A stretch of 64,000 bases of DNA from an uncultured Prevotellaceae bacterium (GTDB taxonomy: Bacteria; Bacteroidota; Bacteroidia; Bacteroidales; Muribaculaceae): contig ONJX01000007.1 in NCBI GenBank assembly GCA_900318255.1, positions 39,185 to 103,184 on the forward strand, written 5' to 3'. Numbering within the stretch: position 1 is the stretch's first letter; the number at the start of each line of letters is the position of its first letter. The position numbers and the translations under genes were made by a program. Of this stretch, positions 1 through 64,000 are shown one piece after another. The notes below the pieces were generated by a model. That model worked only from the letters and a program-made list of their open reading frames with translations. It was not told the origin of the DNA and searched no databases.

Positions 1-387
1 CCGCAGATGAAGAACGCCAACAAGCGCCTCACCGGCACGCGCTTCCTGAACAACTACCGCAAGATTCTAGTGCCCGACGGACTCATACATCTCAAGACCG
101 ACAGCCCCTTCCTCTACACCTACACTCACGAGCTCACACGCCTCAACAGCCTCATCACCGAGGTCGATACTCCCGACCTCTATGCCAGCGGTCTTGCCAA
201 CGACATCCTCGAGATCAAGACGCACTACGAGCTGCAATGGCTACAACGCGGGCTCACCATCAAGTACATCAGCTTCCACCTGCCACAAGAGGGACAGCTC
301 CAAGAGCCCGACATAGAAATCGAGCACGACACCTACCGCAGCTACGGCCGCGGCGAAATACAAATGCCACAAATCTTCGAAAAATAA
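1..387 (+). CDS. trmB: tRNA (guanine-N7-)-methyltransferase, C-terminal part (cut by window edge)
   Basis: This is the last 128 codons of a TrmB-type SAM-dependent methyltransferase, which makes m7G46 in the variable loop of tRNA. The family signature [13 protein letters not shown], around the TrmB substrate-binding Thr-Asp, lies near visible residue 32. The frame is open from base 1, so the N-terminal SAM-binding half lies outside the window; the first internal ATG at 7 is not a real start. The gene is followed after 26 nt by the Mrp ATPase gene on the same strand and is probably cotranscribed with it. Identity is good on the motif and length of the remaining part, but only the C-terminus can be judged. 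Confidence 0.85.
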
Positions 388-413
388 ACAAGAATAATAC
401 AATCATCAAAGAA

Positions 414-1520
414 ATGACAGAACTTTATCCATCACTGATAATCGACGCACTGCGCACGGTGCGCTACCCAGGCACGGGAAAAGACATCGTCACCATGCAA
501 ATGGTGGAGGACGACATTCGCATCGACGGCAACCGCGTGACATTCTCACTCATCTTCCCTAAAAAAACCGACCCTTTCATCAAGTCGATAGTAAAGGCTT
601 GTGAAGCAGCCATCAACACCTACATCAGTCCCGAGGTGGAGATAAAGGGCAATATCACGGTCAAGACCCCTGACCCTGAGGCTAAGCCTAAGGACAACGA
701 ACCGCTACCAGGCGTGAAAAACATCATTGGCGTGTCGAGCGGCAAGGGTGGCGTGGGAAAATCTACTGTGGCATGCAACCTGGCCGTGGCACTAGCACAA
801 CAGGGCTACCGGGTGGGACTGCTCGACGCCGACATCTTCGGACCCTCAATACCCAAGATGCTGGGCATCGAGGACGAGCAGCTCTACATGGAAGAGGTGG
901 ATGGGAAAAAACTCATCGTGCCAGCACAGAAATTTGGCGTGAAGGTGCTTTCCATTGGCTTTGTGGTGAGCAAGGATCAGGCAGTGCTATGGCGAGGAGC
1001 TATGGCAAGCAACGCCCTCAAGCAACTCATCACCGAGGCTAACTGGGGCGAGCTCGACTACTTCATCATCGACATGCCACCAGGCACTAGCGACATTCAC
1101 CTGACGCTGGTGCAGACTCTCGCCATCACTGGCGCCATCGTTGTCACCACACCTCAAGAGGTGGCACTGGCCGACGCGCGCAAGGGAGTGTCGATGTTCA
1201 TGGGCGAGCATGTGAACGTGCCAGTGCTAGGCATCGTCGAGAACATGTCGTGGTTCACACCTGCCGCACACCCCGACGAGAAATACTACATCTTTGGACG
1301 CGACGGGGGCAAAAACCTGGCCCAAGCACTCAACGTCAAGCTGCTGGGGCAAATTCCGCTCGTGGCAACAATATGCAAGGGAGGCGACGACGGCGTGCCA
1401 GTCATCCTCGAGAACTCTGTCTCGGGAGTGGCTTTCATGAAGCTGGCAACAGCAGTGGGCGAAGCTATCGACGAGCGCAACGCCACTCTGCCACCCACCA
1501 AGAGGGTGATAACTCATTAA
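414..1520 (+). CDS. mrp: Mrp/ApbC/NBP35-family Fe-S carrier ATPase
   Basis: A cytoplasmic P-loop ATPase of 368 residues that in this family loads or carries Fe-S clusters. Residues ~1-90 form a MIP18/DUF59-type domain. The deviant Walker A motif GKGGVGKST is at residues 110-118, followed by DADIFGPS (switch I) and the DMPPGTSD motif. The frame is open further upstream, but the ATG at 414 gives the conserved N-terminus and clears the trmB stop. Oddity: the C-terminal CXXC that bridges the Fe-S cluster in classic Mrp/ApbC is absent. The corresponding stretch reads ENMSWFTPAAHPDEKYY, as I recall for other Bacteroidota members. Confidence 0.9.
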   Translation: MTELYPSLIIDALRTVRYPGTGKDIVTMQMVEDDIRIDGNRVTFSLIFPKKTDPFIKSIVKACEAAINTYISPEVEIKGNITVKTPDPEAKPKDNEPLPGVKNIIGVSSGKGGVGKSTVACNLAVALAQQGYRVGLLDADIFGPSIPKMLGIEDEQLYMEEVDGKKLIVPAQKFGVKVLSIGFVVSKDQAVLWRGAMASNALKQLITEANWGELDYFIIDMPPGTSDIHLTLVQTLAITGAIVVTTPQEVALADARKGVSMFMGEHVNVPVLGIVENMSWFTPAAHPDEKYYIFGRDGGKNLAQALNVKLLGQIPLVATICKGGDDGVPVILENSVSGVAFMKLATAVGEAIDERNATLPPTKRVITH

Positions 1521-1529
1521 CCCGCTGCG

Positions 1530-1590
1530 CTTGTTGAGCAGGTTGAGCCTGTTCTGCCTGTTCTGTATGTTCTGTATGTTGCGTTGTCAA
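1530..1590. repeat. 9-bp-period intergenic array (…CTGTATGTT…)
   Basis: About six imperfect units of 9 bp (agcctgttc, tgcctgttc, tgtatgttc, tgtatgttg) lie between mrp and the M48 gene. It is one of the 9-bp-period arrays scattered through this window. The frame stays open through it, but it lies upstream of the lipoprotein start and is unlikely to be translated. Confidence 0.7.
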
Positions 1591-1635
1591 CGCAACAAGA
1601 AACTAAAAGACTATAAAACTAAATACTTTAAAGCT

Positions 1636-2520
1636 ATGAAAAAGTTTTTTCTACTCTCAGCAATCGCCGCACTACTACTGAGCGGCTGTAACAAAGTGCC
1701 CATCTCTGGACGCAATCAGTTGAACCTCGTCTCCGACAGCGAGGTGCTCCAAGCTAGCCTCGCCTCTTACCGTGAGTACATCAGCAAAGCTCCTAAGTCA
1801 ACACAGACTGTAAAGAGCGAACAAGTCACACGCGTGGGACGCAAGATTGCCGCCGCCACCGAGGCCTACCTCAACTCGCACGGCATGAGCGACCAGGTGA
1901 AGAACTTCGCTTGGGAGTTTAACCTCGTCAAGGACAACCAGCTCAACGCCTTCTGCATGCCTGGCGGCAAAATCGTCGTTTATGAGGGCATCATGAACAT
2001 CATCTCCAGCGACGACGAGCTCGCCGTGGTGCTCGGCCATGAGGTGGCTCACGCTGTGGCCAAGCACAGCAATGAGCGTCTGAGCCAGCAAAAGGCCCTC
2101 GAGTATGGTGGCGCCATCCTCGGAGCCATCACTCAAAATGCCAGCCAGAACACCAGAGCTATCGCCAGCCAGGTGTTTGGACTCGGTGCCAACTATGGCG
2201 TGATGCTGCCATTCTCGCGCAAGCATGAGACCGAGGCCGACAACATAGGCCTGGTGCTCATGACCATGGCGGGCTACAACCCCGACTGCGCTCTCACCTT
2301 CTGGCAGAAGATGAGCGCCGGCAGCACCAACACCAAAGCCGAGTTCCTGAGCACACACCCCAGCGACGCTACACGCATCGCCAACATCCAGCAACAACTG
2401 CCCAAGGTGAAGCAAGAGTATGGCGCCTACATCAAAGCCTCAACTCCTGCCGCTTCAACCACTAAAACCAATAAGTCATCTAGCAAAAAATCTAGCAAAA
2501 AATCTAGTAAGAAGAAATAA
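1636..2520 (+). CDS. M48-family metalloprotease lipoprotein
   Basis: A 294-residue zinc peptidase of the M48 family, predicted to be periplasm-facing. The start at 1636 gives a proper lipoprotein signal (MKKFFLLS…) with lipobox LLSGC and the lipidated Cys at residue 18; earlier in-frame starts would bury it behind an unrelated stretch read from the 9-bp array. The zinc motif HEVAH is at residues 135-139, and the third ligand lies in the ETEAD segment about 60 residues later. The C-terminus is a short Ser/Lys-rich tail (SSKKSSKKSSKKK). By family resemblance (BepA/YcaL/LoiP type) it probably does quality control of envelope proteins. A strong terminator follows. Confidence 0.9.
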   Translation: MKKFFLLSAIAALLLSGCNKVPISGRNQLNLVSDSEVLQASLASYREYISKAPKSTQTVKSEQVTRVGRKIAAATEAYLNSHGMSDQVKNFAWEFNLVKDNQLNAFCMPGGKIVVYEGIMNIISSDDELAVVLGHEVAHAVAKHSNERLSQQKALEYGGAILGAITQNASQNTRAIASQVFGLGANYGVMLPFSRKHETEADNIGLVLMTMAGYNPDCALTFWQKMSAGSTNTKAEFLSTHPSDATRIANIQQQLPKVKQEYGAYIKASTPAASTTKTNKSSSKKSSKKSSKKK

Positions 2521-2551
2521 TTTTTTAGTAGATACCTAGTGCTCTAAGCAC

Positions 2552-2593
2552 AAAAAATAGTGCAAGTCATTTCAGGGACTTGCACTATTTTTT
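2552..2593. terminator. bidirectional intrinsic terminator
   Basis: A 17-bp perfect inverted repeat (arms 2552-2568 and 2577-2593, loop 8 nt) carries A-runs on the left and T-runs on the right. It lies between the converging M48 and amidase genes and can end transcription from both sides. Confidence 0.9.
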
Positions 2594-2677
2594 TTGAATC
2601 TTTTGAGAATGGTTTTCCCAGGTGTTGACACCTGCCAATCGGTCAAGAGATTTGTGATAAAGCAACGCTAATTTGCG

Positions 2678-3829
2678 TTATCTCACATCATGCTTTGCGC
2701 GGTGCAGGCGAGGCTGGCAGTAGGTGGTTTGGTCTTTCTTGACTACCACCTGCTCGCTAATGCTCTCGTAGCCTGGCACTTGGTAGATGAGAGTATATTT
2801 TCCTGGCTTGAGATAGAAGAAGCCAAAAAATCCATTCCATTCATTATCAATCTTGTAGTGGCGCACTCTCACGTTGTGGCTGTCGAGCAGATACACTATG
2901 CCGCCATTGAGCGGCAGCCACTGGTCGGAGGTGCCTTCTTTGTAAGTGTATAACGGGTGACTGACCACCTCGTCGGCGCTCTTGATGGTACCGGCAATGT
3001 AGCCGTGCTTCTCGGGCTTGCCACCAAACCACGCATTGATGCCACGAAAGTGGCGGATGCCCTCCATGCGGCAGTAGTCGCGATTCATCAGGCGCTGACG
3101 CTCGGGCTGGTAGCTGTGAAACGACCCTTCCACAAGAAAACTTGGCACCCTGTGCTTGAGCACCGCCAGCCACCCAGTGTAGCCTAGCACATTAGGTGTC
3201 CCCGGTGGAGTGCCTCCCATCCAGGAGAGGTCGCCGGCAATGTAGCGGTCGGTCTCTTTCACTGTCCACACCGTGAGGGGGTTGTCATAGACATAGGGGA
3301 ACGCCACCCTGGCGCGCTCGATGCTCCCCTTGGCATAATCGTTGCCCGTCTCGCCGCGATACATGTAGAGCAGGTAGTTCACCGGCTTGCCGTCGCCACC
3401 GCCAGTGGCATTACTGTGCAGGGCAATGAAATAGTCGGGGTTGATAGAATCTACCTGGCACGCAATCTTCTCGAGCGTGATGAGCTGCTGCTCGCCGTTC
3501 TCGTCGCTATAGGTTTCAAAGCGGTCGTTGGCTGTGGCGTTGTTGTCGCCCTCGGCAACCCAGCCGTTGCTCGTGCGCGACATTATCACCCGCGCTCCCG
3601 CAGCTTTAAGGCGGTCGCGCAACTCCAGTGCTTTCCACAGGCAAGTCTTGGACTCAAAGAAGCTCATCGTGTCCATCGACTCATAGTTCACTGTAGCGTG
3701 CGGACGGTCGTTGACGGTCCATCCCCCATGCCCGGGGTTCACATATATCACTTTGCCCTTAAGTCCCGTGGCAGCCGCAGGTGCCAGGGCAAGCAACATG
3801 GCGGCAACCAGTGTAATGATGTTTTTCAT
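2678..3829 (-). CDS. secreted N-acetylmuramoyl-L-alanine amidase (Amidase_3) with C-terminal add-on domain
   Basis: A 383-residue exported cell-wall amidase. The start at 3829 gives a clean signal peptide (MKNIITLVAAMLLALAPAAA). The Amidase_3 fold is indicated by VNPGHGGW (first zinc ligand) and IALHSNATGG (later His), with the usual spacing. After about residue 270 comes a ~100-residue region with a 'LKPGKYTLIYQVPGYES' stretch typical of carboxypeptidase-regulatory-like beta-sandwich domains. It would cleave the amide between MurNAc and the stem peptide. A TATTTTTG promoter element ends only 4 nt before the ATG, so its mRNA is probably leaderless. It is divergent from the hydrolase gene. Confidence 0.85.
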   Translation of the reverse strand: MKNIITLVAAMLLALAPAAATGLKGKVIYVNPGHGGWTVNDRPHATVNYESMDTMSFFESKTCLWKALELRDRLKAAGARVIMSRTSNGWVAEGDNNATANDRFETYSDENGEQQLITLEKIACQVDSINPDYFIALHSNATGGGDGKPVNYLLYMYRGETGNDYAKGSIERARVAFPYVYDNPLTVWTVKETDRYIAGDLSWMGGTPPGTPNVLGYTGWLAVLKHRVPSFLVEGSFHSYQPERQRLMNRDYCRMEGIRHFRGINAWFGGKPEKHGYIAGTIKSADEVVSHPLYTYKEGTSDQWLPLNGGIVYLLDSHNVRVRHYKIDNEWNGFFGFFYLKPGKYTLIYQVPGYESISEQVVVKKDQTTYCQPRLHRAKHDVR

Positions 3830-3833
3830 GGTG

Positions 3834-3903
3834 CAAAAATAGCGGTTTTTCTCTATAACACGAGGGCATTTCGGCGTTTTGTTCAAAAAATAATGTAACT
3901 TTG
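3834..3903. promoter_or_regulatory. divergent pair of Bacteroidota -7 promoter elements
   Basis: On the minus strand TATTTTTG (3841-3834) serves the amidase gene. On the plus strand TAACTTTG (3896-3903) serves the hydrolase gene. Both match TAnnTTTG and stand 4 and 6 nt from the respective ATG, predicting very short or absent 5' leaders. Confidence 0.75.
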
Positions 3904-3909
3904 CAACGC

Positions 3910-4881
3910 ATGAAACCTAAACGCATCAAGAAAATATTGACTTGGAGCCTAGTGGTCACGGCACTGCTGGCGGTAGGGGCTATTGTGGCTTCCAGTTTCT
4001 ATATGCTGCACTTTGCCCTTGAGCCGCTGCGGCGCAGCCACCACGAGGCGATGGAGCGCTTCTACAAGCGCGAGCCGGCGAGCCTCAAGGTGTGGGTCGA
4101 TTCGCTGGAGCATTGCCATGCGCTGCGCGACACTAGCATCGTCATCGATGGCCGAGGCAAGCTTAACGCGCTATACATCAGGAGCGATAGCTCCTGCAAC
4201 CGCGTGGCAGTGCTGCTGCACGGATATAACGACCGCGCCGAGTCGATGCTGCACATCGCCTATATCTACCATCACGAGATGGGCTACAACGTGATGCTAC
4301 CGCACTTCTACGGTCATGGCGAGAGCGACGGCGACCACATCGACATGGGCTGGAACGACCGTCTCGACATGCTGCAGTGGATGCAGGTGGCCAACGACAT
4401 GTTCCGGGGCGACTCGGCACAGTCGCAAATGGTGGTACACGGCATCTCTATGGGAGCCGCCACTGCCATGTGCATCAGTGGCGAGCAGTGCCCAGGCTAT
4501 GTGAAGTGCTTTGTCGAGGACTGCGGCTACACCAGCGTGTGGGACGAGTTCGGCAGCGAGCTGCGCAACCAGTTTGGGCTGCCACAGTTCCCGCTCATGC
4601 ACCTCACCAGCGCCTTGTGCAAGCTGCGCTACGGCTGGACCTTTGGGCAGGCATCACCGCTAGAACAGGTGAAGAAATCTACCCTGCCCATGCTCTTCAT
4701 CCACGGCGACCGCGACACCTTTGTCCCCTACCACATGCTCGATGAGCTCTACAACGCCAAGACCACTGGCTACAAAGAGAAGTACATAGCCCACGGCACC
4801 GAGCACGCCCGGGCCTATACCGACCAACCCGGAGAATACACCCAGCGAGTGAAAACCTTCGTCAACCGCTTCATCAAGTAA
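3910..4881 (+). CDS. membrane-anchored alpha/beta hydrolase
   Basis: A 323-residue serine hydrolase with one N-terminal membrane segment (residues ~8-32). The nucleophile elbow is GISMG; the acid is likely the Asp in HGDRDTFVP and the base the His in HGTEHARAY, giving a complete triad in the usual order. HGYNDRAESM forms the oxyanion-hole region. Closest in style to bacterial 'alpha/beta hydrolase, BAAT/FSH-like' envelope esterases; the substrate cannot be told from sequence. The ATG at 3910 is chosen because the TTG at 3901 is part of the promoter. A terminator follows at 4937. Confidence 0.8.
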   Translation: MKPKRIKKILTWSLVVTALLAVGAIVASSFYMLHFALEPLRRSHHEAMERFYKREPASLKVWVDSLEHCHALRDTSIVIDGRGKLNALYIRSDSSCNRVAVLLHGYNDRAESMLHIAYIYHHEMGYNVMLPHFYGHGESDGDHIDMGWNDRLDMLQWMQVANDMFRGDSAQSQMVVHGISMGAATAMCISGEQCPGYVKCFVEDCGYTSVWDEFGSELRNQFGLPQFPLMHLTSALCKLRYGWTFGQASPLEQVKKSTLPMLFIHGDRDTFVPYHMLDELYNAKTTGYKEKYIAHGTEHARAYTDQPGEYTQRVKTFVNRFIK

Positions 4882-4936
4882 ACCCTCAAGGCAGCCCCAG
4901 CGCAATAACCCACCACACCACATCCGAACCATATCA

Positions 4937-4978
4937 CAAAGAAGCGCAGCTAACAGCAAGCCGCGCTTCTTTGTTTTT
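4937..4978 (+). terminator. intrinsic terminator after the hydrolase gene
   Basis: An 11-bp inverted repeat, CAAAGAAGCGC / GCGCTTCTTTG (arms 4937-4947 and 4963-4973), is followed by a T-run. It also lies at the 3' end of the converging secreted-protein gene. Confidence 0.85.
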
Positions 4979-5008
4979 AGATAATTAAAAGGTATTCTCA
5001 ACTGTGTA

Positions 5009-6253
5009 TTACTTCACAATCACCTTTTTACCATTCTTGATGTAGATACCAGGAGTGGGATTAGTCACTGGCTGACCAAGCAGGTTGTAATAGGTGTTGT
5101 CGCCTGTCTCATCCATGTTGATTTCATTGAGGCCAGTTGTGATTGGGGCTTCGGGTAGTTCAAGGGTCATGAGAGTGTAGTTTTGGAATGCCAGATTATC
5201 ACTAGGTTTCATCTGCATTGATATACCCGATGGTGAATCATCTTCAGGTTCCCATGCTTCTTTCAAGTGGGCAACAACCAGGATGCGATATTTTGCTGCC
5301 TCTTGCAGCTGGGTATCGCCATCAATCCATGACATGTCAAGGTCACCGCTTTGTCCACGAGGTCCATTTGTGCCTCTATATCCACGCAACTTGGGTGAAC
5401 CCTCATCGGTGAAATAGTAGCCCTCAACATAGAGCACCTCGCTAGTGCGTGGAGCAAATCTAACTGACAGTGGGTAATTCTTGATTTCCACATCCATCTC
5501 ATCGCCTGCTTGTGGCATAACACTAATAGTAAGCGTGGGATTTGTGCCCACGTTGCTGAGAGTCCCCACAAGGGTTCCGCCCTTGATTGATGGCATTGCG
5601 CTCACAGTGCCAAACATTCCATTTCCAGCTTCCACCTCAAGCCAGTTGTCATTGCCGTCGGTGGTAAAAACGAGGTTTGGTTTACTTGCGCTTGCTACTA
5701 TTGCAAGGTCATCAAGAATGGCGTAAGTCTTTCCATCCTCACCTGTTTCAAGCACGTTGGCAAGTGTCATACCGCATGTAACGTTGCACACAGTGTCGTT
5801 TAAATGATGGCTCACGTTGTTCTCATCACCCACTCGAATGTTGGTCAATGCAATCTCATGATAGCCAACAAAGGTTTCGCTTGCTGTAACAGAGAATGTA
5901 ACTACTGGTCCACTGTTACCACTGATGGGACTCGACATCGTTATCATGCCCACACGGTAGTGATTCTCGGACGAGCCTGCGGGGTGAGAACCCTGTATGA
6001 TGTGAGTTGATGTTCTCTCGGTAGCGTTAAAGATGGGGCGACCATTGCTGTCGGTCGCAATCTGCAACCCCTCGGGCAGGTCAATATCGCATTGTAGCGA
6101 CTTATACACAATGCTGTTGTCGAGCAACAACCCCAGAGTCTTGGTCTCTCCGGGTTGGATTGTGAAATCCTCAATGCTAACAGCATCGGCAAGTGCCACA
6201 AGGCTCACAAATCCCATTGCCATTGTAAATAATATTTTTCTGATTGTGTTCAT
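5009..6253 (-). CDS. secreted cohesin-like protein with C-terminal sorting-like tail
   Basis: A 414-residue exported protein of unknown function. Signal peptide in residues 1-22. Residues ~25-160 resemble a cohesin-type beta-sandwich (TLGLLLDNS…LQCDIDLPEGLQI…ITMSS…VTFSVTAS). Residues ~165-370 form a module opening 'LANVLETGEDGKTYAILDDLAIV', which is also found in the two giant secreted proteins at 29660 and 35969. The last ~30 residues (YYNLLGQPVTNPTPGIYIKNG…) have the layout of type-IX-type sorting tails of Bacteroidota. It lies 24 bp downstream of the next gene and is probably cotranscribed with it. Confidence 0.7.
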   Translation of the reverse strand: MNTIRKILFTMAMGFVSLVALADAVSIEDFTIQPGETKTLGLLLDNSIVYKSLQCDIDLPEGLQIATDSNGRPIFNATERTSTHIIQGSHPAGSSENHYRVGMITMSSPISGNSGPVVTFSVTASETFVGYHEIALTNIRVGDENNVSHHLNDTVCNVTCGMTLANVLETGEDGKTYAILDDLAIVASASKPNLVFTTDGNDNWLEVEAGNGMFGTVSAMPSIKGGTLVGTLSNVGTNPTLTISVMPQAGDEMDVEIKNYPLSVRFAPRTSEVLYVEGYYFTDEGSPKLRGYRGTNGPRGQSGDLDMSWIDGDTQLQEAAKYRILVVAHLKEAWEPEDDSPSGISMQMKPSDNLAFQNYTLMTLELPEAPITTGLNEINMDETGDNTYYNLLGQPVTNPTPGIYIKNGKKVIVK

Positions 6254-6277
6254 TATTTTCTTCTTTTTGGCAAATTA

Positions 6278-7411
6278 TTAATTAGCGTTGAGCACATATT
6301 CCATCAAGTCTTGAGCATCAACGATGTCGACGTCGCCATCCTCGTTGTAGTCGCCTTTCTTATGGTTTGCGACAAACTGCAAGTCCTCGTTGTCGAGTGT
6401 GATGCTCGTGCCAGCCTTAGTTGTTATTTTCACGTTCTGAAAGGCCACATTGTAGTAATCACTCTTGGTGGTGCTGAGTTCAATAGACGCAATTTGTCCC
6501 TTACCTGATGCCAACTCGCCTGTAGCCACCACATGCACTGTCCCATCCTCAATGTCGGTTGTGGAAATATTTAATTCACTACCACGCCCTGCTGAGATAA
6601 AAGGATTTTCACCAACTAATGTAACATCGGCAGGCAACACTACGTCAAACTCTAACGATGCCACATCGTTCTTGTTATCAAGCATAATGGGCAAAGTAAA
6701 GTTGCTGTGAGTATTAACTATTGCACTCTTTTGGGAAAAGTTGAAGCTAGTAACAGATACCTGCATATCAGCCACATTTCCAAGTTCCTCTAAACCTATA
6801 ATTTGATCTACGTTGCCCCAACCATAAGTATATTTATATGTTCTTTCAGCACCTATTGGGACGTATACAACAAGTTCATTATCTCTGAATGGAAATAAAG
6901 GAACAGATCCATTATTGGTAAAAATTGTACATGGTAAAGGTATATCATCTTTGCAATATATTATCTTTATCCCTCTCCATGGAGATGTATCACTGCTCGA
7001 GCTAGCACCAGCTTGTCTTAACCTTACACCTTTACCAATTGTCAATTTATTAATAGTAAAGAATTGAACGGCATTCAGATTGCCTGCTTCTGCTGGTGAA
7101 ATCAAATTAACACTGTCTTCAATTTCAACTTCATCTATAGTAGTTGTACATCTGTCATCACCATTATAGTGATAAAACTTATAAGCTCTAATCCCATTCA
7201 CTTTATAAGTTTCACCATTGTATGTTATGCTTTTGGGGATTGTTGCTTTTGTCAATCCTGTAACAAAACAATTTAGAGTCGCTGTTTTTTGAGTAGTATT
7301 AAGAGCATATACCATACTATCAATTTTAATTTCAGTAAGCCAATCATCTGCTCTCACACTAGTTTGTTCAAAGACTATAAGCAGTACAAATAATAAAAAT
7401 ATCTTTTTCAT
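6278..7411 (-). CDS. secreted BspA-like/cohesin-like protein with a single dockerin repeat
   Basis: A 377-residue exported protein. Signal peptide MKKIFLLFVLLIVFEQTSVRA. The N-terminal part has features of BspA-type leucine-rich repeats (ATIPKSITYNGETYKVNGI, DEVEIEDSV, NKLTIGKGV). The middle (residues ~240-340) is another cohesin-like sandwich (TLPIMLDNKNDVASLEFDVVLP). The C-terminus is one dockerin-type calcium loop, GDYNEDGDVDIVDAQDLMEY. The dockerin here and cohesin-like domains in the same operon hint at a partner pair on the cell surface; that is an inference. The gene is AT-richer than its neighbours downstream. Confidence 0.65.
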   Translation of the reverse strand: MKKIFLLFVLLIVFEQTSVRADDWLTEIKIDSMVYALNTTQKTATLNCFVTGLTKATIPKSITYNGETYKVNGIRAYKFYHYNGDDRCTTTIDEVEIEDSVNLISPAEAGNLNAVQFFTINKLTIGKGVRLRQAGASSSSDTSPWRGIKIIYCKDDIPLPCTIFTNNGSVPLFPFRDNELVVYVPIGAERTYKYTYGWGNVDQIIGLEELGNVADMQVSVTSFNFSQKSAIVNTHSNFTLPIMLDNKNDVASLEFDVVLPADVTLVGENPFISAGRGSELNISTTDIEDGTVHVVATGELASGKGQIASIELSTTKSDYYNVAFQNVKITTKAGTSITLDNEDLQFVANHKKGDYNEDGDVDIVDAQDLMEYVLNAN

Positions 7412-7436
7412 AATTCATTGATTTTTAATTAAATAT

Positions 7437-7790
7437 TCAATTATTTATTTTTTCTTTTGCCAAAAAATTCGGAAGACTTATTCCTTTTTCCAAAAGTTTA
7501 GAATAAGTAATGTCTTTACAGCATTCTTTTGTTTCAGGATTCCAGTGAATACTTGAAACAAAACCATAAGCCATAGAACAATCAATAAATTTTTCAAAAT
7601 CAATAGCATCACTTTTGAATTCTTGAACAAGTGCGGCAAAATGATTTTGTACCGTTTCATCTAGAATAAGGTTAGATTTATTCTCAGACATTAGTGAAAA
7701 AAGTCCTTCAATAAATGCAATCAACCTTTTCTCATTTTTCTCATTAGTTAAATGGTCATCTATATCCATAATGCATTGTTTTTTTTTCAT
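7437..7790 (-). CDS. small hypothetical protein
   Basis: 117 residues, soluble, acidic, predicted mostly helical, with no signal peptide. It contains Cys residues at SIHWNPETKECCKD. I do not recognise a family. Two starts are possible: 7790 (MKKKQC) or 7769 (MDIDD); the second lacks the odd poly-Lys opening. It lies 25 bp upstream of the secreted-protein pair on the same strand and just downstream of the structured RNA, so the RNA could be its leader. Confidence 0.6.
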   Translation of the reverse strand: MKKKQCIMDIDDHLTNEKNEKRLIAFIEGLFSLMSENKSNLILDETVQNHFAALVQEFKSDAIDFEKFIDCSMAYGFVSSIHWNPETKECCKDITYSKLLEKGISLPNFLAKEKINN

Positions 7791-7814
7791 CCGCAGCCTT
7801 ATGATGATATTACA

Positions 7815-8052
7815 CTACACAAAGAAAGCGTAGACTGCTATGCCACGCTTTGCTAATTGATGGTCGTAGGAAAAACCGTGAACGCAAAAAGGTGATATAG
7901 GACAGTCCACGCCTATAGAGCGTGAAACCGTCGTGCCTTTTCTCTTGCGTTCTAAATGAAAATTTCCTACGTTCTCAATTAGCAAGAATCAGCATAACGC
8001 TTTCAAAAAATATTCAACCAAGAGCTGGTCTCTACCAGATTGCTTGAATCAA
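7815..8052 (-). ncRNA. long rod-shaped structured RNA, 6S-like candidate
   Basis: Six nested helices close one long rod. Paired arms (plus coordinates) are 7825-7831/7997-8003, 7850-7860/7975-7985 (11 bp perfect), 7865-7873/7963-7971 (9 bp), 7880-7887/7945-7952 (8 bp), 7887-7892/7936-7941, and an apical hairpin 7908-7912/7920-7924. The bulged rod with an internal loop resembles 6S RNA, or the Bacteroidales-1 motif as I recall it. On the minus strand a TAACTTTG promoter element (8064-8057) lies just upstream, so transcription towards 7815 is likely. No clear poly-T end is seen, and a gene starts 25 nt later, so a 5' leader is the alternative. Confidence 0.55.
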
Positions 8053-8114
8053 TGCGCAAAGTTACTAAAAAAAATTATTTAATGCGACATTGTCTCCTGA
8101 TTATTGTCTAATAA

Positions 8115-9497
8115 TTACAATAATTTCTCGAGTTTGGGCAAAAATACCGAGTCACTAATCGAATTGCTGCTGATGTCTTGCTGAAGAAACATGCTATAAT
8201 AGATGGGCATGTAGGTAACCCCTTTTTTTGTGTAGATGAGTCGCTCGTTAGAGAAGACAATAGCTCGCTTTATTCCATACTCAGCGTTATTGACAAAACT
8301 GCTTAATGCACTATGCTGCGTGTAGTCTTTACCGCTTTTTACTTCAACAGGCAACACTTGCAGCGAGTTGTAGTCATCAATGAGGAAGTCAACCTCGCCA
8401 CGCTTTTTGTTGTCGTAGTAATGCAGCTTGAAGCCATGAGCGTTCAGTTCCTGTGCCACGACTGCCTCATACACGTTGCCAAGGTTTATACTTCTGTTGT
8501 CTTGCAGCACAGCACTAACATTCAATCCATATAGCAAATAAGTCATCAATCCCACATCGTTGAGGTAGAGCTTTATTAGTCTTTTCTGTTCCGATTCAAT
8601 AAGCGGAAACTTAGGATTGGAGATAGCAGTCACCTCAAGAGCTATACCAGAATTGGTGAGATATTCAAACTCGCTTGCATAGTCGGCAAAATATTTACCT
8701 TTTTTACTTTCAATGTCTTTATAAATAATTCTTGTTTTCTTGTTCTCTAAAGTACTTGGGATGAAATCGTAAATTCGTCTTATCTGTAACTTGTGCTCGT
8801 TGTCATATTGCGACGAGTCTATGCGGTAGAGCTCGTATGTTTCCTTGTGCACCTTTCTCACACGCGTCATGTTACTATCTTCGAGAAATCTGTTAATAGC
8901 CTCGGGCAAGCCTCCAATCAAGAGGTAATACTTAAATCTCTTTAGCATGATGTCATGCATGGCTTCATCAAGAGGCTCAAGATTTACAAAGTGGGACTTG
9001 ATGTTGCTAATAAATTCTTTTCCCATGCCCGTAGCCCACAAGAATTCCTCAAAATCGAGAGGGTGCATCTGTGCCATCTCTATGCTTCCAATAGGCACCG
9101 AAGGCGTCTGTGACAGTGCCACCCCCAGTTGTGAGCCACTTGCTATAAAGCGGTATTTATTTTCTTGATTAAGAAATTTTAGAAGGGTGAGGAGATTAGG
9201 GTAACTTTGAATCTCATCAAGAAAAATTAAAGTGTCATTATTGTCGCCAAGAGGCTTATTATAGAAATTGCTCAACACCATATACAAATCCTTGGTGCTC
9301 TTCACTGTCGAGAATATACGCTCTCCTTCAAGGTCTTCTTTAAGATTGATTTCCACAAAATGCTTATACAGTTTCTGGCCTACATGACGAATGATGAAAG
9401 ACTTACCAATCTGCCTGGCGCCATTCACTAACAGAATCTTGTTCCGCTCATTCTGGAGGAAGTTCTCGATATAGGTTGCAAATTTTCTTTCTAACAT
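8115..9497 (-). CDS. AAA_14 / DUF4143 ATPase
   Basis: A 460-residue protein. An N-terminal AAA_14 ATPase has Walker A NGARQIGKS near residue 28 and Walker B LIFLDEIQSYP. A central winged-helix-like part follows, then a DUF4143 C-terminus that looks like a PD-(D/E)XK nuclease fold (NKKRGEVDFLID…LPVEVKSGKDY). Function of the family is not settled; it is common, multi-copy and mobile in Bacteroidales. The upstream TTG at 9524 is inside the TAACTTTG promoter element (9530-9523), so the ATG at 9497 is used. Six 33-bp repeats lie immediately upstream. A second member of the family is at 10938. Confidence 0.85.
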   Translation of the reverse strand: MLERKFATYIENFLQNERNKILLVNGARQIGKSFIIRHVGQKLYKHFVEINLKEDLEGERIFSTVKSTKDLYMVLSNFYNKPLGDNNDTLIFLDEIQSYPNLLTLLKFLNQENKYRFIASGSQLGVALSQTPSVPIGSIEMAQMHPLDFEEFLWATGMGKEFISNIKSHFVNLEPLDEAMHDIMLKRFKYYLLIGGLPEAINRFLEDSNMTRVRKVHKETYELYRIDSSQYDNEHKLQIRRIYDFIPSTLENKKTRIIYKDIESKKGKYFADYASEFEYLTNSGIALEVTAISNPKFPLIESEQKRLIKLYLNDVGLMTYLLYGLNVSAVLQDNRSINLGNVYEAVVAQELNAHGFKLHYYDNKKRGEVDFLIDDYNSLQVLPVEVKSGKDYTQHSALSSFVNNAEYGIKRAIVFSNERLIYTKKGVTYMPIYYSMFLQQDISSNSISDSVFLPKLEKLL

Positions 9498-9553
9498 AAC
9501 AACATTTTTATCGTTTGCATGCAAAGTTACAGATATTTAGTGATATAAGCAAG

Positions 9554-9740
9554 AAAAAAGTGACTTATTCCACTTTTTTTGACATAAAAAAGGTGACTTA
9601 TTCCGTTTTTTAGCCCTCAAAAAAGGTGACTTATTCCACTTTTTTTGACATAAAAAAGGTGACTTATTCCGTTTTTTAGCCCTCAAAAAAGGTGACTTAT
9701 TCTATTTTTTAACTCTCAAAAAAGGTGACTTATTCCGTCA
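9554..9740. repeat. iteron-like array, six 33-bp repeats
   Basis: The core AAAAAAGGTGACTTATTCC recurs with GTGAC at 9560, 9593, 9626, 9659, 9692 and 9725, an exact 33-bp period. Units alternate between two tails (…CCACTTTTTTTGACAT and …CCGTTTTTTAGCCCTC). The first type can fold back (AAAAAGTG/CACTTTTT). There are no unique spacers, so it is not CRISPR. It sits directly upstream of the minus-strand AAA_14 gene. Confidence 0.9.
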
Positions 9741-9778
9741 GTTATTTATAAGATGGAAGACTGATAGAAAACAAAATT

Positions 9779-9895
9779 GTTGGAAAAATACAAAAGACAT
9801 CTATAAATCGGGTTGGAAAAGTGTAAATTTTCTTTGAAAATCGGTTGGAAAAGTGTAAATTTTATTTGAAAATCGGTTGGAAAAGTGTAATAAAA
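9779..9895. repeat. second iteron-like array, four 32-33-bp repeats
   Basis: GTTGGAAAAGTGTAA-type units start at 9779 (degenerate), 9812, 9844 and 9876. Each is followed by an AT-rich stretch (aattttctttgaaaatcg). The last unit merges into the promoter of miaA. The unit differs from the neighbouring 33-bp array, but the period is almost the same. Confidence 0.85.
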
Positions 9896-9907
9896 TAATT
9901 ATTTTTG
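9877..9907 (+). promoter_or_regulatory. promoter of miaA
   Basis: The -7 element TATTTTTG (9900-9907) is preceded at about 20 bp by TTGG (9877-9880), which comes from the last repeat of the array. The leader to miaA is about 35 nt. Confidence 0.6.
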
Positions 9908-9946
9908 CACTATTAAGAAGGGTAAATAACTCAGTTTCAACTCTAA

Positions 9947-10837
9947 ATGCACAACAACACGTTAATAGTAATCACTGGCCCCACTGGAGTGGGAAAAACG
10001 GCGGCTGCCATCGAGGTGGCGCGGCGGCTGGGCTGCGACATCATCAATGCCGACTCGCGGCAGGTGTTCCGAGGCATCCCCATAGGCACCGCAGCGCCCA
10101 CGCCCGAGGAGCAAGCCCTCGTCAAGCATCATTTCGTGCAATTCAAGGAGCTTGACGAGTATTACAGCGCGGCACAGTTTGAGGCCGACGTCATGGCGCT
10201 GCTGCCAGAGCTGTGGACGAAGGGCGACCATGTGGTGATGTGCGGTGGCTCAATGATGTATGTCGATGCTGTGTGCCGGGGCATAGACCCTATCCCCGAC
10301 ATCAGCCCCGAGGTGCGACAGGCAGTGAAGCAGCAGTGGCAAGAGCAGGGCCTGGAGCCGCTGCTTGGCGAGCTCAAGCGCCTCGACCCAGCATATTATG
10401 AGCAAGTGGATAAGCTCAACCCCAAGCGCGTGATACATGCCATCGAGGTGTGCCGGCAGGCGGGTGTCCCCTACTCCTCGCTGCGCACAGGCCGCGTGAA
10501 GCCACGCCCCTTCAATATCGTCAAGATGAGCCTGAACATAGAGCGCGCAAAGCTCTTCGACCGCATCAACCGCCGCGTCGATGCCATGATGGAGCAAGGC
10601 CTGGAGCAAGAGGCGCGCAGCGTCTATCACCTGCGACACCTCAACTCGCTCAACACCGTGGGCTACAAGGAGATGTTTGCCCATTTTGACGGCACTATGG
10701 ACCGCCACACCGCCATCGAGCGCATCAAGAAGAACACCCGCGTCTATGCCAAGAAACAACTCACCTGGCTACAGCGCGACACCGCCATCACCTGGTGCAC
10801 ACCCAATGAATGTCTACACACAGTAAAAGACTACTAA
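9947..10837 (+). CDS. miaA: tRNA dimethylallyltransferase
   Basis: A cytoplasmic enzyme that transfers the dimethylallyl group from DMAPP to N6 of A37 in tRNAs reading UNN codons. 296 residues, a normal length. The P-loop is GPTGVGKT near residue 11, then the signature INADSRQVFRGIPIGTA, and CGGSMMYVDAVCRG, where most family members have GGTGLY; the Thr-to-Ser and Leu-to-Met changes are mild. The later NTVGYKEMF motif is present. It stands alone between two AAA_14 genes with their repeats, so it looks like a core gene in an accessory patch. Confidence 0.93.
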   Translation: MHNNTLIVITGPTGVGKTAAAIEVARRLGCDIINADSRQVFRGIPIGTAAPTPEEQALVKHHFVQFKELDEYYSAAQFEADVMALLPELWTKGDHVVMCGGSMMYVDAVCRGIDPIPDISPEVRQAVKQQWQEQGLEPLLGELKRLDPAYYEQVDKLNPKRVIHAIEVCRQAGVPYSSLRTGRVKPRPFNIVKMSLNIERAKLFDRINRRVDAMMEQGLEQEARSVYHLRHLNSLNTVGYKEMFAHFDGTMDRHTAIERIKKNTRVYAKKQLTWLQRDTAITWCTPNECLHTVKDY

Positions 10838-10847
10838 AAGAGCCAAT

Positions 10848-10909
10848 AATCCAAAAAAGTTATGATTTTTGTGGAATCAATTCCATAAATTTAATGACTT
10901 TTTTGGATT
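10848..10909. repeat. 62-bp nested palindrome upstream of the second AAA_14 gene
   Basis: Outer arms AATCCAAAAAAGT (10848-10860) and ACTTTTTTGGATT (10897-10909) are perfect complements. An inner palindrome TGGAATcaATTCCA lies at 10872-10885. It starts 10 bp after miaA and ends 16 bp before the promoter element of the ATPase gene, so it may act as a miaA terminator, an operator, or both. Confidence 0.8.
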
Positions 10910-10925
10910 ATATGAAAATTTATGT

Positions 10926-10933
10926 TACCTTTG
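10926..10933 (+). promoter_or_regulatory. -7 element TACCTTTG, leaderless configuration
   Basis: A perfect TAnnTTTG match ends 4 nt before the ATG at 10938, which predicts transcription starting at or next to the start codon. Confidence 0.75.
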
Positions 10934-10937
10934 CGAC

Positions 10938-12062
10938 ATGATAAATCGTATTTTAGAAAATAATATTGCCCATCGTCTTAACAAGGGTAAAGCGATAATT
11001 GTGATGGGAGCAAGGCAGGTTGGCAAAACAACTTTGCTTAATAAAATATTTGAATCCCCAAAAAACAATATCTTTTGGCTCAATGGTGACAACAGCGACA
11101 CTTTAGCTCTATTCAACAACTTCAATGCCTCACGATTTAAAGCATTGATTGGCAACACCAAAACTTTAATCCTTGACGAAGCCCAAAGAATTAGTGATAT
11201 CGGCATTAAATTAAAACAAATTATAGACCAAATACCTTGTCTACAAGTTGTAGCAACGGGAAGCTCGTCGTTTGACCTCGCAAATAAGATTAATGAACCG
11301 TTGACAGGACGCAAGTGGGAATACACACTATTTCCATTATCATTTAATGAGTTAGCACAACATACCAATATTCTTGAAGAAAAACGTTTGCTTCATCATC
11401 GACTCATTTATGGGAGCTATCCTGATGTGATTAACAATTTAGGGGATGAGCAGAAAGCATTGACCGAGATAACCAATAGTTATCTCTACAAAGATATTAT
11501 GGACTACGAAGGCATTCACAAAGCTGATAAATTAGTTAATCTTATTCAAGCACTTGCCTATCAAATTGGCTCAGAAGTATCACTTACCGAATTAGCACAG
11601 CTTATTGGATTAGATGTAAAAACAATAGATAAATATATCACAATCCTTGAGCAAGCTTACATTATTTTCAGATTACGGTCTTTCAACCGGAATATGCGTA
11701 ATGAACTAAAAAACAGTCGCAAGATTTACTTCTATGATAATGGCATCAGGAATGCAGTAATTCGCAATTTTGCTCCAGCCGAAATGCGTGGTGATATTGG
11801 ATCTCTGTTTGAGAACTATTTTATCTCTGAAAGGATAAAGCAAAAAGAATATACTGATGACTATTCACTATCTTGGTTCTGGAGAACAAAATCCCAACAA
11901 GAGATTGACTACATCGAGGAGAAAGATGGCACGATTAAAGCCTTCGAAATAAAATGGAACCCTAATCGCAAGGCAAAATTGCCTCTATCATTCAAAAATG
12001 CTTATCAAAATGTGGAGTTCCATGTAATCAACCGTGACAACTTTTATGAATTTCTAATTTAG
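10938..12062 (+). CDS. AAA_14 / DUF4143 ATPase (second copy)
   Basis: A 374-residue relative of the protein at 8115, but quite diverged. Walker A is MGARQVGKTT near residue 25 and Walker B is LILDEAQRI. A winged-helix-like region (LTELAQLIGLDVKTIDKYI) follows, and the C-terminal DUF4143 nuclease-like part has QQEIDYIEEKDG…AFEIKWNP, with the acidic and Lys positions of a PD-(D/E)XK core. The ATG at 10938 is preferred to upstream in-frame codons because the promoter lies between them. The gene is AT-rich. Its TAG stop overlaps the left end of the MITE-like element by 2 bp, so the insertion may have set the present C-terminus. Confidence 0.85.
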   Translation: MINRILENNIAHRLNKGKAIIVMGARQVGKTTLLNKIFESPKNNIFWLNGDNSDTLALFNNFNASRFKALIGNTKTLILDEAQRISDIGIKLKQIIDQIPCLQVVATGSSSFDLANKINEPLTGRKWEYTLFPLSFNELAQHTNILEEKRLLHHRLIYGSYPDVINNLGDEQKALTEITNSYLYKDIMDYEGIHKADKLVNLIQALAYQIGSEVSLTELAQLIGLDVKTIDKYITILEQAYIIFRLRSFNRNMRNELKNSRKIYFYDNGIRNAVIRNFAPAEMRGDIGSLFENYFISERIKQKEYTDDYSLSWFWRTKSQQEIDYIEEKDGTIKAFEIKWNPNRKAKLPLSFKNAYQNVEFHVINRDNFYEFLI

Positions 12063-12237
12063 GTGGGTTCTATAAATTAATTGAGATGGATTTTGAATTT
12101 ATGTCGAGCAGGTTTTTATTCAAAGTTGAAGAATAGTAGCGGACTACATTTCAAGACTTTAAATAAAAAGATGCCGACAGAAAACAAAATACAACCAAAA
12201 CATTATTTACTTTTTTCTTAATTTATAGAACCCACCT
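12061..12237. mobile_element. 177-bp MITE-like element with 20-bp perfect terminal inverted repeats
   Basis: The arms AGGTGGGTTCTATAAATTAA (12061-12080) and its exact complement (12218-12237) bound an AT-rich, non-coding interior. Size and ends fit a miniature inverted-repeat transposable element, probably mobilised by an IS transposase elsewhere in the genome; the ends remind me of IS4-type elements, unverified. No clear target duplication could be assigned. Confidence 0.75.
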
Positions 12238-12249
12238 TTAACGTTTCCT

Positions 12250-12726
12250 ATGCCACGCAAACCCATAACTCCCGACAACGCCTTCCTGCGGCTCGCCACG
12301 CTGTGTGCACGCAGCGAGCAGGCCGAGGGCGACCTGCGCCGCAAGCTCCACGACTGGGCATTACAGCCTAGCGATGCCGATGCCATCATCGACCGCCTCA
12401 AGCACGAGCGGTACCTCGACAACGAGCGCTACGCCCGCGCCTACTGCCGCGACAAGCTGCGCTTCAACGGCTGGGGACGCATCAAAATCGGCTACATGCT
12501 GCGGGGCAAGGGCATTGAGCAGGAACACATCGATGCCGCCTTAGCCGAAATCAACGACGAGCAATATGCCGCCATCCTCGACGACGCCCTCACCGCCAAA
12601 GCCAAGACCCTGAGCGGCAAGCCCGCAGAGCAGATGCGAGCCGCGCTGCTGCGCTTTGCCAGCTCACGAGGCTTCGAGCCAAGCCTCATCTACCGCGCCC
12701 TGGAGCGCCTCACCTCCACCGAATGA
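12250..12726 (+). CDS. recX: regulatory protein RecX
   Basis: 158 residues, the normal RecX length; binds RecA filaments and modulates recombination. Three-helix repeats are visible, with the family signatures RSEQAEGDLRRKLHDW, IIDRLKHERYLDNERYARAYCRDKLRFNGWGR and LRGKGIEQEHIDAAL. It is not next to recA here. It starts 12 bp after the MITE-like element, so its own promoter may have been displaced or supplied by the element. Confidence 0.9.
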   Translation: MPRKPITPDNAFLRLATLCARSEQAEGDLRRKLHDWALQPSDADAIIDRLKHERYLDNERYARAYCRDKLRFNGWGRIKIGYMLRGKGIEQEHIDAALAEINDEQYAAILDDALTAKAKTLSGKPAEQMRAALLRFASSRGFEPSLIYRALERLTSTE

Positions 12727-12928
12727 CGGTAGCAATAATATATATTGTTTTTGTTGTTATTCAGTTATGATTGTTGTTTTATATAATTGCGACTAAGGTA
12801 CACACAAAACACCCAAAGAAGACAAATCCAATAAACTCAATATCAATAAAATAGAATTCGCTGTAATTCGTTTAATTCGTGTGCTTTCACTTTTTAAAGT
12901 AGATTCAGTTATAACTTTTCCCGAGCCA

Positions 12929-13636
12929 ATGACGATTAAAGACCTCCTCACCAGTGCCGCCGGCGTGCTCATGCCACGCACCTGCTCGGTGTGCGGCAAG
13001 CCGCTAGAGCTCGACGAGAAATTCCTGTGCCGCCGCTGCCTGATGGACATCCCGCGCACTCACTACGAGGACATAGCGTTCAACGCCTTCGACCAGCTCA
13101 TGGCGGGCAAGGTGCCCGTGGAGCGCTGCGCCAGCTATTTCTTCTACCACAAGAGCGACCCCTACGCATCCATTCTCCACGACATCAAGTACCGCAACAT
13201 GCCCACCCTGGGGCGATGGCTCACCGAGCGCGCCACGCGCCAGATGCTCCCCAGCCACTTCTTCGACGACATCGACGCCATAGTCCCCGTGCCGCTGCAC
13301 TACACCAAGCTCGCCAGCCGCGGCTACAACCAGAGTCAATTCCTGGCACAAGGAATATCTCGCGCCATAGGCAAACCGGTGGTGAAAGCCCTCAAAGCCG
13401 TGCACGAGCACTCCACCCAGACCCACAAAGACGCCGCCGAGCGCATGCTCAACACCCAGGGCATGTATGCCGCCAGCCGCCGCCACTGCCGCGGACTCGA
13501 CGGCAAGCACCTGCTCATCGTAGATGACGTGGTCACCACCGGCTCCACCCTGCTAGCCTGCGCCACAGCACTAAAGGCCGCCCTCCCCACCGCACGCCTC
13601 TCCCTCTTCACCCTCGCCGCCGCCCAACTCGAATAG
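12929..13636 (+). CDS. ComF-family phosphoribosyltransferase-like protein
   Basis: A 235-residue ComF/GntX-type protein. An N-terminal zinc finger, CSVCGKPLELDEKFLCRRC, has four Cys. The C-terminal half is a type I PRTase fold with the PRPP-binding signature LLIVDDVVTTGST. In competent bacteria ComF helps move single-stranded DNA into the cytoplasm; in Bacteroidota the role is open. An in-frame GTG at 12881 exists, but the ATG at 12929 gives the usual N-terminus. It directly precedes a 0.9-kb non-coding region. Confidence 0.87.
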   Translation: MTIKDLLTSAAGVLMPRTCSVCGKPLELDEKFLCRRCLMDIPRTHYEDIAFNAFDQLMAGKVPVERCASYFFYHKSDPYASILHDIKYRNMPTLGRWLTERATRQMLPSHFFDDIDAIVPVPLHYTKLASRGYNQSQFLAQGISRAIGKPVVKALKAVHEHSTQTHKDAAERMLNTQGMYAASRRHCRGLDGKHLLIVDDVVTTGSTLLACATALKAALPTARLSLFTLAAAQLE

Positions 13637-13840
13637 CAAGTAAATTCAAGTTTCTAAAGTTCTAAAACTTTAGAAACTTGAGGATTAGGGATTAATGATT
13701 AGGGATTAAGGATGAAATTTCTTTGAAATTTTATGGGTTACAGCTTTTTTGTTCACTAATCACTAATCGCCAATCAGTACTCACAAATGTCAGTGAGCAA
13801 GTTAACAACTTGTGAAACTTAAGTAGCAAAAAACATAGCC

Positions 13841-13930
13841 CCGACCCATCCGCCCTGTCCGACCCGTCCCACCCGTCCCACCTGTCCCACCTGTCCGACA
13901 AGTCCGACAAGTCCGACACGTCCGACATGA
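13841..13930. repeat. ten 9-bp tandem units (CCGACAAGT/CCCACCTGT type)
   Basis: Exactly ten contiguous 9-bp units, varying at one to four positions. It sits in the non-coding region between comF and the RNA gene. The preceding 13637-13840 holds a hairpin (caagtttctaaag / ctttagaaacttg) and short gattaggg-type repeats; nothing coding is seen. Confidence 0.85.
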
Positions 13931-13963
13931 GGCGCATTTCAGCCGAAGGCTGACCACTGAGTA

Positions 13964-14020
13964 GCCCCCTTTGGCACTTGTGCAGCGAGCAGTAGCGAGC
14001 GCAACAAGTGTCAAGGGGGG
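13964..14020. repeat. inverted repeat CCCCCTTTGGCACTTGT…ACAAGTGTCAAGGGGG
   Basis: Arms of about 16 bp with one or two mismatches surround a GC-rich 22-nt loop (gcagcgagcagtagcgagcgca). It looks like a dispersed intergenic repeat or short element remnant. The A-free right flank gives it no terminator tail. Confidence 0.65.
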
Positions 14021-14122
14021 TATTTGACAACTACACACTTGTCGCCTGCGGCGACCCCCGCTGTTTTATCAATCAATAATTATTATTTCTACCTCTTTTT
14101 TCTCAAAAAAATCATCACTTTC

Positions 14123-14153
14123 TTGTAAAATCCATAAAACATCATTATCTTTG
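14123..14153 (+). promoter_or_regulatory. strong consensus promoter of the structured RNA
   Basis: TTG (14123-14125), a 20-bp spacer, and TATCTTTG (14146-14153) match the Bacteroidota -33/-7 promoter. The predicted transcription start is about 14160, exactly where the long closing stem of the RNA begins. Confidence 0.75.
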
Positions 14154-14159
14154 CAACCG

Positions 14160-14506
14160 ATCAGTTAGCCCAATAGAGGGCGGCGGGTCGAGGAAAGGCT
14201 TGATGATATATTAATAATAAGGTGTAACTCAAGCTTCCTGAACATTTTGGTAAAGGACGTTTACTAACGGCGTTATCTTCTACTGTCAAACTTCGCAACT
14301 TTGATTTCTACCCTGAAGATGCGGCAACAAAGTAGGCGTCCACGTTGGGTGAATAATTTGCACCTGTGCCGGCACGTGAGTGCCGGCATGACCAGAGCAT
14401 TTATTCAATACTGACGTGGGCTAACTGCGTTGCTTATCCAGGGTGAAGGCAATGCGAAGGCCTGACAGTGGGATGAGCACAAGTACAGATTCCCACGTCT
14501 TTTTTA
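14160..14506 (+). ncRNA. unidentified ~345-nt structured RNA
   Basis: It has its own promoter and terminator and no good coding frame. An 11-bp closing stem pairs 14162-14172 with 14417-14427. Inside are AGGAAaGGCTTGA/TCAAGCTTCCT (14190-14239), a GTAAA/TTTAC stem near 14250, and a perfect 9-bp GC-rich hairpin with a GTGA tetraloop (14367-14388). A 3' side hairpin GCGTTGC/GCAATGC and the terminator follow. GAGGAAAG near the 5' end recalls RNase P, but the other conserved RNase P blocks are absent; it is not tmRNA either. It precedes the first precursor peptide gene by 58 nt, so it may be an independent RNA or a long attenuating leader. Confidence 0.65.
14464..14506 (+). terminator. terminator of the structured RNA
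   Basis: The stem GACaGTGGGA / TCCCACgTC (14464-14473 and 14491-14499) is followed by TTTTTT. Confidence 0.75.
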
Positions 14507-14563
14507 TTTATGCACGCCTTAAATCCGAGGAATCTAAAAAGGCAATGAAAATTTAACGTTAAA

Positions 14564-14854
14564 ATGGAAAACAAAAAGAAAAAAGAAGAACTCCAATCGC
14601 GAAGGCAGTTCTTCAAGAACGCCGCCAAAGGCGCGCTCCCAATTCTCGGTGCCATCGCACTGGCTCAAGTTCCGTTTATCTCAAATGCCCATGAGGCAAG
14701 CCCTATGACAGGATGCTCGCCAACATGCCAAGGAGGATGTAGAACATTGTGCCAAGAAGGATGTTCGCACGATTGTACCGGCAGTTGCAAAACAAGTTGT
14801 TATACTCATTGTAACACTACTTGTAAAGGGTCTGCCACTACTTATTGGAGATAA
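14564..14854 (+). CDS. CXXX-repeat RiPP precursor peptide 1 with Tat leader
   Basis: 96 residues. Residues 12-18 are SRRQFFK, a near-ideal twin-arginine motif, followed by a hydrophobic stretch (GALPILGAIAL) and a probable signal peptidase site after SNA (residue 42). The core holds ten Cys at exactly every fourth position, residues 51-87 (CSPTCQGGCRTLC…), ending AT-TYWR. This layout matches the CXXX-repeat targets of radical SAM peptide maturases, whose genes lie just downstream. Expected fate: crosslinking of the CXXX core in the cytoplasm, then Tat export and leader removal. The leader is nearly identical to that of precursor 2; the core is not. The region is AT-rich compared with flanking core genes, suggesting acquisition. 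Confidence 0.85.
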   Translation: MENKKKKEELQSRRQFFKNAAKGALPILGAIALAQVPFISNAHEASPMTGCSPTCQGGCRTLCQEGCSHDCTGSCKTSCYTHCNTTCKGSATTYWR

Positions 14855-14869
14855 AAAATACCTTTTCAT

Positions 14870-15751
14870 ATGAGAGTTTTTTATCAAAATGCATTCATTT
14901 TGATTGCATTAGTGCTTTTATTACCTATTAAAGCACATGCTGAAAGAGAAGTAATAAACTACCTGTCAGCTGGTCCAAATATTTGTACTCCTGTTACTGT
15001 GAAATGTAACAAGGGGACATTTCAAGTGTATTATGATGAAACTATAGTTTATGGAAATCTCATGTACATAGAAGCATGGGATTGTCAAGGTCGAAAGATA
15101 ATTGACACCGAAGCTGATAGTTACACTCAAAACTCTGAAGGTCCATACAAGAGATGGTTTAAATTCTCAACATTATATCCTGAAACAACTTCATCAAGCG
15201 ATAATTATAATAGACACTCATCTAGTTCTTCAAACCCAGTTACTAATGTTCTGTCAAGACATACAGATGATATAGCAAGAACTGGTGCCGATGCCTTGAC
15301 CTATGTCTTTGAAAATCACGTCAAAGAGTGGTCAGAATGGAAAAAACGCCTTGACGTTATAGTCTCATATGATTCTGGAATAGGTGGTACTGCATTAGGA
15401 TTGCAGTACCGCACGCCAATAGTATTTGGTGTGATTGCTAGAGCTGGGTATAATTTCAAGTATAATAAGTATTCAGGTGATGACAAAATTATTCATTGGA
15501 GCGCAGGTATTCAATTTTGGATTAAGAATTGGAATATCTTTGAGATGGGTGTTGGAAACTACTATTTTAAGCATACAGAGACAACAAACATTGGGATATA
15601 TATGACAACTAACTATACTCAACAGATTTATAGAGGACTTGGAATAAATGCTGGATTAGGATTTTCTATTAGAGGAAAAGACCCAGAGAATCACATTCAC
15701 CCAATATTCATTTGGCATGCAGGTCTTGTCTGGAGATTTTGTTTAGATTAA
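14870..15751 (+). CDS. secreted, probably outer-membrane, protein inside the RiPP cluster
   Basis: 293 residues, 15 bp after precursor 1 and so probably cotranscribed. Signal peptide in residues 1-24 (ILIALVLLLPIKAHA). Residues ~120-140 are a Ser/Asn-rich linker. The C-terminal ~120 residues alternate aromatic and polar residues (VIARAGYNFKYNKYSG, IHWSAGIQFWIKNWNIFEMGVGNYYF) and end in VWRFCLD, as in a small beta-barrel. I recognise no family. By position it may serve the exported peptide as receptor, anchor or pore; this is inference only. It is AT-rich like the two precursor genes around it. Confidence 0.65.
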   Translation: MRVFYQNAFILIALVLLLPIKAHAEREVINYLSAGPNICTPVTVKCNKGTFQVYYDETIVYGNLMYIEAWDCQGRKIIDTEADSYTQNSEGPYKRWFKFSTLYPETTSSSDNYNRHSSSSSNPVTNVLSRHTDDIARTGADALTYVFENHVKEWSEWKKRLDVIVSYDSGIGGTALGLQYRTPIVFGVIARAGYNFKYNKYSGDDKIIHWSAGIQFWIKNWNIFEMGVGNYYFKHTETTNIGIYMTTNYTQQIYRGLGINAGLGFSIRGKDPENHIHPIFIWHAGLVWRFCLD

Positions 15752-15921
15752 AGCAAAAGAAAGAAACAATATGATAACACGCAATTATTCTTCTCCTTGC
15801 CACAAAAGCATTATTACAATTTTTTATGAAGGAGAAAAGGTATAAGATTATTTTATAAAGAATAAATAGGGGAAGCCGAAAACCTTTTAAAGAGTAGGCA
15901 CAATTAATAACAATAAAAAAT

Positions 15922-16233
15922 ATGGAGAAAAACAAAAAGAAAGACGAACTGCAATCAAGAAGACAGTTCTTCAAGAAAGCCGCCAAAGGCGCATTACCAA
16001 TCCTCGGTGCTATCGCACTGACAAATGCTCCTTTTTTGATCAATGCACATGAATTAGAGTCAACCAATAGTTGTAATAATGGTTGCTCATATATGTGTCA
16101 AAGTTATTGTTCGCGTAGTTGCACGGGCAGTTGCAAAGGCAGTTGCGAGGGAAGGTGTAATGTTAACTGCTCCAATTCTTGTGCTCGTGGGTGTCAATAC
16201 ACATGTAATGGCTATAGCTCACATAATCGTTAA
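15922..16233 (+). CDS. CXXX-repeat RiPP precursor peptide 2 with Tat leader
   Basis: 103 residues. Leader residues 8-33 match precursor 1 almost exactly, including SRRQFFK at 12-18 and the block AAKGALPILGAIAL; the cleavage region INAHE is also shared. The core has twelve Cys, residues 51-95, strictly one every four (CNNGCSYMCQSYCSRSC…), two repeats more than precursor 1, with other residues between. Several CXGS/CXGR units (CTGSCKGSCEGRC) recur. The tail is NGYSSHNR. Two precursors with a fixed leader and variable core are typical of a RiPP system in which the enzyme reads the leader. A very strong hairpin terminator follows. Confidence 0.85.
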   Translation: MEKNKKKDELQSRRQFFKKAAKGALPILGAIALTNAPFLINAHELESTNSCNNGCSYMCQSYCSRSCTGSCKGSCEGRCNVNCSNSCARGCQYTCNGYSSHNR

Positions 16234-16237
16234 TGCG

Positions 16238-16284
16238 TTTCACAACCTTATTTTGTCAGACAAAATAAGGTTGTGAAAAAATAT
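16238..16284 (+). terminator. very strong hairpin terminator after precursor 2
   Basis: Perfect 20-nt arms (16238-16257 and 16259-16278) separated by one base lead into AAAAATATT on the plus strand. It separates the precursor unit from the enzyme genes, allowing high precursor and low enzyme expression. Confidence 0.8.
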
Positions 16285-16331
16285 TAAGTGTTGAGTCCAC
16301 TCCAAAAACAGCCATTATTTTAAGTGGACTC
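16283..16331. promoter_or_regulatory. 9-bp inverted repeat upstream of the radical SAM gene
   Basis: GAGTCCACT (16283-16291) and AGTGGACTC (16323-16331) flank an A-rich 31-nt loop and end 30 bp before the GTG start. This could be an operator or an attenuator; no -7 element is obvious. Confidence 0.5.
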
Positions 16332-16361
16332 TATTAAGTAGAATACAATTAATTATTATCT

Positions 16362-17594
16362 GTGGAAAAAGTTAAAGAAAGTAGCCAAGCATGGCAATCG
16401 GGCGTGGCTAAGAACATCACGTTTATTGTCACGAAGGATTGCCAGCTGGCTTGTAAGTACTGTTACCTTGTGGGGAAGAATGAGAAGGAGCAGATGTCGT
16501 GGGAGACTGCGAAGGCTGCTATCAACTATATTCTGAGCCACGAGGATGACTTTCGTGAGGAGAGCGTGATCTGGGACTTCATTGGCGGTGAGCCGTTTAT
16601 GGAGATTGACTTGATTGACAAGATATGCGACTACCTCAAGACCGAGATGTTCCGCCTGGGCCATCACTGGTTCAACAGCTACCGCTTCTCGTTCTCGACC
16701 AACGGCATCAACTACCACACTCCCAAGGTGCAGGAGTTCATCAAGAAGAACCACACGCACCTGAGCGTAGGCATCACCATCGACGGCACCGAGCGCAAGC
16801 ATGACCTTAACCGCATCTACAAGCAGAGCAACCCCGACGGCAGCGAGCACGGCTCCTACCAGGACGTGGTGCGCAACATCCCTCTGTGGCTGGAGCAGTT
16901 CCCAGGTGCATCAACCAAGGTGACCATCAGTAGTGCCGACATCCCGTTCATCAAGGAGAGCGTGCTGCACCTCTACTCGCTGGGCATCCATGAGGTGAAC
17001 ATCAACTGTGTGTTTGAGGACGTGTGGCAAGAGGGTGACGACCGCCTCTTTGAGGACCAGCTCATGCAGCTTGCCGATGCCATCATCGACGGTGGCTACT
17101 ACACCGACTATGCCTGCTCATTCTTCAGCGAGAACATAGGCAAGCCGCTCGACCCTGTGCTTGAGAACCAGAACTGGTGCGGTGCGGGCAAGATGCTTGC
17201 CGTTGACGCTGCCGGAATGTTCTATCCCTGCACCCGCTTTGCTGGCTACTCACTACGTGAGAAGAAACCAATCATCATTGGCAATGTGCGCGACGGCATA
17301 GATAAAAACAAGCTGCGCCCGTTCCTCACGCTCGACCGCACTACTCAAAGTCCTCAAAAATGCTTGGACTGCGAGGTGGCAAGCGGCTGCGCCTGGTGCC
17401 AAGGCGAGAACTACGACGCCGCCGCAACGAGCACCATCTACCAGCGTGCCACCGCCATCTGCCTGATGCACAAGGCCCGCGTGAGAGCCAACAACTACTA
17501 CTGGAACCGCCTCTACCGAAAGCTCGAACTTGAAGGCCAACGCGAGGAATTTGAGAAGAACAAACCATCGGAAGTGTCAAGTGTTAATTGTTAA
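16362..17594 (+). CDS. radical SAM/SPASM peptide maturase, CXXX-repeat target type
   Basis: 410 residues, GTG start. The radical SAM motif CQLACKYC (Cys 27, 31, 34) binds the catalytic [4Fe-4S]; GGEP follows. The C-terminal SPASM/twitch Cys set includes WCGAGKMLAVDAAGMFYPC, CLDCEVASGCAWC and AICLMHKA, predicting two auxiliary clusters. Enzymes of this build make thioether or C-C crosslinks in ribosomal peptides, and I believe this one belongs to the family named for CXXX-repeat targets. It lies with the two Cys-repeat precursors and the partner maturase. Substrate assignment is from context; the exact bond formed is unknown. Confidence 0.9.
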   Translation: MEKVKESSQAWQSGVAKNITFIVTKDCQLACKYCYLVGKNEKEQMSWETAKAAINYILSHEDDFREESVIWDFIGGEPFMEIDLIDKICDYLKTEMFRLGHHWFNSYRFSFSTNGINYHTPKVQEFIKKNHTHLSVGITIDGTERKHDLNRIYKQSNPDGSEHGSYQDVVRNIPLWLEQFPGASTKVTISSADIPFIKESVLHLYSLGIHEVNINCVFEDVWQEGDDRLFEDQLMQLADAIIDGGYYTDYACSFFSENIGKPLDPVLENQNWCGAGKMLAVDAAGMFYPCTRFAGYSLREKKPIIIGNVRDGIDKNKLRPFLTLDRTTQSPQKCLDCEVASGCAWCQGENYDAAATSTIYQRATAICLMHKARVRANNYYWNRLYRKLELEGQREEFEKNKPSEVSSVNC

Positions 17595-17600
17595 ATGTTA

Positions 17601-17668
17601 TGTAGGGACAAGGCGTGCCTTGTCCGTGAAACGCGCAATGTAGGGACAAGGCGTGCCTTGTCCGTGAA
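17601..17668. repeat. two copies of a GGACAAGGCGTGCCTTGTCC palindrome
   Basis: Copies at 17601-17630 and 17639-17668, with the same flanks (TGTA…GTGAA), lie between the two maturase genes. Further copies are at 25071-25096 (reverse) and 59508-59535. It is a dispersed REP-like element. Confidence 0.85.
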
Positions 17669-17708
17669 GCACAACGCAAGCAACTTCAAAAACAAAAAAA
17701 CGTGAACT

Positions 17709-18653
17709 ATGCTACAATATTTAGTAATTCTGCTCGATGACACCAGCACAAGCTTCTGTCATTACAGTGTGAACAAGAAAGAGCGCAATCTCATCTCGCT
17801 CGACCACCTTCGCAAGGGCATACGCTTTGGCATGGTGGAGAACCTGATGATCCAGTTTGTCTATCCCGACTATCCTCTGCCACAGGAATATCTCGACGTA
17901 ATTGACACCATCGACCACAGCAACATCAAGCCAATGGCCGCTCTCGACAATGACACCGATATTGTGGTGATTGACGACTGGGAATGCGATGCCACCAAGC
18001 TTAAAGATTCAGTTTTAGTGCTACGCACCAATTGGAAGCAGTTCTATGAGAACCATAGTAAGCTCAAAGGCCTGCTTAACGTGGTGCAACGCCTAAACGT
18101 AGTCATCACTGATTTGGAGCGGATGAATGACTGCGACCGTGAGAACTACAAGGCTGTGCTTGAAGCTATGTGCAAAGACATTGAAGCACTATATGTTGAT
18201 GGCAAGTCGCCACAGTTCAACCTGCTCACCGACCGCATGATGCTCACAGCGATGAACAACTGCAACGCCGGCGACACCACCATCACGCTTGCTCCTAACG
18301 GCAAGTTCTACACATGCCCGGCGTTCTACTATGAAGATGAGAGCGACACCGTGGGCGACCTTGACAGCGGCCTTGACATCAAGAACAAGCAGCTCTACAA
18401 GCTCAATTATGCCCCTATATGTCGCAAATGCGATGCATGGCAATGCCACCGCTGCACCTGGCTCAACCGCAAGACCACCCTCGAGGTCAACACCCCAAGC
18501 CATGAGCAATGCGTAGCGGCCCACCTTGAGCGTAACGCCTCGCGCGAGCTCATGCTCTCGCTGCGCAGCAAGGGCACATTCCTGCCCGACAAGGAAGAAA
18601 TCAAAGAATTAACCTATCTCGACCCATTCGAGATAGCGACACGATGGAAATAG
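17709..18653 (+). CDS. CXXX-repeat peptide maturase partner (SPASM-like, no CX3CX2C)
   Basis: 314 residues. It has no N-terminal radical SAM cluster motif. The second half carries a SPASM-style Cys set: KFYTCPAFYY, then ICRKCDAWQCHRCTW, and a further Cys in HEQC. Together with the preceding gene this matches the 'CXXX repeat peptide maturase' family that accompanies the radical SAM enzyme. Likely a degenerate SAM-barrel partner that binds auxiliary Fe-S clusters and helps recognise or process the peptide; the mechanism is unknown. It is 114 bp after the SAM gene, with two REP palindromes between. Confidence 0.8.
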   Translation: MLQYLVILLDDTSTSFCHYSVNKKERNLISLDHLRKGIRFGMVENLMIQFVYPDYPLPQEYLDVIDTIDHSNIKPMAALDNDTDIVVIDDWECDATKLKDSVLVLRTNWKQFYENHSKLKGLLNVVQRLNVVITDLERMNDCDRENYKAVLEAMCKDIEALYVDGKSPQFNLLTDRMMLTAMNNCNAGDTTITLAPNGKFYTCPAFYYEDESDTVGDLDSGLDIKNKQLYKLNYAPICRKCDAWQCHRCTWLNRKTTLEVNTPSHEQCVAAHLERNASRELMLSLRSKGTFLPDKEEIKELTYLDPFEIATRWK

Positions 18654-18759
18654 TTAATTCAATGCACAATTCATAATGCTTAATCACCGCTGCTTCTGAT
18701 AAACGAAATCCGTTCCACTTTCCACTTTCCACCAACAAACCATAAACGATAAACGAAAC

Positions 18760-19035
18760 ATGACACGCAAATTAGTAGGTCAGGTAACACCTGAGGAGAA
18801 AAACGAGATTCTAGCGCTCTTTGAGCGCCGCAATGGCCTTAACGAGCTGGCAAAAGTGCTCACCGCCGACAATGCCGAGCTTTATGAGAAGCTTGTAAAA
18901 GACATGGGCGAGACCGGCACCAAGTTCCAAGGCTGGTGGGACACCATGGCGCAAAAGTACAACTGGGAAAGCTCACCCAACGGCAACTGGGAAATCAACT
19001 TCGACACCTGCGAGATATTCCTCAACGCCGAGTGA
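18760..19035 (+). CDS. CXXX-repeat peptide modification system small protein
   Basis: 91 residues, soluble, helical at first (TPEEKNEILALFERRNGLNELAK), with a C-terminal segment rich in Trp and Asn (WWDTMAQKYNWESSPNGNWEINF). Size, position directly after both maturases and this ending fit the small 'modification system protein' that I recall as a fixed member of CXXX-repeat loci. It may be a leader-peptide recognition or chaperone subunit; there is no catalytic motif. It is followed 58 bp later by tatA. Confidence 0.7.
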   Translation: MTRKLVGQVTPEEKNEILALFERRNGLNELAKVLTADNAELYEKLVKDMGETGTKFQGWWDTMAQKYNWESSPNGNWEINFDTCEIFLNAE

Positions 19036-19093
19036 CAATAGTCAGAGTATTACAAGACAAGTCTCGTAACTTAACACTTTAAACTTAACTCTT

Positions 19094-19330
19094 ATGACTT
19101 TATTAATGATAGGCACCACCGAGCTGCTGCTGGTCGCAGGACTGGCCCTGCTGCTCTTCGGTGGCAAGAAACTGCCCGAGATGATGAAGGGCATGGGGCA
19201 AGGTGTGAAAAGCTTCAAAGAGGGACTGAACTCTCCAAGCGAGGAGCCTCAAAAGGAGGAGGAGAAGCCTACCGATGAGGCACAACCCGAGCAGCCTGCC
19301 CAGGCACAGGATAGCGCCCAGCAACAATGA
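19094..19330 (+). CDS. tatA: Sec-independent translocase subunit TatA
   Basis: 78 residues. An N-terminal membrane helix (IGTTELLLVAGLALLLFGGKKLPEMM) has the TatA hallmark FGGKKLPE, followed by the amphipathic helix GMGQGVKSFKEGLNS and an acidic, Gln-rich tail. TatA oligomers form the protein-conducting patch of the twin-arginine pathway. The stop overlaps the tatC start by 4 bp (ATGA), a tight operon. It lies at the end of the CXXX cluster, whose two precursors carry Tat motifs, so the export machine and its probable cargo are encoded together. Confidence 0.93.
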   Translation: MTLLMIGTTELLLVAGLALLLFGGKKLPEMMKGMGQGVKSFKEGLNSPSEEPQKEEEKPTDEAQPEQPAQAQDSAQQQ

Positions 19331-20118
19331 GCAAGGGCGACAACGGAGGCATGATGACCTTCGGAGGGCATCTTGAGGTGTTGCGAAAGATGCTCTTCCG
19401 CATCATCGCCGTGGCTATGGCGTTTGCGGTGGCAATCTTCTGCTTCCGCCAGACCACTTTCGACATCCTGCTTGCCCCCGGCAGCAGCAACTTTACCACT
19501 TACCGTGGCATCGAGAGCCTTTGTGCCTGGGTGGGAATAGACTTCCACTTCGAGCCCTTCAAAATCACCCTCATCAACACCGAACTCTCCAACCAGTTCA
19601 TGACCCACCTCTCCACCTCGGTCATCCTGGGGCTGCTGTGTGCCTCACCTTACATCGTGGTGGAGCTGTTTCGCTTCATCAGCCCCGCCCTCTACGACAA
19701 CGAGCGACGCTACTCGGTGCTGATAACAGTAATCATCTACCTGCTCTTTATCTCAGGCGTGGTGATGAACTATTACATCCTTTTCCCCTTTGCCCTTCGG
19801 TTTCTTGGCACCTACCAGGTGGATGCGAGCGTGGTGAACCAAATCAACATCTCGTCCTACATCTCCACTTTCACATCCCTCACTTTCATGCTGGGACTAG
19901 TGTTCCAGATTCCTGTCATCTCCTTCTTCCTTGCCAAGATGGGCATACTCTCAAGCGAGACAATGGCCCATTACCGCCGCCACGCCATCATCGTGATTGC
20001 ACTTGTGGCGGCGATCATCACACCACCCGACCTGTTCACACTATGCCTTGTGGCAATTCCCATGTATGGCCTCTATGAGGTGAGCATCCTAATTGTGAGG
20101 CGAGTGCAACGGTCATGA
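19327..20118 (+). CDS. tatC: Sec-independent translocase subunit TatC
   Basis: 263 residues, six predicted membrane helices; the receptor for twin-arginine signal peptides in the inner membrane. The conserved N-terminal site appears as GGHLEVLRKML, and the second as ISPALYDNERRYS, keeping the Glu equivalent to E. coli Glu103. Oddity: in E. coli the first site is HLIELRKRL with the essential Glu15. Here the Glu has moved one position earlier and Val stands at the Glu15 position. That may be a lineage trait or a sign of a specialised receptor for the SRRQFFK leaders. No tatB is seen. Confidence 0.93.
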   Translation: MSKGDNGGMMTFGGHLEVLRKMLFRIIAVAMAFAVAIFCFRQTTFDILLAPGSSNFTTYRGIESLCAWVGIDFHFEPFKITLINTELSNQFMTHLSTSVILGLLCASPYIVVELFRFISPALYDNERRYSVLITVIIYLLFISGVVMNYYILFPFALRFLGTYQVDASVVNQINISSYISTFTSLTFMLGLVFQIPVISFFLAKMGILSSETMAHYRRHAIIVIALVAAIITPPDLFTLCLVAIPMYGLYEVSILIVRRVQRS

Positions 20119-20122
20119 ATTT

Positions 20123-20157
20123 AGTCGGAATGTCAATAAAAAATCGACATTCCGACT
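20123..20157 (+). terminator. hairpin AGTCGGAATGTC…GACATTCCGACT after tatC
   Basis: 12-bp perfect arms (20123-20134 and 20146-20157) with an A-rich loop start 5 bp after the tatC stop. Little T-run follows (AGTTTC), so termination is likely but not certain. Confidence 0.6.
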
Positions 20158-20264
20158 AGTTTCATCATACATAACCTTTCCTGCAAAATATAGCTCTACA
20201 AACCACTGATTATCAATTTACACCACATAGTTATCAACACACAATAATCTCACAATAAGAATTC

Positions 20265-20309
20265 AAACTAGTCGGAATGTGGAAAAAAAATCGACATTCC
20301 GACTAGTTT
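20265..20309 (-). terminator. second copy of the AGTCGGAATGT hairpin
   Basis: 16-bp arms (20265-20280 and 20294-20309) with the same stem sequence as the hairpin at 20123. It lies 35 bp beyond the 3' end of the minus-strand SRPBCC gene. The two near-identical hairpins bound 107 bp of AT-rich DNA with no gene. Confidence 0.6.
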
Positions 20310-20343
20310 GGTGATGTTTTGCTATCAATAAGGAGAGGGCGGG

Positions 20344-20781
20344 TTACATCTCTCCGTAGGGGAGCCTGGCGATTACTTCGGCCATTTTTTTGGCGCCTTC
20401 TTTTAGCTGGCCTCCCACCATGGCTCGCAGCATCATGGGGAGCTCTATGTTTATCTCGGCGATGGCGCTGGTGTGGTTGTCGTCGATGGCCTCAAGGTTG
20501 ACGGCGAGACCAAAGGGCACTGGCGACGACTGTGCCACATATTTCACTAAGCTAGGCTCCACGCTCTCGCTCACGCTGAGCTTCATGGCTCCCATGGGCG
20601 AGTCGATGCTGATGCCGTCGTCCTCAAACTTCACCTTGTTGAGGTTCTCACGAGCCTCGTCGGGGATGCGGTCACGATTTTTCTCCATCTGCTCTCTGAA
20701 CATTGATGGATTGCTAAGCTTGCTGTAAATCAAATTGATGTTATGGTCAATAACAAATTGGTCGCTTTTATAGGTTTCCAT
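20344..20781 (-). CDS. SRPBCC-family (START-like) protein
   Basis: 145 residues, soluble. The START/Bet v1-like pattern is visible: an N-terminal strand with FVIDHNINLIYSKLSNPSMFREQM, a central DGISIDSPMGAMKLSVSE, a NHTSAIAEINIELP strand and a long C-terminal helix (GGQLKEGAKKMAEVIARL). Such proteins bind hydrophobic ligands; the ligand is unknown. 29 bp after pyrE on the same strand, so it is likely the second gene of a pyrE operon. Confidence 0.75.
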   Translation of the reverse strand: METYKSDQFVIDHNINLIYSKLSNPSMFREQMEKNRDRIPDEARENLNKVKFEDDGISIDSPMGAMKLSVSESVEPSLVKYVAQSSPVPFGLAVNLEAIDDNHTSAIAEINIELPMMLRAMVGGQLKEGAKKMAEVIARLPYGEM

Positions 20782-20810
20782 TTCTTATCATTAATTATGT
20801 AGGTTACTGA

Positions 20811-21461
20811 TTAATCGAGCTTGGTGGCGGCCGGTGTCCAGCTCTCGGGACTGTCGTGCCACAGCTCAAGGGTATCGACGTCCTCATCCTTGATATACTG
20901 TGTTGCCAGTGCTGCCTCTATCATGGCGTGATAGTTGGTGAGGGCGATGAGCTTCAGGTCCTCGTCCTTGAAGGCTGCTACAGCCGGCTCAAAGTCGTAG
21001 GTGAACATCGCCACCATTCCCATCACGTCGCCCCCGGCGAGCTGCATCTCGCGCAGTGCCTTTAGAGCATTAGAGCCTGTAGAGACCAAGTCCTCGATGA
21101 GCACCACCTTCTGTCCAGGCTCGAAATTGCCCTCTATGAGGTTCTCCAATCCATGGTCCTTGGGCACGTCGCGTACATAGACGAAAGGCAGCCCCAGCGT
21201 GTCGGCCACCAGAGCGCCCATCGCTATAGAGCCCATTGCCACGCTTGCCACCACTTGCGCCTCGGGGAAGTGCTCGAGGATGAGCCTGGAGAGCTCCACC
21301 TTCACAAAGCGTCGCATGTCGGGGTAAGAGAGCACTATCTTGTTGTCGTTATAGATGGGCGCGTTCCAGCCGTTGCCCCACACAAAGGGGCGCTCGGGCT
21401 GGAGCATTATCGCGTTTATCTTCAATAGTTTCTTGGCCAATGTCAAGTCTAAACTGTCCAT
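20811..21461 (-). CDS. pyrE: orotate phosphoribosyltransferase
   Basis: 216 residues, normal length. It converts orotate and PRPP into OMP in pyrimidine synthesis. The PRPP-binding signature is VVLIEDLVSTGSNALKAL; VASVAMGSIAMGALVAD and FVYVRDVPKDHGLENLIEG correspond to the substrate loops. The Lys usually found in the loop (RKxxKxHG) reads RDVPKDHG here. It is first in a two-gene unit with the SRPBCC protein. Confidence 0.92.
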   Translation of the reverse strand: MDSLDLTLAKKLLKINAIMLQPERPFVWGNGWNAPIYNDNKIVLSYPDMRRFVKVELSRLILEHFPEAQVVASVAMGSIAMGALVADTLGLPFVYVRDVPKDHGLENLIEGNFEPGQKVVLIEDLVSTGSNALKALREMQLAGGDVMGMVAMFTYDFEPAVAAFKDEDLKLIALTNYHAMIEAALATQYIKDEDVDTLELWHDSPESWTPAATKLD

Positions 21462-21486
21462 TATTTTATTAGTTATAAGTTTTTGC

Positions 21487-21554
21487 GCTTCGCTGGTTTT
21501 GGCGCTTCGCTGGTTGTGCCGCTTCGCTGGTTTTGGCGCTTCGCTAGTGTTGTC
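21487..21554. repeat. four 17-bp repeats (GCTTCGCTGGTTTTGGC)
   Basis: GCTTCGCT recurs at 21487, 21504, 21521 and 21538, an exact 17-bp period, just upstream of pyrE. Short acaaccac/taacctctaacc and gcaagcttgc motifs follow to about 21640. Confidence 0.8.
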
Positions 21555-21723
21555 TCTCCCAACACTAACCTCTAACCTCTAACCTGCAAGCTTGCCTGCA
21601 TTCTAACCACTAAACTGCAAGCTTGCTTGCCTGAGCGCCTATGAAATCTTGCACAAAAGTATAAAAATAAGCCCAACGGATAAAATAATTCGTCACAAAT
21701 TATGTGTTTTTATCCATTTTTTG

Positions 21724-21731
21724 TAATTTTG
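21724..21731 (+). promoter_or_regulatory. -7 element TAATTTTG, leaderless configuration
   Basis: It ends 4 nt before the ATG at 21736. Confidence 0.7.
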
Positions 21732-21735
21732 CACT

Positions 21736-22458
21736 ATGAATAAAGGCAAGCACAATAGAACTATCACGCGAGTAACGGCCATTTTGTCGGTAATGCTGGT
21801 GGCGCTTCTCGTGGTAATTTGCTATGCCATTCCACTCGGTCATGACGACACCCGCAAACCCGGCTCACAGGTGCAGCGCGTCGAGGTGAGAGGCGGCAGC
21901 GCCGGCCTCAATGCATTGTATCGCTTCAAGGACGTGAACGACACCCAGATTGTTGCGGCTCAGCAGTTTGGCATCGTGCCGCTGAGCACCCGTGCCGGCG
22001 TTGACAGCATCGCCTCGCAGCTGATAAAGATAGAGTCGTCGCGCGCTTTCAGGGTCGATAGCCTCACCCACTCGGTGCCCTACCTCACCCCGAGCGCCAG
22101 CGACTTGCTCAACACCATCGCCACCCGTTTCCAGGCCAAGCTGCAAGCACAAGGGCTGGCGCAATATCAGTTTATCGTCACCTCGATGCTGCGCACCAGC
22201 GACGACGTGCGGCGGCTGCGCCGCGTGAACCGCAACGCCGTCAGGAACAGCTGCCACATGTATGGCACCACCTTCGACATCGCCTACAACTGCTTTGAGA
22301 AGATTGACAGCGTGCCCGACTTTGAAGGGGCCGACGCCACCCACCGAGTGCTCCTCAACACCCTGGGCGAGACCCTTAAGGAACTGCGCGACGATGGTCG
22401 ATGCTACGTCAAGTTTGAGCGCGGGCAGCCCTGCTACCACATCACCACACGACAATAA
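21736..22458 (+). CDS. DUF5715-family protein (M15-peptidase-like)
   Basis: 240 residues. One N-terminal membrane segment (VTAILSVMLVALLVVICYAI) anchors a periplasmic domain. The C-terminal half has SMLRTSDDVRRLRR and NSCHMYGTTFDIAY, like the S-x-RT … H-x6-D zinc-site layout of M15 D-Ala-D-Ala carboxypeptidases, with a late His in CYHITT. It may therefore act on peptidoglycan; the family is formally uncharacterised. The start is fixed by a promoter element ending 4 nt upstream. AqpZ follows 45 bp later. Confidence 0.78.
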   Translation: MNKGKHNRTITRVTAILSVMLVALLVVICYAIPLGHDDTRKPGSQVQRVEVRGGSAGLNALYRFKDVNDTQIVAAQQFGIVPLSTRAGVDSIASQLIKIESSRAFRVDSLTHSVPYLTPSASDLLNTIATRFQAKLQAQGLAQYQFIVTSMLRTSDDVRRLRRVNRNAVRNSCHMYGTTFDIAYNCFEKIDSVPDFEGADATHRVLLNTLGETLKELRDDGRCYVKFERGQPCYHITTRQ

Positions 22459-22503
22459 TTTAATCATTCACTCATATTACTAACTTTTAAAATCTGTTTT
22501 TAT

Positions 22504-23202
22504 ATGAAAAAGTATTTAGCCGAAATGGTGGGCACTATGGTGCTCGTGTTGATGGGCTGCGGCGTGGCCGTGAGCCTTGGTTGTGATCCTGTTAACAACA
22601 TCCCCGCTGTGGTGGGCACTGCATTTGCCTTTGGATTAGCAGTAGTGGCGATGGCCTACACCATCGGTGGCATCAGTGGCTGCCACATCAACCCTGCCAT
22701 CACCCTGGGATGCTTCCTCACCAAGCGCATCAGCGCTAAGGATTGCGCCATGTATATGATTTTCCAGGTGATAGGAGCTTTCATTGGCTCGGCAATCCTG
22801 TATCTGCTCACCACCAACAGCGGTCTTGAAGGCACTGGTGCCAACAACCTGCAGGAAGGTGTGGAGATGGCCGGCGGCCTCATCGCCGAGATCGTGTTCA
22901 CCTGTGTGTTTGTGCTCGTAGTGCTTGGTGCTACGGCTAAGACTAACGGCGCTACCAACAACTTTGCCGGTCTCGCCATTGGTCTGTCGCTCGTGCTCGT
23001 GCACCTGGTGTGCATCCGCTACACTGGCACCTCGGTAAATCCCGCACGTTCTATCGCACCAGCAGTGTTTGAGGGTGGCGAGGCTTTGAGCAACCTGTGG
23101 ATATTCATCGTGGGTCCATTCGTGGGTGCCGCTCTCGCAGCTTGCATCTGGATGATTATCGACCCCATCTGCTGCAAGTGCAAGAAAGACAAAGAAGACT
23201 AA
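22504..23202 (+). CDS. aqpZ: aquaporin (MIP family)
   Basis: 232 residues with six membrane helices and two half-helices carrying NPA motifs, GCHINPAITLG and TSVNPARSIAPA. The Arg after the second NPA and a His before it (HLVC, helix 5) suggest the narrow filter of a water channel rather than a glycerol facilitator. Inner membrane. The Cys/Lys-rich C-terminus ends DPICCKCKKDKED. A terminator follows. Confidence 0.92.
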   Translation: MKKYLAEMVGTMVLVLMGCGVAVSLGCDPVNNIPAVVGTAFAFGLAVVAMAYTIGGISGCHINPAITLGCFLTKRISAKDCAMYMIFQVIGAFIGSAILYLLTTNSGLEGTGANNLQEGVEMAGGLIAEIVFTCVFVLVVLGATAKTNGATNNFAGLAIGLSLVLVHLVCIRYTGTSVNPARSIAPAVFEGGEALSNLWIFIVGPFVGAALAACIWMIIDPICCKCKKDKED

Positions 23203-23226
23203 ACACTAGCTTTAGACGGCATGAAA

Positions 23227-23257
23227 AATCCTCTGCAACTCTTTGCAGGGGATTTTT
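23227..23257 (+). terminator. intrinsic terminator of aqpZ
   Basis: AATCC-TCTGCAA / TTTGCAG-GGGATT folds back around CTC and is followed by TTTTTT. Confidence 0.8.
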
Positions 23258-23266
23258 TGCAAATTT

Positions 23267-23492
23267 TGAAACAATGGGGTCAGACCCCGATGTTTCATTT
23301 TTGGCCACTTTGCAGGCTTTTTTGCCAATTTTGAAACAATGGGGTCAGACCCCGATGTTTCATTTTGGCCACTTTGCAGCTTTTTCTTACAAATTTTGAA
23401 ACAATGGGGTCAGACCCCGATGTTTCATTTTTGGCCTCTTTGCAGGCTTTTTTGAAAATTTTGAAACAATGGGGTCAGACCCCGATGTTTCA
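23267..23492. repeat. four 65-bp tandem repeats each with a 31-bp palindrome
   Basis: The palindrome TGAAACAatGGGGTCaGACC… (arms TGAAACA/TGTTTCA and GGGGTC/GACCCC) starts at 23267, 23332, 23397 and 23462, exactly 65 bp apart. The 34-bp linkers are nearly identical (ttttggccactttgcaggctttttt…). It fills most of the 23203-23571 gap between aqpZ and the lipoprotein gene. Confidence 0.92.
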
Positions 23493-23571
23493 TTTTTGTT
23501 TCATTTTTATTAAAAATAAAAAACTTCGTTTTTCATTTTGTGTTTCTCTCGGTTTGCACTAATTTTGCAAC

Positions 23572-23964
23572 ATGAAAGCAAAACTCCTTATTTTCATCAC
23601 TCTGATTTCAGCCGCTTTAATGATGGATGGCTGCAAGAGCGAGAAGCAACCGACCCCCAAGCCCAAGGTCTCGAAGCTCAAGGGCAAAGCTATCGAGGTG
23701 GCCACCGAGGCGGCAAAGCGACTGGTGGAAACCGACCACACCGACACCCTGGCGATGCAAAACTGCATCCTCGAGGCCAAGGCCATGCAGACCGAGTTCC
23801 AGCTTGCCGACGACTCTATTGCCGTGGCTAGCTTTAACAAGGCCTACAAGCAATATCTCGTTGAGAACGACCCCGAGCTGGCAAAGGAAATCTTTGTGGA
23901 GCGCCCTGCCAACCTCCCCGAAGGAGAGAAATGGGATGAGTTTGAAGAACTAGAAGAAGATTAA
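23572..23964 (+). CDS. small lipoprotein, unknown function
   Basis: 130 residues. The signal peptide is followed by a likely lipid-modified Cys in MMDGCKSEK; the lipobox is loose (M-D-G-C). After a Lys/Pro-rich linker the protein is helical and acidic (LKGKAIEVATEAAKRLVET … WDEFEELEED). I recognise no family. A TAATTTTG element ends 4 nt before the ATG. The prenyl synthase gene starts 21 bp downstream, so the two are probably cotranscribed. Confidence 0.7.
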   Translation: MKAKLLIFITLISAALMMDGCKSEKQPTPKPKVSKLKGKAIEVATEAAKRLVETDHTDTLAMQNCILEAKAMQTEFQLADDSIAVASFNKAYKQYLVENDPELAKEIFVERPANLPEGEKWDEFEELEED

Positions 23965-23985
23965 TAACCCTAAAACACCATAGCT

Positions 23986-24960
23986 ATGCATAACTACAAT
24001 TTCTACCTCGACCTTGTGAACAAGGCTATCAACAACATAAACTATCCCAAGGAGCCTGCACACCTCTATGAGCCTATTGCTTACACCATGGGGCTCGGTG
24101 GCAAGCGCGTGCGTCCTGTCCTCACCCTGATGACCTGCGAGGCCATGGGTGGCGACCTCAACAATGCCATTGATGTGGCACTGGGCATTGAGCTGTTTCA
24201 CAACTTCACGCTCATCCACGACGACGTGATGGACCACGCCGACGTGCGTCGCGGCAAGCCCACCGTACACAAGCGCTGGGACCAGAACGTGGCAATCCTC
24301 AGCGGCGACACCATGCTGCAAATGGCGGCACAGGCCATAGCACGTGCCGACGCTCACCTCGTGAAGCCCCTGATGGAGCTTTTCAACGACACCGCCATCA
24401 AGGTGTATGAGGGTCAGCAGTATGACATGGACTACGAGAGCCGCAACGACGTGACCGTGGAGGAATACATGAAGATGATACGCCTCAAGACCTCGGTGCT
24501 CACCGGCTGCTCTTGCAAGGCTGGAGCCATCGTGGCGCACGCCAGCGAAGAGGATGCCAACTCCATCTACAACATGGCGGTGAACCTGGGTCTCGCCTTC
24601 CAGCTGCAAGACGACTACCTCGACGTGTGGGGCGACCCTGCCACCTTTGGCAAGGAGATAGGCGGCGACATCGTCAACAACAAAAAGACCTTCCTGCTCA
24701 TCAACGCCATCGACCACGCTGCCGGCAACGAGGCCAAGGAGCTCAACCACTGGCTCACCGACCGTTACGCTCCCAAGCAAGAGAAGATTGCGGCTGTGAC
24801 TGCCCTCTACGAGAGCTTGGGTCTGAAAGACCTGGCACGCAACGCCATCATCAAATACTCGCACCAGGCCCTCGACCTGCTGCATGAGACCAAGATGAAA
24901 TATGATGCCTACAAGCAATTTGAGGCTGTAATCAACAACCTGGTGAATAGGGAGAAATAG
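23986..24960 (+). CDS. trans-polyprenyl diphosphate synthase
   Basis: 324 residues; condenses IPP with allylic diphosphates to build isoprenoid chains. First Asp-rich motif HDDVMD with GKRVRP upstream, second motif QDDYLDVWGD; KTS and GQQYDMDYE are also in place. A Phe stands five residues before the first Asp, an aromatic position that in related enzymes limits the chain, so a C15/C20 product (FPP or GGPP) is more likely than a long quinone tail. Cytoplasmic. Confidence 0.9.
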   Translation: MHNYNFYLDLVNKAINNINYPKEPAHLYEPIAYTMGLGGKRVRPVLTLMTCEAMGGDLNNAIDVALGIELFHNFTLIHDDVMDHADVRRGKPTVHKRWDQNVAILSGDTMLQMAAQAIARADAHLVKPLMELFNDTAIKVYEGQQYDMDYESRNDVTVEEYMKMIRLKTSVLTGCSCKAGAIVAHASEEDANSIYNMAVNLGLAFQLQDDYLDVWGDPATFGKEIGGDIVNNKKTFLLINAIDHAAGNEAKELNHWLTDRYAPKQEKIAAVTALYESLGLKDLARNAIIKYSHQALDLLHETKMKYDAYKQFEAVINNLVNREK

Positions 24961-25060
24961 TTAATAGCTAATAGTTAATAGCTAATAGTTAATGGTTAAT
25001 GGTTTCCTAGAAGTTCTAGATTTTCTAGACTATCTAGATTTTATAGAGATTCTAGAGCCT
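24961..25060. repeat. paired arrays: 7-bp (TTAATAG) then 9-bp (CTAGATTTT)
   Basis: Six 7-bp units occupy 24961-25002; after 4 bp come six 9-bp units (25007-25060). It starts at the stop codon of the prenyl synthase. This is one of five places in the window with this 7-then-9 order. Confidence 0.85.
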
Positions 25061-25070
25061 ATATCCTCTT

Positions 25071-25174
25071 CACGGACAAGGCACGCCTTGTCCCTACTTA
25101 ACACTTAACATTTTACACTTAACACTTATAATTGTCCCTACTTAACACTTAACATTTTACACTTAACACTTATA
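25071..25174. repeat. reverse copy of the GGACAAGGC palindrome and ACTTAAC repeats
   Basis: A reverse-orientation copy (25071-25096) of the palindrome seen at 17601 is followed by two blocks of ACTTAAC-type ~7-bp repeats up to the tatD start. Confidence 0.75.
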
Positions 25175-25175
25175 A

Positions 25176-25946
25176 ATGATTGACTCTCACAGCCACCTGT
25201 ATTGCGACGCTTTTGATGACGACCGCGACCTGGCGATGGCACGGGCGCTAGAGGCTGGCGTGACACACATAGTGCTGCCCAACGAGAACCTCGAGAGCGT
25301 GCAACGCGTGGTGGCGATGCACCGCGCCTACCCCACTGCTACTTCCATAGCCCTGGGGCTACACCCCGAGGACGTGGACGAGGGCTATGAGCAGCAGCTC
25401 ACGGTTCTGCGACCGCTGCTCGACGAGCATCATCCGGTGGCTGTGGGAGAGATAGGCATCGACCTCTATTGGGAAAAGACGTGGCGTGAGCAGCAGATGG
25501 CGGCACTCCACACCCAGCTACACTGGTGCAAGGAGCTTGGCATCCCATTCATCATGCACTGCCGCGACGCCCTCGATGAGATTTTGAGCGTGATGGACAA
25601 CTTTGGCGAACCGCTACCGCAAGGCGTGTTTCACAGCTTCACCGGCACGCCCCAGGAGGTGGAACAGGTGCGGCAGCGCGGCGACTTCTACTTTGGCGTG
25701 AACGGCATCGTCACCTTCAAGAAGAGCAACGTCAAGGACATCCTGCCAGTGGTGGGTCTCGACCGGCTGCTGCTGGAGACTGACTCGCCCTACCTGGCGC
25801 CAGTGCCTCACCGCGGCAAGCGCAACGAGAGCGCTTTTGTGCCTCACGTGTGCCACTTCATTGCCCAGCACCTGGGAGTGAGCGACGCCGAGGTGGAAGC
25901 CGCCACCACCCGCAATGCCATCAACCTATTTAAACTTAACATCTAG
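25176..25946 (+). CDS. tatD: TatD-family metal-dependent hydrolase (DNase)
   Basis: 256 residues. Metal ligands in the family order: DSHSH at the N-terminus, GEIGID (Glu), FIMHCRDA (His), FHSFTG (His) and LETDSPYLAP (Asp). It acts on DNA ends in the cytoplasm in characterised members; despite the name it has no part in Tat transport, so it should not be linked to tatAC at 19.1 kb. The CotH-protein gene follows 22 bp after the stop. Confidence 0.92.
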   Translation: MIDSHSHLYCDAFDDDRDLAMARALEAGVTHIVLPNENLESVQRVVAMHRAYPTATSIALGLHPEDVDEGYEQQLTVLRPLLDEHHPVAVGEIGIDLYWEKTWREQQMAALHTQLHWCKELGIPFIMHCRDALDEILSVMDNFGEPLPQGVFHSFTGTPQEVEQVRQRGDFYFGVNGIVTFKKSNVKDILPVVGLDRLLLETDSPYLAPVPHRGKRNESAFVPHVCHFIAQHLGVSDAEVEAATTRNAINLFKLNI

Positions 25947-25968
25947 TAAACCAACCCCTTTACACTCA

Positions 25969-28071
25969 ATGACTAAGAAAAACACCCTGCTGGCTCTTAT
26001 GCTGCTCGTGATGATTAGCGCCAGTGCACTCGACATTCCCAAGGGCACTTTCTACTTCGACAACTCACTCACGAAATACTCGGTAGTGAAATTCGTCTTC
26101 GGCAGCTACTCCAACCCCGAGAGCTATGTCATGACCATGACCAACGAGGGCAACAACCTGTGGAGCATCACCATCCCCGAGACGGTGACGGGCATGTACC
26201 GATACTGCTTTGCCGAGACTTCCATTCTCGACGGCCTGCACCAGGAGACCTTCCCAAACCTGAAAGACCGCATCAGCAACACGCTGGGCGAGAAGCGCAC
26301 CACCACCTGCGAGCTCTCCATCCCCGTGGGGTGGGTGTTCACCCCCACCAGCGGCAACAACTGGGCCTCTGGCTCATGGAGAAACCCCAATGGCTCCTCG
26401 GTGGGATACTCTGGCACCCTGCCGGTGATGTTTATCAACACCGACGGCGCGGTGCCCATCACCTCTAAAGAGGACTATGTCTATGCCGAGTATTACATCG
26501 ACAACATGGGCATCGACGGCATTGACAATGTGGGCAGCAAAGACGCGCCCGAGCTGATGCAGATACGTGGCCGAGGCAACTACACCTGGATAGACTTCGA
26601 CAAGAAGCCCTATCGCTTGAAACTCGAGAACAAGACTGCACTCCTGGGCATGAAACGCAACCGGCACTGGGCACTGATGGCCAACGCCGACGACAACTAT
26701 AGCGGACTGCGCAACACCGTGGGATATGAGCTTAGCCGACGCCTGGGAATGGCATGGACACCATCGCAAGAGCCCCTTGAGGTGGTGCTCAACGGCGACT
26801 ACATAGGCCTTTACATGCTCACCGAGATAATCCGTGTAGATCCCGACCGCGTGGACATCACCGAGCAGGCCGACTATGAGACCGACCGCTTCTCCATCAC
26901 TGGAGGGTGGCTCGTGGAAATCGACAACTATCAGGAGGAGGAACAAGTGCGCACCGTCGAGGGCAACGGCAAGAGCATCTACTCTACCTACAAGTCGCCC
27001 GAGCACCTGAGCGATGAGCAGCGCACCTACCTCACCGGTCTTATCAACACCACTAATGCCGCCATCTATGTTAATGACAAGAGCAACAACGGCTGGGAGA
27101 AATACATCGACGTTGACGAGCTGGCGCGCTTCTACATCGTGCAGGAGCTGCTCGACGACACCGAGTCGTTCCACGGCAGCTGCTACTGGCACAAGGACAA
27201 CGGCGACAGCACCAAAATCATGTTTGGACCCGTGTGGGACTTTGGCAACGCCTTCCACCGTGGCACCGACCGCTTTATCTACGACCGGCCGGCATTCACG
27301 CAGACGTGGATTGGCGAGATTGCCAAGTTTCCTCATTTCCAAGAGGTTGTAAAGAAGCACTGGGATCGCTTTGAACTGCTGCGCTATAGCGGTCTTGACG
27401 ACTTTATCGACGCTTTTATCAACAAGATTTACCATGCCACGATGAGCGACGCGGCGCGATGGCCTCAATACAGCAACGCCGACATCCTCTACGACCGCGA
27501 CACCTTCAAGGACTTCCTGCACAACAAGCACGACTGGCTGGCCGAGCAGTGGGGAGAGCCCGAGAAAGTGGTGGGCGACGTGAACCTCGACGGAGTGGTG
27601 ACGGCCGCCGACATCACGCTGATATATGACATACTGCTTGGTAATGTGGCGCTCGACGATGACCTGGAAATTCTTGCCGACGTCAACCAAGATGGCTCGC
27701 TCACTGCCGCCGACGTGACCCGCCTTTATGACATCCTGCTCGGCAACTATCAGCCGCCTGTTGAGGAGACTGCCATCGTCATCAATGTGCAGTGCCCCTT
27801 CGCGCCTCATCTCTACTCATGGGTGTATCACAATGGCGTGAACACCACTCTCAACGGCAACTGGCCTGGCGAAGTAATGACCGAGACGCGCATCACCAGC
27901 GACGGCACAGTGTGGTGGACCCAGCGCTTTGACGTGGATTACGACACTATCAATATCATCTTCAACGCCGGCAACAGCCAGCACCAGACGCAAAACATCG
28001 AAGGCCTGGCACCAGGAAACCACTACTTCATCTACGACGGAAACAAGACCTACGAGAGAGTGGAATTTTAA
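25969..28071 (+). CDS. secreted CotH-kinase-like protein with dockerin repeats and carbohydrate-module ends
   Basis: 700 residues. The start at 25969 gives the signal peptide (TLLALMLLVMISASA). Residues ~20-110 look like a starch-binding-type sandwich; ~150-520 is a CotH kinase-like domain with VVLNGDYIGLYMLTE and the metal-site-like GPVWDFGNAF. Two dockerin type I loops follow, GDVNLDGVVTAADITLIYDI and ADVNQDGSLTAADVTRLYDI. The C-terminus (FAPHLYSWVYHNG… NHYFIYDGN) is a second starch-binding-like module. CotH domains in the bacterial family phosphorylate surface proteins; here the partner is unknown. Two dockerins suggest docking on the cell surface. Confidence 0.82.
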   Translation: MTKKNTLLALMLLVMISASALDIPKGTFYFDNSLTKYSVVKFVFGSYSNPESYVMTMTNEGNNLWSITIPETVTGMYRYCFAETSILDGLHQETFPNLKDRISNTLGEKRTTTCELSIPVGWVFTPTSGNNWASGSWRNPNGSSVGYSGTLPVMFINTDGAVPITSKEDYVYAEYYIDNMGIDGIDNVGSKDAPELMQIRGRGNYTWIDFDKKPYRLKLENKTALLGMKRNRHWALMANADDNYSGLRNTVGYELSRRLGMAWTPSQEPLEVVLNGDYIGLYMLTEIIRVDPDRVDITEQADYETDRFSITGGWLVEIDNYQEEEQVRTVEGNGKSIYSTYKSPEHLSDEQRTYLTGLINTTNAAIYVNDKSNNGWEKYIDVDELARFYIVQELLDDTESFHGSCYWHKDNGDSTKIMFGPVWDFGNAFHRGTDRFIYDRPAFTQTWIGEIAKFPHFQEVVKKHWDRFELLRYSGLDDFIDAFINKIYHATMSDAARWPQYSNADILYDRDTFKDFLHNKHDWLAEQWGEPEKVVGDVNLDGVVTAADITLIYDILLGNVALDDDLEILADVNQDGSLTAADVTRLYDILLGNYQPPVEETAIVINVQCPFAPHLYSWVYHNGVNTTLNGNWPGEVMTETRITSDGTVWWTQRFDVDYDTINIIFNAGNSQHQTQNIEGLAPGNHYFIYDGNKTYERVEF

Positions 28072-28081
28072 CTCGCAAGAA

Positions 28082-28225
28082 TGGTTTATGGTTTATGGTT
28101 TATCGTTTATGGTCTTTCGTTTAGGGTTTTTCGTTTATGGTTTATGGAAGACAGTGTTGAGATTATGGGCATTGCAACCTCTAGAACATCTAGAATATCT
28201 AGAATATCTAGAATATCTAGAAAAC
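28082..28225. repeat. paired arrays: 7-bp (TGGTTTA) then 9-bp (CTAGAATAT)
   Basis: Nine 7-bp units span 28082-28144, then five 9-bp units 28181-28225. Short ACTTAAC-like repeats continue to the end of the converging LysM gene. Confidence 0.85.
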
Positions 28226-28259
28226 ACTTAACACTTAACTCCTAACTCTTAACACTTAA

Positions 28260-29414
28260 TTAGCGTGGTATGGTGAGTTTTTGTCCTGGCTGAATTTTGT
28301 CGTTTTTGATAGAGGGGTTAACGTTCTTGATGTCTTGCACGCTCACGCCATGCTGCTTGGCGATTTTGTTGAGGCTGTCACCACGTTTCACCTCATAGAT
28401 GATGGGCTTGGAGGCCTCCAGGCGTGCCGCCTCTTGTGCCGCGCGCTCGGCAGCTTCACGTTCGGCGAGCGCGGCAGCCTCTTTAGCTGCCCTCTCGGCT
28501 TCCTCTTTAGCCTGTCGTGCTGCCTCCTCGCGTGCTATGCGCTCAGCCTCAAGCTTATCCACCTGCTCATATTCCTCGGGATAAATGAGCAGCGTGCCTA
28601 TCTCGTTGCCTTTGGTATCCACATAGAGGTAACGCAGCATTTTGCGCTCACGCACTGCCGCAGCCAGCAGCAGGTTAAACTTCAGCGCCTCGGGAGCCTG
28701 CTTGAACCAGGCGTCGCGCTTTGTCATCACAAAGGCCGGCACATTCACGCTCTCCTTGGTGATGTAAGGCACTGTCACCTTGAGCGTTAGTGTGGCAGTG
28801 TCAGGTGCCAGCTCCACACCGCTCAGGTGCTCGTTGTTGCCTATGGGCAGGTGATGCTTTGCCACCACCTTTTGAGCAGCGCTCACCATTAGCGACGTGG
28901 TGCTCAAGGGAGTAACATCAGTCTTGCACTTGATTGACCCCACAATGCGCCCAATGAGCGACGGCTCGCCAGCACGGTGAGCCATTATCACGAGAAAGGT
29001 GCCATAGCCGGCGTTAAAGGCCATAGCCTCACACTCATAAGTGTAGTTGTTAGACACCTTCTTAAATCCCACGCCTTGCGCCGCAAAACCTGCCAACGCC
29101 GAGGCATAGATGTCGGTGATGTGGGTCGCCGAGTGGCAAAAGATGTCCTTCTTGCCCACCACCTGCTTCTGGAGGTAGAGTGTGGGGTCGAAGGCACCCT
29201 CGATGTAGTCGATGCGCGCCAGCTCGAGCGTGGCGCCACGAGCATCGAGGCGTGTCACATCCACGCGCGCGCCATAGGGTCGCAGCGCGTCATCGTTGGC
29301 CAGGAACCAGCTGTCGTCGGGCGTAGAAATCGTGAAAAACTCATTCTCTACTGTGGCAGCCATGCCCATCAGAGCCACCGCCGCCATAATTATCGTGAAA
29401 AAACGTCGCATCAT
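28260..29414 (-). CDS. exported LysM-domain protein
   Basis: 384 residues. Signal peptide in residues 1-20. The N-terminal ~260 residues form a globular domain of unknown family. A strongly helical Ala/Glu/Lys linker (residues ~285-335, AREEAARQAKEEAERAAKEA) spans some distance, and the C-terminal 44 residues are one LysM (YEVKRGDSLNKIAKQHGVSV…GQKLTIPR) that binds peptidoglycan glycan chains. It likely tethers the N-terminal domain to the wall from a stiff rod. Confidence 0.8.
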   Translation of the reverse strand: MMRRFFTIIMAAVALMGMAATVENEFFTISTPDDSWFLANDDALRPYGARVDVTRLDARGATLELARIDYIEGAFDPTLYLQKQVVGKKDIFCHSATHITDIYASALAGFAAQGVGFKKVSNNYTYECEAMAFNAGYGTFLVIMAHRAGEPSLIGRIVGSIKCKTDVTPLSTTSLMVSAAQKVVAKHHLPIGNNEHLSGVELAPDTATLTLKVTVPYITKESVNVPAFVMTKRDAWFKQAPEALKFNLLLAAAVRERKMLRYLYVDTKGNEIGTLLIYPEEYEQVDKLEAERIAREEAARQAKEEAERAAKEAAALAEREAAERAAQEAARLEASKPIIYEVKRGDSLNKIAKQHGVSVQDIKNVNPSIKNDKIQPGQKLTIPR

Positions 29415-29476
29415 AACCTAAATTTATCTATAAGATTAACTGCAAAATGCAAGAATTATTGTGACCATCACGCTTT

Positions 29477-29510
29477 CTAGAATATGTAGAAAATCTAGAA
29501 CTTCTAGCCC
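29477..29510. repeat. short 9-bp array (CTAGAATAT type)
   Basis: About four units upstream of the LysM gene. The rest of 29415-29659 is AT-rich and holds the promoter of the amylase-family gene. Confidence 0.65.
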
Positions 29511-29581
29511 CGTGCAAACGATTACGCAATTATCCCTATTGAAAAAAATTATTTTTTTGGTACATTATTAAATAATTTTAT

Positions 29582-29589
29582 TAATTTTG
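29582..29589 (+). promoter_or_regulatory. -7 element TAATTTTG for the GH13 gene
   Basis: A TAnnTTTG match 70 nt before the ATG, leaving a leader of about 65 nt. No clear riboswitch is visible in it. Confidence 0.5.
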
Positions 29590-29659
29590 GGTGCTAATTG
29601 TATCATTTCGTTAATACTAAAACACATTTATAAACCAACTAATTCAAAACAAACTAATT

Positions 29660-32600
29660 ATGAGGAAATTCTACATCATTTTCGCAATGGCGTTACTCCT
29701 GCCGTTGACCACCCTGGCACAGGGCTGGCCAGCCAACTATGGCGGAGTGATGCTGCAGGGTTTCTTTTGGGACAGCTACAAAGAGACCCCCGACTGTAGC
29801 CCCTTTGGACCGTGGCAATACCACCAGGACAATGAGGCTACAGCAACGCACAAGCCAGGCTACACCTGGGCCACCATGTATGGTGCCGGATGGGCCACTG
29901 GCGAGGAGTGGCAGGTGCCAGTAACCACTTGGAGCAGCCTGCTGGCTCACAAGAGTGAGATCACCCCCTACATCGACCTGCTGTGGCTGCCACAGAGCGG
30001 CTCCACAGTGGCCGACTCCACCATGACCTACTACACCAGCAACGACAACAGCGGTCGTAACGGCGTGAGGCCCTGGCGCAACGGCCAGACGTGGGGTTAC
30101 AGCGACAACTCCACCATCACCAACCCCGACTGCATGGGTTTTGTGCCCGTGTTCTACTTCCACCACGGATTGAGCTACAACCCCGACGGCACTCCCTGGA
30201 CCTATACCGACAGCCAGGGCAAGGTGTGGACGCCCATGTCCTACTTTGGCACCGAGGCCGAGCTGCGTGAGCTCATCTCCACCTTCAAGGCCGAGGGCAC
30301 CGGAGCCATCGAGGACGTGGTTGCCAACCACCGCGGCGGCCTGGGCACCTGGAGTGGCGACAAGAACTCCATCGAGTTCCCCACCGAGTACTACAAAGGC
30401 ACCTTCAGCCCCGAGGGTGAGTACATCTCGTGGAGCAGCGACGACGTGTGCAGCGACGACGAGAGCGGACGCGGCACCGGCAACGCCGACTGCGGCGGCC
30501 GTGGCGAGTGGGCGCGCGACATCGACCACCACAGCCCTGTCACTAGGCTCAAGGTGATGAAGTTCCTCGACTTCCTCAAGAACGACCTGGGCTATGTGGG
30601 CTACCGCTACGACTACGCCATGGGCTTCGAGGAGAAGCACTTTGCCGAGTATAACACCACCCTGCGCCCCACCTTCAGCGTGGGCGAGTACTGGGGCTCG
30701 AAGAACGACATCTCCAACTGGATTCACAAGACCTACATGGAGGGCACCTACCAGAGTGCTGCCTTCGACTTCCCCTTGCAGAGCGACATCCGCGAGGCGT
30801 TCAACTACGGCCACTACCGCTACCTCAACAACTCGGGTCTCATCAGCGACCCCGTGCTCAAGCGCTATGCAGTGACCTTCCTCGACAACCACGACACCTT
30901 CAAGGACCTGCCCACCGATGGCTCTAACTACAACTGGGAGTCGGGCAAGCCCTACAACCACCGCGTGGAGAAAAACATCGTCGAGGCCAACGCCTTCATC
31001 CTGGCGATGCCTGGCACCCCATGCTTGTTCTATCCTCACTTCATGCACCCACAGTGGCACGACATCCTCGTGACCCTCATCAAGGCTCGCCGCACCGCCG
31101 GCATCACCAACGAGAGTGAGCGCTCGGCTGCCGAGCTCGTGGGCAACGACGGCATCCAGTGGATAGTGACCGGCACTAACGGCCAGGTGTGCTTCCAGCT
31201 GGGCGACGCCGCTTCGAGCGACACCCTCCCTCCCGAGGGCTTCAAGACAGTGTGGGAGAGCAATCTCGACGAGAATGGCAAGCGTGTGGCTCGCTACAGC
31301 ATCACCAGCAGCCTCTATCACATGATTCAGTACAACAGCAAGCAAAACCTCATCAACGGCTACCCCGTTATCGACCGCAACAGCTGCACCTTTACCGGCT
31401 CTATCGACGTTAACGTAGCCCCCTCGAGCCCCGACTGCAAGCTGGTTTATACCACCAATGGTAGCGACCCCAATCCCAACAGCCCTGCCATCACCGAGAG
31501 CACGACCCTCACCTTCGACGAGACCACCACGCTCAAAGTGGGCGTGTCGATAGGCACCTTTAATGTGCCCACTTCGTCGATTGTCACCCGCAAGTATGTG
31601 AAGACCGACAGCGAGAGCGACCGCATCAACTTCTACGTCAAGGACGACAACGCGCCCAACTTCTACGTCTATTATGACGACGAGAACGGCACCCAGAAGC
31701 CTCTGGGCGAGTGGGGTGGCACCCACGCCACCGAGCAAGTGAAGGTGGGTGGCATCAACTGGTGGCATGTGTCAATCGCCAAGCCTAGCGTGCCCGTTAA
31801 CCTGATCATCAACTGGGACGGCAGCCAGACTCCCGACATCACCGGCATCACCAGCGACGTGTTCTACACCGTGCAGAATGGCTTGCCTAACGATGTGACC
31901 AGCATCTACATGCCCATCCTTGAGAATCCACAGCTCGACATCGACAAGACCACTGGCAGCTACGAGGGCAGCGTCACAGCCACCATCACCAGCTCTAACA
32001 GCAACGTGACCATCGTCTATACCACCGACGGCACCGAGCCCACCGCCAGCAGTCCCACCATCGCCAGCGGCAACACCGTCACCTTCAACACCACCGGCAA
32101 CCACTACCTGCGTGCCGGCATCCTCAAGGATGGCGAGGTGATCAAGCAAGTGGCTCGCAGCTACTATGTGGAGAACGGCCACGGCAGCGGCGTGAACATC
32201 TACGTCAAGAACATGACCACTGGCGACGCGCCTCACATCTACGCCTGGAACGCTAGCGAGGAGGCTGTCACCACCGCCTTTGAAGAAGGTGGCGAGACTC
32301 TCACCGAGACCGCTACTAACTGCGGCCAGACCTGGTACAAGCGTCACTTCGACGAGGTGCCTGCCGGCCTGATGTTCCTCATCACTGGCGCTAAGGACCA
32401 GTGCGCTAACATCAGCGGCCTGCTAGACGGTCACGACTACTACTTCTACTACTATCCCGGCGCACACTTCGGCAACCAGGGCTACCAGCCCGGCTACATC
32501 GATGTGACTGCCGACGCCAAGCACACTACCGACGTGAAGGCCATCACCGTGTTTATGTACGACAACGGCAATGCCGACTGGGCTAACGGCCTCAAGCTAT

Positions 32601-34762
32601 ATCCTTACACCAGCACAGGCGACATCTTCTGGAACTGGGCTGGCTCGTGGGCCGAGGCTGGCTTCCCCACTTCCACCGTGGGTGACCAGAGCTGGTACTA
32701 CTGCACCTTCCTGGGTAAGGAGAGCATCAATGCCATCCTGTTCAACAGCAGCAACGACAGCGAGCGCTTCGAGGTGCAAGGTGTCACCAGCGATGTCTTC
32801 ATCAAGTTCCCGGCAGCCAGCGACAACTGGTCAACGGGCACCAACGAGACCGAGACCTATGCACAGTATCTGCCCGCAGTGGAGACTCCCGAGGAAGGCA
32901 CCGTCACTCCCGTTGAGGAAGACCCCATCCCCTCGTGCGCCAGTGCAGTGGGCGAAGGCCTATACTTCTACTTCGAGAACGACAGCTACGGCTCGCCAAC
33001 GGCGTGGGTATATAGCAGCACCAACACCTTCTGCAATCATGGCTGGCCTGGCGACGCCCTCGTAGAAGTGGTGGGCACCTCGGCAAGCGGCAACCTCGTG
33101 TATCGCTGGACCCGCGGCTCCTCTTATGCCACCCCCGCTAAGGTAATCTTCAGCAACAACGGCCAGAACCAGACTGCCGACTTCGACTTTGTAAACGGCG
33201 GCTACTACACCACCGCTGGCCTCAAGGGCATGGCTCACGACAACATCATGACCCTCGACCAGCTCATCAGGTTCGGCCAGTGGGACAAGGAGTACATCAT
33301 CAGCGACGACATCACCGGCGTGGTCACCATAGCCACTACCCCGATGAGGGATGGCGACAAGAGCATGCACCTCTTCGCTAAGGGCAAAGACGGCGAGAGC
33401 CAATTCCTCACGATCAACACCGAGGGCAAGCCCGTGCCCGAGCCCATGGAAGGCTGGACCTTCGACCAGAGCGACTGGCTAGAGCTCGTGCTGCCCACCG
33501 AGAGCACTCTCGAGCTCGACAACCACACTCTGCTCGGACACACCGTGGTGGGTAAGATCACCGAGTTCGGAAACACCGTGATGGAGCTCAGTGCCAACCC
33601 ACTTCCTGGCAAGCAGGTTGACTTCACTCCTAACAACTACCTCGTGCTCAACTTCGACAACCTCAACAGCGACTACTTCTATGTGCGCCCCAAGGCACAG
33701 GAGTACAGCACCATCAAGTATGCCATCTACCACGACGGCAAGTTCATCATGGCCAACCAAACTGGCGACAACCCATGGGACATCGCACTGCAAGGTTCGG
33801 TGCAACTGGCCTATCCTCTTGATGGAGACCAGCCCTACTATCAGGGCGAGACTCCTCTCAATGAGCTGATTGTGGAGAACGGCGTCTATGAGCTTAAGGT
33901 TATCACCAAGGACTCTGGACGAAATATCTTCGTGGCCATAGTAGATGCCACCAAGGTGGGCGACTTCCAAGAGATGCCCGCCACCACTCTCGCCGACATG
34001 CTTGAGAACGGCGTGGATGGAGAGCTCTACCGCATCGCCGACGACCTCGCCGTGGTTGACTTGCCACAGAACTTCGACTACATGTATGCCTTCCTCACCG
34101 ATGGCAACAACAACTGGATCAGGGTAGAATATCCTGGCGACCTGTGGGAGCAGTTCCAGAAGGACAACTTCATTGCTGGCGGCTCGCTCAAGGGCGTGCT
34201 CCACGACAAGGGCCTTAACCCATATCTCGTGGTGACGACAGCCGACTTTGGTGCCCCACTCGAGAACGACGTGGTGATCGAGAATGTGAACATGGCCGAG
34301 CCATTCGCCTTCAAGCCTAACCAGGTGATTGACGTCACCGGCTACTGGAACGCCAGCGACGGCGCCCTGCGTGCCTACGCTCCTAACAACGCCATCCAGG
34401 GCCAGAGCCTCACGCTCAGCACCGAGTGGGCATTGTGGGGCGGCCAGGTCACCCTCATCGACGGCACTTGCTACAAAGTGCGCGCCGCCATCACCCTCAA
34501 GGAGCCGTGGAACAGCAGTTCTACTGGCGGCGGCATAGGCCCTAAGGACTACGACTATCCGTTCCAGAACTACGTTGCCAACGCCCTCTATGAGCCCGAG
34601 AGCAACATCGCAACGGGTGTCGAGAGCCTGCGCACCACCGTCAAGAGTGTGCGTTACATCAACGCAGCAGGCCTCGAGAGCGACACCCCATTCCAGGGCG
34701 TGAACATCGTGGTCACTGAGATGGCCGACGGCACCAAGAAGGTCACTAAGATGCTTAAATAA
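29660..34762 (+). CDS. giant secreted GH13 alpha-amylase-family protein with repeated accessory modules
   Basis: 1700 residues. Signal peptide, then a GH13 barrel (residues ~20-520) with the four conserved regions: DVVANH, GYRYDYAMGF (nucleophile Asp ~318), SVGEYWGS (acid/base Glu ~343) and LDNHDT (Asp ~412). Then chitobiase-C/FN3-like sandwiches (KLVYTTNGSDPNPNSP, VTIVYTTDGTEPTASS) alternate with starch-binding-like modules (NIYVKNMTTGDAPHIYAW). Residues ~1150-1650 carry two copies of the 'TLADMLENGVDGELYRIADDLAVV' type module. The tail (VRYINAAGLESDTPFQGVNI…) is a sorting-like end. It should degrade alpha-glucans at the surface or outside the cell. Confidence 0.88.
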   Translation: MRKFYIIFAMALLLPLTTLAQGWPANYGGVMLQGFFWDSYKETPDCSPFGPWQYHQDNEATATHKPGYTWATMYGAGWATGEEWQVPVTTWSSLLAHKSEITPYIDLLWLPQSGSTVADSTMTYYTSNDNSGRNGVRPWRNGQTWGYSDNSTITNPDCMGFVPVFYFHHGLSYNPDGTPWTYTDSQGKVWTPMSYFGTEAELRELISTFKAEGTGAIEDVVANHRGGLGTWSGDKNSIEFPTEYYKGTFSPEGEYISWSSDDVCSDDESGRGTGNADCGGRGEWARDIDHHSPVTRLKVMKFLDFLKNDLGYVGYRYDYAMGFEEKHFAEYNTTLRPTFSVGEYWGSKNDISNWIHKTYMEGTYQSAAFDFPLQSDIREAFNYGHYRYLNNSGLISDPVLKRYAVTFLDNHDTFKDLPTDGSNYNWESGKPYNHRVEKNIVEANAFILAMPGTPCLFYPHFMHPQWHDILVTLIKARRTAGITNESERSAAELVGNDGIQWIVTGTNGQVCFQLGDAASSDTLPPEGFKTVWESNLDENGKRVARYSITSSLYHMIQYNSKQNLINGYPVIDRNSCTFTGSIDVNVAPSSPDCKLVYTTNGSDPNPNSPAITESTTLTFDETTTLKVGVSIGTFNVPTSSIVTRKYVKTDSESDRINFYVKDDNAPNFYVYYDDENGTQKPLGEWGGTHATEQVKVGGINWWHVSIAKPSVPVNLIINWDGSQTPDITGITSDVFYTVQNGLPNDVTSIYMPILENPQLDIDKTTGSYEGSVTATITSSNSNVTIVYTTDGTEPTASSPTIASGNTVTFNTTGNHYLRAGILKDGEVIKQVARSYYVENGHGSGVNIYVKNMTTGDAPHIYAWNASEEAVTTAFEEGGETLTETATNCGQTWYKRHFDEVPAGLMFLITGAKDQCANISGLLDGHDYYFYYYPGAHFGNQGYQPGYIDVTADAKHTTDVKAITVFMYDNGNADWANGLKLYPYTSTGDIFWNWAGSWAEAGFPTSTVGDQSWYYCTFLGKESINAILFNSSNDSERFEVQGVTSDVFIKFPAASDNWSTGTNETETYAQYLPAVETPEEGTVTPVEEDPIPSCASAVGEGLYFYFENDSYGSPTAWVYSSTNTFCNHGWPGDALVEVVGTSASGNLVYRWTRGSSYATPAKVIFSNNGQNQTADFDFVNGGYYTTAGLKGMAHDNIMTLDQLIRFGQWDKEYIISDDITGVVTIATTPMRDGDKSMHLFAKGKDGESQFLTINTEGKPVPEPMEGWTFDQSDWLELVLPTESTLELDNHTLLGHTVVGKITEFGNTVMELSANPLPGKQVDFTPNNYLVLNFDNLNSDYFYVRPKAQEYSTIKYAIYHDGKFIMANQTGDNPWDIALQGSVQLAYPLDGDQPYYQGETPLNELIVENGVYELKVITKDSGRNIFVAIVDATKVGDFQEMPATTLADMLENGVDGELYRIADDLAVVDLPQNFDYMYAFLTDGNNNWIRVEYPGDLWEQFQKDNFIAGGSLKGVLHDKGLNPYLVVTTADFGAPLENDVVIENVNMAEPFAFKPNQVIDVTGYWNASDGALRAYAPNNAIQGQSLTLSTEWALWGGQVTLIDGTCYKVRAAITLKEPWNSSSTGGGIGPKDYDYPFQNYVANALYEPESNIATGVESLRTTVKSVRYINAAGLESDTPFQGVNIVVTEMADGTKKVTKMLK

Positions 34763-34817
34763 TGCATAATGCTTGGAATAATGCATAATTCATAATGCAT
34801 AATGCACAATTTCTAAA

Positions 34818-34851
34818 TGCTTGGCGCGACACACTGCGCCAAGCATTTTTT
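34818..34851 (+). terminator. intrinsic terminator of the GH13 gene
   Basis: Perfect 10-bp arms TGCTTGGCGC / GCGCCAAGCA followed by T6. Upstream, 34763-34806 holds a 7-bp (TAATGCA) array. Confidence 0.88.
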
Positions 34852-35023
34852 CTATCACTGCCACATCACCGCCACAACTCTTTTAAGGGGCACACTAATT
34901 AAACGAATTAATACTAATGGCTCACGCACCGAGGGCGCGCCTGGCGGCAGGCATTTAACATCTTTTTCACTTAAAGAGGAAAATACCACATCATTTTATT
35001 ATAACAAATCAAAAAAATATTCC

Positions 35024-35173
35024 TACCTTTGCACCGTGGTAATGAGATAAGGTAACAAAATGCATAATAATAGCCACAAGCACAATATGTTAGAGCGCTC
35101 TACACAGCATCACTAGAGCACTACAGCATCTTGTGCATTTTTTGTTTTAGGCACATAACAACAAAACAGAGAC
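35024..35173 (+). promoter_or_regulatory. promoter and ~135-nt leader of the MNT/HEPN pair
   Basis: The -7 element TACCTTTG is at 35024-35031. The leader holds a possible long hairpin (GCACAA … TTGTGC followed by ATTTTTTG near 35150) with AGAGCGCTCT inside, so it may attenuate the operon or end a small RNA. The rest of 34852-35023 shows nothing clear. Confidence 0.45.
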
Positions 35174-35464
35174 GTGAACAAAACCGATTATATAGTCTTG
35201 CTTCAGCAGCATGCCGACGAGATGCGCGACACCTACGGGTTGCGCTCCATGACCTTGTTTGGCTCTGTGGCTCGTGAAGAAAACACCGAAGACAGTGATG
35301 TTGACCTCTACGTAGAGATGGAACCAAAAATCACTGCCATAATACGCCTCAAGGAATTCCTCGAGAAGCTGCTCAACCGCTCGGTAGATTTGGTGAGGAA
35401 ACACAAGCACATCAACCCCTTCCTGCTTAAAGAAATTGAAAAAGATGGAATTCTCATTTTCTGA
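35174..35464 (+). CDS. MNT-type nucleotidyltransferase (antitoxin of HEPN/MNT pair)
   Basis: 96 residues, GTG start. The minimal nucleotidyltransferase fold is shown by LFGSVAREE and the catalytic SDVDLYVEM (two Asp). In MntA/HepT systems this protein AMPylates the HEPN toxin and so silences it. It overlaps the next gene by 20 bp, the usual gene arrangement. Placed between two giant secreted-protein genes, it is an accessory module. Confidence 0.85.
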   Translation: MNKTDYIVLLQQHADEMRDTYGLRSMTLFGSVAREENTEDSDVDLYVEMEPKITAIIRLKEFLEKLLNRSVDLVRKHKHINPFLLKEIEKDGILIF

Positions 35465-35885
35465 CGACATACGGAGCCAAGCCAGCATGTTGCTCACACA
35501 AATCAATGAGGCAATTATTCAGCTAATTGATTGGAACAGTGATATCAAAAGCGAAGACGATTATTATAGCTCAAGTTTGGGCACACAAAAATTGGCGGCT
35601 TCTTGCATGACAATCGAAGCCATTGGAGAAACCATTGGCAGAATAGACAAGATTACCCAACAAGAACTATTTGTTCTAAGACCAGAAGTCCCATGGCGAG
35701 CCATTATTGGAATGAGGAACCACATTGCTCATGGATATTTCAATATTGACGCAGGGATAGTTTTTGATGTCGTAAAAAACAACCTAAACGTTCTTAAGGA
35801 CGCTGTGGAATTCTTTCTCAACCTACTAAGTCGCGCATCCAAGAGTGGAGGCGACAGCATAGACGACCACGGGAGCAAATCATGA
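35445..35885 (+). CDS. HEPN-domain RNase (HepT/DUF86-type toxin)
   Basis: 146 residues from the ATG at 35445, all helical. The HEPN RNase motif R-x4-H appears as GMRNHIAHGYF, with the Tyr (GYF) that is the AMPylation target in characterised HepT close behind. As family knowledge, the dimer cuts RNA or tRNA ends unless modified by its MNT partner, which is encoded just upstream and overlapping. The last ~18 residues (KSGGDSIDDHGSKS) look like unstructured extension. Confidence 0.85.
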   Translation: MEFSFSDDIRSQASMLLTQINEAIIQLIDWNSDIKSEDDYYSSSLGTQKLAASCMTIEAIGETIGRIDKITQQELFVLRPEVPWRAIIGMRNHIAHGYFNIDAGIVFDVVKNNLNVLKDAVEFFLNLLSRASKSGGDSIDDHGSKS

Positions 35886-35968
35886 CCGCCCTGCTCCATC
35901 GCTCGACTATTCCACTATTTTAATGCTTTATATTTTACTAAATATTTTTACTAACTACTAAACATTTC

Positions 35969-38900
35969 ATGCGTATGAAAAGATTACTAACATTTCTAAC
36001 GCTGCTCTCCGTCTTTATCGGAGTCGGCTGGGCAACAACAGTGACATTCACATCATCAACTGATGGTGGAGATGCGACAATCACAAAAGGTGGAGTTACA
36101 ATTAATTGTACTCAATCTAGCTCAAGCTATTTCCAATGTTTCAAGAATCAAACCATGACTATTTCCAGTAATTACACAATCACTGGAATAGAAATTACTT
36201 GTACAGCAAGTGGTACCAACAAATATGGTCCCGGCTGTTTTGGAACTGTTTCACCTGGGTCATATACATACTCTGGAACTAAAGGAACTTGGTCTGGAAG
36301 TGCAACAGAAATTTCTTTTACCGCGACATCAAATCAGGTAAGAATGACTCAAATTGTTGTGACTTATGAAAGTAGTGCATGTAACGAACCAACTTTCAGT
36401 CCTGCTGCTGGCACATACTACGAACCACAGAGTGTGACTCTCAGCTGTACGACAACAGGAGCGACTATTCGTTACACTACTGATGGTACTGATCCAACAG
36501 CCACAACAGGTACTGTATATTCAGGACCTATTAGTGTAAGTTCCACTACAACAATCAAGGCCATTGCAACAGCCTCTGGTTCTGACCCCAGTTCCGTTGC
36601 AAGCGCCACTTACACCATCAACACCCCTGAAATTGTCACACTACCATATAGTGAGACCTTTGCTGGAACCTTTGGCGATTTCTACAAGAGAGATGTTACT
36701 GGAACAAATATTTGGCAAACAAATTCCGGTTACGCCAAAGCTTCTGGTTACATTGGTGGCAGCAACACTGCTTCTGAAAGCTGGCTGATTTCACCTTACA
36801 TTAACATGACCGATGCTGCTAGCCCACAGCTCACATTCTCTCATGCCGGCAACTATTTTACTAATCAAGCCAATATGGAGAGTGATGTGACATTAAAGGT
36901 CAAGAAGCAAAGTGACACTCAGTGGTCTGACTTGACCATTAACACATGGCCAGATGTAACAGGAACTTGGAATTTTTCCAAAAATACCACTTCATTGGCT
37001 TCTTATGCAGGCGAGATCATTCAGATTGCTTTCGTGTACACTTCTAGCACAAGCCGTGCCGGAACATGGGAAATCAAGAATCTAACTGTTGAGGATACAG
37101 CTACTCCTGACTACTATCTTTATGGAACTTTTAATAACTGGAACACTCAGGATCCAAACTACAAGTTCAATTTAAACAATGGCACCTATAGTCTCACAGG
37201 AGCAGACCTTCCTGATGGTGTTCGTTTCAAGATTGCTAAAGTTGTAAATGACCAAGTCACAGAAATTGGCGCTAGCAATGGAGGTAACGATTATGGAATC
37301 AATAGTGGATGGCACAATAACCTTCCTATGAATGGTGCTGACGCTTACACTATTGCATCTGGAGCGCTTACAAACTTCACTCTTAACACCACAAATATGA
37401 CATTTGATGTCAGCAGGGACGCTCAGTTCTTTATCAAGGGTGACATGAACAGTTGGACAAGAGAGGCTTTGACTCTCGGTGCTGATGGTTGGACCATCAA
37501 TAAGGATTTCTCCGCAGGGCAACAGTTCGGCTTCGTTAACGAGTGGGGCTCCTGGTATGGTGGCAACAAATATTGGATTTACCAAGCAAACGACATGGGC
37601 AATCCACTCACTATCTACAGCAATGACAACTTCTATATGGTAGATGCCGGCAATTACAATCTTACTGTAAACACAGCACTCACCACTCTTACTGTCACTT
37701 CTACCGCAGGCGACACTTACACCCTTGTTACCAGTGCAAACGAACTCAACGAGAACGACTCTTATATCATCGTTTCTAAGGAGAATGCTATCGCGATGGC
37801 AGGACAAAGAACCCAAAATAACCGTGCTGGACTACCTATTACTCTTACTAATGAAGGCAACAACGCAGTTATTAATGAAACTATTGAGTTGTTCTCTTTA
37901 GAACAAGGCAATAACGGCTGGTACTTCAAGGCCACAAAGATTAATTCTGGTTATCTCTATGCTTGTTCAAGTACTGGTAACCAATTGCAAACTGAATCTG
38001 AGATAGACGCTGATGGCAATGCACTTGCAACCATCTCAATTGATAGTAGCACTGGCGTGGCCACCGTTGTTTTCCAAGGAACAAATACTCGCAACCACAT
38101 GCGATTTAATCCAAACAGTGGAAATCCCATTTTCTCTTGCTATGCTGAAACATCATCGATTCAAAATCCTGTTTACCTCTACAAGAAATCTTCTGTAACT
38201 CCTCCAAGTGACCAGGTAGCCACTCCAACCTTTAATCCTGGATCAGCTAATTCTTCAAATCCATATATTGTTTATGGCGGCAAGCAACAAGTTGCTATAA
38301 CTTGCGCCACCGAGGGTGCTACTGTTTATTACACTATCAATGGTGATGAGCCAACAACTAGCTCAATTCAGTACACCGGCGAGCCATTTGACTTGACAAG
38401 CACTGGCGGTAACGTGACCGTTAAGGCTATCGCTGTTAAGGCAGACATGGATGACAGTGAGATTGCAACATCTTACTACAGGTTTACCAATCCTAATCCA
38501 CCAACATTCAATCCAGCCTCTGGCACTGTTCACAATGATGCATTCAATGTAACTATCAGCAGCGAGTATGAAGATGCTGTAATCTACTACATGTTAGATC
38601 CAGCAAGTGCACCAACAGCTGCTCAAATGTCAGAAAGCGGTACTCTATATGAGAATCCTGTAAATGTTAGTGGAGAAGGTTCACACACCATTTACGCTAT
38701 GGTTGTAAGAAATGGCATTAAGAGCTCTGTTGTAAATGCCACTTACACCATCACTTCTGGCGGACAGCCTTCAGGTGACGGTGATTATGTAAAAGTTACT
38801 ACTGCAACAGACCTCACTGATGGTGAATACCTCATTGTTTATGAAATGGAGGGAACTCCAATCGAAAATGGTATTGTATTTGATGGCAGCAGGACATCTC

Positions 38901-40297
38901 TTGATGCAGTTGGTAACACTCTTGCTGAACCTGTAGAAATCAACAATTACACTATAGCATCAAGTGATGCAGTTGATGCAGCAGTATTTACAATAACATA
39001 TATGCCAATTGCACAAAAATACAGTATCCGTAGTTCAAGTGGATATTACATAGGTAAAGAATCCTATGCAAATGGTCTTGATTGTGACCAAGCAACAGTA
39101 CATCTAAATACTATCGCGTTTGATGGGGACGGCAATGCTGTTATCACTGCAGAAGGTGAATGCACATTACGCTATAATAAGAATAACGATCAAAAACGTT
39201 TCCGCTATTACAGGAGCGGACAACAACCTGTAGCTCTCTACAAGAAAGTTGAAAACCCAGTTGATGAGCCCACCGAGGTGACTCTTGCCGAGCTTTGTCA
39301 GAATGGTGTGATAACCGAAGGCGAGAACTGGTATGTTATTTCCGACAAACTCATTGCAGTCTATGCTGATGATGTAAAGGGTATCCTTTGGTGTAAAGAC
39401 CAGGGCAACGCCTCAATTTTCTCCACCTCTATCTTGGATGGTCAAGTGGACTTCTTGAAGGATGACCCAAAGGCACAGAATGGTCGTGATTGGGACCAGA
39501 GCAACTGGATAGCACTTCACTTCTCAACTCCTACTGCCACCAATAACATTGGCCAGTTGGTGAATGGTGCTGTAAACCGCTACATCAAGCCTGGTACTGT
39601 GAAAGGAAAGTTGATTGATGATGTGAACTACGCATTGAGGATGGATCTTGACCAACTTGAGCTCGTAACACAAGCCGATGATCCCGACATCAACCCTGAT
39701 TACATTCCTAACGTATATTGTCCAGCTAACTTCATGCCCGACAACCTCAACATCCATGGCGGTATTGAGAATGGTGACGGCGGTTACACTGGAAATCCCC
39801 AAATCAATACTCAGAACTACTTCTTCATGAATCCTAAGATTCAGGAGATATGCGAAGTTACATATGCTCAATGGGATAAGATAAATGGATACTTCACTGT
39901 TCCTACTTCCAGCGGCTTTGATGGAGCATTCTATATAGGAACGGGATACAATGTTATTCAAAGTCAAAACTTTACCTCTAGTTTGCAAGATGAGCATATC
40001 TACAGGTTTAAAGCCATCGTACAACGTTCAGATAAGGATAATTATGGACCTAAGAACGTTACCACTCCAGCCACTGGCATCACTCTTTATCCAATAGACC
40101 TCGATCCTAGTGAAGATGGTGGCAGTGATATTACTACTGCCATCAACACAGTTGAGACTGGCAATGGTCAGGTTAAGAGCGTTAAGTACGTGAACGTAGC
40201 AGGTATGGTAAGTGATGTTCCTTTCGAGGGCGTTAATATTGTGGTTACCGAATACACTGACGGTTCTCGCACTACCAGCAAGATGCTGCGCAAGTGA
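35969..40297 (+). CDS. giant secreted modular protein with chitobiase-C-like and choice-of-anchor domains
   Basis: 1442 residues, signal peptide in 1-23. Order: a ~110-residue N-terminal sandwich; a chitobiase-C/FN3-like unit (FSPAAGTYYEPQSVTLS…TIRYTTDGTDPT); a jelly-roll of the cleaved-adhesin type (LPYSETFAGTFGDFYKRD…ESWLISPYINM); starch-binding-like pieces; two ~150-residue repeats opening 'YTLVTSANELNENDSYIIVS' and 'YVKVTTATDLTDGEYLIVYE'; two more chitobiase-C-like units; a 'TLAELCQNGVITEGENWYVI' module shared with the GH13 protein; and a sorting-like tail. No catalytic domain is recognised; likely an adhesin or glycan binder. It is AT-richer than the GH13 gene. Confidence 0.75.
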   Translation: MRMKRLLTFLTLLSVFIGVGWATTVTFTSSTDGGDATITKGGVTINCTQSSSSYFQCFKNQTMTISSNYTITGIEITCTASGTNKYGPGCFGTVSPGSYTYSGTKGTWSGSATEISFTATSNQVRMTQIVVTYESSACNEPTFSPAAGTYYEPQSVTLSCTTTGATIRYTTDGTDPTATTGTVYSGPISVSSTTTIKAIATASGSDPSSVASATYTINTPEIVTLPYSETFAGTFGDFYKRDVTGTNIWQTNSGYAKASGYIGGSNTASESWLISPYINMTDAASPQLTFSHAGNYFTNQANMESDVTLKVKKQSDTQWSDLTINTWPDVTGTWNFSKNTTSLASYAGEIIQIAFVYTSSTSRAGTWEIKNLTVEDTATPDYYLYGTFNNWNTQDPNYKFNLNNGTYSLTGADLPDGVRFKIAKVVNDQVTEIGASNGGNDYGINSGWHNNLPMNGADAYTIASGALTNFTLNTTNMTFDVSRDAQFFIKGDMNSWTREALTLGADGWTINKDFSAGQQFGFVNEWGSWYGGNKYWIYQANDMGNPLTIYSNDNFYMVDAGNYNLTVNTALTTLTVTSTAGDTYTLVTSANELNENDSYIIVSKENAIAMAGQRTQNNRAGLPITLTNEGNNAVINETIELFSLEQGNNGWYFKATKINSGYLYACSSTGNQLQTESEIDADGNALATISIDSSTGVATVVFQGTNTRNHMRFNPNSGNPIFSCYAETSSIQNPVYLYKKSSVTPPSDQVATPTFNPGSANSSNPYIVYGGKQQVAITCATEGATVYYTINGDEPTTSSIQYTGEPFDLTSTGGNVTVKAIAVKADMDDSEIATSYYRFTNPNPPTFNPASGTVHNDAFNVTISSEYEDAVIYYMLDPASAPTAAQMSESGTLYENPVNVSGEGSHTIYAMVVRNGIKSSVVNATYTITSGGQPSGDGDYVKVTTATDLTDGEYLIVYEMEGTPIENGIVFDGSRTSLDAVGNTLAEPVEINNYTIASSDAVDAAVFTITYMPIAQKYSIRSSSGYYIGKESYANGLDCDQATVHLNTIAFDGDGNAVITAEGECTLRYNKNNDQKRFRYYRSGQQPVALYKKVENPVDEPTEVTLAELCQNGVITEGENWYVISDKLIAVYADDVKGILWCKDQGNASIFSTSILDGQVDFLKDDPKAQNGRDWDQSNWIALHFSTPTATNNIGQLVNGAVNRYIKPGTVKGKLIDDVNYALRMDLDQLELVTQADDPDINPDYIPNVYCPANFMPDNLNIHGGIENGDGGYTGNPQINTQNYFFMNPKIQEICEVTYAQWDKINGYFTVPTSSGFDGAFYIGTGYNVIQSQNFTSSLQDEHIYRFKAIVQRSDKDNYGPKNVTTPATGITLYPIDLDPSEDGGSDITTAINTVETGNGQVKSVKYVNVAGMVSDVPFEGVNIVVTEYTDGSRTTSKMLRK

Positions 40298-40320
40298 TAA
40301 CCACTAATTTCACTAATTAT

Positions 40321-40358
40321 AAAAAGGTGCTCACCAGCAATGGTGGGCATCTTTTTTT
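40321..40358 (+). terminator. intrinsic terminator of the giant secreted protein gene
   Basis: AAAAAGGTGCTCACCA pairs with TGGTGGGCATCTTTTTTT (with G-T pairs) and ends in T7. Confidence 0.8.
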
Positions 40359-40386
40359 CGCCACTCGCTCCTGGGGCTGGGCACTT

Positions 40387-40470
40387 GCGGCTGGCTCTCG
40401 CTTGCGCCTGGCCCTTGCTTGGCGCCTGGCTCTCGCTTGGCGCCTGGCTCTTGCTTGCGCCTGGCTCTTT
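40387..40470. repeat. ~18-bp GC-rich tandem repeat (GCGCCTGGCTCTCGCTTG)
   Basis: Four to five units with CGCCTGG at 40405, 40423, 40441 and 40458. It directly precedes the first REP copy. Confidence 0.8.
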
Positions 40471-40474
40471 TTGT

Positions 40475-40497
40475 GCGCCGGCGGTGCGGCGCAATAC
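40475..40497 (+). repeat. REP palindrome copy 1
   Basis: GCGCCGGCGGTGCGGCGCAATAC; an imperfect GC-rich palindrome plus AATAC tail. It forms an inverted pair with the copy at 41056 around the pyrimidine tract. Confidence 0.88.
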
Positions 40498-40517
40498 CTG
40501 ACAACACCCACGCTTGG

Positions 40518-41035
40518 CTTCCTTTCTCTCTTCTTTTCTCTCCTCTTTTTCCTCTCTTTCCTCCTCTTCCTCTCCTTCCTCATCTCTCCTCTTCTTTTCT
40601 CTTCTTTCCTCCTCTTCCTCTCCTTCCTCATCTCTCCTCTTCTTTCCTCTTCTTTCCTCTTCTTTCCTCTTCTTTCCTCTTCTTTCCTCTTCTTTTCTCT
40701 TCTTTTCTCTTCCTTCCTCATCTCTCCTCTTCTTTTCTCTTCCTTCCTCTTCCTTCCTCTTCTTTCCTCTTCTTTCTCTTTTTTCTCTTCTTTTTCTCTC
40801 CTCTTCCTCTCCTTCCTCTCCTTCCTCATCTCTCCTCTTTTTTCTCTCCTTCCTCTTCTTTTCTCTTCTTCCGCTTCTTTTCTCTCCTTCCTCTTCTTTC
40901 TCTCCTCCTCTTCTTTTCTCTTCTTTCCTCTTTTTTCTCTCTTTCCTCTTCTTTCTCTTCTTTCCTCTTTTTTCTCTCTTTCCTCTTCTTTCTCTTCTTT
41001 CCTCTTCTTTTCTTTCCTTTCTCTTCTTTCTCTCT
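40518..41035. repeat. 518-bp almost pure pyrimidine tract
   Basis: The plus strand is C or T at all but five positions (four A in CTCATCTC units and one G near 40873). It is built of imperfect TCCTCTTCTTT units of 5 and 10 bp. Every forward frame is open over long stretches and reads as Ser/Leu/Phe; reverse frames read as Lys/Arg/Glu. These are artefacts of composition, not genes. Confidence 0.95.
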
Positions 41036-41055
41036 ACTCACTGGGGGCTGTTGGT

Positions 41056-41078
41056 GTATTGCGCCGCACTGCCGGCGC
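41056..41078 (-). repeat. REP palindrome copy 2 (reverse)
   Basis: Reverse complement of the copy at 40475 with one mismatch. It lies 82 bp before the transposase gene. Confidence 0.88.
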
Positions 41079-41160
41079 TCGGGGGGTGAATTTTTGCTTT
41101 TTGGGCAAAAAATGGCGCTGCTGCTTGCTTGTGAAATAAAAAACTGCTATTTTTGCGGTT

Positions 41161-42135
41161 ATGGAAGATAAACGCAATGAGCAGCGGCGGCAGTGGTGGC
41201 AGCGCAATGGCGGCAAGCACGAGAAGAAGCCGTCGATGACTCGCCGCAAGGCGGGTCACGACTACTATGGCCACTGCGTGTATATGATCACGGTGGTGGT
41301 GGCAGGCCGCCGCGAGGTGCTGGGCACGCTGTGCCCTCCCGACGCTAACCACCGCGAGCCCTGGGTGAGGGCCACGGCACTTGGCGAGGCGGTGAAACGC
41401 TACTGGCACGAGATTCCGTCGCACCACCCTCACGTGCAGCTCTTCAGGAGCCAGCTCATGCCCGACCACTTCCACGGCATCCTTCATGTGACGAAGAAGA
41501 CCGAGGTGCATCTGAGCAATATCGTCAAAGCCTTTAAACAGATGTGCAACATCGCCGCCAGCAAGATGGATATCGCCACGCCGCTGTGGGAGAGCGACTA
41601 CCACGACCTGATACTGAGCTCGCGCGACCAGCTGAGCCACATGATGAGCTATGTACACGACAACCCGCGGCGGCTGTGGGTGAAACGCAACCACAGCGAT
41701 TTCTTCAGGGTGAGAAAAACGGTAGAGGCCGGCGGGCAGCAGGTGGAAGCTCTGGGCAACGTGTTCTTGCTTGAGTGCCCCCTCATAGCCGCCGTGCAGT
41801 GCTCCCGCAAGTTGAGCCAGGAGCAGATACAAGAGCGCGTGGAGCACTTCCTGGCGCTGGCGCGGCGTGGCGTGGTGCTCGTGTCGCCCGCCATCAGCCC
41901 TGGCGAGAAGAAGGTGATAAAAGCTGCTCAAGAGGCTCACTGCAAGGTGATAAAGATAGTGGATAACGGCTTCACGTCGCTGTCGAAGCCCGCAGGCGAG
42001 GACTTCGACGCCTGCTCGCGTGGCGAGCTGCTGCTGGTCTCGCCCTTTGAGCACCGCAACCACCAGAGCATGCTCACCGAGCAGATATGCTACCACCTCA
42101 ACCTGCTCGCTGCCGCCATCGCCACCACACGATGA
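41161..42135 (+). CDS. REP-associated tyrosine transposase (Y1_Tnp/HUH) with C-terminal DprA-like domain
   Basis: 324 residues. The N-terminal ~190 residues are an IS200-like Y1 transposase: the HUH motif is MPDHFHGILH, preceded by VYMITVVVAGR and followed by NIVKAFKQMCN; the catalytic Tyr probably lies in the helix with MMSYVHDNPRRL. Residues ~195-320 form an extra alpha/beta domain (VLVSPAISPGEKKVIKAA…CKVIKIVDNG…GELLLVSPFEHR) that looks Rossmann-like, reminiscent of DprA/SLOG nucleotide-binding domains. Plain RAYTs lack it. A TATTTTTG element ends 5 nt before the ATG. Confidence 0.82.
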   Translation: MEDKRNEQRRQWWQRNGGKHEKKPSMTRRKAGHDYYGHCVYMITVVVAGRREVLGTLCPPDANHREPWVRATALGEAVKRYWHEIPSHHPHVQLFRSQLMPDHFHGILHVTKKTEVHLSNIVKAFKQMCNIAASKMDIATPLWESDYHDLILSSRDQLSHMMSYVHDNPRRLWVKRNHSDFFRVRKTVEAGGQQVEALGNVFLLECPLIAAVQCSRKLSQEQIQERVEHFLALARRGVVLVSPAISPGEKKVIKAAQEAHCKVIKIVDNGFTSLSKPAGEDFDACSRGELLLVSPFEHRNHQSMLTEQICYHLNLLAAAIATTR

Positions 42136-42162
42136 GAGCTGCTTTGGCGCCACCTCCTCGAA

Positions 42163-42184
42163 CGCCGGCGGTGCGGCGCAATAC
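42163..42184 (+). repeat. REP palindrome copy 3
   Basis: CGCCGGCGGTGCGGCGCAATAC, same orientation as copy 1, 27 bp after the transposase stop. Confidence 0.88.
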
Positions 42185-42275
42185 TCCAACAACTCCATTA
42201 TGAGCGAGGCGTCAAAAAACTGACAACTAGAAACTGATAACTGAAAACTTTTTCTTACCTTTGCAGTTTGAAACG

Positions 42276-44366
42276 ATGAGAAAGCGTGTTCACATATTGC
42301 AAGCTGTGGTGCTGGCGCTGGTGGCGCTGGCAGCGGTGGCGTGTGCCAACATAGGCTCGCCCGAGGGTGGCCCTCGCGACTACACGCCGCCCATGATGCT
42401 GCGCAGTAATCCTATCCCTGGCGCCGTGAATTTCAAGGGGAAAAAGGTAGAGATCCAATTTGATGAGATTGTGAACCTCAAAGACCAGACCACGCGAGTG
42501 ATAGTGTCGCCCGCCCATAAGGAGCAACCCATCATCCGCGCCCAGGGCAAGAAAATCACCGTGGAATTTCAGGAAGACCTGGAGCCCAACACCACCTACG
42601 TGATCGACTTCACCGACGCCATAGAAGACAACAACGAGGGCAACGTGCTCGACGGCTTCAGCTTCGCCTTCTCTACCGGCGCGCGCCTCGACTCGCTGCA
42701 GGTGAGCGGCATGGTGCTGCGCGCCAGCGACCTGGAGACGATGAAAGGCGTGATAGTGGGCCTGCACAGCAACCTGAGCGACACGGCATTTGCGACGCTG
42801 CCCTTCGACCGCGTGAGCCGCACCAACAGCCGCGGCGAGTTCACCTTGCGCAACGTGCCGGCGGGCAAGTACCACATCTTTGCGCTGCGCGACGTGGATA
42901 ACGACTACAAGATGGTGCGCACCGAGGACATCGCCTTCCTCGACCAGGTGATAGAGCCCAGCGCCAGCGACTTCACCTCGCAAGACACCATCTTCACCTT
43001 TGACCACCGCATCGACACCATCATGACGGCGGTACACACCGAGTTCAAGCCTAACGACGTGCTGCTGAGCCTCTTCAACGAGGAGTTCCACTCTCTATAC
43101 CTCAAGAAAAGCGAGCGCCAGGCCGACAACAAGCTCCTGGCCCTGTTCTCGACCACCCTGCCCCAGATGCCCACCACCCGCGTGCTCGAGCCAAAGACCT
43201 ATAATGACGACTGGCACTGCCTGGAGACGCGCGAGGCACAAGACTCGCTAGTGTATTGGCTCACCGACTCCACTCTGATCAAGGCCGACACCCTCAGGCT
43301 GGAGATGACCTACCTGCACACCGGCGAGGGCGACTCGCTCACGTTCAAGACCGACACCCTCACCTTTGCCAAGCGTCGCAACGCCAGCGAGCTCAAGCAG
43401 CTAGAGAAAGCCGCCAAGGAGCGAGAGAAACAACAGAAAGAGCTCGCCAAGCTCGAAGAGAAACTCGCCAAGCAGCAGCAAGAGGGCAAAGACGTGACCG
43501 ACCTCGAAGACGAAATCGAAGACCTGCGCGAGACCCTGCGCGTGAAGCCTGTGCTGCTCGCCATCGAGACCAACAAAGGCTCGGCCGAAATCACCGACTC
43601 GCTGTTCATAAAAGCCACCACGCCAATAGGGCACATCGACCCCGCCGGCTTACACCTAGAGATCATGACCCCCGACAGCACGTGGCTGCCGGTGGAGCTG
43701 CCCACCATGATAGCGAGCAACCAGTGGGACATATACCGGCGCGTGGCGCCCATGACGCTCAAGCCCGGCGCCGACTACCGCCTCACCATCGACTCGCTCG
43801 CCGTGCAGTCGATATATGGCATTGCCTGCGACACCGTGCGCACCACCTTTAAGGTCAAGGGCGAGGAAGAATATGCCAACCTGCACGTCAACTGCCTCGG
43901 CTTTGAGGGCAAAGCCTTTGCCCACCTGCTCAACAAGCAGGGCTCCGTGGTCAGGACAGTAGATGTGCTGGGAAGCTATGCCGACTTCTATGACGTGCCC
44001 CCCGAGTCCTACTACCTGATGATGGTGCTCGACGCCAACGGCAACGGCCGCTGGGACACCGGCAACTACAGCCAGCACCTCCAGCCCGAGGACGTGTTCT
44101 ACTACCACAACCCCATCAAGCTCAAGAAGTTCAGCGACATAACACTCACGTGGAACATCTACGACACCCCCGTCGATAAGCAGAAGCCCGACGAGATACG
44201 CAAGTTCCACCCCGAAGATCGCGACACAAAACTCAAGAAGGAAGACAAGAAAAACAACCAGCTCGACGAAGAAGAGGACGAGTTTAACAGCAACGGTTTC
44301 ATCAACAACAACGCCCCCTACAGCGGCGACAAATACCGCGACACCAAGGGCGGAGCGGTGCGCTAG
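42276..44366 (+). CDS. Ig-like domain lipoprotein, Bacteroidota envelope protein
   Basis: 696 residues. The start at 42276 gives a lipoprotein signal with the mature end CANIGSPEGGPRDYTPP, which I recall as a hallmark of a conserved Bacteroidota family. Residues ~25-125 are a bacterial Ig-like (SbsA-type) sandwich, followed by a carboxypeptidase-regulatory-like piece (NSRGEFTLRNVPAGKYHIFALRD). A charged coiled coil (residues ~370-425, EKAAKEREKQQKELAKLEEKL) sits in the middle, and the C-terminus is Lys/Glu/Asn-rich. Function unknown. The TACCTTTG promoter element is at 42256-42263. Confidence 0.75.
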   Translation: MRKRVHILQAVVLALVALAAVACANIGSPEGGPRDYTPPMMLRSNPIPGAVNFKGKKVEIQFDEIVNLKDQTTRVIVSPAHKEQPIIRAQGKKITVEFQEDLEPNTTYVIDFTDAIEDNNEGNVLDGFSFAFSTGARLDSLQVSGMVLRASDLETMKGVIVGLHSNLSDTAFATLPFDRVSRTNSRGEFTLRNVPAGKYHIFALRDVDNDYKMVRTEDIAFLDQVIEPSASDFTSQDTIFTFDHRIDTIMTAVHTEFKPNDVLLSLFNEEFHSLYLKKSERQADNKLLALFSTTLPQMPTTRVLEPKTYNDDWHCLETREAQDSLVYWLTDSTLIKADTLRLEMTYLHTGEGDSLTFKTDTLTFAKRRNASELKQLEKAAKEREKQQKELAKLEEKLAKQQQEGKDVTDLEDEIEDLRETLRVKPVLLAIETNKGSAEITDSLFIKATTPIGHIDPAGLHLEIMTPDSTWLPVELPTMIASNQWDIYRRVAPMTLKPGADYRLTIDSLAVQSIYGIACDTVRTTFKVKGEEEYANLHVNCLGFEGKAFAHLLNKQGSVVRTVDVLGSYADFYDVPPESYYLMMVLDANGNGRWDTGNYSQHLQPEDVFYYHNPIKLKKFSDITLTWNIYDTPVDKQKPDEIRKFHPEDRDTKLKKEDKKNNQLDEEEDEFNSNGFINNNAPYSGDKYRDTKGGAVR

Positions 44367-44418
44367 CCTGGCGCCAGCCGCCATTTTAAATCATCACTTT
44401 CCTAAACGCCCTAGCCCA

Positions 44419-44517
44419 CTAGAAGCTCTAGATTTTCTAGAAGTTCTAGACTTTCTAGACTTTCTAGAAGTTCTAGATTTTCTAGATCAACTAGACTTTC
44501 TAGAGCATCTAAGCTTT
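44419..44517. repeat. eleven 9-bp units (CTAGATTTT/CTAGAAGTT)
   Basis: A 99-bp array with exact 9-bp phasing between the Ig-like gene and secDF. The rest of 44367-44698 holds the secDF promoter and leader. Confidence 0.92.
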
Positions 44518-44586
44518 ATTGGTAAGCTAAAACCTAAAAAATCACAACAAGTGGTAAAAAAATTTTTATAGGTTAATAATTTATTG

Positions 44587-44651
44587 TATATTTGCAGGCT
44601 GAAACGTGAAAAAGTGCTTTTCTCACGCCCTAATGACGTGTCAAAAGCACT
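44587..44651 (+). promoter_or_regulatory. secDF promoter and leader hairpin
   Basis: TATATTTG (44587-44594) lies 105 nt before the ATG. The leader folds AGTGCTTTT-ct-CACG…CGTG-tc-AAAAGCACT (44613-44651), a two-part stem without a following T-run. A regulatory leader is possible. Confidence 0.55.
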
Positions 44652-44698
44652 GATTACCATTGAATTAAATAAACAAACATAACTAATAATTTTTTGAA

Positions 44699-47587
44699 AT
44701 GCAAACTAAAGGTTTTATTTTAACTATTGCTACTGCTTTAGTGTTGATATGCATTTTCTACCTCTCGTTCTCGTTTGTTGCCAACAAATATGAGAACCAG
44801 GCCGTCGCAGCTGCCATGAAGGCCAACGGCGGTGTCAAAGACGAGGGTAGCCAAAAGTACAAAGATGCCTACAACACATTCATTAGCAAAATCGAGGAGA
44901 AAAAGAATGTGTGGCTCGGCTACAACTACAAGGAAGTTCGCGAGAAGCAGCTTGGCTTGGGCCTTGACTTGAAGGGTGGTATGAACGTAACCCTCGAGAT
45001 CAAAGTCCCCAACGTGCTTAAGGCCCTTGCCGGCATCAAGAAAGACGGCCAGGACAAGAACTTCGACAAAGCACTCAAAGAAGTTAACGAAGAGAGCGCA
45101 AACTTCGTTGCTGAGTTCTGCAAGAGATACAATGCCACTGGCAGCAACGTGAAAAATCTCTTCAAGAAGAGAGTGCAACAAATTCAAGACAACCCCAATG
45201 CCACCGACCAAGAGGTGCAAAAATACATCGAGCAAGAAGTTGACAAAATCATCGACAACTCCTACAAGGTGCTCCGCACTCGTATCGACCGCTTTGGTGT
45301 GATAGCCCCCAACATCCAGCAGCTGGCCAAGAAAGGCCGCATCCTGCTCGAGCTGCCAGGCATCAAAGACCCCGACCGCGTGCTCGACCTGCTCAAGAAA
45401 GCTGCCAACCTCGAGTTCTATGAGACTTATCAGTACAAAGACATAGCCTCTAAGCTCAATGAGCTGAGCCAGAAATATGCCTCGAGCGCCGCTGCCGACA
45501 CCATAGTAGGCAAGAAGACCCTCATGGCAATGCTCGGAGGAGTAGGACAAGACTGGTGCGTGGCAGGTAATGTGCTCACCACCGACACCGCCGCCGTGAA
45601 CAGAATCATCAACAGCGAGCTCGCCACACAGATTCTGCCCGACGACATCAAGCTCAGCTGGTCAGTAAAAGCCGAGCAAGCAAAAGAAGGCCAGCCCGAG
45701 AGATTCACCCTCGTGGCACTGAAGACCGACAAAGAAGGCAACCCAGCCCTCACCGGCGAGGTGGTGACCAGCGCTTCCACTTCCTATGAGAACCTCAAGG
45801 GTAGCACCGTGAGCATGACCATGAACGACGAAGGCGCCAAACGCTGGTCACGCATCACCGAGGCCAACCGAGGCAAAGCTGTAGCCATCGTGCTCGACGA
45901 CCAGGTTTATTCCTACCCACGAGTTAACGACAAGATTGACGGCGGCCGCAGCGAGATCACCGGCAACTTCACCCCCGAGGAGGCTACCGACCTTTCTAAC
46001 GTGCTCGAGAGCGGTAAGATGGACGCCCAGCCCGAGGTGATAAGCCAGCGCATCATTGGTCCCTCACTCGGACAAGAGTCAATCAACAAGGGCCTCACCT
46101 CATTCATCGTGGCCCTCGTGCTGCTGATGATATTCATGGTGTGCGTCTATGGCATCAAGGCCGGCACCATCGCCAATATGGGTCTGATCTTCAACCTCTT
46201 CTTCACCGCAGGTATCTTAGCCTCGTTCCAGACCGTGCTCACCCTGCCAGGCATCGCCGGTATCGTGCTCGCTCTGGGTATGGCCGTTGACGCCAACGTG
46301 CTCATCTTCGAGCGCATCAAGGAAGAGCTGCGCGCCGGCAAGGGCCTCAAGGCTGCCGTGGCCGACGGTTATGGCAACGCCTTCTCGGCAATCTTCGACT
46401 CCAACTTGACCACCATCATCACCATGGTAATCCTTGCCTTCCTGGGAACAGGCGCCATCAAGGGTTTTGCCATCACCACCATCGTGGGTATCTGCTGCTC
46501 GTTCTTCACCGCAGTATATCTCACCCGCATCATCCTCGAGTGGTTCATCAACAAAGGCTGGTATTCTAATATCACCTTCTCCACTCCATGGACCCGCCAC
46601 ATGATGGAGAACACCAGCTTCGACTTCATGGGCAAGCGCAAACTCAGCACCACCATCGTGGGCATCATCATTGTGGCAGTCATCGCCATGTTCATCATCC
46701 CCGGACGCGGCCTTAGCCGTGGCATCGACTTCTCGGGAGGACGCAACTACATCGTGCAATTTGACCAGCCCGTTGACGTAGAGACCCTCAAAGACAAGAT
46801 CAGCGACAAGTTCCCACAGTCGAGCACCTCGATCATCACCATCAACAACGACCGCACCGTGCGCGTCTCTACCAACTTCAAGAATGGCGAGGAATTCGAC
46901 ACCAAGAAGGTTGACGACGAGATCGAAAAAGTGCTCTACGACAACTTCAAAGACTCGTTCAAGAGCAAAATCAGCGCTAGCGACTTCAGCACTGCCAACG
47001 ACGAGACCGGTATCATCGATATCGAGCACGTGGGCCCATCAATCGCTAAGGACATGACACGCTCAGCAATCTGGGCAGTGTTCTTCGCCCTCATCGCTAT
47101 GGCACTCTACATCCTGCTCCGCTTCCGCAACGTGGCATTCTCGGTAGGCGCCCTCGCCGCCGTGGCATTCACCGCATTCCTCGTAATTGGCGTTTACACC
47201 CTGCACGGACTGCTGCCATTTGCCATGGAGATTGACCAGACCTTCATCGCCGCCATCCTCACCGTGATAGGTTATCAGGTGAACGATACCGTGGTGGTAT
47301 TTGACCGCGTGCGTGAGTACCGCAAGCTCTATCCCAAGCAAGACCTGAACCTCACCTTCAACAAGGCGCTCAACAGCACCCTCGCCCGCACCATGATGAC
47401 CTCAATCACCACATTGCTGGTATTGCTCGTGATCTTCTTCCTGGGCGGCGACTCAATACGCAGCTTCATCTTCGCGATGATCCTGGGTGTGATAATCGGT
47501 ACTTGCTCGTCACTCTTCATCGCCTCACCAGTGGCTTTCGCTATCTACAAAACCCTGGGCAAGCGCAACGAAGCTAAGAAGGCATAA
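44699..47587 (+). CDS. secDF: protein translocase subunit SecDF (fused)
   Basis: 962 residues, SecD and SecF in one chain, as usual in Bacteroidota. It uses the proton gradient to pull exported proteins through SecYEG. Visible: first membrane helix (residues ~5-25), the SecD signature LGLGLDLKGGMNVTLEI, the P1 domain (~100-440), a six-helix block with LALGMAVDANVLIFERIKEEL, then the SecF half with RGIDFSGGRNYIVQF and GYQVNDTVVVFDRVREYR. The conserved Asp in each VDANVLIFER/VNDTVVVFDR-type helix is kept. It probably serves the many exported proteins of this region. Confidence 0.95.
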   Translation: MQTKGFILTIATALVLICIFYLSFSFVANKYENQAVAAAMKANGGVKDEGSQKYKDAYNTFISKIEEKKNVWLGYNYKEVREKQLGLGLDLKGGMNVTLEIKVPNVLKALAGIKKDGQDKNFDKALKEVNEESANFVAEFCKRYNATGSNVKNLFKKRVQQIQDNPNATDQEVQKYIEQEVDKIIDNSYKVLRTRIDRFGVIAPNIQQLAKKGRILLELPGIKDPDRVLDLLKKAANLEFYETYQYKDIASKLNELSQKYASSAAADTIVGKKTLMAMLGGVGQDWCVAGNVLTTDTAAVNRIINSELATQILPDDIKLSWSVKAEQAKEGQPERFTLVALKTDKEGNPALTGEVVTSASTSYENLKGSTVSMTMNDEGAKRWSRITEANRGKAVAIVLDDQVYSYPRVNDKIDGGRSEITGNFTPEEATDLSNVLESGKMDAQPEVISQRIIGPSLGQESINKGLTSFIVALVLLMIFMVCVYGIKAGTIANMGLIFNLFFTAGILASFQTVLTLPGIAGIVLALGMAVDANVLIFERIKEELRAGKGLKAAVADGYGNAFSAIFDSNLTTIITMVILAFLGTGAIKGFAITTIVGICCSFFTAVYLTRIILEWFINKGWYSNITFSTPWTRHMMENTSFDFMGKRKLSTTIVGIIIVAVIAMFIIPGRGLSRGIDFSGGRNYIVQFDQPVDVETLKDKISDKFPQSSTSIITINNDRTVRVSTNFKNGEEFDTKKVDDEIEKVLYDNFKDSFKSKISASDFSTANDETGIIDIEHVGPSIAKDMTRSAIWAVFFALIAMALYILLRFRNVAFSVGALAAVAFTAFLVIGVYTLHGLLPFAMEIDQTFIAAILTVIGYQVNDTVVVFDRVREYRKLYPKQDLNLTFNKALNSTLARTMMTSITTLLVLLVIFFLGGDSIRSFIFAMILGVIIGTCSSLFIASPVAFAIYKTLGKRNEAKKA

Positions 47588-47628
47588 CTTAACGCGACCT
47601 CTAAATAATAAAACTTCTACATAACGTT

Positions 47629-47664
47629 GAGAAGCCTGGCATCACCACGATGACCAGGCTTCTC
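47629..47664 (+). terminator. intrinsic terminator of secDF
   Basis: Perfect 11-bp arms GAGAAGCCTGG / CCAGGCTTCTC followed by TTTC. Confidence 0.8.
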
Positions 47665-47727
47665 TTTCACTTCCTCAACCCCTTCTACTTAACACTTAAC
47701 ATTTAACATTTAACCCTTAACACAAGA

Positions 47728-47757
47728 AATCCCGCAAGCAGTCTTGCTTGCGGAATC
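47728..47757 (-). terminator. terminator of tRNA-Phe
   Basis: On the minus strand ATTCCGCAAGCA pairs with TGCTTGCGGgAT and is followed by TTTCTTG, 10 bp after the tRNA 3' end. Confidence 0.7.
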
Positions 47758-47766
47758 TCTCGTGAG

Positions 47767-47839
47767 TGGTACCTCCAGGATTCGAACCGGGGACACATGG
47801 ATTTTCAGTCCATTGCTCTACCACCTGAGCTAAGGCACC
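47767..47839 (-). tRNA. tRNA-Phe (anticodon GAA)
   Basis: A 73-nt cloverleaf on the minus strand: acceptor GGTGCCT/AGGTACC, D-arm with TAGCTCAGGTGGTAGAGCA, anticodon stem TGGAC/GTCCA-type with loop CTGAAAA (GAA), and T-arm GGTTCGAATCC. The discriminator is A; CCA is not encoded. The remaining 47840-48052 is AT-rich with no feature except a weak TAccTTaG upstream of the next gene. Confidence 0.95.
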
Positions 47840-48052
47840 ATCGTGGTTTTGCGATTTGCGAGTGCAAAGTTACGGCAACTTTTTGACATGACCAAACTTT
47901 TTGAGCAAAAAAATCAAATTATATTCTAAAAACGCACAAAAAACGGAAAAAACATGGCATAAACCAGCTCTATATTAGAAAATATATGTACCTTAGCAGG
48001 TTGTTTTGCAAAAAACACTAGCGAGCTCCGTGCAACAGCGAGCATCAAGACT

Positions 48053-49333
48053 ATGGAACAGTTGATGCAATATATATGGCAACACCGGCTGTGGCGCACC
48101 GACGACATGGTCACCAACGACGGGCGCCAGGTGAGAGTCCTCGACCCTGGGCTGCTCAACACCGACGCCGGCCCCGACTTCTTCAACGCAAAAGTGGAGA
48201 TCGACGGACAGACGTGGGTGGGCAACATAGAGATGCATGTGCGTGCCAGCGACTGGAGCCGCCATGGCCACGACAGCGACAGCGCCTACGACAGCGTGAT
48301 CCTGCATGTGGTCGATAAAGATGACGCTCCAGTGTATCGCACCAATGGTGAGCGCATCCCGCAACTGGTGCTGCAAGTGTCGCCGCTGTTTAACATGAGC
48401 TACGACCAGCTCGTGAACAGCCACCACGAGCTGCCATGTGCCGCCACCATCGCCACCGTGCCACGCATCACCATCACCGAGTGGATAGAGAGGCTGGCCT
48501 TTGAGCGGCTGCACGGCAAGGTGCAACGAGTGCGCGACATGCTTGAGCTCTATCACGGCAGCTGGGAAGAGGTGTGCTACGTGACTGTGGCAAGGAACCT
48601 GGGCTTCGGCATCAACAACGAGGCCTTTGAACGCCTGGCCAGGCGCACGCCGCTGCGGCTGCTGCACAAGCACAGCGACTCGCTGCTGCAAGTGGAGGCG
48701 CTGCTCTTTGGTCAGGCTGGCCTGCTCGACCCAATGGCCGCCGGTGCCGACGAGTATTACCGCCACCTGTGCTCGGAATATGCCTTCCTCGCCAACAAGT
48801 TCTCGCTGCGGGCCATGGAGAGCGAGGCGTGGAAGATGTTCCGCATCAGGCCACAGAACTTCCCCTACCGCCGCATAGCGATGCTGGCGCACTACATAGA
48901 GGGCGGTTTCAGCCTGATGAGCAAGATCCTCGATGCTAGCGGCGAGAAAGAGCTGCGCAAGCTCTTTGAGGTGGAGCTCACTGGCTACTGGAGCAACCAC
49001 TTCTCGTTTGGCAAGCCCAGCGAGCGCCCCACCCTGGCGCTGAGCAACAAGTCAATCGACATCGTGCTCATCAACACCGTGGCGCCGCTCTACTATGCCT
49101 ACGGCGAGATAACGGGCAATTATGCCCTCACCGACAAGGCCGTGAGCCTGCTCGAGAGTCTGCGACCCGAGAAGAACTCGATAGTGACCAGCTTTGCGAT
49201 GGCAGGCATTGAGTGCGAGAGCGCGCTCACCTCGCAAGCTCTGATAGAGCTGCGGCGCAGCTACTGCGACGCCCGCAAGTGCATCTACTGCAAGATAGGG
49301 CATCGCCTGCTGAGCGACAGCGCACACCGATGA
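48053..49333 (+). CDS. DUF2851-family protein
   Basis: 426 residues, soluble. It shows the DUF2851 opening MQYIWQHRLW and LDPGLLNTDAGPDFFNAKVEIDGQTWVGNIEMHVR, where conserved Asp/Asn/Glu positions suggest a PD-(D/E)XK-like core, and the Cys cluster YCDARKCIYCKIG at the C-terminus. The family is frequent in Bacteroidota and has no assigned function. It lies downstream of and divergent from tRNA-Phe, and 56 bp before the PCMD-domain gene. Confidence 0.85.
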   Translation: MEQLMQYIWQHRLWRTDDMVTNDGRQVRVLDPGLLNTDAGPDFFNAKVEIDGQTWVGNIEMHVRASDWSRHGHDSDSAYDSVILHVVDKDDAPVYRTNGERIPQLVLQVSPLFNMSYDQLVNSHHELPCAATIATVPRITITEWIERLAFERLHGKVQRVRDMLELYHGSWEEVCYVTVARNLGFGINNEAFERLARRTPLRLLHKHSDSLLQVEALLFGQAGLLDPMAAGADEYYRHLCSEYAFLANKFSLRAMESEAWKMFRIRPQNFPYRRIAMLAHYIEGGFSLMSKILDASGEKELRKLFEVELTGYWSNHFSFGKPSERPTLALSNKSIDIVLINTVAPLYYAYGEITGNYALTDKAVSLLESLRPEKNSIVTSFAMAGIECESALTSQALIELRRSYCDARKCIYCKIGHRLLSDSAHR

Positions 49334-49389
49334 CACACACACTAACAAACACAATTAATAACTACTATTTTTTAAAAACTTACAAAAAC

Positions 49390-50343
49390 ATGAGAAAAAA
49401 TCTATTGATGGCAGCTGTAGCCTGCATGGGACTAATGAATGCCCATGCCGAGACAGTGGTGCCTTTATCTTATGGTAATTTCGACCAGTGGATTACTCGC
49501 CACATTAAGGAGTCGGGAGTAATTGGAGGACAAGAGAAGAAGGTTTTTGAGATTGGACCTAAGCAAAACATCAACGGCGCTGTAGCCTATAACAACAAGG
49601 GAGGCTCGCCATGGGCCACCAGCAACATCCTTGCCAAGGTGATGGGCATTGTAAAAACCAGCAATGCCGTCTTCCCCGACGTACACGGAAATGGCTACTG
49701 CGCTAAGCTCACCACAATGATTGAGCACTGCAAGGCAGTGGGAGTCATCAATGTTGACGTGCTCGTGTCGGGCTCCATTTTCATGGGACAGATGATTGAG
49801 CCTGTGAGCAGCACCAAGAACCCCTACAGCAAGATGAACATGGGCGTGCCATTCACCAAGAGACCCAAATACTTGCAGTTTGACTACAAGGTGAATGTGC
49901 CTTCGGGACAAAAGATCTACTCTAGCGGCTTCGGCAGCAAGAAGAACCTGCCCGGACAAGACTATGCCGAGGTGTTCATCCTCTTGCAGCGCCGCTGGGA
50001 AGACAGCAAGGGCAACCTCCACGCAGCACGCGTGGGCACCGGACGCCAGCGCTTTGGCAAGACTGTTGCCAACTGGGTAAACAAGCACCGCATCCCCATC
50101 TGGTATGGCGACATCACCAAGCACGCCGGATACCAGTCCTACATGGGCCTCATCCCTAAGGCCAAGAGCTACTATGCCAAGAACAGCAAGGGCAAGATGG
50201 TGCCCGTGATTGAGGAGAAGTGGGACGCCCCCAACGCCACCCCCACCCACATCGTGGTGATGGCATCCTCGGGCTGCGGCACTGCCTATGAAGGCACACC
50301 TGGCATGGCCCTGTGGATCGACAACATCTCGCTGGTGTACTAG
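49390..50343 (+). CDS. secreted PCMD-domain protein
   Basis: 317 residues. The frame is open 177 bp upstream, but the ATG at 49390 gives a clear signal peptide (LLMAAVACMGLMNAHA). The mature part begins PLSYGNFDQWITRHIKES and contains the putative carbohydrate metabolism domain pattern: DVHGNGYCAKLTT, GSIFMGQM, PKYLQFDYKVN, EVFILLQRRWED and a final GTPGMALWIDNISLVY strand. A jelly-roll, probably glycan-binding and surface-exposed. Function inferred from the family only. Confidence 0.8.
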   Translation: MRKNLLMAAVACMGLMNAHAETVVPLSYGNFDQWITRHIKESGVIGGQEKKVFEIGPKQNINGAVAYNNKGGSPWATSNILAKVMGIVKTSNAVFPDVHGNGYCAKLTTMIEHCKAVGVINVDVLVSGSIFMGQMIEPVSSTKNPYSKMNMGVPFTKRPKYLQFDYKVNVPSGQKIYSSGFGSKKNLPGQDYAEVFILLQRRWEDSKGNLHAARVGTGRQRFGKTVANWVNKHRIPIWYGDITKHAGYQSYMGLIPKAKSYYAKNSKGKMVPVIEEKWDAPNATPTHIVVMASSGCGTAYEGTPGMALWIDNISLVY

Positions 50344-50411
50344 TTATAATTTAAAGAACTCAAGTTTCGGTTACTTCCCGAAACTTGACTAAAGAAAAGA
50401 AAACCAGCAAT

Positions 50412-50456
50412 TCTAGAAGTTCTAGATAATCTAGAAAATCTAGAACTTCTAGAAAT
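50412..50456. repeat. five 9-bp units (CTAGAAGTT type)
   Basis: Lies 21 bp before mutS. A weak hairpin (CAAGTTTCGG…CCGAAACTTG, 50363-50389) precedes it and may end the PCMD transcript. Confidence 0.85.
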
Positions 50457-50477
50457 AATATTTAAAAAATAAGTGTC

Positions 50478-53093
50478 ATGGCAAAGGAAGCGGGTCAAAC
50501 CCCAATGATGAAACAGTTCTACGAGATGAAGGCAAAGCATCCCGATGCTCTGCTGCTATATCGTGTGGGCGACTTCTATGAGACCTACGGCAACGACGCC
50601 ATCGTGGCCAGCGAAATCCTGGGCATCACCCTCACGCGACGCTCTAACGGCACTGGCGGCAAGAACCTGGAGATGGCGGGGTTTCCGCACCACGCCCTCG
50701 ACACCTACCTGCCCAAGCTGGTGCGAGCCGGCAAGCGCGTGGCCATCTGCGACCAGCTCGAGGACCCAAAGCTCACCAAGAAGCTCGTTAAGCGCGGCAT
50801 CACCGAGCTCGTCACCCCCGGCGTGGTGATGGGCAACACCCTGCTCGACCGCAAGGAGAACAACTTCCTCGCCGCCGTGCACTTTGGCAAGAAAGCTACT
50901 GGCGTGGCGCTGCTCGACATCAGCACCGGCGAGTTTCTCGCTGCCGAGGGGTCGGTTGACTATGTAGATAAGCTGCTCGCCAACTTTGCCCCCAAGGAGG
51001 TGCTCATAGAGCGCAGCAACCGCACCCGCTTCCAGCAGTCGTTCTCGAGCAAGTTCCTCACCTTTGAGATGGAAGACTGGGTGTTCACCGAGGAAGCGGC
51101 TACCGACCGCCTGCTCCGTCACTTCGAGACCAAGAACCTGAAAGGCTTTGGCGTGCAGAACATGCCATGCGCAATCGTCGCCTCGGGCGCCATCCTCCAC
51201 TACCTCGACCTCACGCAGCACACCCAAATCAAGCACATCACCTCGCTCTCGCGCATCGAGGCCGAGCGATATGTGAGGCTCGACAAGTTCACGGTGCGCA
51301 ACCTCGAGCTCATAGCACCCATGGCCGACGACGGCAAGAGCCTGCTCAGCGTCATCGACAACACCATCTCACCCATGGGAGCACGCCTGCTGCACCGCTG
51401 GCTCATGTTCCCGCTCAAGGACGTGAAAGCCATCAACCGCCGCCTCGACGTGGTGGAGCACTTCTTTAAAGACACCGAGGGGCGTGAGCTGCTGAAGGAG
51501 CAGCTTGAGGTGATAGGCGACATTGAGCGACTGGTGTCGAAAGTTGCCGTGGCACGCATCTCGCCACGTGAGCTGGTGCAACTCAAGTGCGCCCTGCAAG
51601 CCATCGCTCCCATCAAGCGCATGTGCGAGCACAGCGACAACGAGGTGCTCTACAGCTTTGGCGAGCAGCTCAACCCTTGCCCACTCATCGCCGACCGCAT
51701 AGAGCGCGAAATCAACCCCGACGCGCCCAGCCAGCTCAACCGTGGCAACGTGATGCGCAATGGCGTGAGCGACGAGCTCGACGAGCTGCGCAACATCTCC
51801 TCGAGCAGCAAGGACTACCTGATGCAGCTGCAGCAGCGTGAGAGCGAGCGCACTGGCATCCCTAGCCTGAAGATTGCCTACAACAACGTGTTTGGATACT
51901 ACATCGAGGTGCGCAACACCCACAAGGACAAGGTGCCACAGGAGTGGATACGCAAGCAGACCCTAGTGAGTGCCGAGCGATACATCACCCCCGAGCTCAA
52001 AGAGCTAGAAGAGAAAATACTCGGTGCCGAGGAGAAGATTCTCACCATCGAGAACCAGCTCTTCAACGAGCTGGTGGCTGCCGTGAGCGACTACATCCCC
52101 GCCATCCAGAACGACTCGGCGCTGATAGCGCAGCTCGACTGCCTGCTCTCCTTCACGCGAGTGGCTCTCGAGAACCACTACAACCGCCCCATCGTGGATG
52201 ACTCACTCGACATCGACATCACCGAGGGACGCCACCCCGTCATCGAGAAGCAACTGCCTGTGGGTGAGGTCTATGTGCCTAACAGTATTCAGCTAAGCAA
52301 CGACGAGCAGCAAGTGATGATTATCACCGGCCCTAACATGGCGGGTAAGAGCGCACTGCTGCGACAGACGGCACTCATCGTGCTCATGGCACAGATTGGC
52401 TCCTTTGTCCCAGCCCAGGCAGCACGAGTGGGCATCGTCGATAAAATTTTCACTCGTGTGGGAGCTAGCGACAACATCTCGCTCGGCGAGTCAACGTTCA
52501 TGGTGGAAATGACCGAGGCATCGTCAATCCTCAACAACCTGAGTGAGCGTAGCCTCATCCTCTTTGATGAGCTGGGACGCGGCACGAGCACCTACGATGG
52601 CATCTCTATAGCCTGGTCCATAGTGGAATACATACACGAGACGCAAGCTCACCCCAAGACACTCTTTGCCACCCATTACCATGAGCTCAACGAGATGGAG
52701 AAGACCTTCAAGCGCGTGAAGAACTACAACGTGAGCGTGCGTGAGCTCAACGGCAAGGTGGTGTTCCTGCGCAAACTAGAGCGCGGCGGCAGCGAGCACA
52801 GCTTCGGCATTCATGTGGCGAAGCTCGCCGGCATGCCCAAGGCCATTGTGCATCGCGCCGACGAGGTGCTCAAGCGCCTGGAGCAGAACAGCAACAACGA
52901 CTCGCTGAGCAAAGACCTCGACGATGTGGCCAACAACCGCAACGGTGTGCAGCTGTCGTTCTTCCAGCTCGACGACCCCGTCTTGAGCCAGGTGCGCGAC
53001 GAAATCCTTAACACCGACATCAACAACCTCACCCCCATGGAGGCACTCAACAAGCTCAACGACATCAAGAGCATCATCACAGGCAAGAAATAA
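50478..53093 (+). CDS. mutS: DNA mismatch repair protein MutS
   Basis: 871 residues, full length. It recognises mismatches and small loops and starts repair with MutL. The mismatch-reading Phe-x-Glu is F33 and E35 in GDFYETYG. The clamp/lever region is in the middle, and the ATPase has Walker A GPNMAGKS, Walker [17 protein letters not shown] and the FATHYHEL His. The C-terminus ends [14 protein letters not shown]. All key residues are present. Its unlinked repeat-rich surroundings make its fidelity of interest for array length changes. Confidence 0.95.
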
Positions 53094-53101
53094 CGCTTTA
53101 T

Positions 53102-53256
53102 CAATGCACAATGCATAATGCTTAATGCACAATGCATAATGCATAATGCGTAATGCACAATGCACAATGCGTAATCTAGAATATCTAGAAAATCTAGAAT
53201 GTCTAGGAAATCTAGAATGTCTAGAACGTCTAGAATATCTAGAACGTCTAGGAAAT
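53102..53256. repeat. paired arrays: ten 7-bp (CAATGCA/TAATGCA) then nine 9-bp (CTAGAATGT) units
   Basis: 7-bp units run 53102-53171 and 9-bp units 53176-53256, starting 8 bp after the mutS stop. This is the longest example of the 7-then-9 order. Confidence 0.92.
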
Positions 53257-53310
53257 TTCCACCTTTTATTAAAAAACTGAAAAAACTGACATTTTTTCAG
53301 TTTTTTGCTG

Positions 53311-53318
53311 TATCTTTG
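53311..53318 (+). promoter_or_regulatory. -7 element TATCTTTG
   Basis: TAnnTTTG match 68 nt before the acyltransferase ATG. The leader can pair GTAGC (53318-53322) with GCTAC, enclosing a GGGCGAT-type stem; its function is unclear. Confidence 0.55.
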
Positions 53319-53386
53319 TAGCCGCTAATGGCGACACGGGCTTCAATGCAAGTGCTATCGCCCTGCTACACAAGACATTAATCTCT

Positions 53387-54250
53387 ATGAATAACGACAA
53401 CCAAAACATACAGGAGCAACAGCCCATCAAGCGCACGGTGCTCGACTATGACGACATCTGCAAGGTGGCACCATTCTTTAAAGGCAAGCAGAAGCTTGTC
53501 AACAAGCTGCTGCATTGGCTCAAAGTTGACAAAGCCAACGACTTCCATAGCCGCAATATCGACCATCCTGGACAGCAGTTTGCTCATAACCTGCTCACTG
53601 AGCTCGACGCCAAAATCGAAATCAGCAACGAGGAGGTTCTCGACAACCTGCCACAGGGAGCGTTTATCACCGTTTCTAACCACCCCTTTGGAGCACTTGA
53701 TGGTGTAACGCTCATCGACATCGTGTCGAGCCGCCGCAGCGACTACAAGGTGATGGTCAACATGATTCTTAACAATATCACTGCCCTGAGGCCCAGCTTC
53801 ATCGCTGTCGATGCTCTGGCAAGCGACGACCCCGCCAAGCGCGCAGTATCGGTGAAAGGCATCACCGATGCCATGCGGCACGTCAAGCAAGGGCACCCAC
53901 TGGGCTTCTTCCCTGCCGGAGCAGTGTCGAAGCTCACCTGGGGGCTTCGCATTCAAGACCGCGAGTGGCAGCCCACAGTGCTCCGCCTCATCCAGAAGCT
54001 CAAAGTTCCCGTCATCCCCATCTACTTCCACGGCCACAACAGCTGGAAATTTGTGGCCCTGGGAATGATTGACTGGCGACTGCGCACCCTGCGCCTCCCC
54101 GCCGAGGTGTTCCGCAAGAGCAACCACCACTTCCGAGTGTCGATAGGAGACATCATCACTCCCGAGCAACAAGCACAGTACAAGACCCCCGAAGAGCTGG
54201 GCACATTTTTGAAACAACAAACTTACAACTTGAAGAAATGGCAAAAATAA
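53387..54250 (+). CDS. lysophospholipid acyltransferase family protein (PlsC-like)
   Basis: 287 residues. The acyltransferase motif I appears as SNHPFGALDG (His … Asp), the variant seen in the hemolysin/ornithine-lipid branch rather than the classical NHxxxxD of PlsC. LGFFPAGAVSK is motif III, and VPVIPIYFHGHNS motif IV. No membrane helix is obvious. It probably O-acylates a lysolipid or amino-acid lipid such as the glycine lipids of Bacteroidales, but the partner N-acyltransferase is not beside it. The stop overlaps the next gene by 13 bp. Confidence 0.78.
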   Translation: MNNDNQNIQEQQPIKRTVLDYDDICKVAPFFKGKQKLVNKLLHWLKVDKANDFHSRNIDHPGQQFAHNLLTELDAKIEISNEEVLDNLPQGAFITVSNHPFGALDGVTLIDIVSSRRSDYKVMVNMILNNITALRPSFIAVDALASDDPAKRAVSVKGITDAMRHVKQGHPLGFFPAGAVSKLTWGLRIQDREWQPTVLRLIQKLKVPVIPIYFHGHNSWKFVALGMIDWRLRTLRLPAEVFRKSNHHFRVSIGDIITPEQQAQYKTPEELGTFLKQQTYNLKKWQK

Positions 54251-55548
54251 CCGACAACGAACTGCGCACCACCATGCAGCGCTACGGCATCATTGGCGCA
54301 GCGCCGGCATTGGTCAACGCCGTCAAGCGAGCACTGATCATCGCCCCCATCGACATCTCGGTGCTCATCAACGGCGAGAACGGCACGGGTAAAGAGTTCT
54401 TTCCAAAGATAATACACGACAATAGCCCGCGCAAGCACAAGAAATACATTGCCGTCAACTGCGGAGCCATACCGGCGGGCACCATCTCGAGCGAACTCTT
54501 CGGCCACGAGAAAGGCTCCTTCACCAATGCCGAGAAGGAGCACGCAGGATACTTTGAGGTGGCCAACGGCGGCACCATCTTCCTTGACGAGGTCGCCGAC
54601 CTCACCCTCGACGCCCAAGCCAGGCTGCTGCGCGTGCTTGAGTCGGGAGAATACCTGCGCGTGGGCTCCTCGGAGGTGCGCAAGACCAACGTGCGCGTGG
54701 TTGCCGCCACCAATAAAGACCTGACACACATGATGAAAGCCGGTGAGTTCCGAGAGGATCTGTTCTACCGCATCGCTGCCATACGCATCGAGGTGCCACC
54801 ACTGCGCGAGCGTGGCGAGGACATCAAGATGCTTGCCACCAAGTTCAGCTACGACTATGCCGAGCAGCAACACCGCCCGCCATTGATGTTTGACGAGAGC
54901 GCTTATCGCCAGCTGATGACCTTCAACTGGAGTGGCAACGTGCGTGAGTTGCAGAGCCTGGTGAGGGAGATGTCGTCGTTTGAGAGCGGCATCGTCACCG
55001 GCGACGTGGTGAAGAAATACCTCAGCCAGAAGAACCACAGCGGCAACCTGCCAGTAGTCTATGACAAGGCACAGCACGACTACACCCAAGAGCGAGAGCT
55101 CATCTTTAAGCTCATCATGCAGATGCAGAGCGAGCTCAAGGAGCTTAAGGAAGCCCTTGCCAATGCCAACATCGCCGCCAAGCAGCAAGGCAGCAAGCTG
55201 CACCTGAGCTCCAACATCAACGACCTGCAGCGACAAAGCTCGCATCTCACCTCTCATAACGATGACGACATGGTGTGGCAAAATGTGGCCGAGGATTACG
55301 ACCTCGACGACACGCACCGCAACCAGCAGGCGCGCCACTCCTTCAGCGACATCAAGGCTACTGCCATCGATGTGGAAGAAGATAAAATCAAGACCCTCGA
55401 AGACACCGAGAGAGAAGTGATTATCAACGCCATTGAGCGCAACCACGGGCGACGGCGCCAAACTGCCGAGGAGCTAGGCATCAGCGAGCGAACACTCTAC
55501 CGCAAGATTAAAGAATATGGTCTCGAATACCGCAACAACCGCAAGTAA
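54238..55548 (+). CDS. sigma-54-dependent activator (AAA+ / Fis-type HTH)
   Basis: 436 residues. An AAA+ domain starts almost at the N-terminus (residue ~15), with Walker A GENGTGKE, Walker B GGTIFLDEV and arginine-finger region VRELQSLVREM. The sigma-54-contact loop reads GSFTNA where the consensus is GAFTGA: Phe and Thr are kept, Gly is Asn. No receiver or other sensory domain precedes it. A ~130-residue polar linker leads to a Fis-type helix-turn-helix (RRRQTAEELGISERTLYRKIKEYG). It overlaps the acyltransferase gene and is followed 4 bp later by lptE, so it belongs to an envelope-lipid operon. Confidence 0.88.
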   Translation: MAKITDNELRTTMQRYGIIGAAPALVNAVKRALIIAPIDISVLINGENGTGKEFFPKIIHDNSPRKHKKYIAVNCGAIPAGTISSELFGHEKGSFTNAEKEHAGYFEVANGGTIFLDEVADLTLDAQARLLRVLESGEYLRVGSSEVRKTNVRVVAATNKDLTHMMKAGEFREDLFYRIAAIRIEVPPLRERGEDIKMLATKFSYDYAEQQHRPPLMFDESAYRQLMTFNWSGNVRELQSLVREMSSFESGIVTGDVVKKYLSQKNHSGNLPVVYDKAQHDYTQERELIFKLIMQMQSELKELKEALANANIAAKQQGSKLHLSSNINDLQRQSSHLTSHNDDDMVWQNVAEDYDLDDTHRNQQARHSFSDIKATAIDVEEDKIKTLEDTEREVIINAIERNHGRRRQTAEELGISERTLYRKIKEYGLEYRNNRK

Positions 55549-55552
55549 CACC

Positions 55553-56065
55553 ATGCGAGCCACTAGCAAAATCCTCATCTCACTGCTGGTCATCGTCATT
55601 ACACAGTCATGCATCAGCTACAAGTTTAACGGTGCCGCACTCGACTACAACAAGTACAAGACAGTGTCGTTTGCTAACATACCCATCAGGGCGGCACTCG
55701 TGTATCCGCCTCTGCAACAGCTCTTTCAAAACAAGCTGCAAGACGTGGTGACACAGCAGACGCGCCTCAAACAGATTGACTCACCCAACAGCGACCTGCG
55801 ATTTGAGGGCGAAATCACCAACTATAGCCTCTCGCCACAGGCGGTGGGAGAAAATGCCTATGCCACCCGCACACGACTCACCATCAGCGTGAGAATCAAG
55901 TATATCGACAACATCAACGACGCTCTGAGCAACGAAGTCACCGTCTCGGCCTATCGAGACTTCGACAGCAACCAGCTACTCATCGATGTGCAAGACCAGC
56001 TGTGCGAGGAAATCAGCGCCGAGCTAGTGGATCTCATCTTCAACCAAACGGTAGGAAACTGGTAA
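55553..56065 (+). CDS. lptE: LptE-family LPS-assembly lipoprotein
   Basis: 170 residues. The start at 55553 gives a lipoprotein signal with Cys in ITQSCISYKFNGA. Of the usual size, with the LptE-like strand-helix pattern (YKTVSFANIPIRA, LYPPLQQLFQNKLQDVV, LRFEGEITNYSLSPQA). In the outer membrane LptE plugs LptD and helps insert LPS. The position after an acyltransferase and a sigma-54 activator fits envelope lipid handling. Four bp separate it from the activator gene. Confidence 0.82.
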   Translation: MRATSKILISLLVIVITQSCISYKFNGAALDYNKYKTVSFANIPIRAALVYPPLQQLFQNKLQDVVTQQTRLKQIDSPNSDLRFEGEITNYSLSPQAVGENAYATRTRLTISVRIKYIDNINDALSNEVTVSAYRDFDSNQLLIDVQDQLCEEISAELVDLIFNQTVGNW

Positions 56066-56074
56066 TCTACTCAA

Positions 56075-56144
56075 TAATGCTTAATGCACAATGCTTAATC
56101 TAGAAAATCTAGAATGTCTAGAAAATCTAGAACGTCTAGAAAAT
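56075..56144. repeat. paired arrays: 7-bp (TAATGCT) then 9-bp (CTAGAAAAT)
   Basis: About 3.5 units of 7 bp (56075-56099) run straight into five 9-bp units (56100-56144). It sits inside an otherwise tight gene run, 10 bp after lptE and 10 bp before the next start. Confidence 0.85.
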
Positions 56145-56154
56145 CAACAAGAAT

Positions 56155-56901
56155 TTGGAACTTTTTAACAACATAGAGAACACCCTCAACGAGGGCAAGA
56201 TGCCTGCAAAGCTGTGGGTTGACGAGGCCAGGAGGCGATATCCCTACTTCGCCTTGCCGCTGCTGCTGCAGCTCAAGCACGGCGGCGACGACGAGGCATG
56301 GCAGCAGCTAGCCATCATGAGCCCCGACCGCCAAGACCTTGCCATCGTGATGGGAAAAGCACCTGCCGCCTTCGCTCACTTCTACCCTACTGAGCAACCG
56401 TCGCAACTTGGCGACGACGAAGCCATCGACCGCTTCCTCAACACCTTTGACGGCGGCACCAGCCAAAAGGAGGTTGACGCTCTGAGCAACGCCATCTTCA
56501 ACCCCACCCCCGACTATGCCGACATCCTCGCAGCACAGCAGGGCGACGACACTCCTAGCGCCACTACTCACGAAGATGAGCTCATCGACAGTTTCATCGC
56601 TCACTCGCGAGAGCAGGAGCAGAAGGCCATCGCCACAAAACCACCCACCGAGCATCACATCAAGAAACAAGAGGTGGAGCAAGTAGCCCACGACGCCGTG
56701 GAGGAATCTACCCAAAACGATAGCTCCATGCTCAGCGAGAGCCTCGCTAAAATGTACATCGCTAGGCATAAATATTCTAAGGCTCTTGAAATTATTGAGA
56801 GCATAAATTTGAATTTTCCAGAAAAAAGTATTTACTTTGCAGACCAAATTCGGTTTTTGCGCAAAATAGTGCTTAACCAAAACATCAAAAACAAACTATA
56901 A
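56155..56901 (+). CDS. hypothetical protein, probably TTG start
   Basis: 248 residues from a TTG at 56155 (MELFNNIENTLNEGK); the first ATG is 15 codons later and would lose a helix that seems part of the fold. Soluble. An N-terminal helical domain (AKLWVDEARRRYPYFALPLLLQL) and a C-terminal TPR-like helix pair (LAKMYIARHKYSKALEIIESI) flank an acidic disordered middle with two KEV/HEDELIDSFIAH-type segments. Bacteroidota have similar proteins next to secG, but I know no function. It lies between lptE and secG and is likely cotranscribed with secG, 12 bp away. Confidence 0.65.
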   Translation: MELFNNIENTLNEGKMPAKLWVDEARRRYPYFALPLLLQLKHGGDDEAWQQLAIMSPDRQDLAIVMGKAPAAFAHFYPTEQPSQLGDDEAIDRFLNTFDGGTSQKEVDALSNAIFNPTPDYADILAAQQGDDTPSATTHEDELIDSFIAHSREQEQKAIATKPPTEHHIKKQEVEQVAHDAVEESTQNDSSMLSESLAKMYIARHKYSKALEIIESINLNFPEKSIYFADQIRFLRKIVLNQNIKNKL

Positions 56902-56913
56902 CTATTTGATAAA

Positions 56914-57279
56914 ATGACAATTACTATTTCAATTCTTATCGGTTTAGCATCAATTCTGCTCATTGGTGTTGTTCTCATTCAGAAGTCTAAAGGTGGAGGT
57001 CTTGCCGCTAACGCCAGCAATTATAACCAATTTATGGGTGTTCGCAAGACTACCGACTTTGTAGAGAAAGCCACTTGGGGACTCGCAATCTTCATCTGCG
57101 TGCTCAGCATTGCCAGCTCTTTCATCACCAGCCGCAGTGCAGCAAGCAGCAACGATGAGGGCACCCCCGACATCTCTAACATGAACACCACAGCACCTCA
57201 AAAAGAGAACGCCCCTAACGCGTTCCCCACTGGCGCTCCAGCACAGCAAGGCGCTCCAGCTCAAGGTGGTGGCAAGTAA
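56914..57279 (+). CDS. secG: preprotein translocase subunit SecG
   Basis: 121 residues. Two membrane helices (ISILIGLASILLIGVVLIQ and TWGLAIFICVLSIASSF) with the SecG signature VLIQKSKGGGLAA between them, and a 45-residue Pro/Ala/Gln-rich periplasmic or cytoplasmic tail usual in Bacteroidota. It stimulates the SecYEG channel. A strong terminator follows. Confidence 0.93.
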   Translation: MTITISILIGLASILLIGVVLIQKSKGGGLAANASNYNQFMGVRKTTDFVEKATWGLAIFICVLSIASSFITSRSAASSNDEGTPDISNMNTTAPQKENAPNAFPTGAPAQQGAPAQGGGK

Positions 57280-57303
57280 TCGTTGCTAAAGATTTAAAAC
57301 ACG

Positions 57304-57346
57304 TGTCATCAAGGAGAGACTTCTCTCTCTTGATGACATTTTTTTA
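57304..57346 (+). terminator. intrinsic terminator of secG
   Basis: TGTCATCAAGgagaga / tctctctCTTGATGACA followed by T7. Confidence 0.9.
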
Positions 57347-57477
57347 ATAATTCAAGTTTCTAGAGCTTTAGAATCTTGAAGGTTAGGGGTTAGAGGTTTT
57401 AGTAAGAGTTAAGAGCTAACACTAAACTCTAAACACTAAACTTCAAGCTCATAATTAATTATCAACTTTAATAAACT

Positions 57478-58395
57478 GTGCCACAGCCCAGCATCGACAC
57501 CATCAAGAAGCGATATGACACCTATCTGCGCATCGAGAAAGGACTCTCGCTAAACACCGCTGCTAGCTATTGCCGCGATGTGGAGCACCTGTTGCGCTTT
57601 GCCGGCGACAACGGCAAGAGTGCCAGCGACATCACGCGCCACGACCTGGAGCTCTTCCTGGGCACCCTGCACGACCTGGGCATCTCGCCACGCTCGCAAG
57701 CACGCATCATCTCGGGCATCAAGAGTTTCTACAAGTTCCTCAAGATGGAAGGTGTCATCGACGACAACCCCACCCTGCTGCTGCCTGCGCCACACATTGG
57801 GCGGCACCTGCCCGAGGTGCTCACACTCAGCGAGATCGACAGCATGATAGCGTGCATCGACCTCTCTAAGCCTCAAGGACAGCGCAACCGCGCCATCTTC
57901 GAGGTGCTATATGGCTGCGGTCTCAGAGTGTCGGAGCTGGTGGAGTTGCAGCTCTCGCAAATCTTTGAACAAGAGGAATATATCACCGTCATTGGCAAGG
58001 GCGACAAGCAGCGACTAGTGCCCATCTCGCAAGAGGCCCTAGAGCAGATAAACCTCTATCGGGAGAACACGCGCAACAACCAGGTGGCACAACGCGGCTG
58101 CGAGGACATTCTCTTCCTCAACCGCCGCGGAGGCCGCCTCACGCGAGTGATGATTTTCTACATCGTCAAGGAGCTGTGCCAGCTGGCGGGAATACGCAAG
58201 ACGGTGAGCCCACACACGCTGCGGCACTCCTTCGCCACACACCTGCTAGAGGGAGGCGCCAACCTGCGCGCCATCCAGCAGATGCTGGGCCACGAGAGCA
58301 TCGCCACCACCGAGATCTACGTCCACATCGACCGCACCACACTGCGACAAGAAATCCTGGCACACCACCCACGCAACAAAATGCACAACACTTAA
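57478..58395 (+). CDS. xerD: tyrosine recombinase XerD-type
   Basis: 305 residues, GTG start. An N-terminal SAM-like core-binding domain (YLRIEKGLSLNTAASYCRDV) is followed by the catalytic domain with Arg in CGLRVSEL, Lys in GKGDKQR, His-x-x-Arg in SPHTLRHSF, His in LGHESI and nucleophile Tyr in TEIYVH. It resolves chromosome dimers at dif with a partner. Sequence alone favours XerD over XerC or an integrase, because there is no element boundary around it. The upstream 57347-57477 holds a short caagtttctagagctttag hairpin-like stretch. Confidence 0.88.
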   Translation: MPQPSIDTIKKRYDTYLRIEKGLSLNTAASYCRDVEHLLRFAGDNGKSASDITRHDLELFLGTLHDLGISPRSQARIISGIKSFYKFLKMEGVIDDNPTLLLPAPHIGRHLPEVLTLSEIDSMIACIDLSKPQGQRNRAIFEVLYGCGLRVSELVELQLSQIFEQEEYITVIGKGDKQRLVPISQEALEQINLYRENTRNNQVAQRGCEDILFLNRRGGRLTRVMIFYIVKELCQLAGIRKTVSPHTLRHSFATHLLEGGANLRAIQQMLGHESIATTEIYVHIDRTTLRQEILAHHPRNKMHNT

Positions 58396-58396
58396 T

Positions 58397-58466
58397 CAAT
58401 GCTCAATGCATAATGCACAATCTAGAGCATCTAGAAAATCTAGAAAATCTAGAACGTCTAGAAAAC
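58397..58466. repeat. paired arrays: 7-bp (CAATGCA) then 9-bp (CTAGAAAAT)
   Basis: 3.5 units of 7 bp and then five units of 9 bp fill the xerD - pseudouridine synthase gap, followed by a short taactattagctatt repeat. Confidence 0.85.
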
Positions 58467-58498
58467 TATTAACTATTAGCTATTAACTGTAAAAAACT

Positions 58499-59407
58499 AT
58501 GAACTATAAAAAAACTCCTCGCCGCGGACCGGCCACCGACAATGTGGCCAAGCTCACCATCCAGCAAGACAGCACACTGCTCGCTGCCGCCGCTGCCCTG
58601 CTGCCCGACCACAAACCCACCAAACTCAAGTCGATGCTGCGACACAACCAGCTCGCCATCGACGGTGTGCCCACCACGCAATTTGACCATCCCGTGAGCG
58701 CCGGGCAGCAGCTGTGGGTCAACTTCGACCGCTCGTTCCAGGTCTTCAGCCACCCGCGCGTTAAACTCGTGTATGAAGACAACGACATCATCGTCATCGA
58801 CAAGGGATATGGAGTGCTCTCCACTGCCGCAGGCAAGCCCAGCGACGACACTGTGTATAACATCGTCAAGAAATATGCACGGCGCTTCAGCAACAAGGCA
58901 GCCGTCTATGTGGTACACCGCCTCGACCGCGACACCTCGGGGCTGATGCTGCTCACACGCACCAAGCAGGCACGCGACAAGCTCATCAGCAACTGGAACA
59001 ACATGGTCATCGACCGCAAGTACGTGGCCATCGTTGAGGGCAAAGTGGAGCAAAACGAAGGCACCGTCAAGAGCTTCCTTGCCGAGAACCCCGACACCTA
59101 TGAGATGTACTCCACCACCGACAAGAAACTAGGACGGCTCGCCGTCACACGCTATCGCGTCGTCAAGCAGGGCTCCCGCTTTGCCATGGTGGAACTGGAG
59201 ATAAAAACCGGGCGCAAGAACCAAATCAGGGTGCACATGCACGACCTGGGCAACCCCGTGAGCGGAGACCGCAAGTATGGCGGCCATCCCAGTCCCATCA
59301 ACCGCATTGCCCTCCACGCCACCACCCTCACCATTGTCCACCCCACCACTGGCAAGGCCGTCACCTTCACATCACCGGCACCCGAGAACTTCAACTCCAT
59401 GCTATAA
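58499..59407 (+). CDS. RluA-family pseudouridine synthase
   Basis: 302 residues. The N-terminal S4-like domain (LAAAAALLPDHKPTKLKSMLRHNQLAIDG) is followed by the catalytic domain with the RluA motif HRLDRDTSGLML, where the first Asp of RLDRDT is the nucleophile, and GRKNQIRVHMHDLGNPVSGDRKYG. It isomerises U in rRNA or tRNA; RluC/RluD-like by length, target not assignable. Confidence 0.88.
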   Translation: MNYKKTPRRGPATDNVAKLTIQQDSTLLAAAAALLPDHKPTKLKSMLRHNQLAIDGVPTTQFDHPVSAGQQLWVNFDRSFQVFSHPRVKLVYEDNDIIVIDKGYGVLSTAAGKPSDDTVYNIVKKYARRFSNKAAVYVVHRLDRDTSGLMLLTRTKQARDKLISNWNNMVIDRKYVAIVEGKVEQNEGTVKSFLAENPDTYEMYSTTDKKLGRLAVTRYRVVKQGSRFAMVELEIKTGRKNQIRVHMHDLGNPVSGDRKYGGHPSPINRIALHATTLTIVHPTTGKAVTFTSPAPENFNSML

Positions 59408-59649
59408 TCGGGGATCGAGGTTCGGGGATCGAGGTTCGGGGATCGGAGATCGAGGATCGGGGATCGGGAATCGGAGATCGGGGATCGGGAATCGAGGTTC
59501 GGAGCAATGTAGGGACAAGGCGTGCCTTGTCCGTTAAGGGGCTAGATGTTCCAGGAAATCTAGGAAATCTAGAAAATCTAGGAAATCTAGAAAATCTAGG
59601 AAATCTAGAGAATCTAGGAAATCTAGGAAATCTAGAAAATCTAGAAAAC
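59408..59649. repeat. three repeat blocks: GATCGGGG array, REP palindrome, eleven 9-bp units
   Basis: 59408-59500 consists of about 8-11-bp gatcgggg/gatcgagg units. 59508-59535 is a copy of the GGACAAGGC palindrome. 59551-59649 is an exact eleven-unit 9-bp array (CTAGGAAAT/CTAGAAAAT). The remaining 59650-59880 is very AT-rich (T-tracts) and holds no gene. Confidence 0.9.
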
Positions 59650-59880
59650 TCTGAACTATTTACACTTAAGTATGTTCTCCTAACTATTGCCTCATCAGCT
59701 TGTATGCTCATTTCGTAAAAAAAAATATTATTTTCTTGCAAATTTGTTTGTTTGTTTGAATTTTTTTTTCTTAATTTGCACAATCTTTCTAGCGAAGCGC
59801 ATATTTATGCCCGCTATTTAAGGAACGAATGACGTGACTAATAAATAATAATTAATCTTTAACCAAAAAATCATTTTAAA

Positions 59881-60669
59881 ATGAAGAAATTTTTCACTCT
59901 TTTTGCAGCTGCATTGCTGGGTGTGAGCGCTTTCGCTCAAATGCCCGAGACTTGCCCTTCTGAGCTCGGTCTTCAAGTTAAGAATGGTGCTCAAACTAAC
60001 ATGACCAACGCTAGAATCCAGCTCACTCTTGTAAACTCTAGCGAGAACCTCAACGGTTTCAACACTGAGCTTGAGTGCGAAAATGAGAATGTAACATTCA
60101 AAACTTTCAGCGCTACTAACTACGCTAACGTAATTCTTGCTAGATGGGAAGGCACCACCGAGATTGAGGATCCCGACACTGGCGACATGGTAGAGGTTGA
60201 AATCACCGACGCTATCCGCAAGCAAATGTTGAACTCAAAATGCGACGTTAAGTACAATGTGAAAGAGAATGGCAACCTCGTTATCATCGAGCTTCTCTCG
60301 ACTAACGACTGCCGCTTCTTCCCCGTTCTCGAGGAGAAGACTGCTATCGGTGAGTTCGGTATCGCTTGGACTCCAACTGCTAAGGCTGACGAAGAGGCTA
60401 CTCTTCTTGCTCCCGCTATTCCTTCTCGCTACTCGTTTGCTTACACCGGTGGTGTAGAGGGCACTCGCGCTTGGACTCCCGACGCTCCTCTGTCAATCAC
60501 TCTCGTTAACGATGGCACTCAGATCACTGAGAAAGTTATCTCCGCCATCAGCACCATCAACACCGACAAGGCTGTTGACAACCGCATCTTCGACCTCCAG
60601 GGCCGCGAGCTCCAGAGTGTTCCCGAGCACGGAATCTACATCCAGAACGGCAAGAAGTATGTTAAGTAA
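59881..60669 (+). CDS. secreted protein with sorting-like tail (paralogue A)
   Basis: 262 residues. Signal peptide MKKFFTLFAAALLGVSAFA. The body is a beta-rich domain of no known family with the shared block FSATNYANVIL…WEGTTEIEDPDTGDM…TDAIRKQ and two conserved Cys pairs. The last 29 residues (DNRIFDLQGRELQSVPEHGI…KKYVK) are a type-A-like sorting tail of the type IX system. Its paralogue is 460 bp downstream. Bodies differ clearly, but the final 98 nt of both genes are identical. Confidence 0.75.
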   Translation: MKKFFTLFAAALLGVSAFAQMPETCPSELGLQVKNGAQTNMTNARIQLTLVNSSENLNGFNTELECENENVTFKTFSATNYANVILARWEGTTEIEDPDTGDMVEVEITDAIRKQMLNSKCDVKYNVKENGNLVIIELLSTNDCRFFPVLEEKTAIGEFGIAWTPTAKADEEATLLAPAIPSRYSFAYTGGVEGTRAWTPDAPLSITLVNDGTQITEKVISAISTINTDKAVDNRIFDLQGRELQSVPEHGIYIQNGKKYVK

Positions 60670-60701
60670 TAAGTAATTAACTTCCACTGCAAGAAACTAA
60701 A

Positions 60702-60728
60702 ACCACCCGCAACCCGGGTGGTTTTTTT
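60702..60728 (+). terminator. intrinsic terminator, paralogue A
   Basis: ACCACCCG / CGGGTGGT with T7. It is identical to the one after paralogue B. Confidence 0.9.
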
Positions 60729-60785
60729 ATCGCCCCACAAGCTGTTTCTAGACAAAAGAACTTATGTTCTTATGAAAATCTTATG

Positions 60786-60925
60786 TTCTTATGTCTAAAA
60801 TCGCCCGAGAAGTTCTTATGTCTAAAATCGCCCAGCAAGTTCTTATGTCTAAATATCGCCCAGCAAGTTCTTATGTCTAAATATCGCCCAGCAAGTTCTT
60901 ATGTCTAAATATCGCCAGGAATGTT
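60786..60925. repeat. five 27-28-bp repeats (TTCTTATGTCTAAA…)
   Basis: TTCTTATGTCTAAA starts at 60786, 60813, 60840, 60868 and 60896, separated by ATCGCCCAGCAAG. The rest of 60729-61131 is AT-rich without a gene. A related TCTAAAC/TTAGACATAAGA inverted arrangement appears at 62030-62100. Confidence 0.88.
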
Positions 60926-61131
60926 GTTTTGGACACTGAAAATTTAAAAAAAACTATTTTTCTCGTTTTTTTTATTAAAATGTTTGGCAGTTAAAAAAAC
61001 TTTTAGTTATTTTGCATTGATTTCTATGCGAAGTTGACTGCTAAGGGCTTCAAAATAGAACAAATTGTTACAAAACGAACATCGAGACTTATAAATATTA
61101 ATTAAATTTCTAACATTAAAATCGATTTAAC

Positions 61132-61926
61132 ATGAAGAAAATTTTTACTCTTTTTGCAATTGCAATGATGGGCGTGTGCGCTTTCGCACAAGAGGAATAC
61201 GGTCCATGCCCCTCAACAATGGAGCTTAAGTTGCTCACCGCTACCAACCCTGCAAATGTTGGTATTGAGCTCATGCTCACAAACTCTAGCCTTAACCTCA
61301 ACGGCTTCAACATGGAGGTTGAGAGAGCTGAGGGCAGCGAGAGCATAGCATTCAAGAATTTCAGTGCAACCAACTATGCTAACGTAATTCTCCAAAGATT
61401 GGAAGGCACTGTTGAGGTTGAGGATCCCGACACTGGCGACATGGTAACAGTTGAAGTTACCGACGCTATTCGCAAGCAAGTATTGAACACTTATTGCGAC
61501 GTTAAGTCGAGCAAGAAAACAAGAACCGATGGCAAAGAAGTATTTGTTATGATTGAGATTCTCACGAAGAACGAATGCCGCTTCTTCCCCGTTCTCGAGA
61601 CTGCTACTGCCATTGGCAGAATGAACATTGACATGTCGGCTTGTGAGGATGGAACATATACTCTCATTGCTCCCAAGACCCCACAAGGCCTCTCTTACTC
61701 TTACACACAGGGTCCAGAGCCACTGCAATCTTGGACAACCGACGATCCCGTTGTGATCACTCTCCAGAAAACTGGCACTGAGATTATTCAAATCCCCACC
61801 GGCATCAGCACCATCAACGCTGACCAGCCTGTTGACAACCGCATCTTCGACCTCCAGGGCCGCGAGCTCCAGAGTGTTCCCGAGCACGGAATCTACATCC
61901 AGAACGGCAAGAAGTATGTTAAGTAA
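61132..61926 (+). CDS. secreted protein with sorting-like tail (paralogue B)
   Basis: 264 residues, signal peptide MKKIFTLFAIAMMGVCAFA. Same architecture as the gene at 59881, with FSATNYANVILQRLEGTVEVEDPDTGDM and TDAIRKQVLN, and CRFFPVLE near the middle. The amino-acid bodies are perhaps half identical, yet from 61829 to the stop the DNA equals 60572-60669 of paralogue A base for base. Probably exported through the outer membrane by type IX secretion; function unknown. Confidence 0.75.
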   Translation: MKKIFTLFAIAMMGVCAFAQEEYGPCPSTMELKLLTATNPANVGIELMLTNSSLNLNGFNMEVERAEGSESIAFKNFSATNYANVILQRLEGTVEVEDPDTGDMVTVEVTDAIRKQVLNTYCDVKSSKKTRTDGKEVFVMIEILTKNECRFFPVLETATAIGRMNIDMSACEDGTYTLIAPKTPQGLSYSYTQGPEPLQSWTTDDPVVITLQKTGTEIIQIPTGISTINADQPVDNRIFDLQGRELQSVPEHGIYIQNGKKYVK

Positions 61927-61955
61927 TTAATTAACTACCACTGCAAGAAACTAAA

Positions 61956-61983
61956 ACCACCCGCAACCCGGGTGGTTTTTTTA
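61956..61983 (+). terminator. intrinsic terminator, paralogue B
   Basis: Same ACCACCCG/CGGGTGGT-T7 hairpin as after paralogue A. Identity between the two loci runs from 61938 to 62013. Confidence 0.9.
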
Positions 61984-62107
61984 TCGCCCCACAAGCTGTT
62001 TCTAGACAAAAGAGTCAAGTATATTAGACAAAAAAGCATAAACTCCTTAGACATAAGAGTTCTTTTGTCTAATCTTATGTTCTTTTGTCTAAAATACAGC
62101 CTTGTGT

Positions 62108-62827
62108 CTAAAGATTGAATTCTGCGTCACGCATTATGAAAGGCATCTCTTGCCAGGTGCGGTAGGCACCCTCGCCATGCAGGGCGGTGATATATTCCTT
62201 ATAGCTGACCAGGCGCGCACCCATCCTCTGCAGGTGGGGGCTATGAACCTGGCAGTCGATGAGCGACCCACACTGCTCCTGCATGCGCCGCGCCAGCGCG
62301 ATTAGCGCCAGCTTGCTAGTGTTTGGCTCGCGCGAGAACATGCTCTCGCCCACGAAGCCAGTGCCACTTTCCACACCATAGAGGCCGCCCACAAGCTCCT
62401 CGCCACGCCACACCTCCACGCTATGCGCACGCCCCAGCTCGTGGAGCTTGCTATAAGCCGCAATGATGTCGTCGCCAAGCCATGCACCAATCTGGTTGAT
62501 GCGGTTATCCACTGTGCTACAACTTCTTATCGCTTGGTCAAAGGCAGCATCAAAGGTCACTCTATATAGATTCTTGTTCATCAAGGTGCGCATCGAGTGG
62601 CTCACATGCACCTCGCCGGGGAAAATCACAAACCGCTGCCTTGGGCAATACCAGTGTATGTCCATGTCTTTAAAGGCATACCACGGGAAGAAGCCATAAT
62701 CGTAGGCCAGCAATAGCCGCTCCACACTCAGGTCTCCACCTATAGCCACAAAGCCACTAGGGTCGTCAAGCTCTGGCAACTCAGGATGCGGAAAAACCAT
62801 TAGGTCTTTTTCCAACTCAAAAATCAT
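62108..62827 (-). CDS. aat: leucyl/phenylalanyl-tRNA-protein transferase
   Basis: 239 residues. It adds Leu or Phe to N-terminal Arg/Lys of proteins, marking them for ClpAP/ClpS (N-degron pathway). Family motifs: GFVAIGGDLSVERLLLAYDYGFFPWY, WYCPRQRFVIFPGEVHVSHSM, GESMFSREPNTSKLALI and IDCQVHSPHLQRMGA. Normal length, cytoplasmic. It stands alone, flanked by repeats on both sides. Confidence 0.93.
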   Translation of the reverse strand: MIFELEKDLMVFPHPELPELDDPSGFVAIGGDLSVERLLLAYDYGFFPWYAFKDMDIHWYCPRQRFVIFPGEVHVSHSMRTLMNKNLYRVTFDAAFDQAIRSCSTVDNRINQIGAWLGDDIIAAYSKLHELGRAHSVEVWRGEELVGGLYGVESGTGFVGESMFSREPNTSKLALIALARRMQEQCGSLIDCQVHSPHLQRMGARLVSYKEYITALHGEGAYRTWQEMPFIMRDAEFNL

Positions 62828-62978
62828 AGTTCTCTCTTGTTACGTCTTCTCTTATAACTCAAGTTTCTAAAGCAGCTAATCACCTTAGTCCCAACTACAT
62901 AGAGCAACAATCACCACTGAATAACAACACTAACAACTAATGTCTTTAAAAATGATGTTATTAGTGTTAATTGTAATA

Positions 62979-63308
62979 TCTACATGGCACGGGAGCGCAG
63001 TTCTCACCACTCCTGCGGAGTGGAAATTAGAGAGCCTTCAGGCTCTAAAATTAATGTGGTGCTGCGCACTAAAATTAACGGCGACTGCGTCGCTAAAATG
63101 TAATAAGTAATTTTAAAATAAATTTTAGCGCGACAGCGCAACAACAATTTTAGCACGAAGTGCTCCAATTTTCCATGTGCGCAGCACATGGCACGGGGGG
63201 GCGCAGTTCTTACCACTCCTGCGGAGTGGAAATTAGAGAGCATTCAGGCTCTAAAATTAATGTGGTGCTGCGCACTAAAATTAACGGCGACTGCGTCGCT
63301 AAAATTGC
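62979..63308. repeat. hairpin-array repeat, units A and B (upstream side)
   Basis: Each unit strings together short hairpins with 2-4-nt loops: CATGTGC-gca-GCACATG, CCACTCC-tgc-GGAGTGG, AGAGCC-ttca-GGCTCT, GTGC-tgc-GCAC, GCGAC-tgc-GTCGC, GCGC-gaca-GCGC and GCAC-gaa-GTGC, spaced by TAAAATT-like linkers. Unit A is complete (62979-63184); unit B (63186-63308) stops after the GCGAC hairpin, 12 bp before the 3' end of the GxxExxY gene. 62828-62978 holds nothing clear. Confidence 0.88.
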
Positions 63309-63319
63309 TCAAAAATTTC

Positions 63320-63745
63320 TCACATAAGTGTTATTTTCTCAATTTCATTGGTCGCAACATTTAACTCATACCATTCAGAATATAGGCCTTGCATTCCAAA
63401 GTTTATCAACATACCGAATGGTAAATGTGTTAACCTCATGTAGTTATGTAATTGCTTTCTGTGTTCAGAAATTACTTGTTTGGTGGCTTTCAGCTCAATT
63501 ATGATACTGTCGTTAACCAATAAGTCAATTCGATAGTATTCATCAAGAAGCACATCTTTCCAATATATAGGGACAAGAACTTGCTTTTGTACTTTATACT
63601 GCTTTTGTGTAAGCAGATATTTTAAAGCTGCCTGATAAGCTAATTCTAATAGACCAGGATGATATTCGCGATGAACCTGCATTGCAACACCAGTTATCTC
63701 CTTAAAAAACGCATACTTCTTGTTATGCTCTTCAACTAAATTCAT
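63320..63745 (-). CDS. GxxExxY protein
   Basis: 141 residues. The naming motif is GLLELAY (residues ~31-37). A compact PD-(D/E)XK-like nuclease core is suggested by DEYYRIDLLVNDSIIIELKATKQV (Asp … Glu-x-Lys). The helical start VEEHNKKYAFFKEITGVAMQVHREYHPG and the end FGMLINFG fit the family, which has no established function. It lies inside a hairpin-array repeat, replacing the segment between the GCGAC and GCAC hairpins of the unit, and so looks like part of, or an insert into, that element. Confidence 0.85.
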   Translation of the reverse strand: MNLVEEHNKKYAFFKEITGVAMQVHREYHPGLLELAYQAALKYLLTQKQYKVQKQVLVPIYWKDVLLDEYYRIDLLVNDSIIIELKATKQVISEHRKQLHNYMRLTHLPFGMLINFGMQGLYSEWYELNVATNEIEKITLM

Positions 63746-63779
63746 TGTTCCTTGAAATAATTAAAGTAGAAATTATTTA

Positions 63780-64000
63780 TCACGAAGTGCTCCAATTTTC
63801 CATGTGCGCAGCACTTGGCACGGGGGCGCAGTTCTCACCTCTCCTGCGGAGTGGAAATTAGAGAGCCTTCAGGCTCTAAAATTAATGTGGTGCTGCGCAC
63901 TAAAATTAACGGCGACTGCGTCGCTAAAATTGTAATAAGTAATTTTAAAATAAATTTTAGCGCGACAGCGCAACAACAATTTTAGCACGAAGTGCTCCAA
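63780..64000. repeat. hairpin-array repeat, unit C (runs off the window)
   Basis: Starts at CACGAAGTGC and repeats the full series found in unit A in the same orientation, up to the GCAC-gaa-GTGC hairpin at the window end. Differences from unit A are few point changes (for example CACTTGG for CACATGG). Confidence 0.88.

Follow-up and report, generated by a model that had tools for sequence, protein, structure and literature searches.

RiPPs usually leave the cell through ABC pumps and less often by the Sec route, and the Tat system accepts folded cargo. Among the systems closest to the locus described here, the CXXX-repeat families TIGR04115, TIGR04119, TIGR04116, and TIGR04117 are already named in NCBIfam and known here by these names and by their scores. 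Searches of the open-licence literature for the family names, the accessions or the name of the repeat brought up no study on the CXXX-repeat system, a natural Tat-exported RiPP was not found among the matches listed, and the main text of a paper on RiPP mining in Bacteroidales does not mention Tat, twin or CXXX (PMC10352776). The enzyme PapB joins Cys to the fourth residue after it, within CX3D/E motifs, according to the cited passages of PMC9413430. The qhp operon encodes a radical SAM enzyme that introduces crosslinks into a Cys-bearing peptide while this is still in the cytoplasm, ahead of periplasmic export; QhpE cuts the leader, and QhpF, an ABC transporter, exports the crosslinked peptide (PMC7876137). 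Small chaperones can keep a Tat signal bound while the cargo is still maturing, as NapD does with NapA (PMC3712460). For phage display, nisin has been exported folded by Tat (Hetrick et al.; review PMC11048544), and Tat has been raised as an option for lanthipeptide display (PMC5686179); the nisin case is a man-made fusion, whereas the locus described here would represent a natural pathway.

The window, i.e., the complete stretch of 64,000 nucleotides analyzed, carries all elements named in a preceding sequence-only reading, namely leaders with SRRQFFK, Cys at every fourth residue, an enzyme pair, a small protein and tatA-tatC with a 4-nt overlap (ATGA), at the positions given in Table 1. Not mentioned there were the 293-aa ORF between the precursor genes and the inverted repeat in front of the maturase gene. 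Both enzymes score far above the NCBIfam cut-offs, the maturase with 632 bits against TIGR04115 (cut-off 350) and the partner with 241 bits against TIGR04119 (cut-off 150), and the small protein reaches 98 bits against TIGR04116 (cut-off 50). Precursor 1 exceeds the TIGR04117 cut-off of 50 with 53.8 bits, and precursor 2 stays just below it with 49.7 bits (50.3 with neighbouring in-frame stretches added). TatA is assigned to TIGR01411 (57.1 bits, cut-off 53.9) and PF02416 (47.2 bits), TatC to TIGR00945 (165.4 bits, cut-off 132.7) and PF00902 (208 bits, cut-off 25.1).

Table 1. Genes and inverted repeats of the Cys-repeat peptide locus (positions within the window).
Feature	Position	Strand	Description
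Precursor 1	14564..14854	+	96 aa; Tat signal SRRQFFKNAAKGALPILGAIAL..SNA, then core with 10 Cys, one per 4 residues
293-aa protein	14870..15751	+	Between both precursors; N-terminus Sec-like by eye
Precursor 2	15922..16233	+	103 aa; Tat signal SRRQFFKKAAKGALPILGAIAL, then core with 12 Cys, one per 4 residues
Perfect inverted repeat	16238..16278		20-nt arms, 1-nt loop; between precursor 2 and maturase
Radical SAM/SPASM peptide maturase	16362..17594	+	410 aa; GTG start; CX3CX2C at residues 27-34
Partner, predicted pseudo-radical-SAM	17709..18653	+	314 aa; SPASM cysteines intact; without CX3CX2C
CXXX modification system protein (TIGR04116)	18760..19035	+	91 aa; predicted beta-alpha-alpha-beta-beta fold
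tatA	19094..19330	+	78 aa; TIGR01411, PF02416
tatC	19327..20118	+	263 aa; TIGR00945, PF00902
Inverted repeat directly 3' of tatC	20115..20165		23-nt arms, 87%

The inverted repeat behind tatC is likely the operon terminator; a terminator scan listed no site at this position. The repeat upstream of the maturase gene is possibly an attenuator, and a hairpin between precursor and maturase was dismissed as a general feature of such loci (8 of 68 measured gaps versus 1 of 68 shuffled ones). Likewise, the 293-aa protein was rejected as a conserved system component, its sole relative among 96 related loci being found in L074; it matches no NCBIfam or Pfam family, and a plasmid search gave no match.

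The locus shows the layout of a RiPP system, with leader-plus-core precursors adjoining modifying enzymes. After TIGR04115, the best-scoring family for the maturase is PapB (NF047865, 193 bits, below the cut-off of 340). Assignment as a ranthipeptide system of PapB type is not supported, as this cut-off is not reached and the CX3D/E pattern does not apply to the cores. The residue four on is another Cys in all 2193 CXXXC units, and the three X positions are Asp or Glu in 7.8, 6.0, and 6.5% of cases, so that acceptors for PapB-type Cys-Asp/Glu links are scarce at only 6-8% per position. Also differing from PapB, the leader in the window is a Tat signal. As the best-scoring characterized enzyme joins Cys to the fourth residue after it, which here is the next Cys, the product might be a Cys-to-Cys thioether ladder. 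Identity with quinohemoprotein amine dehydrogenase maturation was discarded as well, the maturase reaching 105.7 bits against TIGR03906 (QhpD, cut-off 453) and the operon having a linked tatC but neither a QhpE-like gene nor a nearby ABC gene. Likeness to the Qhp system is seen in a related CXXX locus of ABC type, L037, which encodes a QhpE-like protease (111 bits, cut-off 165) together with an ABC transporter.

For the partner, a pseudo-radical-SAM protein with intact SPASM cysteines is predicted: its structure model (pLDDT 90.7) matches CteB (5why, E 9.5e-10), and in the alignment eight Cys columns are invariant and CX3CX2C occurs in 0 of 65. The model of the TIGR04116 protein (pLDDT 93.7) has no match in the PDB at E ≤ 0.001. 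RRE leader-binding domains are winged helices of the PqqD/RRE type, and assignment of the TIGR04116 protein to them is not supported in view of the differing predicted fold and the missing PDB match. Being similar in size to NapD (91 versus 87 aa), it is by this measure a candidate chaperone of the Tat signal, the predicted fold differing from the ferredoxin-type fold of NapD. As it is also present in ABC-type L037, the TIGR04116 protein is not specific for Tat.

For comparison, 96 related loci were found via maturase or partner, with L226 omitted as a duplicate of L108; from the scan of genome contigs the best 80 of 368 relatives were kept, so that distant types are under-sampled. Both precursors in the window read LQSRRQFFK, the Tat consensus being S/T-R-R-X-F-L-K (PMC3383694), and show the complete signature of Tat substrates consisting of an S/T-R-R-x-F-[FL]-K motif, a hydrophobic stretch and a cleavage site. 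The Cys-Cys spacing in their cores is exactly four in 9 of 9 and 11 of 11 intervals, respectively, whereas shuffled cores (10,000 each) give on average 0.98 and 1.21 intervals of this length (maximum 6 and 7). Across the loci, the twin-arginine motif RRx[FL][FLIMAV] is found within the first 75 residues of 142 out of 152 CXXX ORFs, whereas an identical search of 7517 other ORFs gives 201. Two of the ten exceptions have the motif further in (L080 and L107), one belongs to L037, two are from L041 (a degenerate leader and a short Cys-rich frame) and five are apparent pieces. At the DNA level, a degenerate pattern for the twin-arginine codons was uninformative in the window's own genome, since the reversed control matched more often (185 versus 125). 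In 135 leaders, conservation extends to Lys at +5 (91%) and to Leu and Pro at +12 and +13 (89 and 96%). Because of this conservation beyond the Tat motif and because no other leader segment is present upstream of the core, the Tat signal is likely also the RiPP leader. A lipobox was found in 22 of 144 precursors, and 104 of the 108 leaders without a lipobox-like match possess an AxA-like site.

Precursors with a Tat leader are present in 88 of the 96 loci. Among the eight loci without a visible one, four are truncated on their upstream side by the nearby end of the contig and four, belonging to two lineages on long branches, are of ABC type: their precursors lack a Tat leader, and an ABC transporter is present in all four and a linked tatC in none. 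Conversely, no ABC exporter starts on the same strand within -5 to +7 kb in any of the 88 Tat-leader loci, this range being fully visible in 54 of them and an ABC transporter lying just beyond the limit in L114 (4.3-5.9 kb upstream). Where at least 4.5 kb of downstream sequence is available (74 loci), a co-oriented tatC follows in 56, starting at a median of 212 nt after the TIGR04116 gene (first set of 54 loci), and 68 of the 96 loci, the one in the window included, combine a linked tatC with no adjacent ABC pump. The linked form is also present in Xylanibacter rarus strain 109 (locus L077). Since adjacent ABC genes occur only in loci lacking the Tat leader, the Tat gate likely takes the place of the customary peptide exporter. 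Three of the ABC proteins were scanned; their best matches are MsbA-type families, all below cut-off, so that peptide export by these proteins is putative as well. Genomes with the same leaders and devoid of any tat gene, which had been named as evidence against Tat export, are nearly absent: of the 87 genomes that contain a Tat-leader locus, 86 yielded a tatC, and the sole exception, G287 with L042, is a 1.6-Mb MAG in which the contig breaks off 621 bases past the maturase. Hence, of the earlier proposal that a crosslinked peptide is exported folded via Tat, the export route is well supported by the comparison of leaders, linked tatC genes and adjacent ABC genes, and crosslinks and folding would follow from the enzyme family and the properties of Tat.

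The proposed dedicated Tat pore agrees with the frequent tatC linkage but does not hold for all loci. Fourteen Tat-leader loci with at least 4.5 kb downstream are without a linked tatC, so the pore is often not dedicated; all 14 genomes have a tatC elsewhere, and these loci would use another Tat. Moreover, in 14 of 67 genomes with linked tatC, only the cluster copies were found, and these must then serve any other Tat cargo. Both observations favor the alternative that any cellular TatAC serves for export of the peptides, with the linked tatAC only adding dosage or traveling with the cluster. We consider this unlikely, albeit worth serious attention, because a further tatC lies outside the locus in the remaining 53 of the 67 genomes and because most linked TatCs form a branch of their own. 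In the genome of the window, both TatCs (the second being G000:C43) are 40% identical. Compared with the 53 of 67 genomes that have a further tatC, at least two tatC matches are found in 12 of 241 genomes of the order without the cluster, which are not a matched sample. In a tree including 64 of the 65 linked TatCs (one below 250 bits was omitted) and part of the unlinked copies, 52 linked sequences make up one side of a branch without any unlinked copy and the other 12 are placed elsewhere. Trees were built by a quick method. A single origin of all linked TatCs was rejected (AU p = 2.7e-5) in a test excluding seven ambiguous rows from genomes with a cut or doubled locus, five of which fall in the main linked branch. 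As the linked TatCs are not one clade, tat genes have joined these clusters more than once.

This repeated gain, together with the enrichment of the twin-arginine motif in CXXX ORFs, also speaks against export via Sec with incidental twin arginines and tatAC being there for another reason, which is very improbable despite the hydrophobic stretch and the common AxA-like sites of the precursors. If the peptides instead served as carriers of metal or Fe-S clusters, their cysteines would be loaded with metal in the cytoplasm and Tat would be needed for the metal-loaded cargo, with the radical SAM pair introducing a small or different change. Such a role could account for the Cys share of about 23% in the cores, and in E. 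coli the majority of Tat substrates bind redox cofactors (PMC3712460). Nevertheless, we judge it improbable: the 855 different XXX triplets would be odd for a fixed metal site, no recurring metal-handling gene was noticed in passing, and the maturase is present in 96 of 96 and the partner in 95 of 96 loci, which were found through these enzymes (in the exception, L061, the contig ends 56 bases after the maturase). Finally, as modification of the cores is a prediction, the Cys-repeat ORFs might be passengers beside the maturase instead of its substrates. This is hardly credible, since 82 of 86 loci have CXXX ORFs close to the enzyme, the leader type varies along with the exporter, and NCBIfam designates TIGR04117, by name only, as a radical SAM target.

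Accounting best for these findings, the twin-arginine Cys-repeat peptides are probably modified in the cytoplasm by the enzyme pair and then exported folded via the TatA-TatC of the operon. From the genes, their order, their motifs and the co-variation across the loci, we infer chemistry, export and folding state of the product as follows. The Tat signal would double as RiPP leader, and maturase and partner, judging from their families, may form thioether or similar links from Cys. The resulting rigid product would be carried out by Tat, with the leader being removed by signal peptidase I or, in the lipobox precursors, by the lipoprotein peptidase. Peptides processed in this way would dispense with both a leader protease and an ABC pump.

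On a clearly more speculative level, the loci might constitute a natural class of Tat-exported RiPPs, in which one signal acts as maturase leader, export tag and cleavage site, and the Tat preference for folded cargo provides a checkpoint passing only fully crosslinked peptide. The tat genes might have been recruited on several occasions, with sister loci carrying an ABC pump instead, in one case together with a QhpE-type protease, and the product could be a stapled rod built as a Cys-to-Cys ladder and lipid-anchored in some species.

If Tat is the exporter, research on Tat quality control would gain a small, variable, and genetically tractable cargo, and RiPP engineering a natural leader carrying a modified peptide by the folded-cargo route. 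Moreover, loci that share the enzymes but have either Tat leader plus tatC or another leader plus ABC pump provide a natural experiment for finding out why a cargo would require Tat.

The gene order proposed in the sequence-only reading, with precursors, a radical SAM/SPASM enzyme, its partner, a small protein and tatA-tatC, is corroborated by NCBIfam matches. Precursor 1 was assigned to TIGR04117 (CXXX precursor) over the cut-off, precursor 2 scored 0.3 bits under it, and the genes after precursor 2 correspond to TIGR04115 (maturase), TIGR04119 (partner), TIGR04116 (small system protein), TatA and TatC, each over the cut-off. Within the 3.1 Mb genome, the TIGR04117 cut-off was reached by only the two window precursors, the next match being at 12 bits. 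In both cores, Cys recurs every four residues without exception, far above shuffled cores. A second tatC with 40% identity to the cluster copy lies elsewhere in the genome. The secreted-looking 293-aa protein encoded between the precursors has a relative in only one other of the 96 compared loci (L074); small proteins with N-termini that by eye appear signal-like are encoded among or just upstream of the precursors in L034, L035, L227 and L230. Strong hairpins (arms of at least 9) are present in seven loci besides the window, amounting to 8 of 68 measured gaps versus 1 of 68 shuffled ones, and the hairpin ahead of the window maturase may set precursor expression above enzyme expression.

Features of the window operon and of a fused enzyme gene in a related locus
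Feature	Location	Description
CXXX operon	window 14564-20118	one strand; precursor 1, 293-aa ORF, precursor 2, maturase, partner, 91-aa protein, tatA, tatC
293-aa ORF	window 14870-15751	between the precursors
Inverted repeat	window 16238-16278	perfect, 20 nt; gap between precursor 2 and maturase
CTAGTCGGAATGT inverted repeat, second copy	window 20264-20310	about 100 bases beyond the copy after tatC
Maturase-partner fusion	L037:9101-11266	natural TIGR04115-TIGR04119 fusion, 721 aa

TIGR04115 exceeded its cut-off in 6 of the 247 genomes surveyed from the order (the window's genome among them) and in 6 of 395 genomes of a phylum sample, these 6 belonging to three families; TIGR04119 did so in 12 of 393 order genomes. 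For comparison, the best 80 of 368 relatives from a scan of species genomes were retained, mostly labelled as Bacteroidales groups and many from rumen and gut samples. Together with the window, L033-L037 and L227-L231 (order) and L204-L208 (phylum), they make up the 96 loci; L226, which duplicates L108, was excluded. The partner gene is present in 95 of the 96, the exception being L061, whose contig ends before the partner position. Three records titled Clostridium, Clostridia or Ruminococcus (L091, L094 and L117), with maturases nesting among those of Bacteroidota, are probably mislabelled or mixed MAGs.

A twin-arginine motif was found in the first 75 residues of 142 of 152 CXXX ORFs, versus 201 of 7517 other ORFs searched with the same pattern. 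In 135 leaders chosen by RRxFF and aligned on RR, K at +5 (91%), L at +12 (89%), P at +13 (96%), AAK at +7 to +9 (76, 80 and 74%) and G at +16 (78%) are conserved, and we infer that the twin-arginine signal is also the leader for the maturase. Since 22 of 144 Tat-leader precursors pass a strict lipobox test with Asp, Glu or Asn in the next position (e.g., LTSCEIDDP), some CXXX products are, by their sequence, likely lipid-anchored; this arrangement may resemble Bacteroidetes surface-export signals.

Surveying the co-occurrence suggested in the sequence-only reading gave a twin-arginine leader on at least one CXXX precursor in 88 of the 96 loci. Among the 74 loci whose sequence extends at least 4.5 kb downstream, 56 have a tatC there in the same orientation. 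None of the 88 Tat-leader loci showed a same-strand ABC exporter with its start between -5 and +7 kb, the full span being visible in 54 and the phmmer search employing four ABC proteins, so that a quite different exporter could escape. These proteins are from L037, L206, L207 and L208, loci of two lineages whose precursors, on inspection, lack a Tat leader and whose genomes have one tatC each, on a contig different from that of the locus. Fisher's test of 88/0 versus 0/4 gives p = 3.6e-7, but the loci are related and the contrast in effect depends on two ABC lineages. In the other four loci (L047, L073, L083 and L116), the sequence begins less than 600 bases from the maturase, leaving the leader out of view. 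From gene position, we infer that the ABC proteins export the peptide; for the three of four scanned, MsbA-type families were the best match, under the cut-off. L206, L207 and L208 are minimal loci with precursors of 66-94 aa ending in or near GGQCLSGCKDECITVSK; no TIGR04116 gene was seen in them, and the two precursors scanned (L206 and L208) obtained no NCBIfam name. In L114, a tatC-linked Tat-leader locus, an ABC transporter is found upstream, some 4.3-5.9 kb from the maturase and thereby just beyond the count limit.

As 204 of 247 order genomes possess tatC over the cut-off, its presence alone is weak evidence and a second copy is the informative feature. Among 67 genomes with a locus-linked tatC, a further tatC was found away from the locus in 53 and cluster copies only in 14, including G262 with both copies in clusters (L048 and L084); at least two matches were found in 12 of 241 order genomes without the cluster, a sample not matched to the 67. 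Tat leaders being common in genomes without tat genes, the outcome named beforehand as contradicting Tat export, was not observed, as tatC is present in 86 of 87 genomes with a Tat-leader locus, with one miss: no tatC was found in G287 (L042), a 1.6 Mb MAG whose contig stops 621 bases after the maturase. Likewise, G296 (L083, precursors off the contig) shows no tatC in the genome, including 4.6 kb downstream. Both count mildly against the Tat reading. In the genomes of L036, L230 and L231, the cluster tatC is the sole copy found, and the Tat system may therefore serve mainly CXXX peptides there. In L050, where the TIGR04116 gene and the tatA match each occur twice and additional precursors are present ahead of a single tatC, the cluster has apparently undergone internal tandem duplication.

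In the TatC tree, 52 of 64 linked proteins fall on one side of a branch without unlinked copies (SH-aLRT 83, not strong), as do five ambiguous ones from genomes with a cut or doubled locus. The other 12 comprise L036 alone, eight grouped beside unlinked copies of other genomes, and L033, L105 and L107. With ambiguous rows excluded, a single group of all linked TatCs was rejected (AU test, p = 2.7e-5); hence, tat genes entered the clusters more than once, an outcome that is difficult to account for unless the two are functionally linked.

The best-scoring characterised family for the maturase is PapB (193 bits), which, according to an excerpt of PMC9413430, joins Cys to Asp/Glu four residues on. 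In CXXX cores, by contrast, such acceptors are scarce, with Asp plus Glu at 7.8, 6.0 and 6.5% of the three X positions in 2193 CXXXC units and Gly at 40% in +2; the next Cys, or Gly, would be guesses for the acceptor. The predicted structure of the partner (pLDDT 90.7) matches an anaerobic sulfatase maturase and PDB entry 5why (E 9.5e-10), titled for thioether bond formation and which we take to be CteB. With CX3CX2C missing in 65 of 65 family members and eight cysteines invariant, the partner is predicted to be a pseudo-radical-SAM protein with an intact SPASM cysteine set. Natural fusions of the partner, with the maturase (L037) and with TIGR04116 (L204 and L205), point to a complex. TIGR04116 gave no PDB match at E <= 0.001. 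It is similar in size to NapD, a Tat proofreading chaperone (PMC3712460, in part), but differs in predicted fold and also occurs in L037, a locus without Tat leader.

NCBIfam already names CXXX-system enzymes and precursors, so the system itself is not unseen, and a prior remark on Tat export, for example in NCBIfam descriptions, is possible. In agreement with the sequence-only reading, which knew of no described Tat-using RiPP, no natural case was seen among the listed titles and abstract openings of open-licence papers, while an engineered one, nisin, is mentioned in a review (PMC11048544, in part). The qhp operon combines a radical SAM enzyme with a protease (QhpE) and an ABC transporter (excerpt of PMC7876137), and in L037 the CXXX type of maturase adjoins a QhpE-like subtilisin protease and an ABC transporter. 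The Tat form of the CXXX system would dispense with both leader protease and ABC transporter, because signal peptidase can cut the leader after export. We would class this Tat form as a radical SAM RiPP in which Tat replaces the ABC pump.
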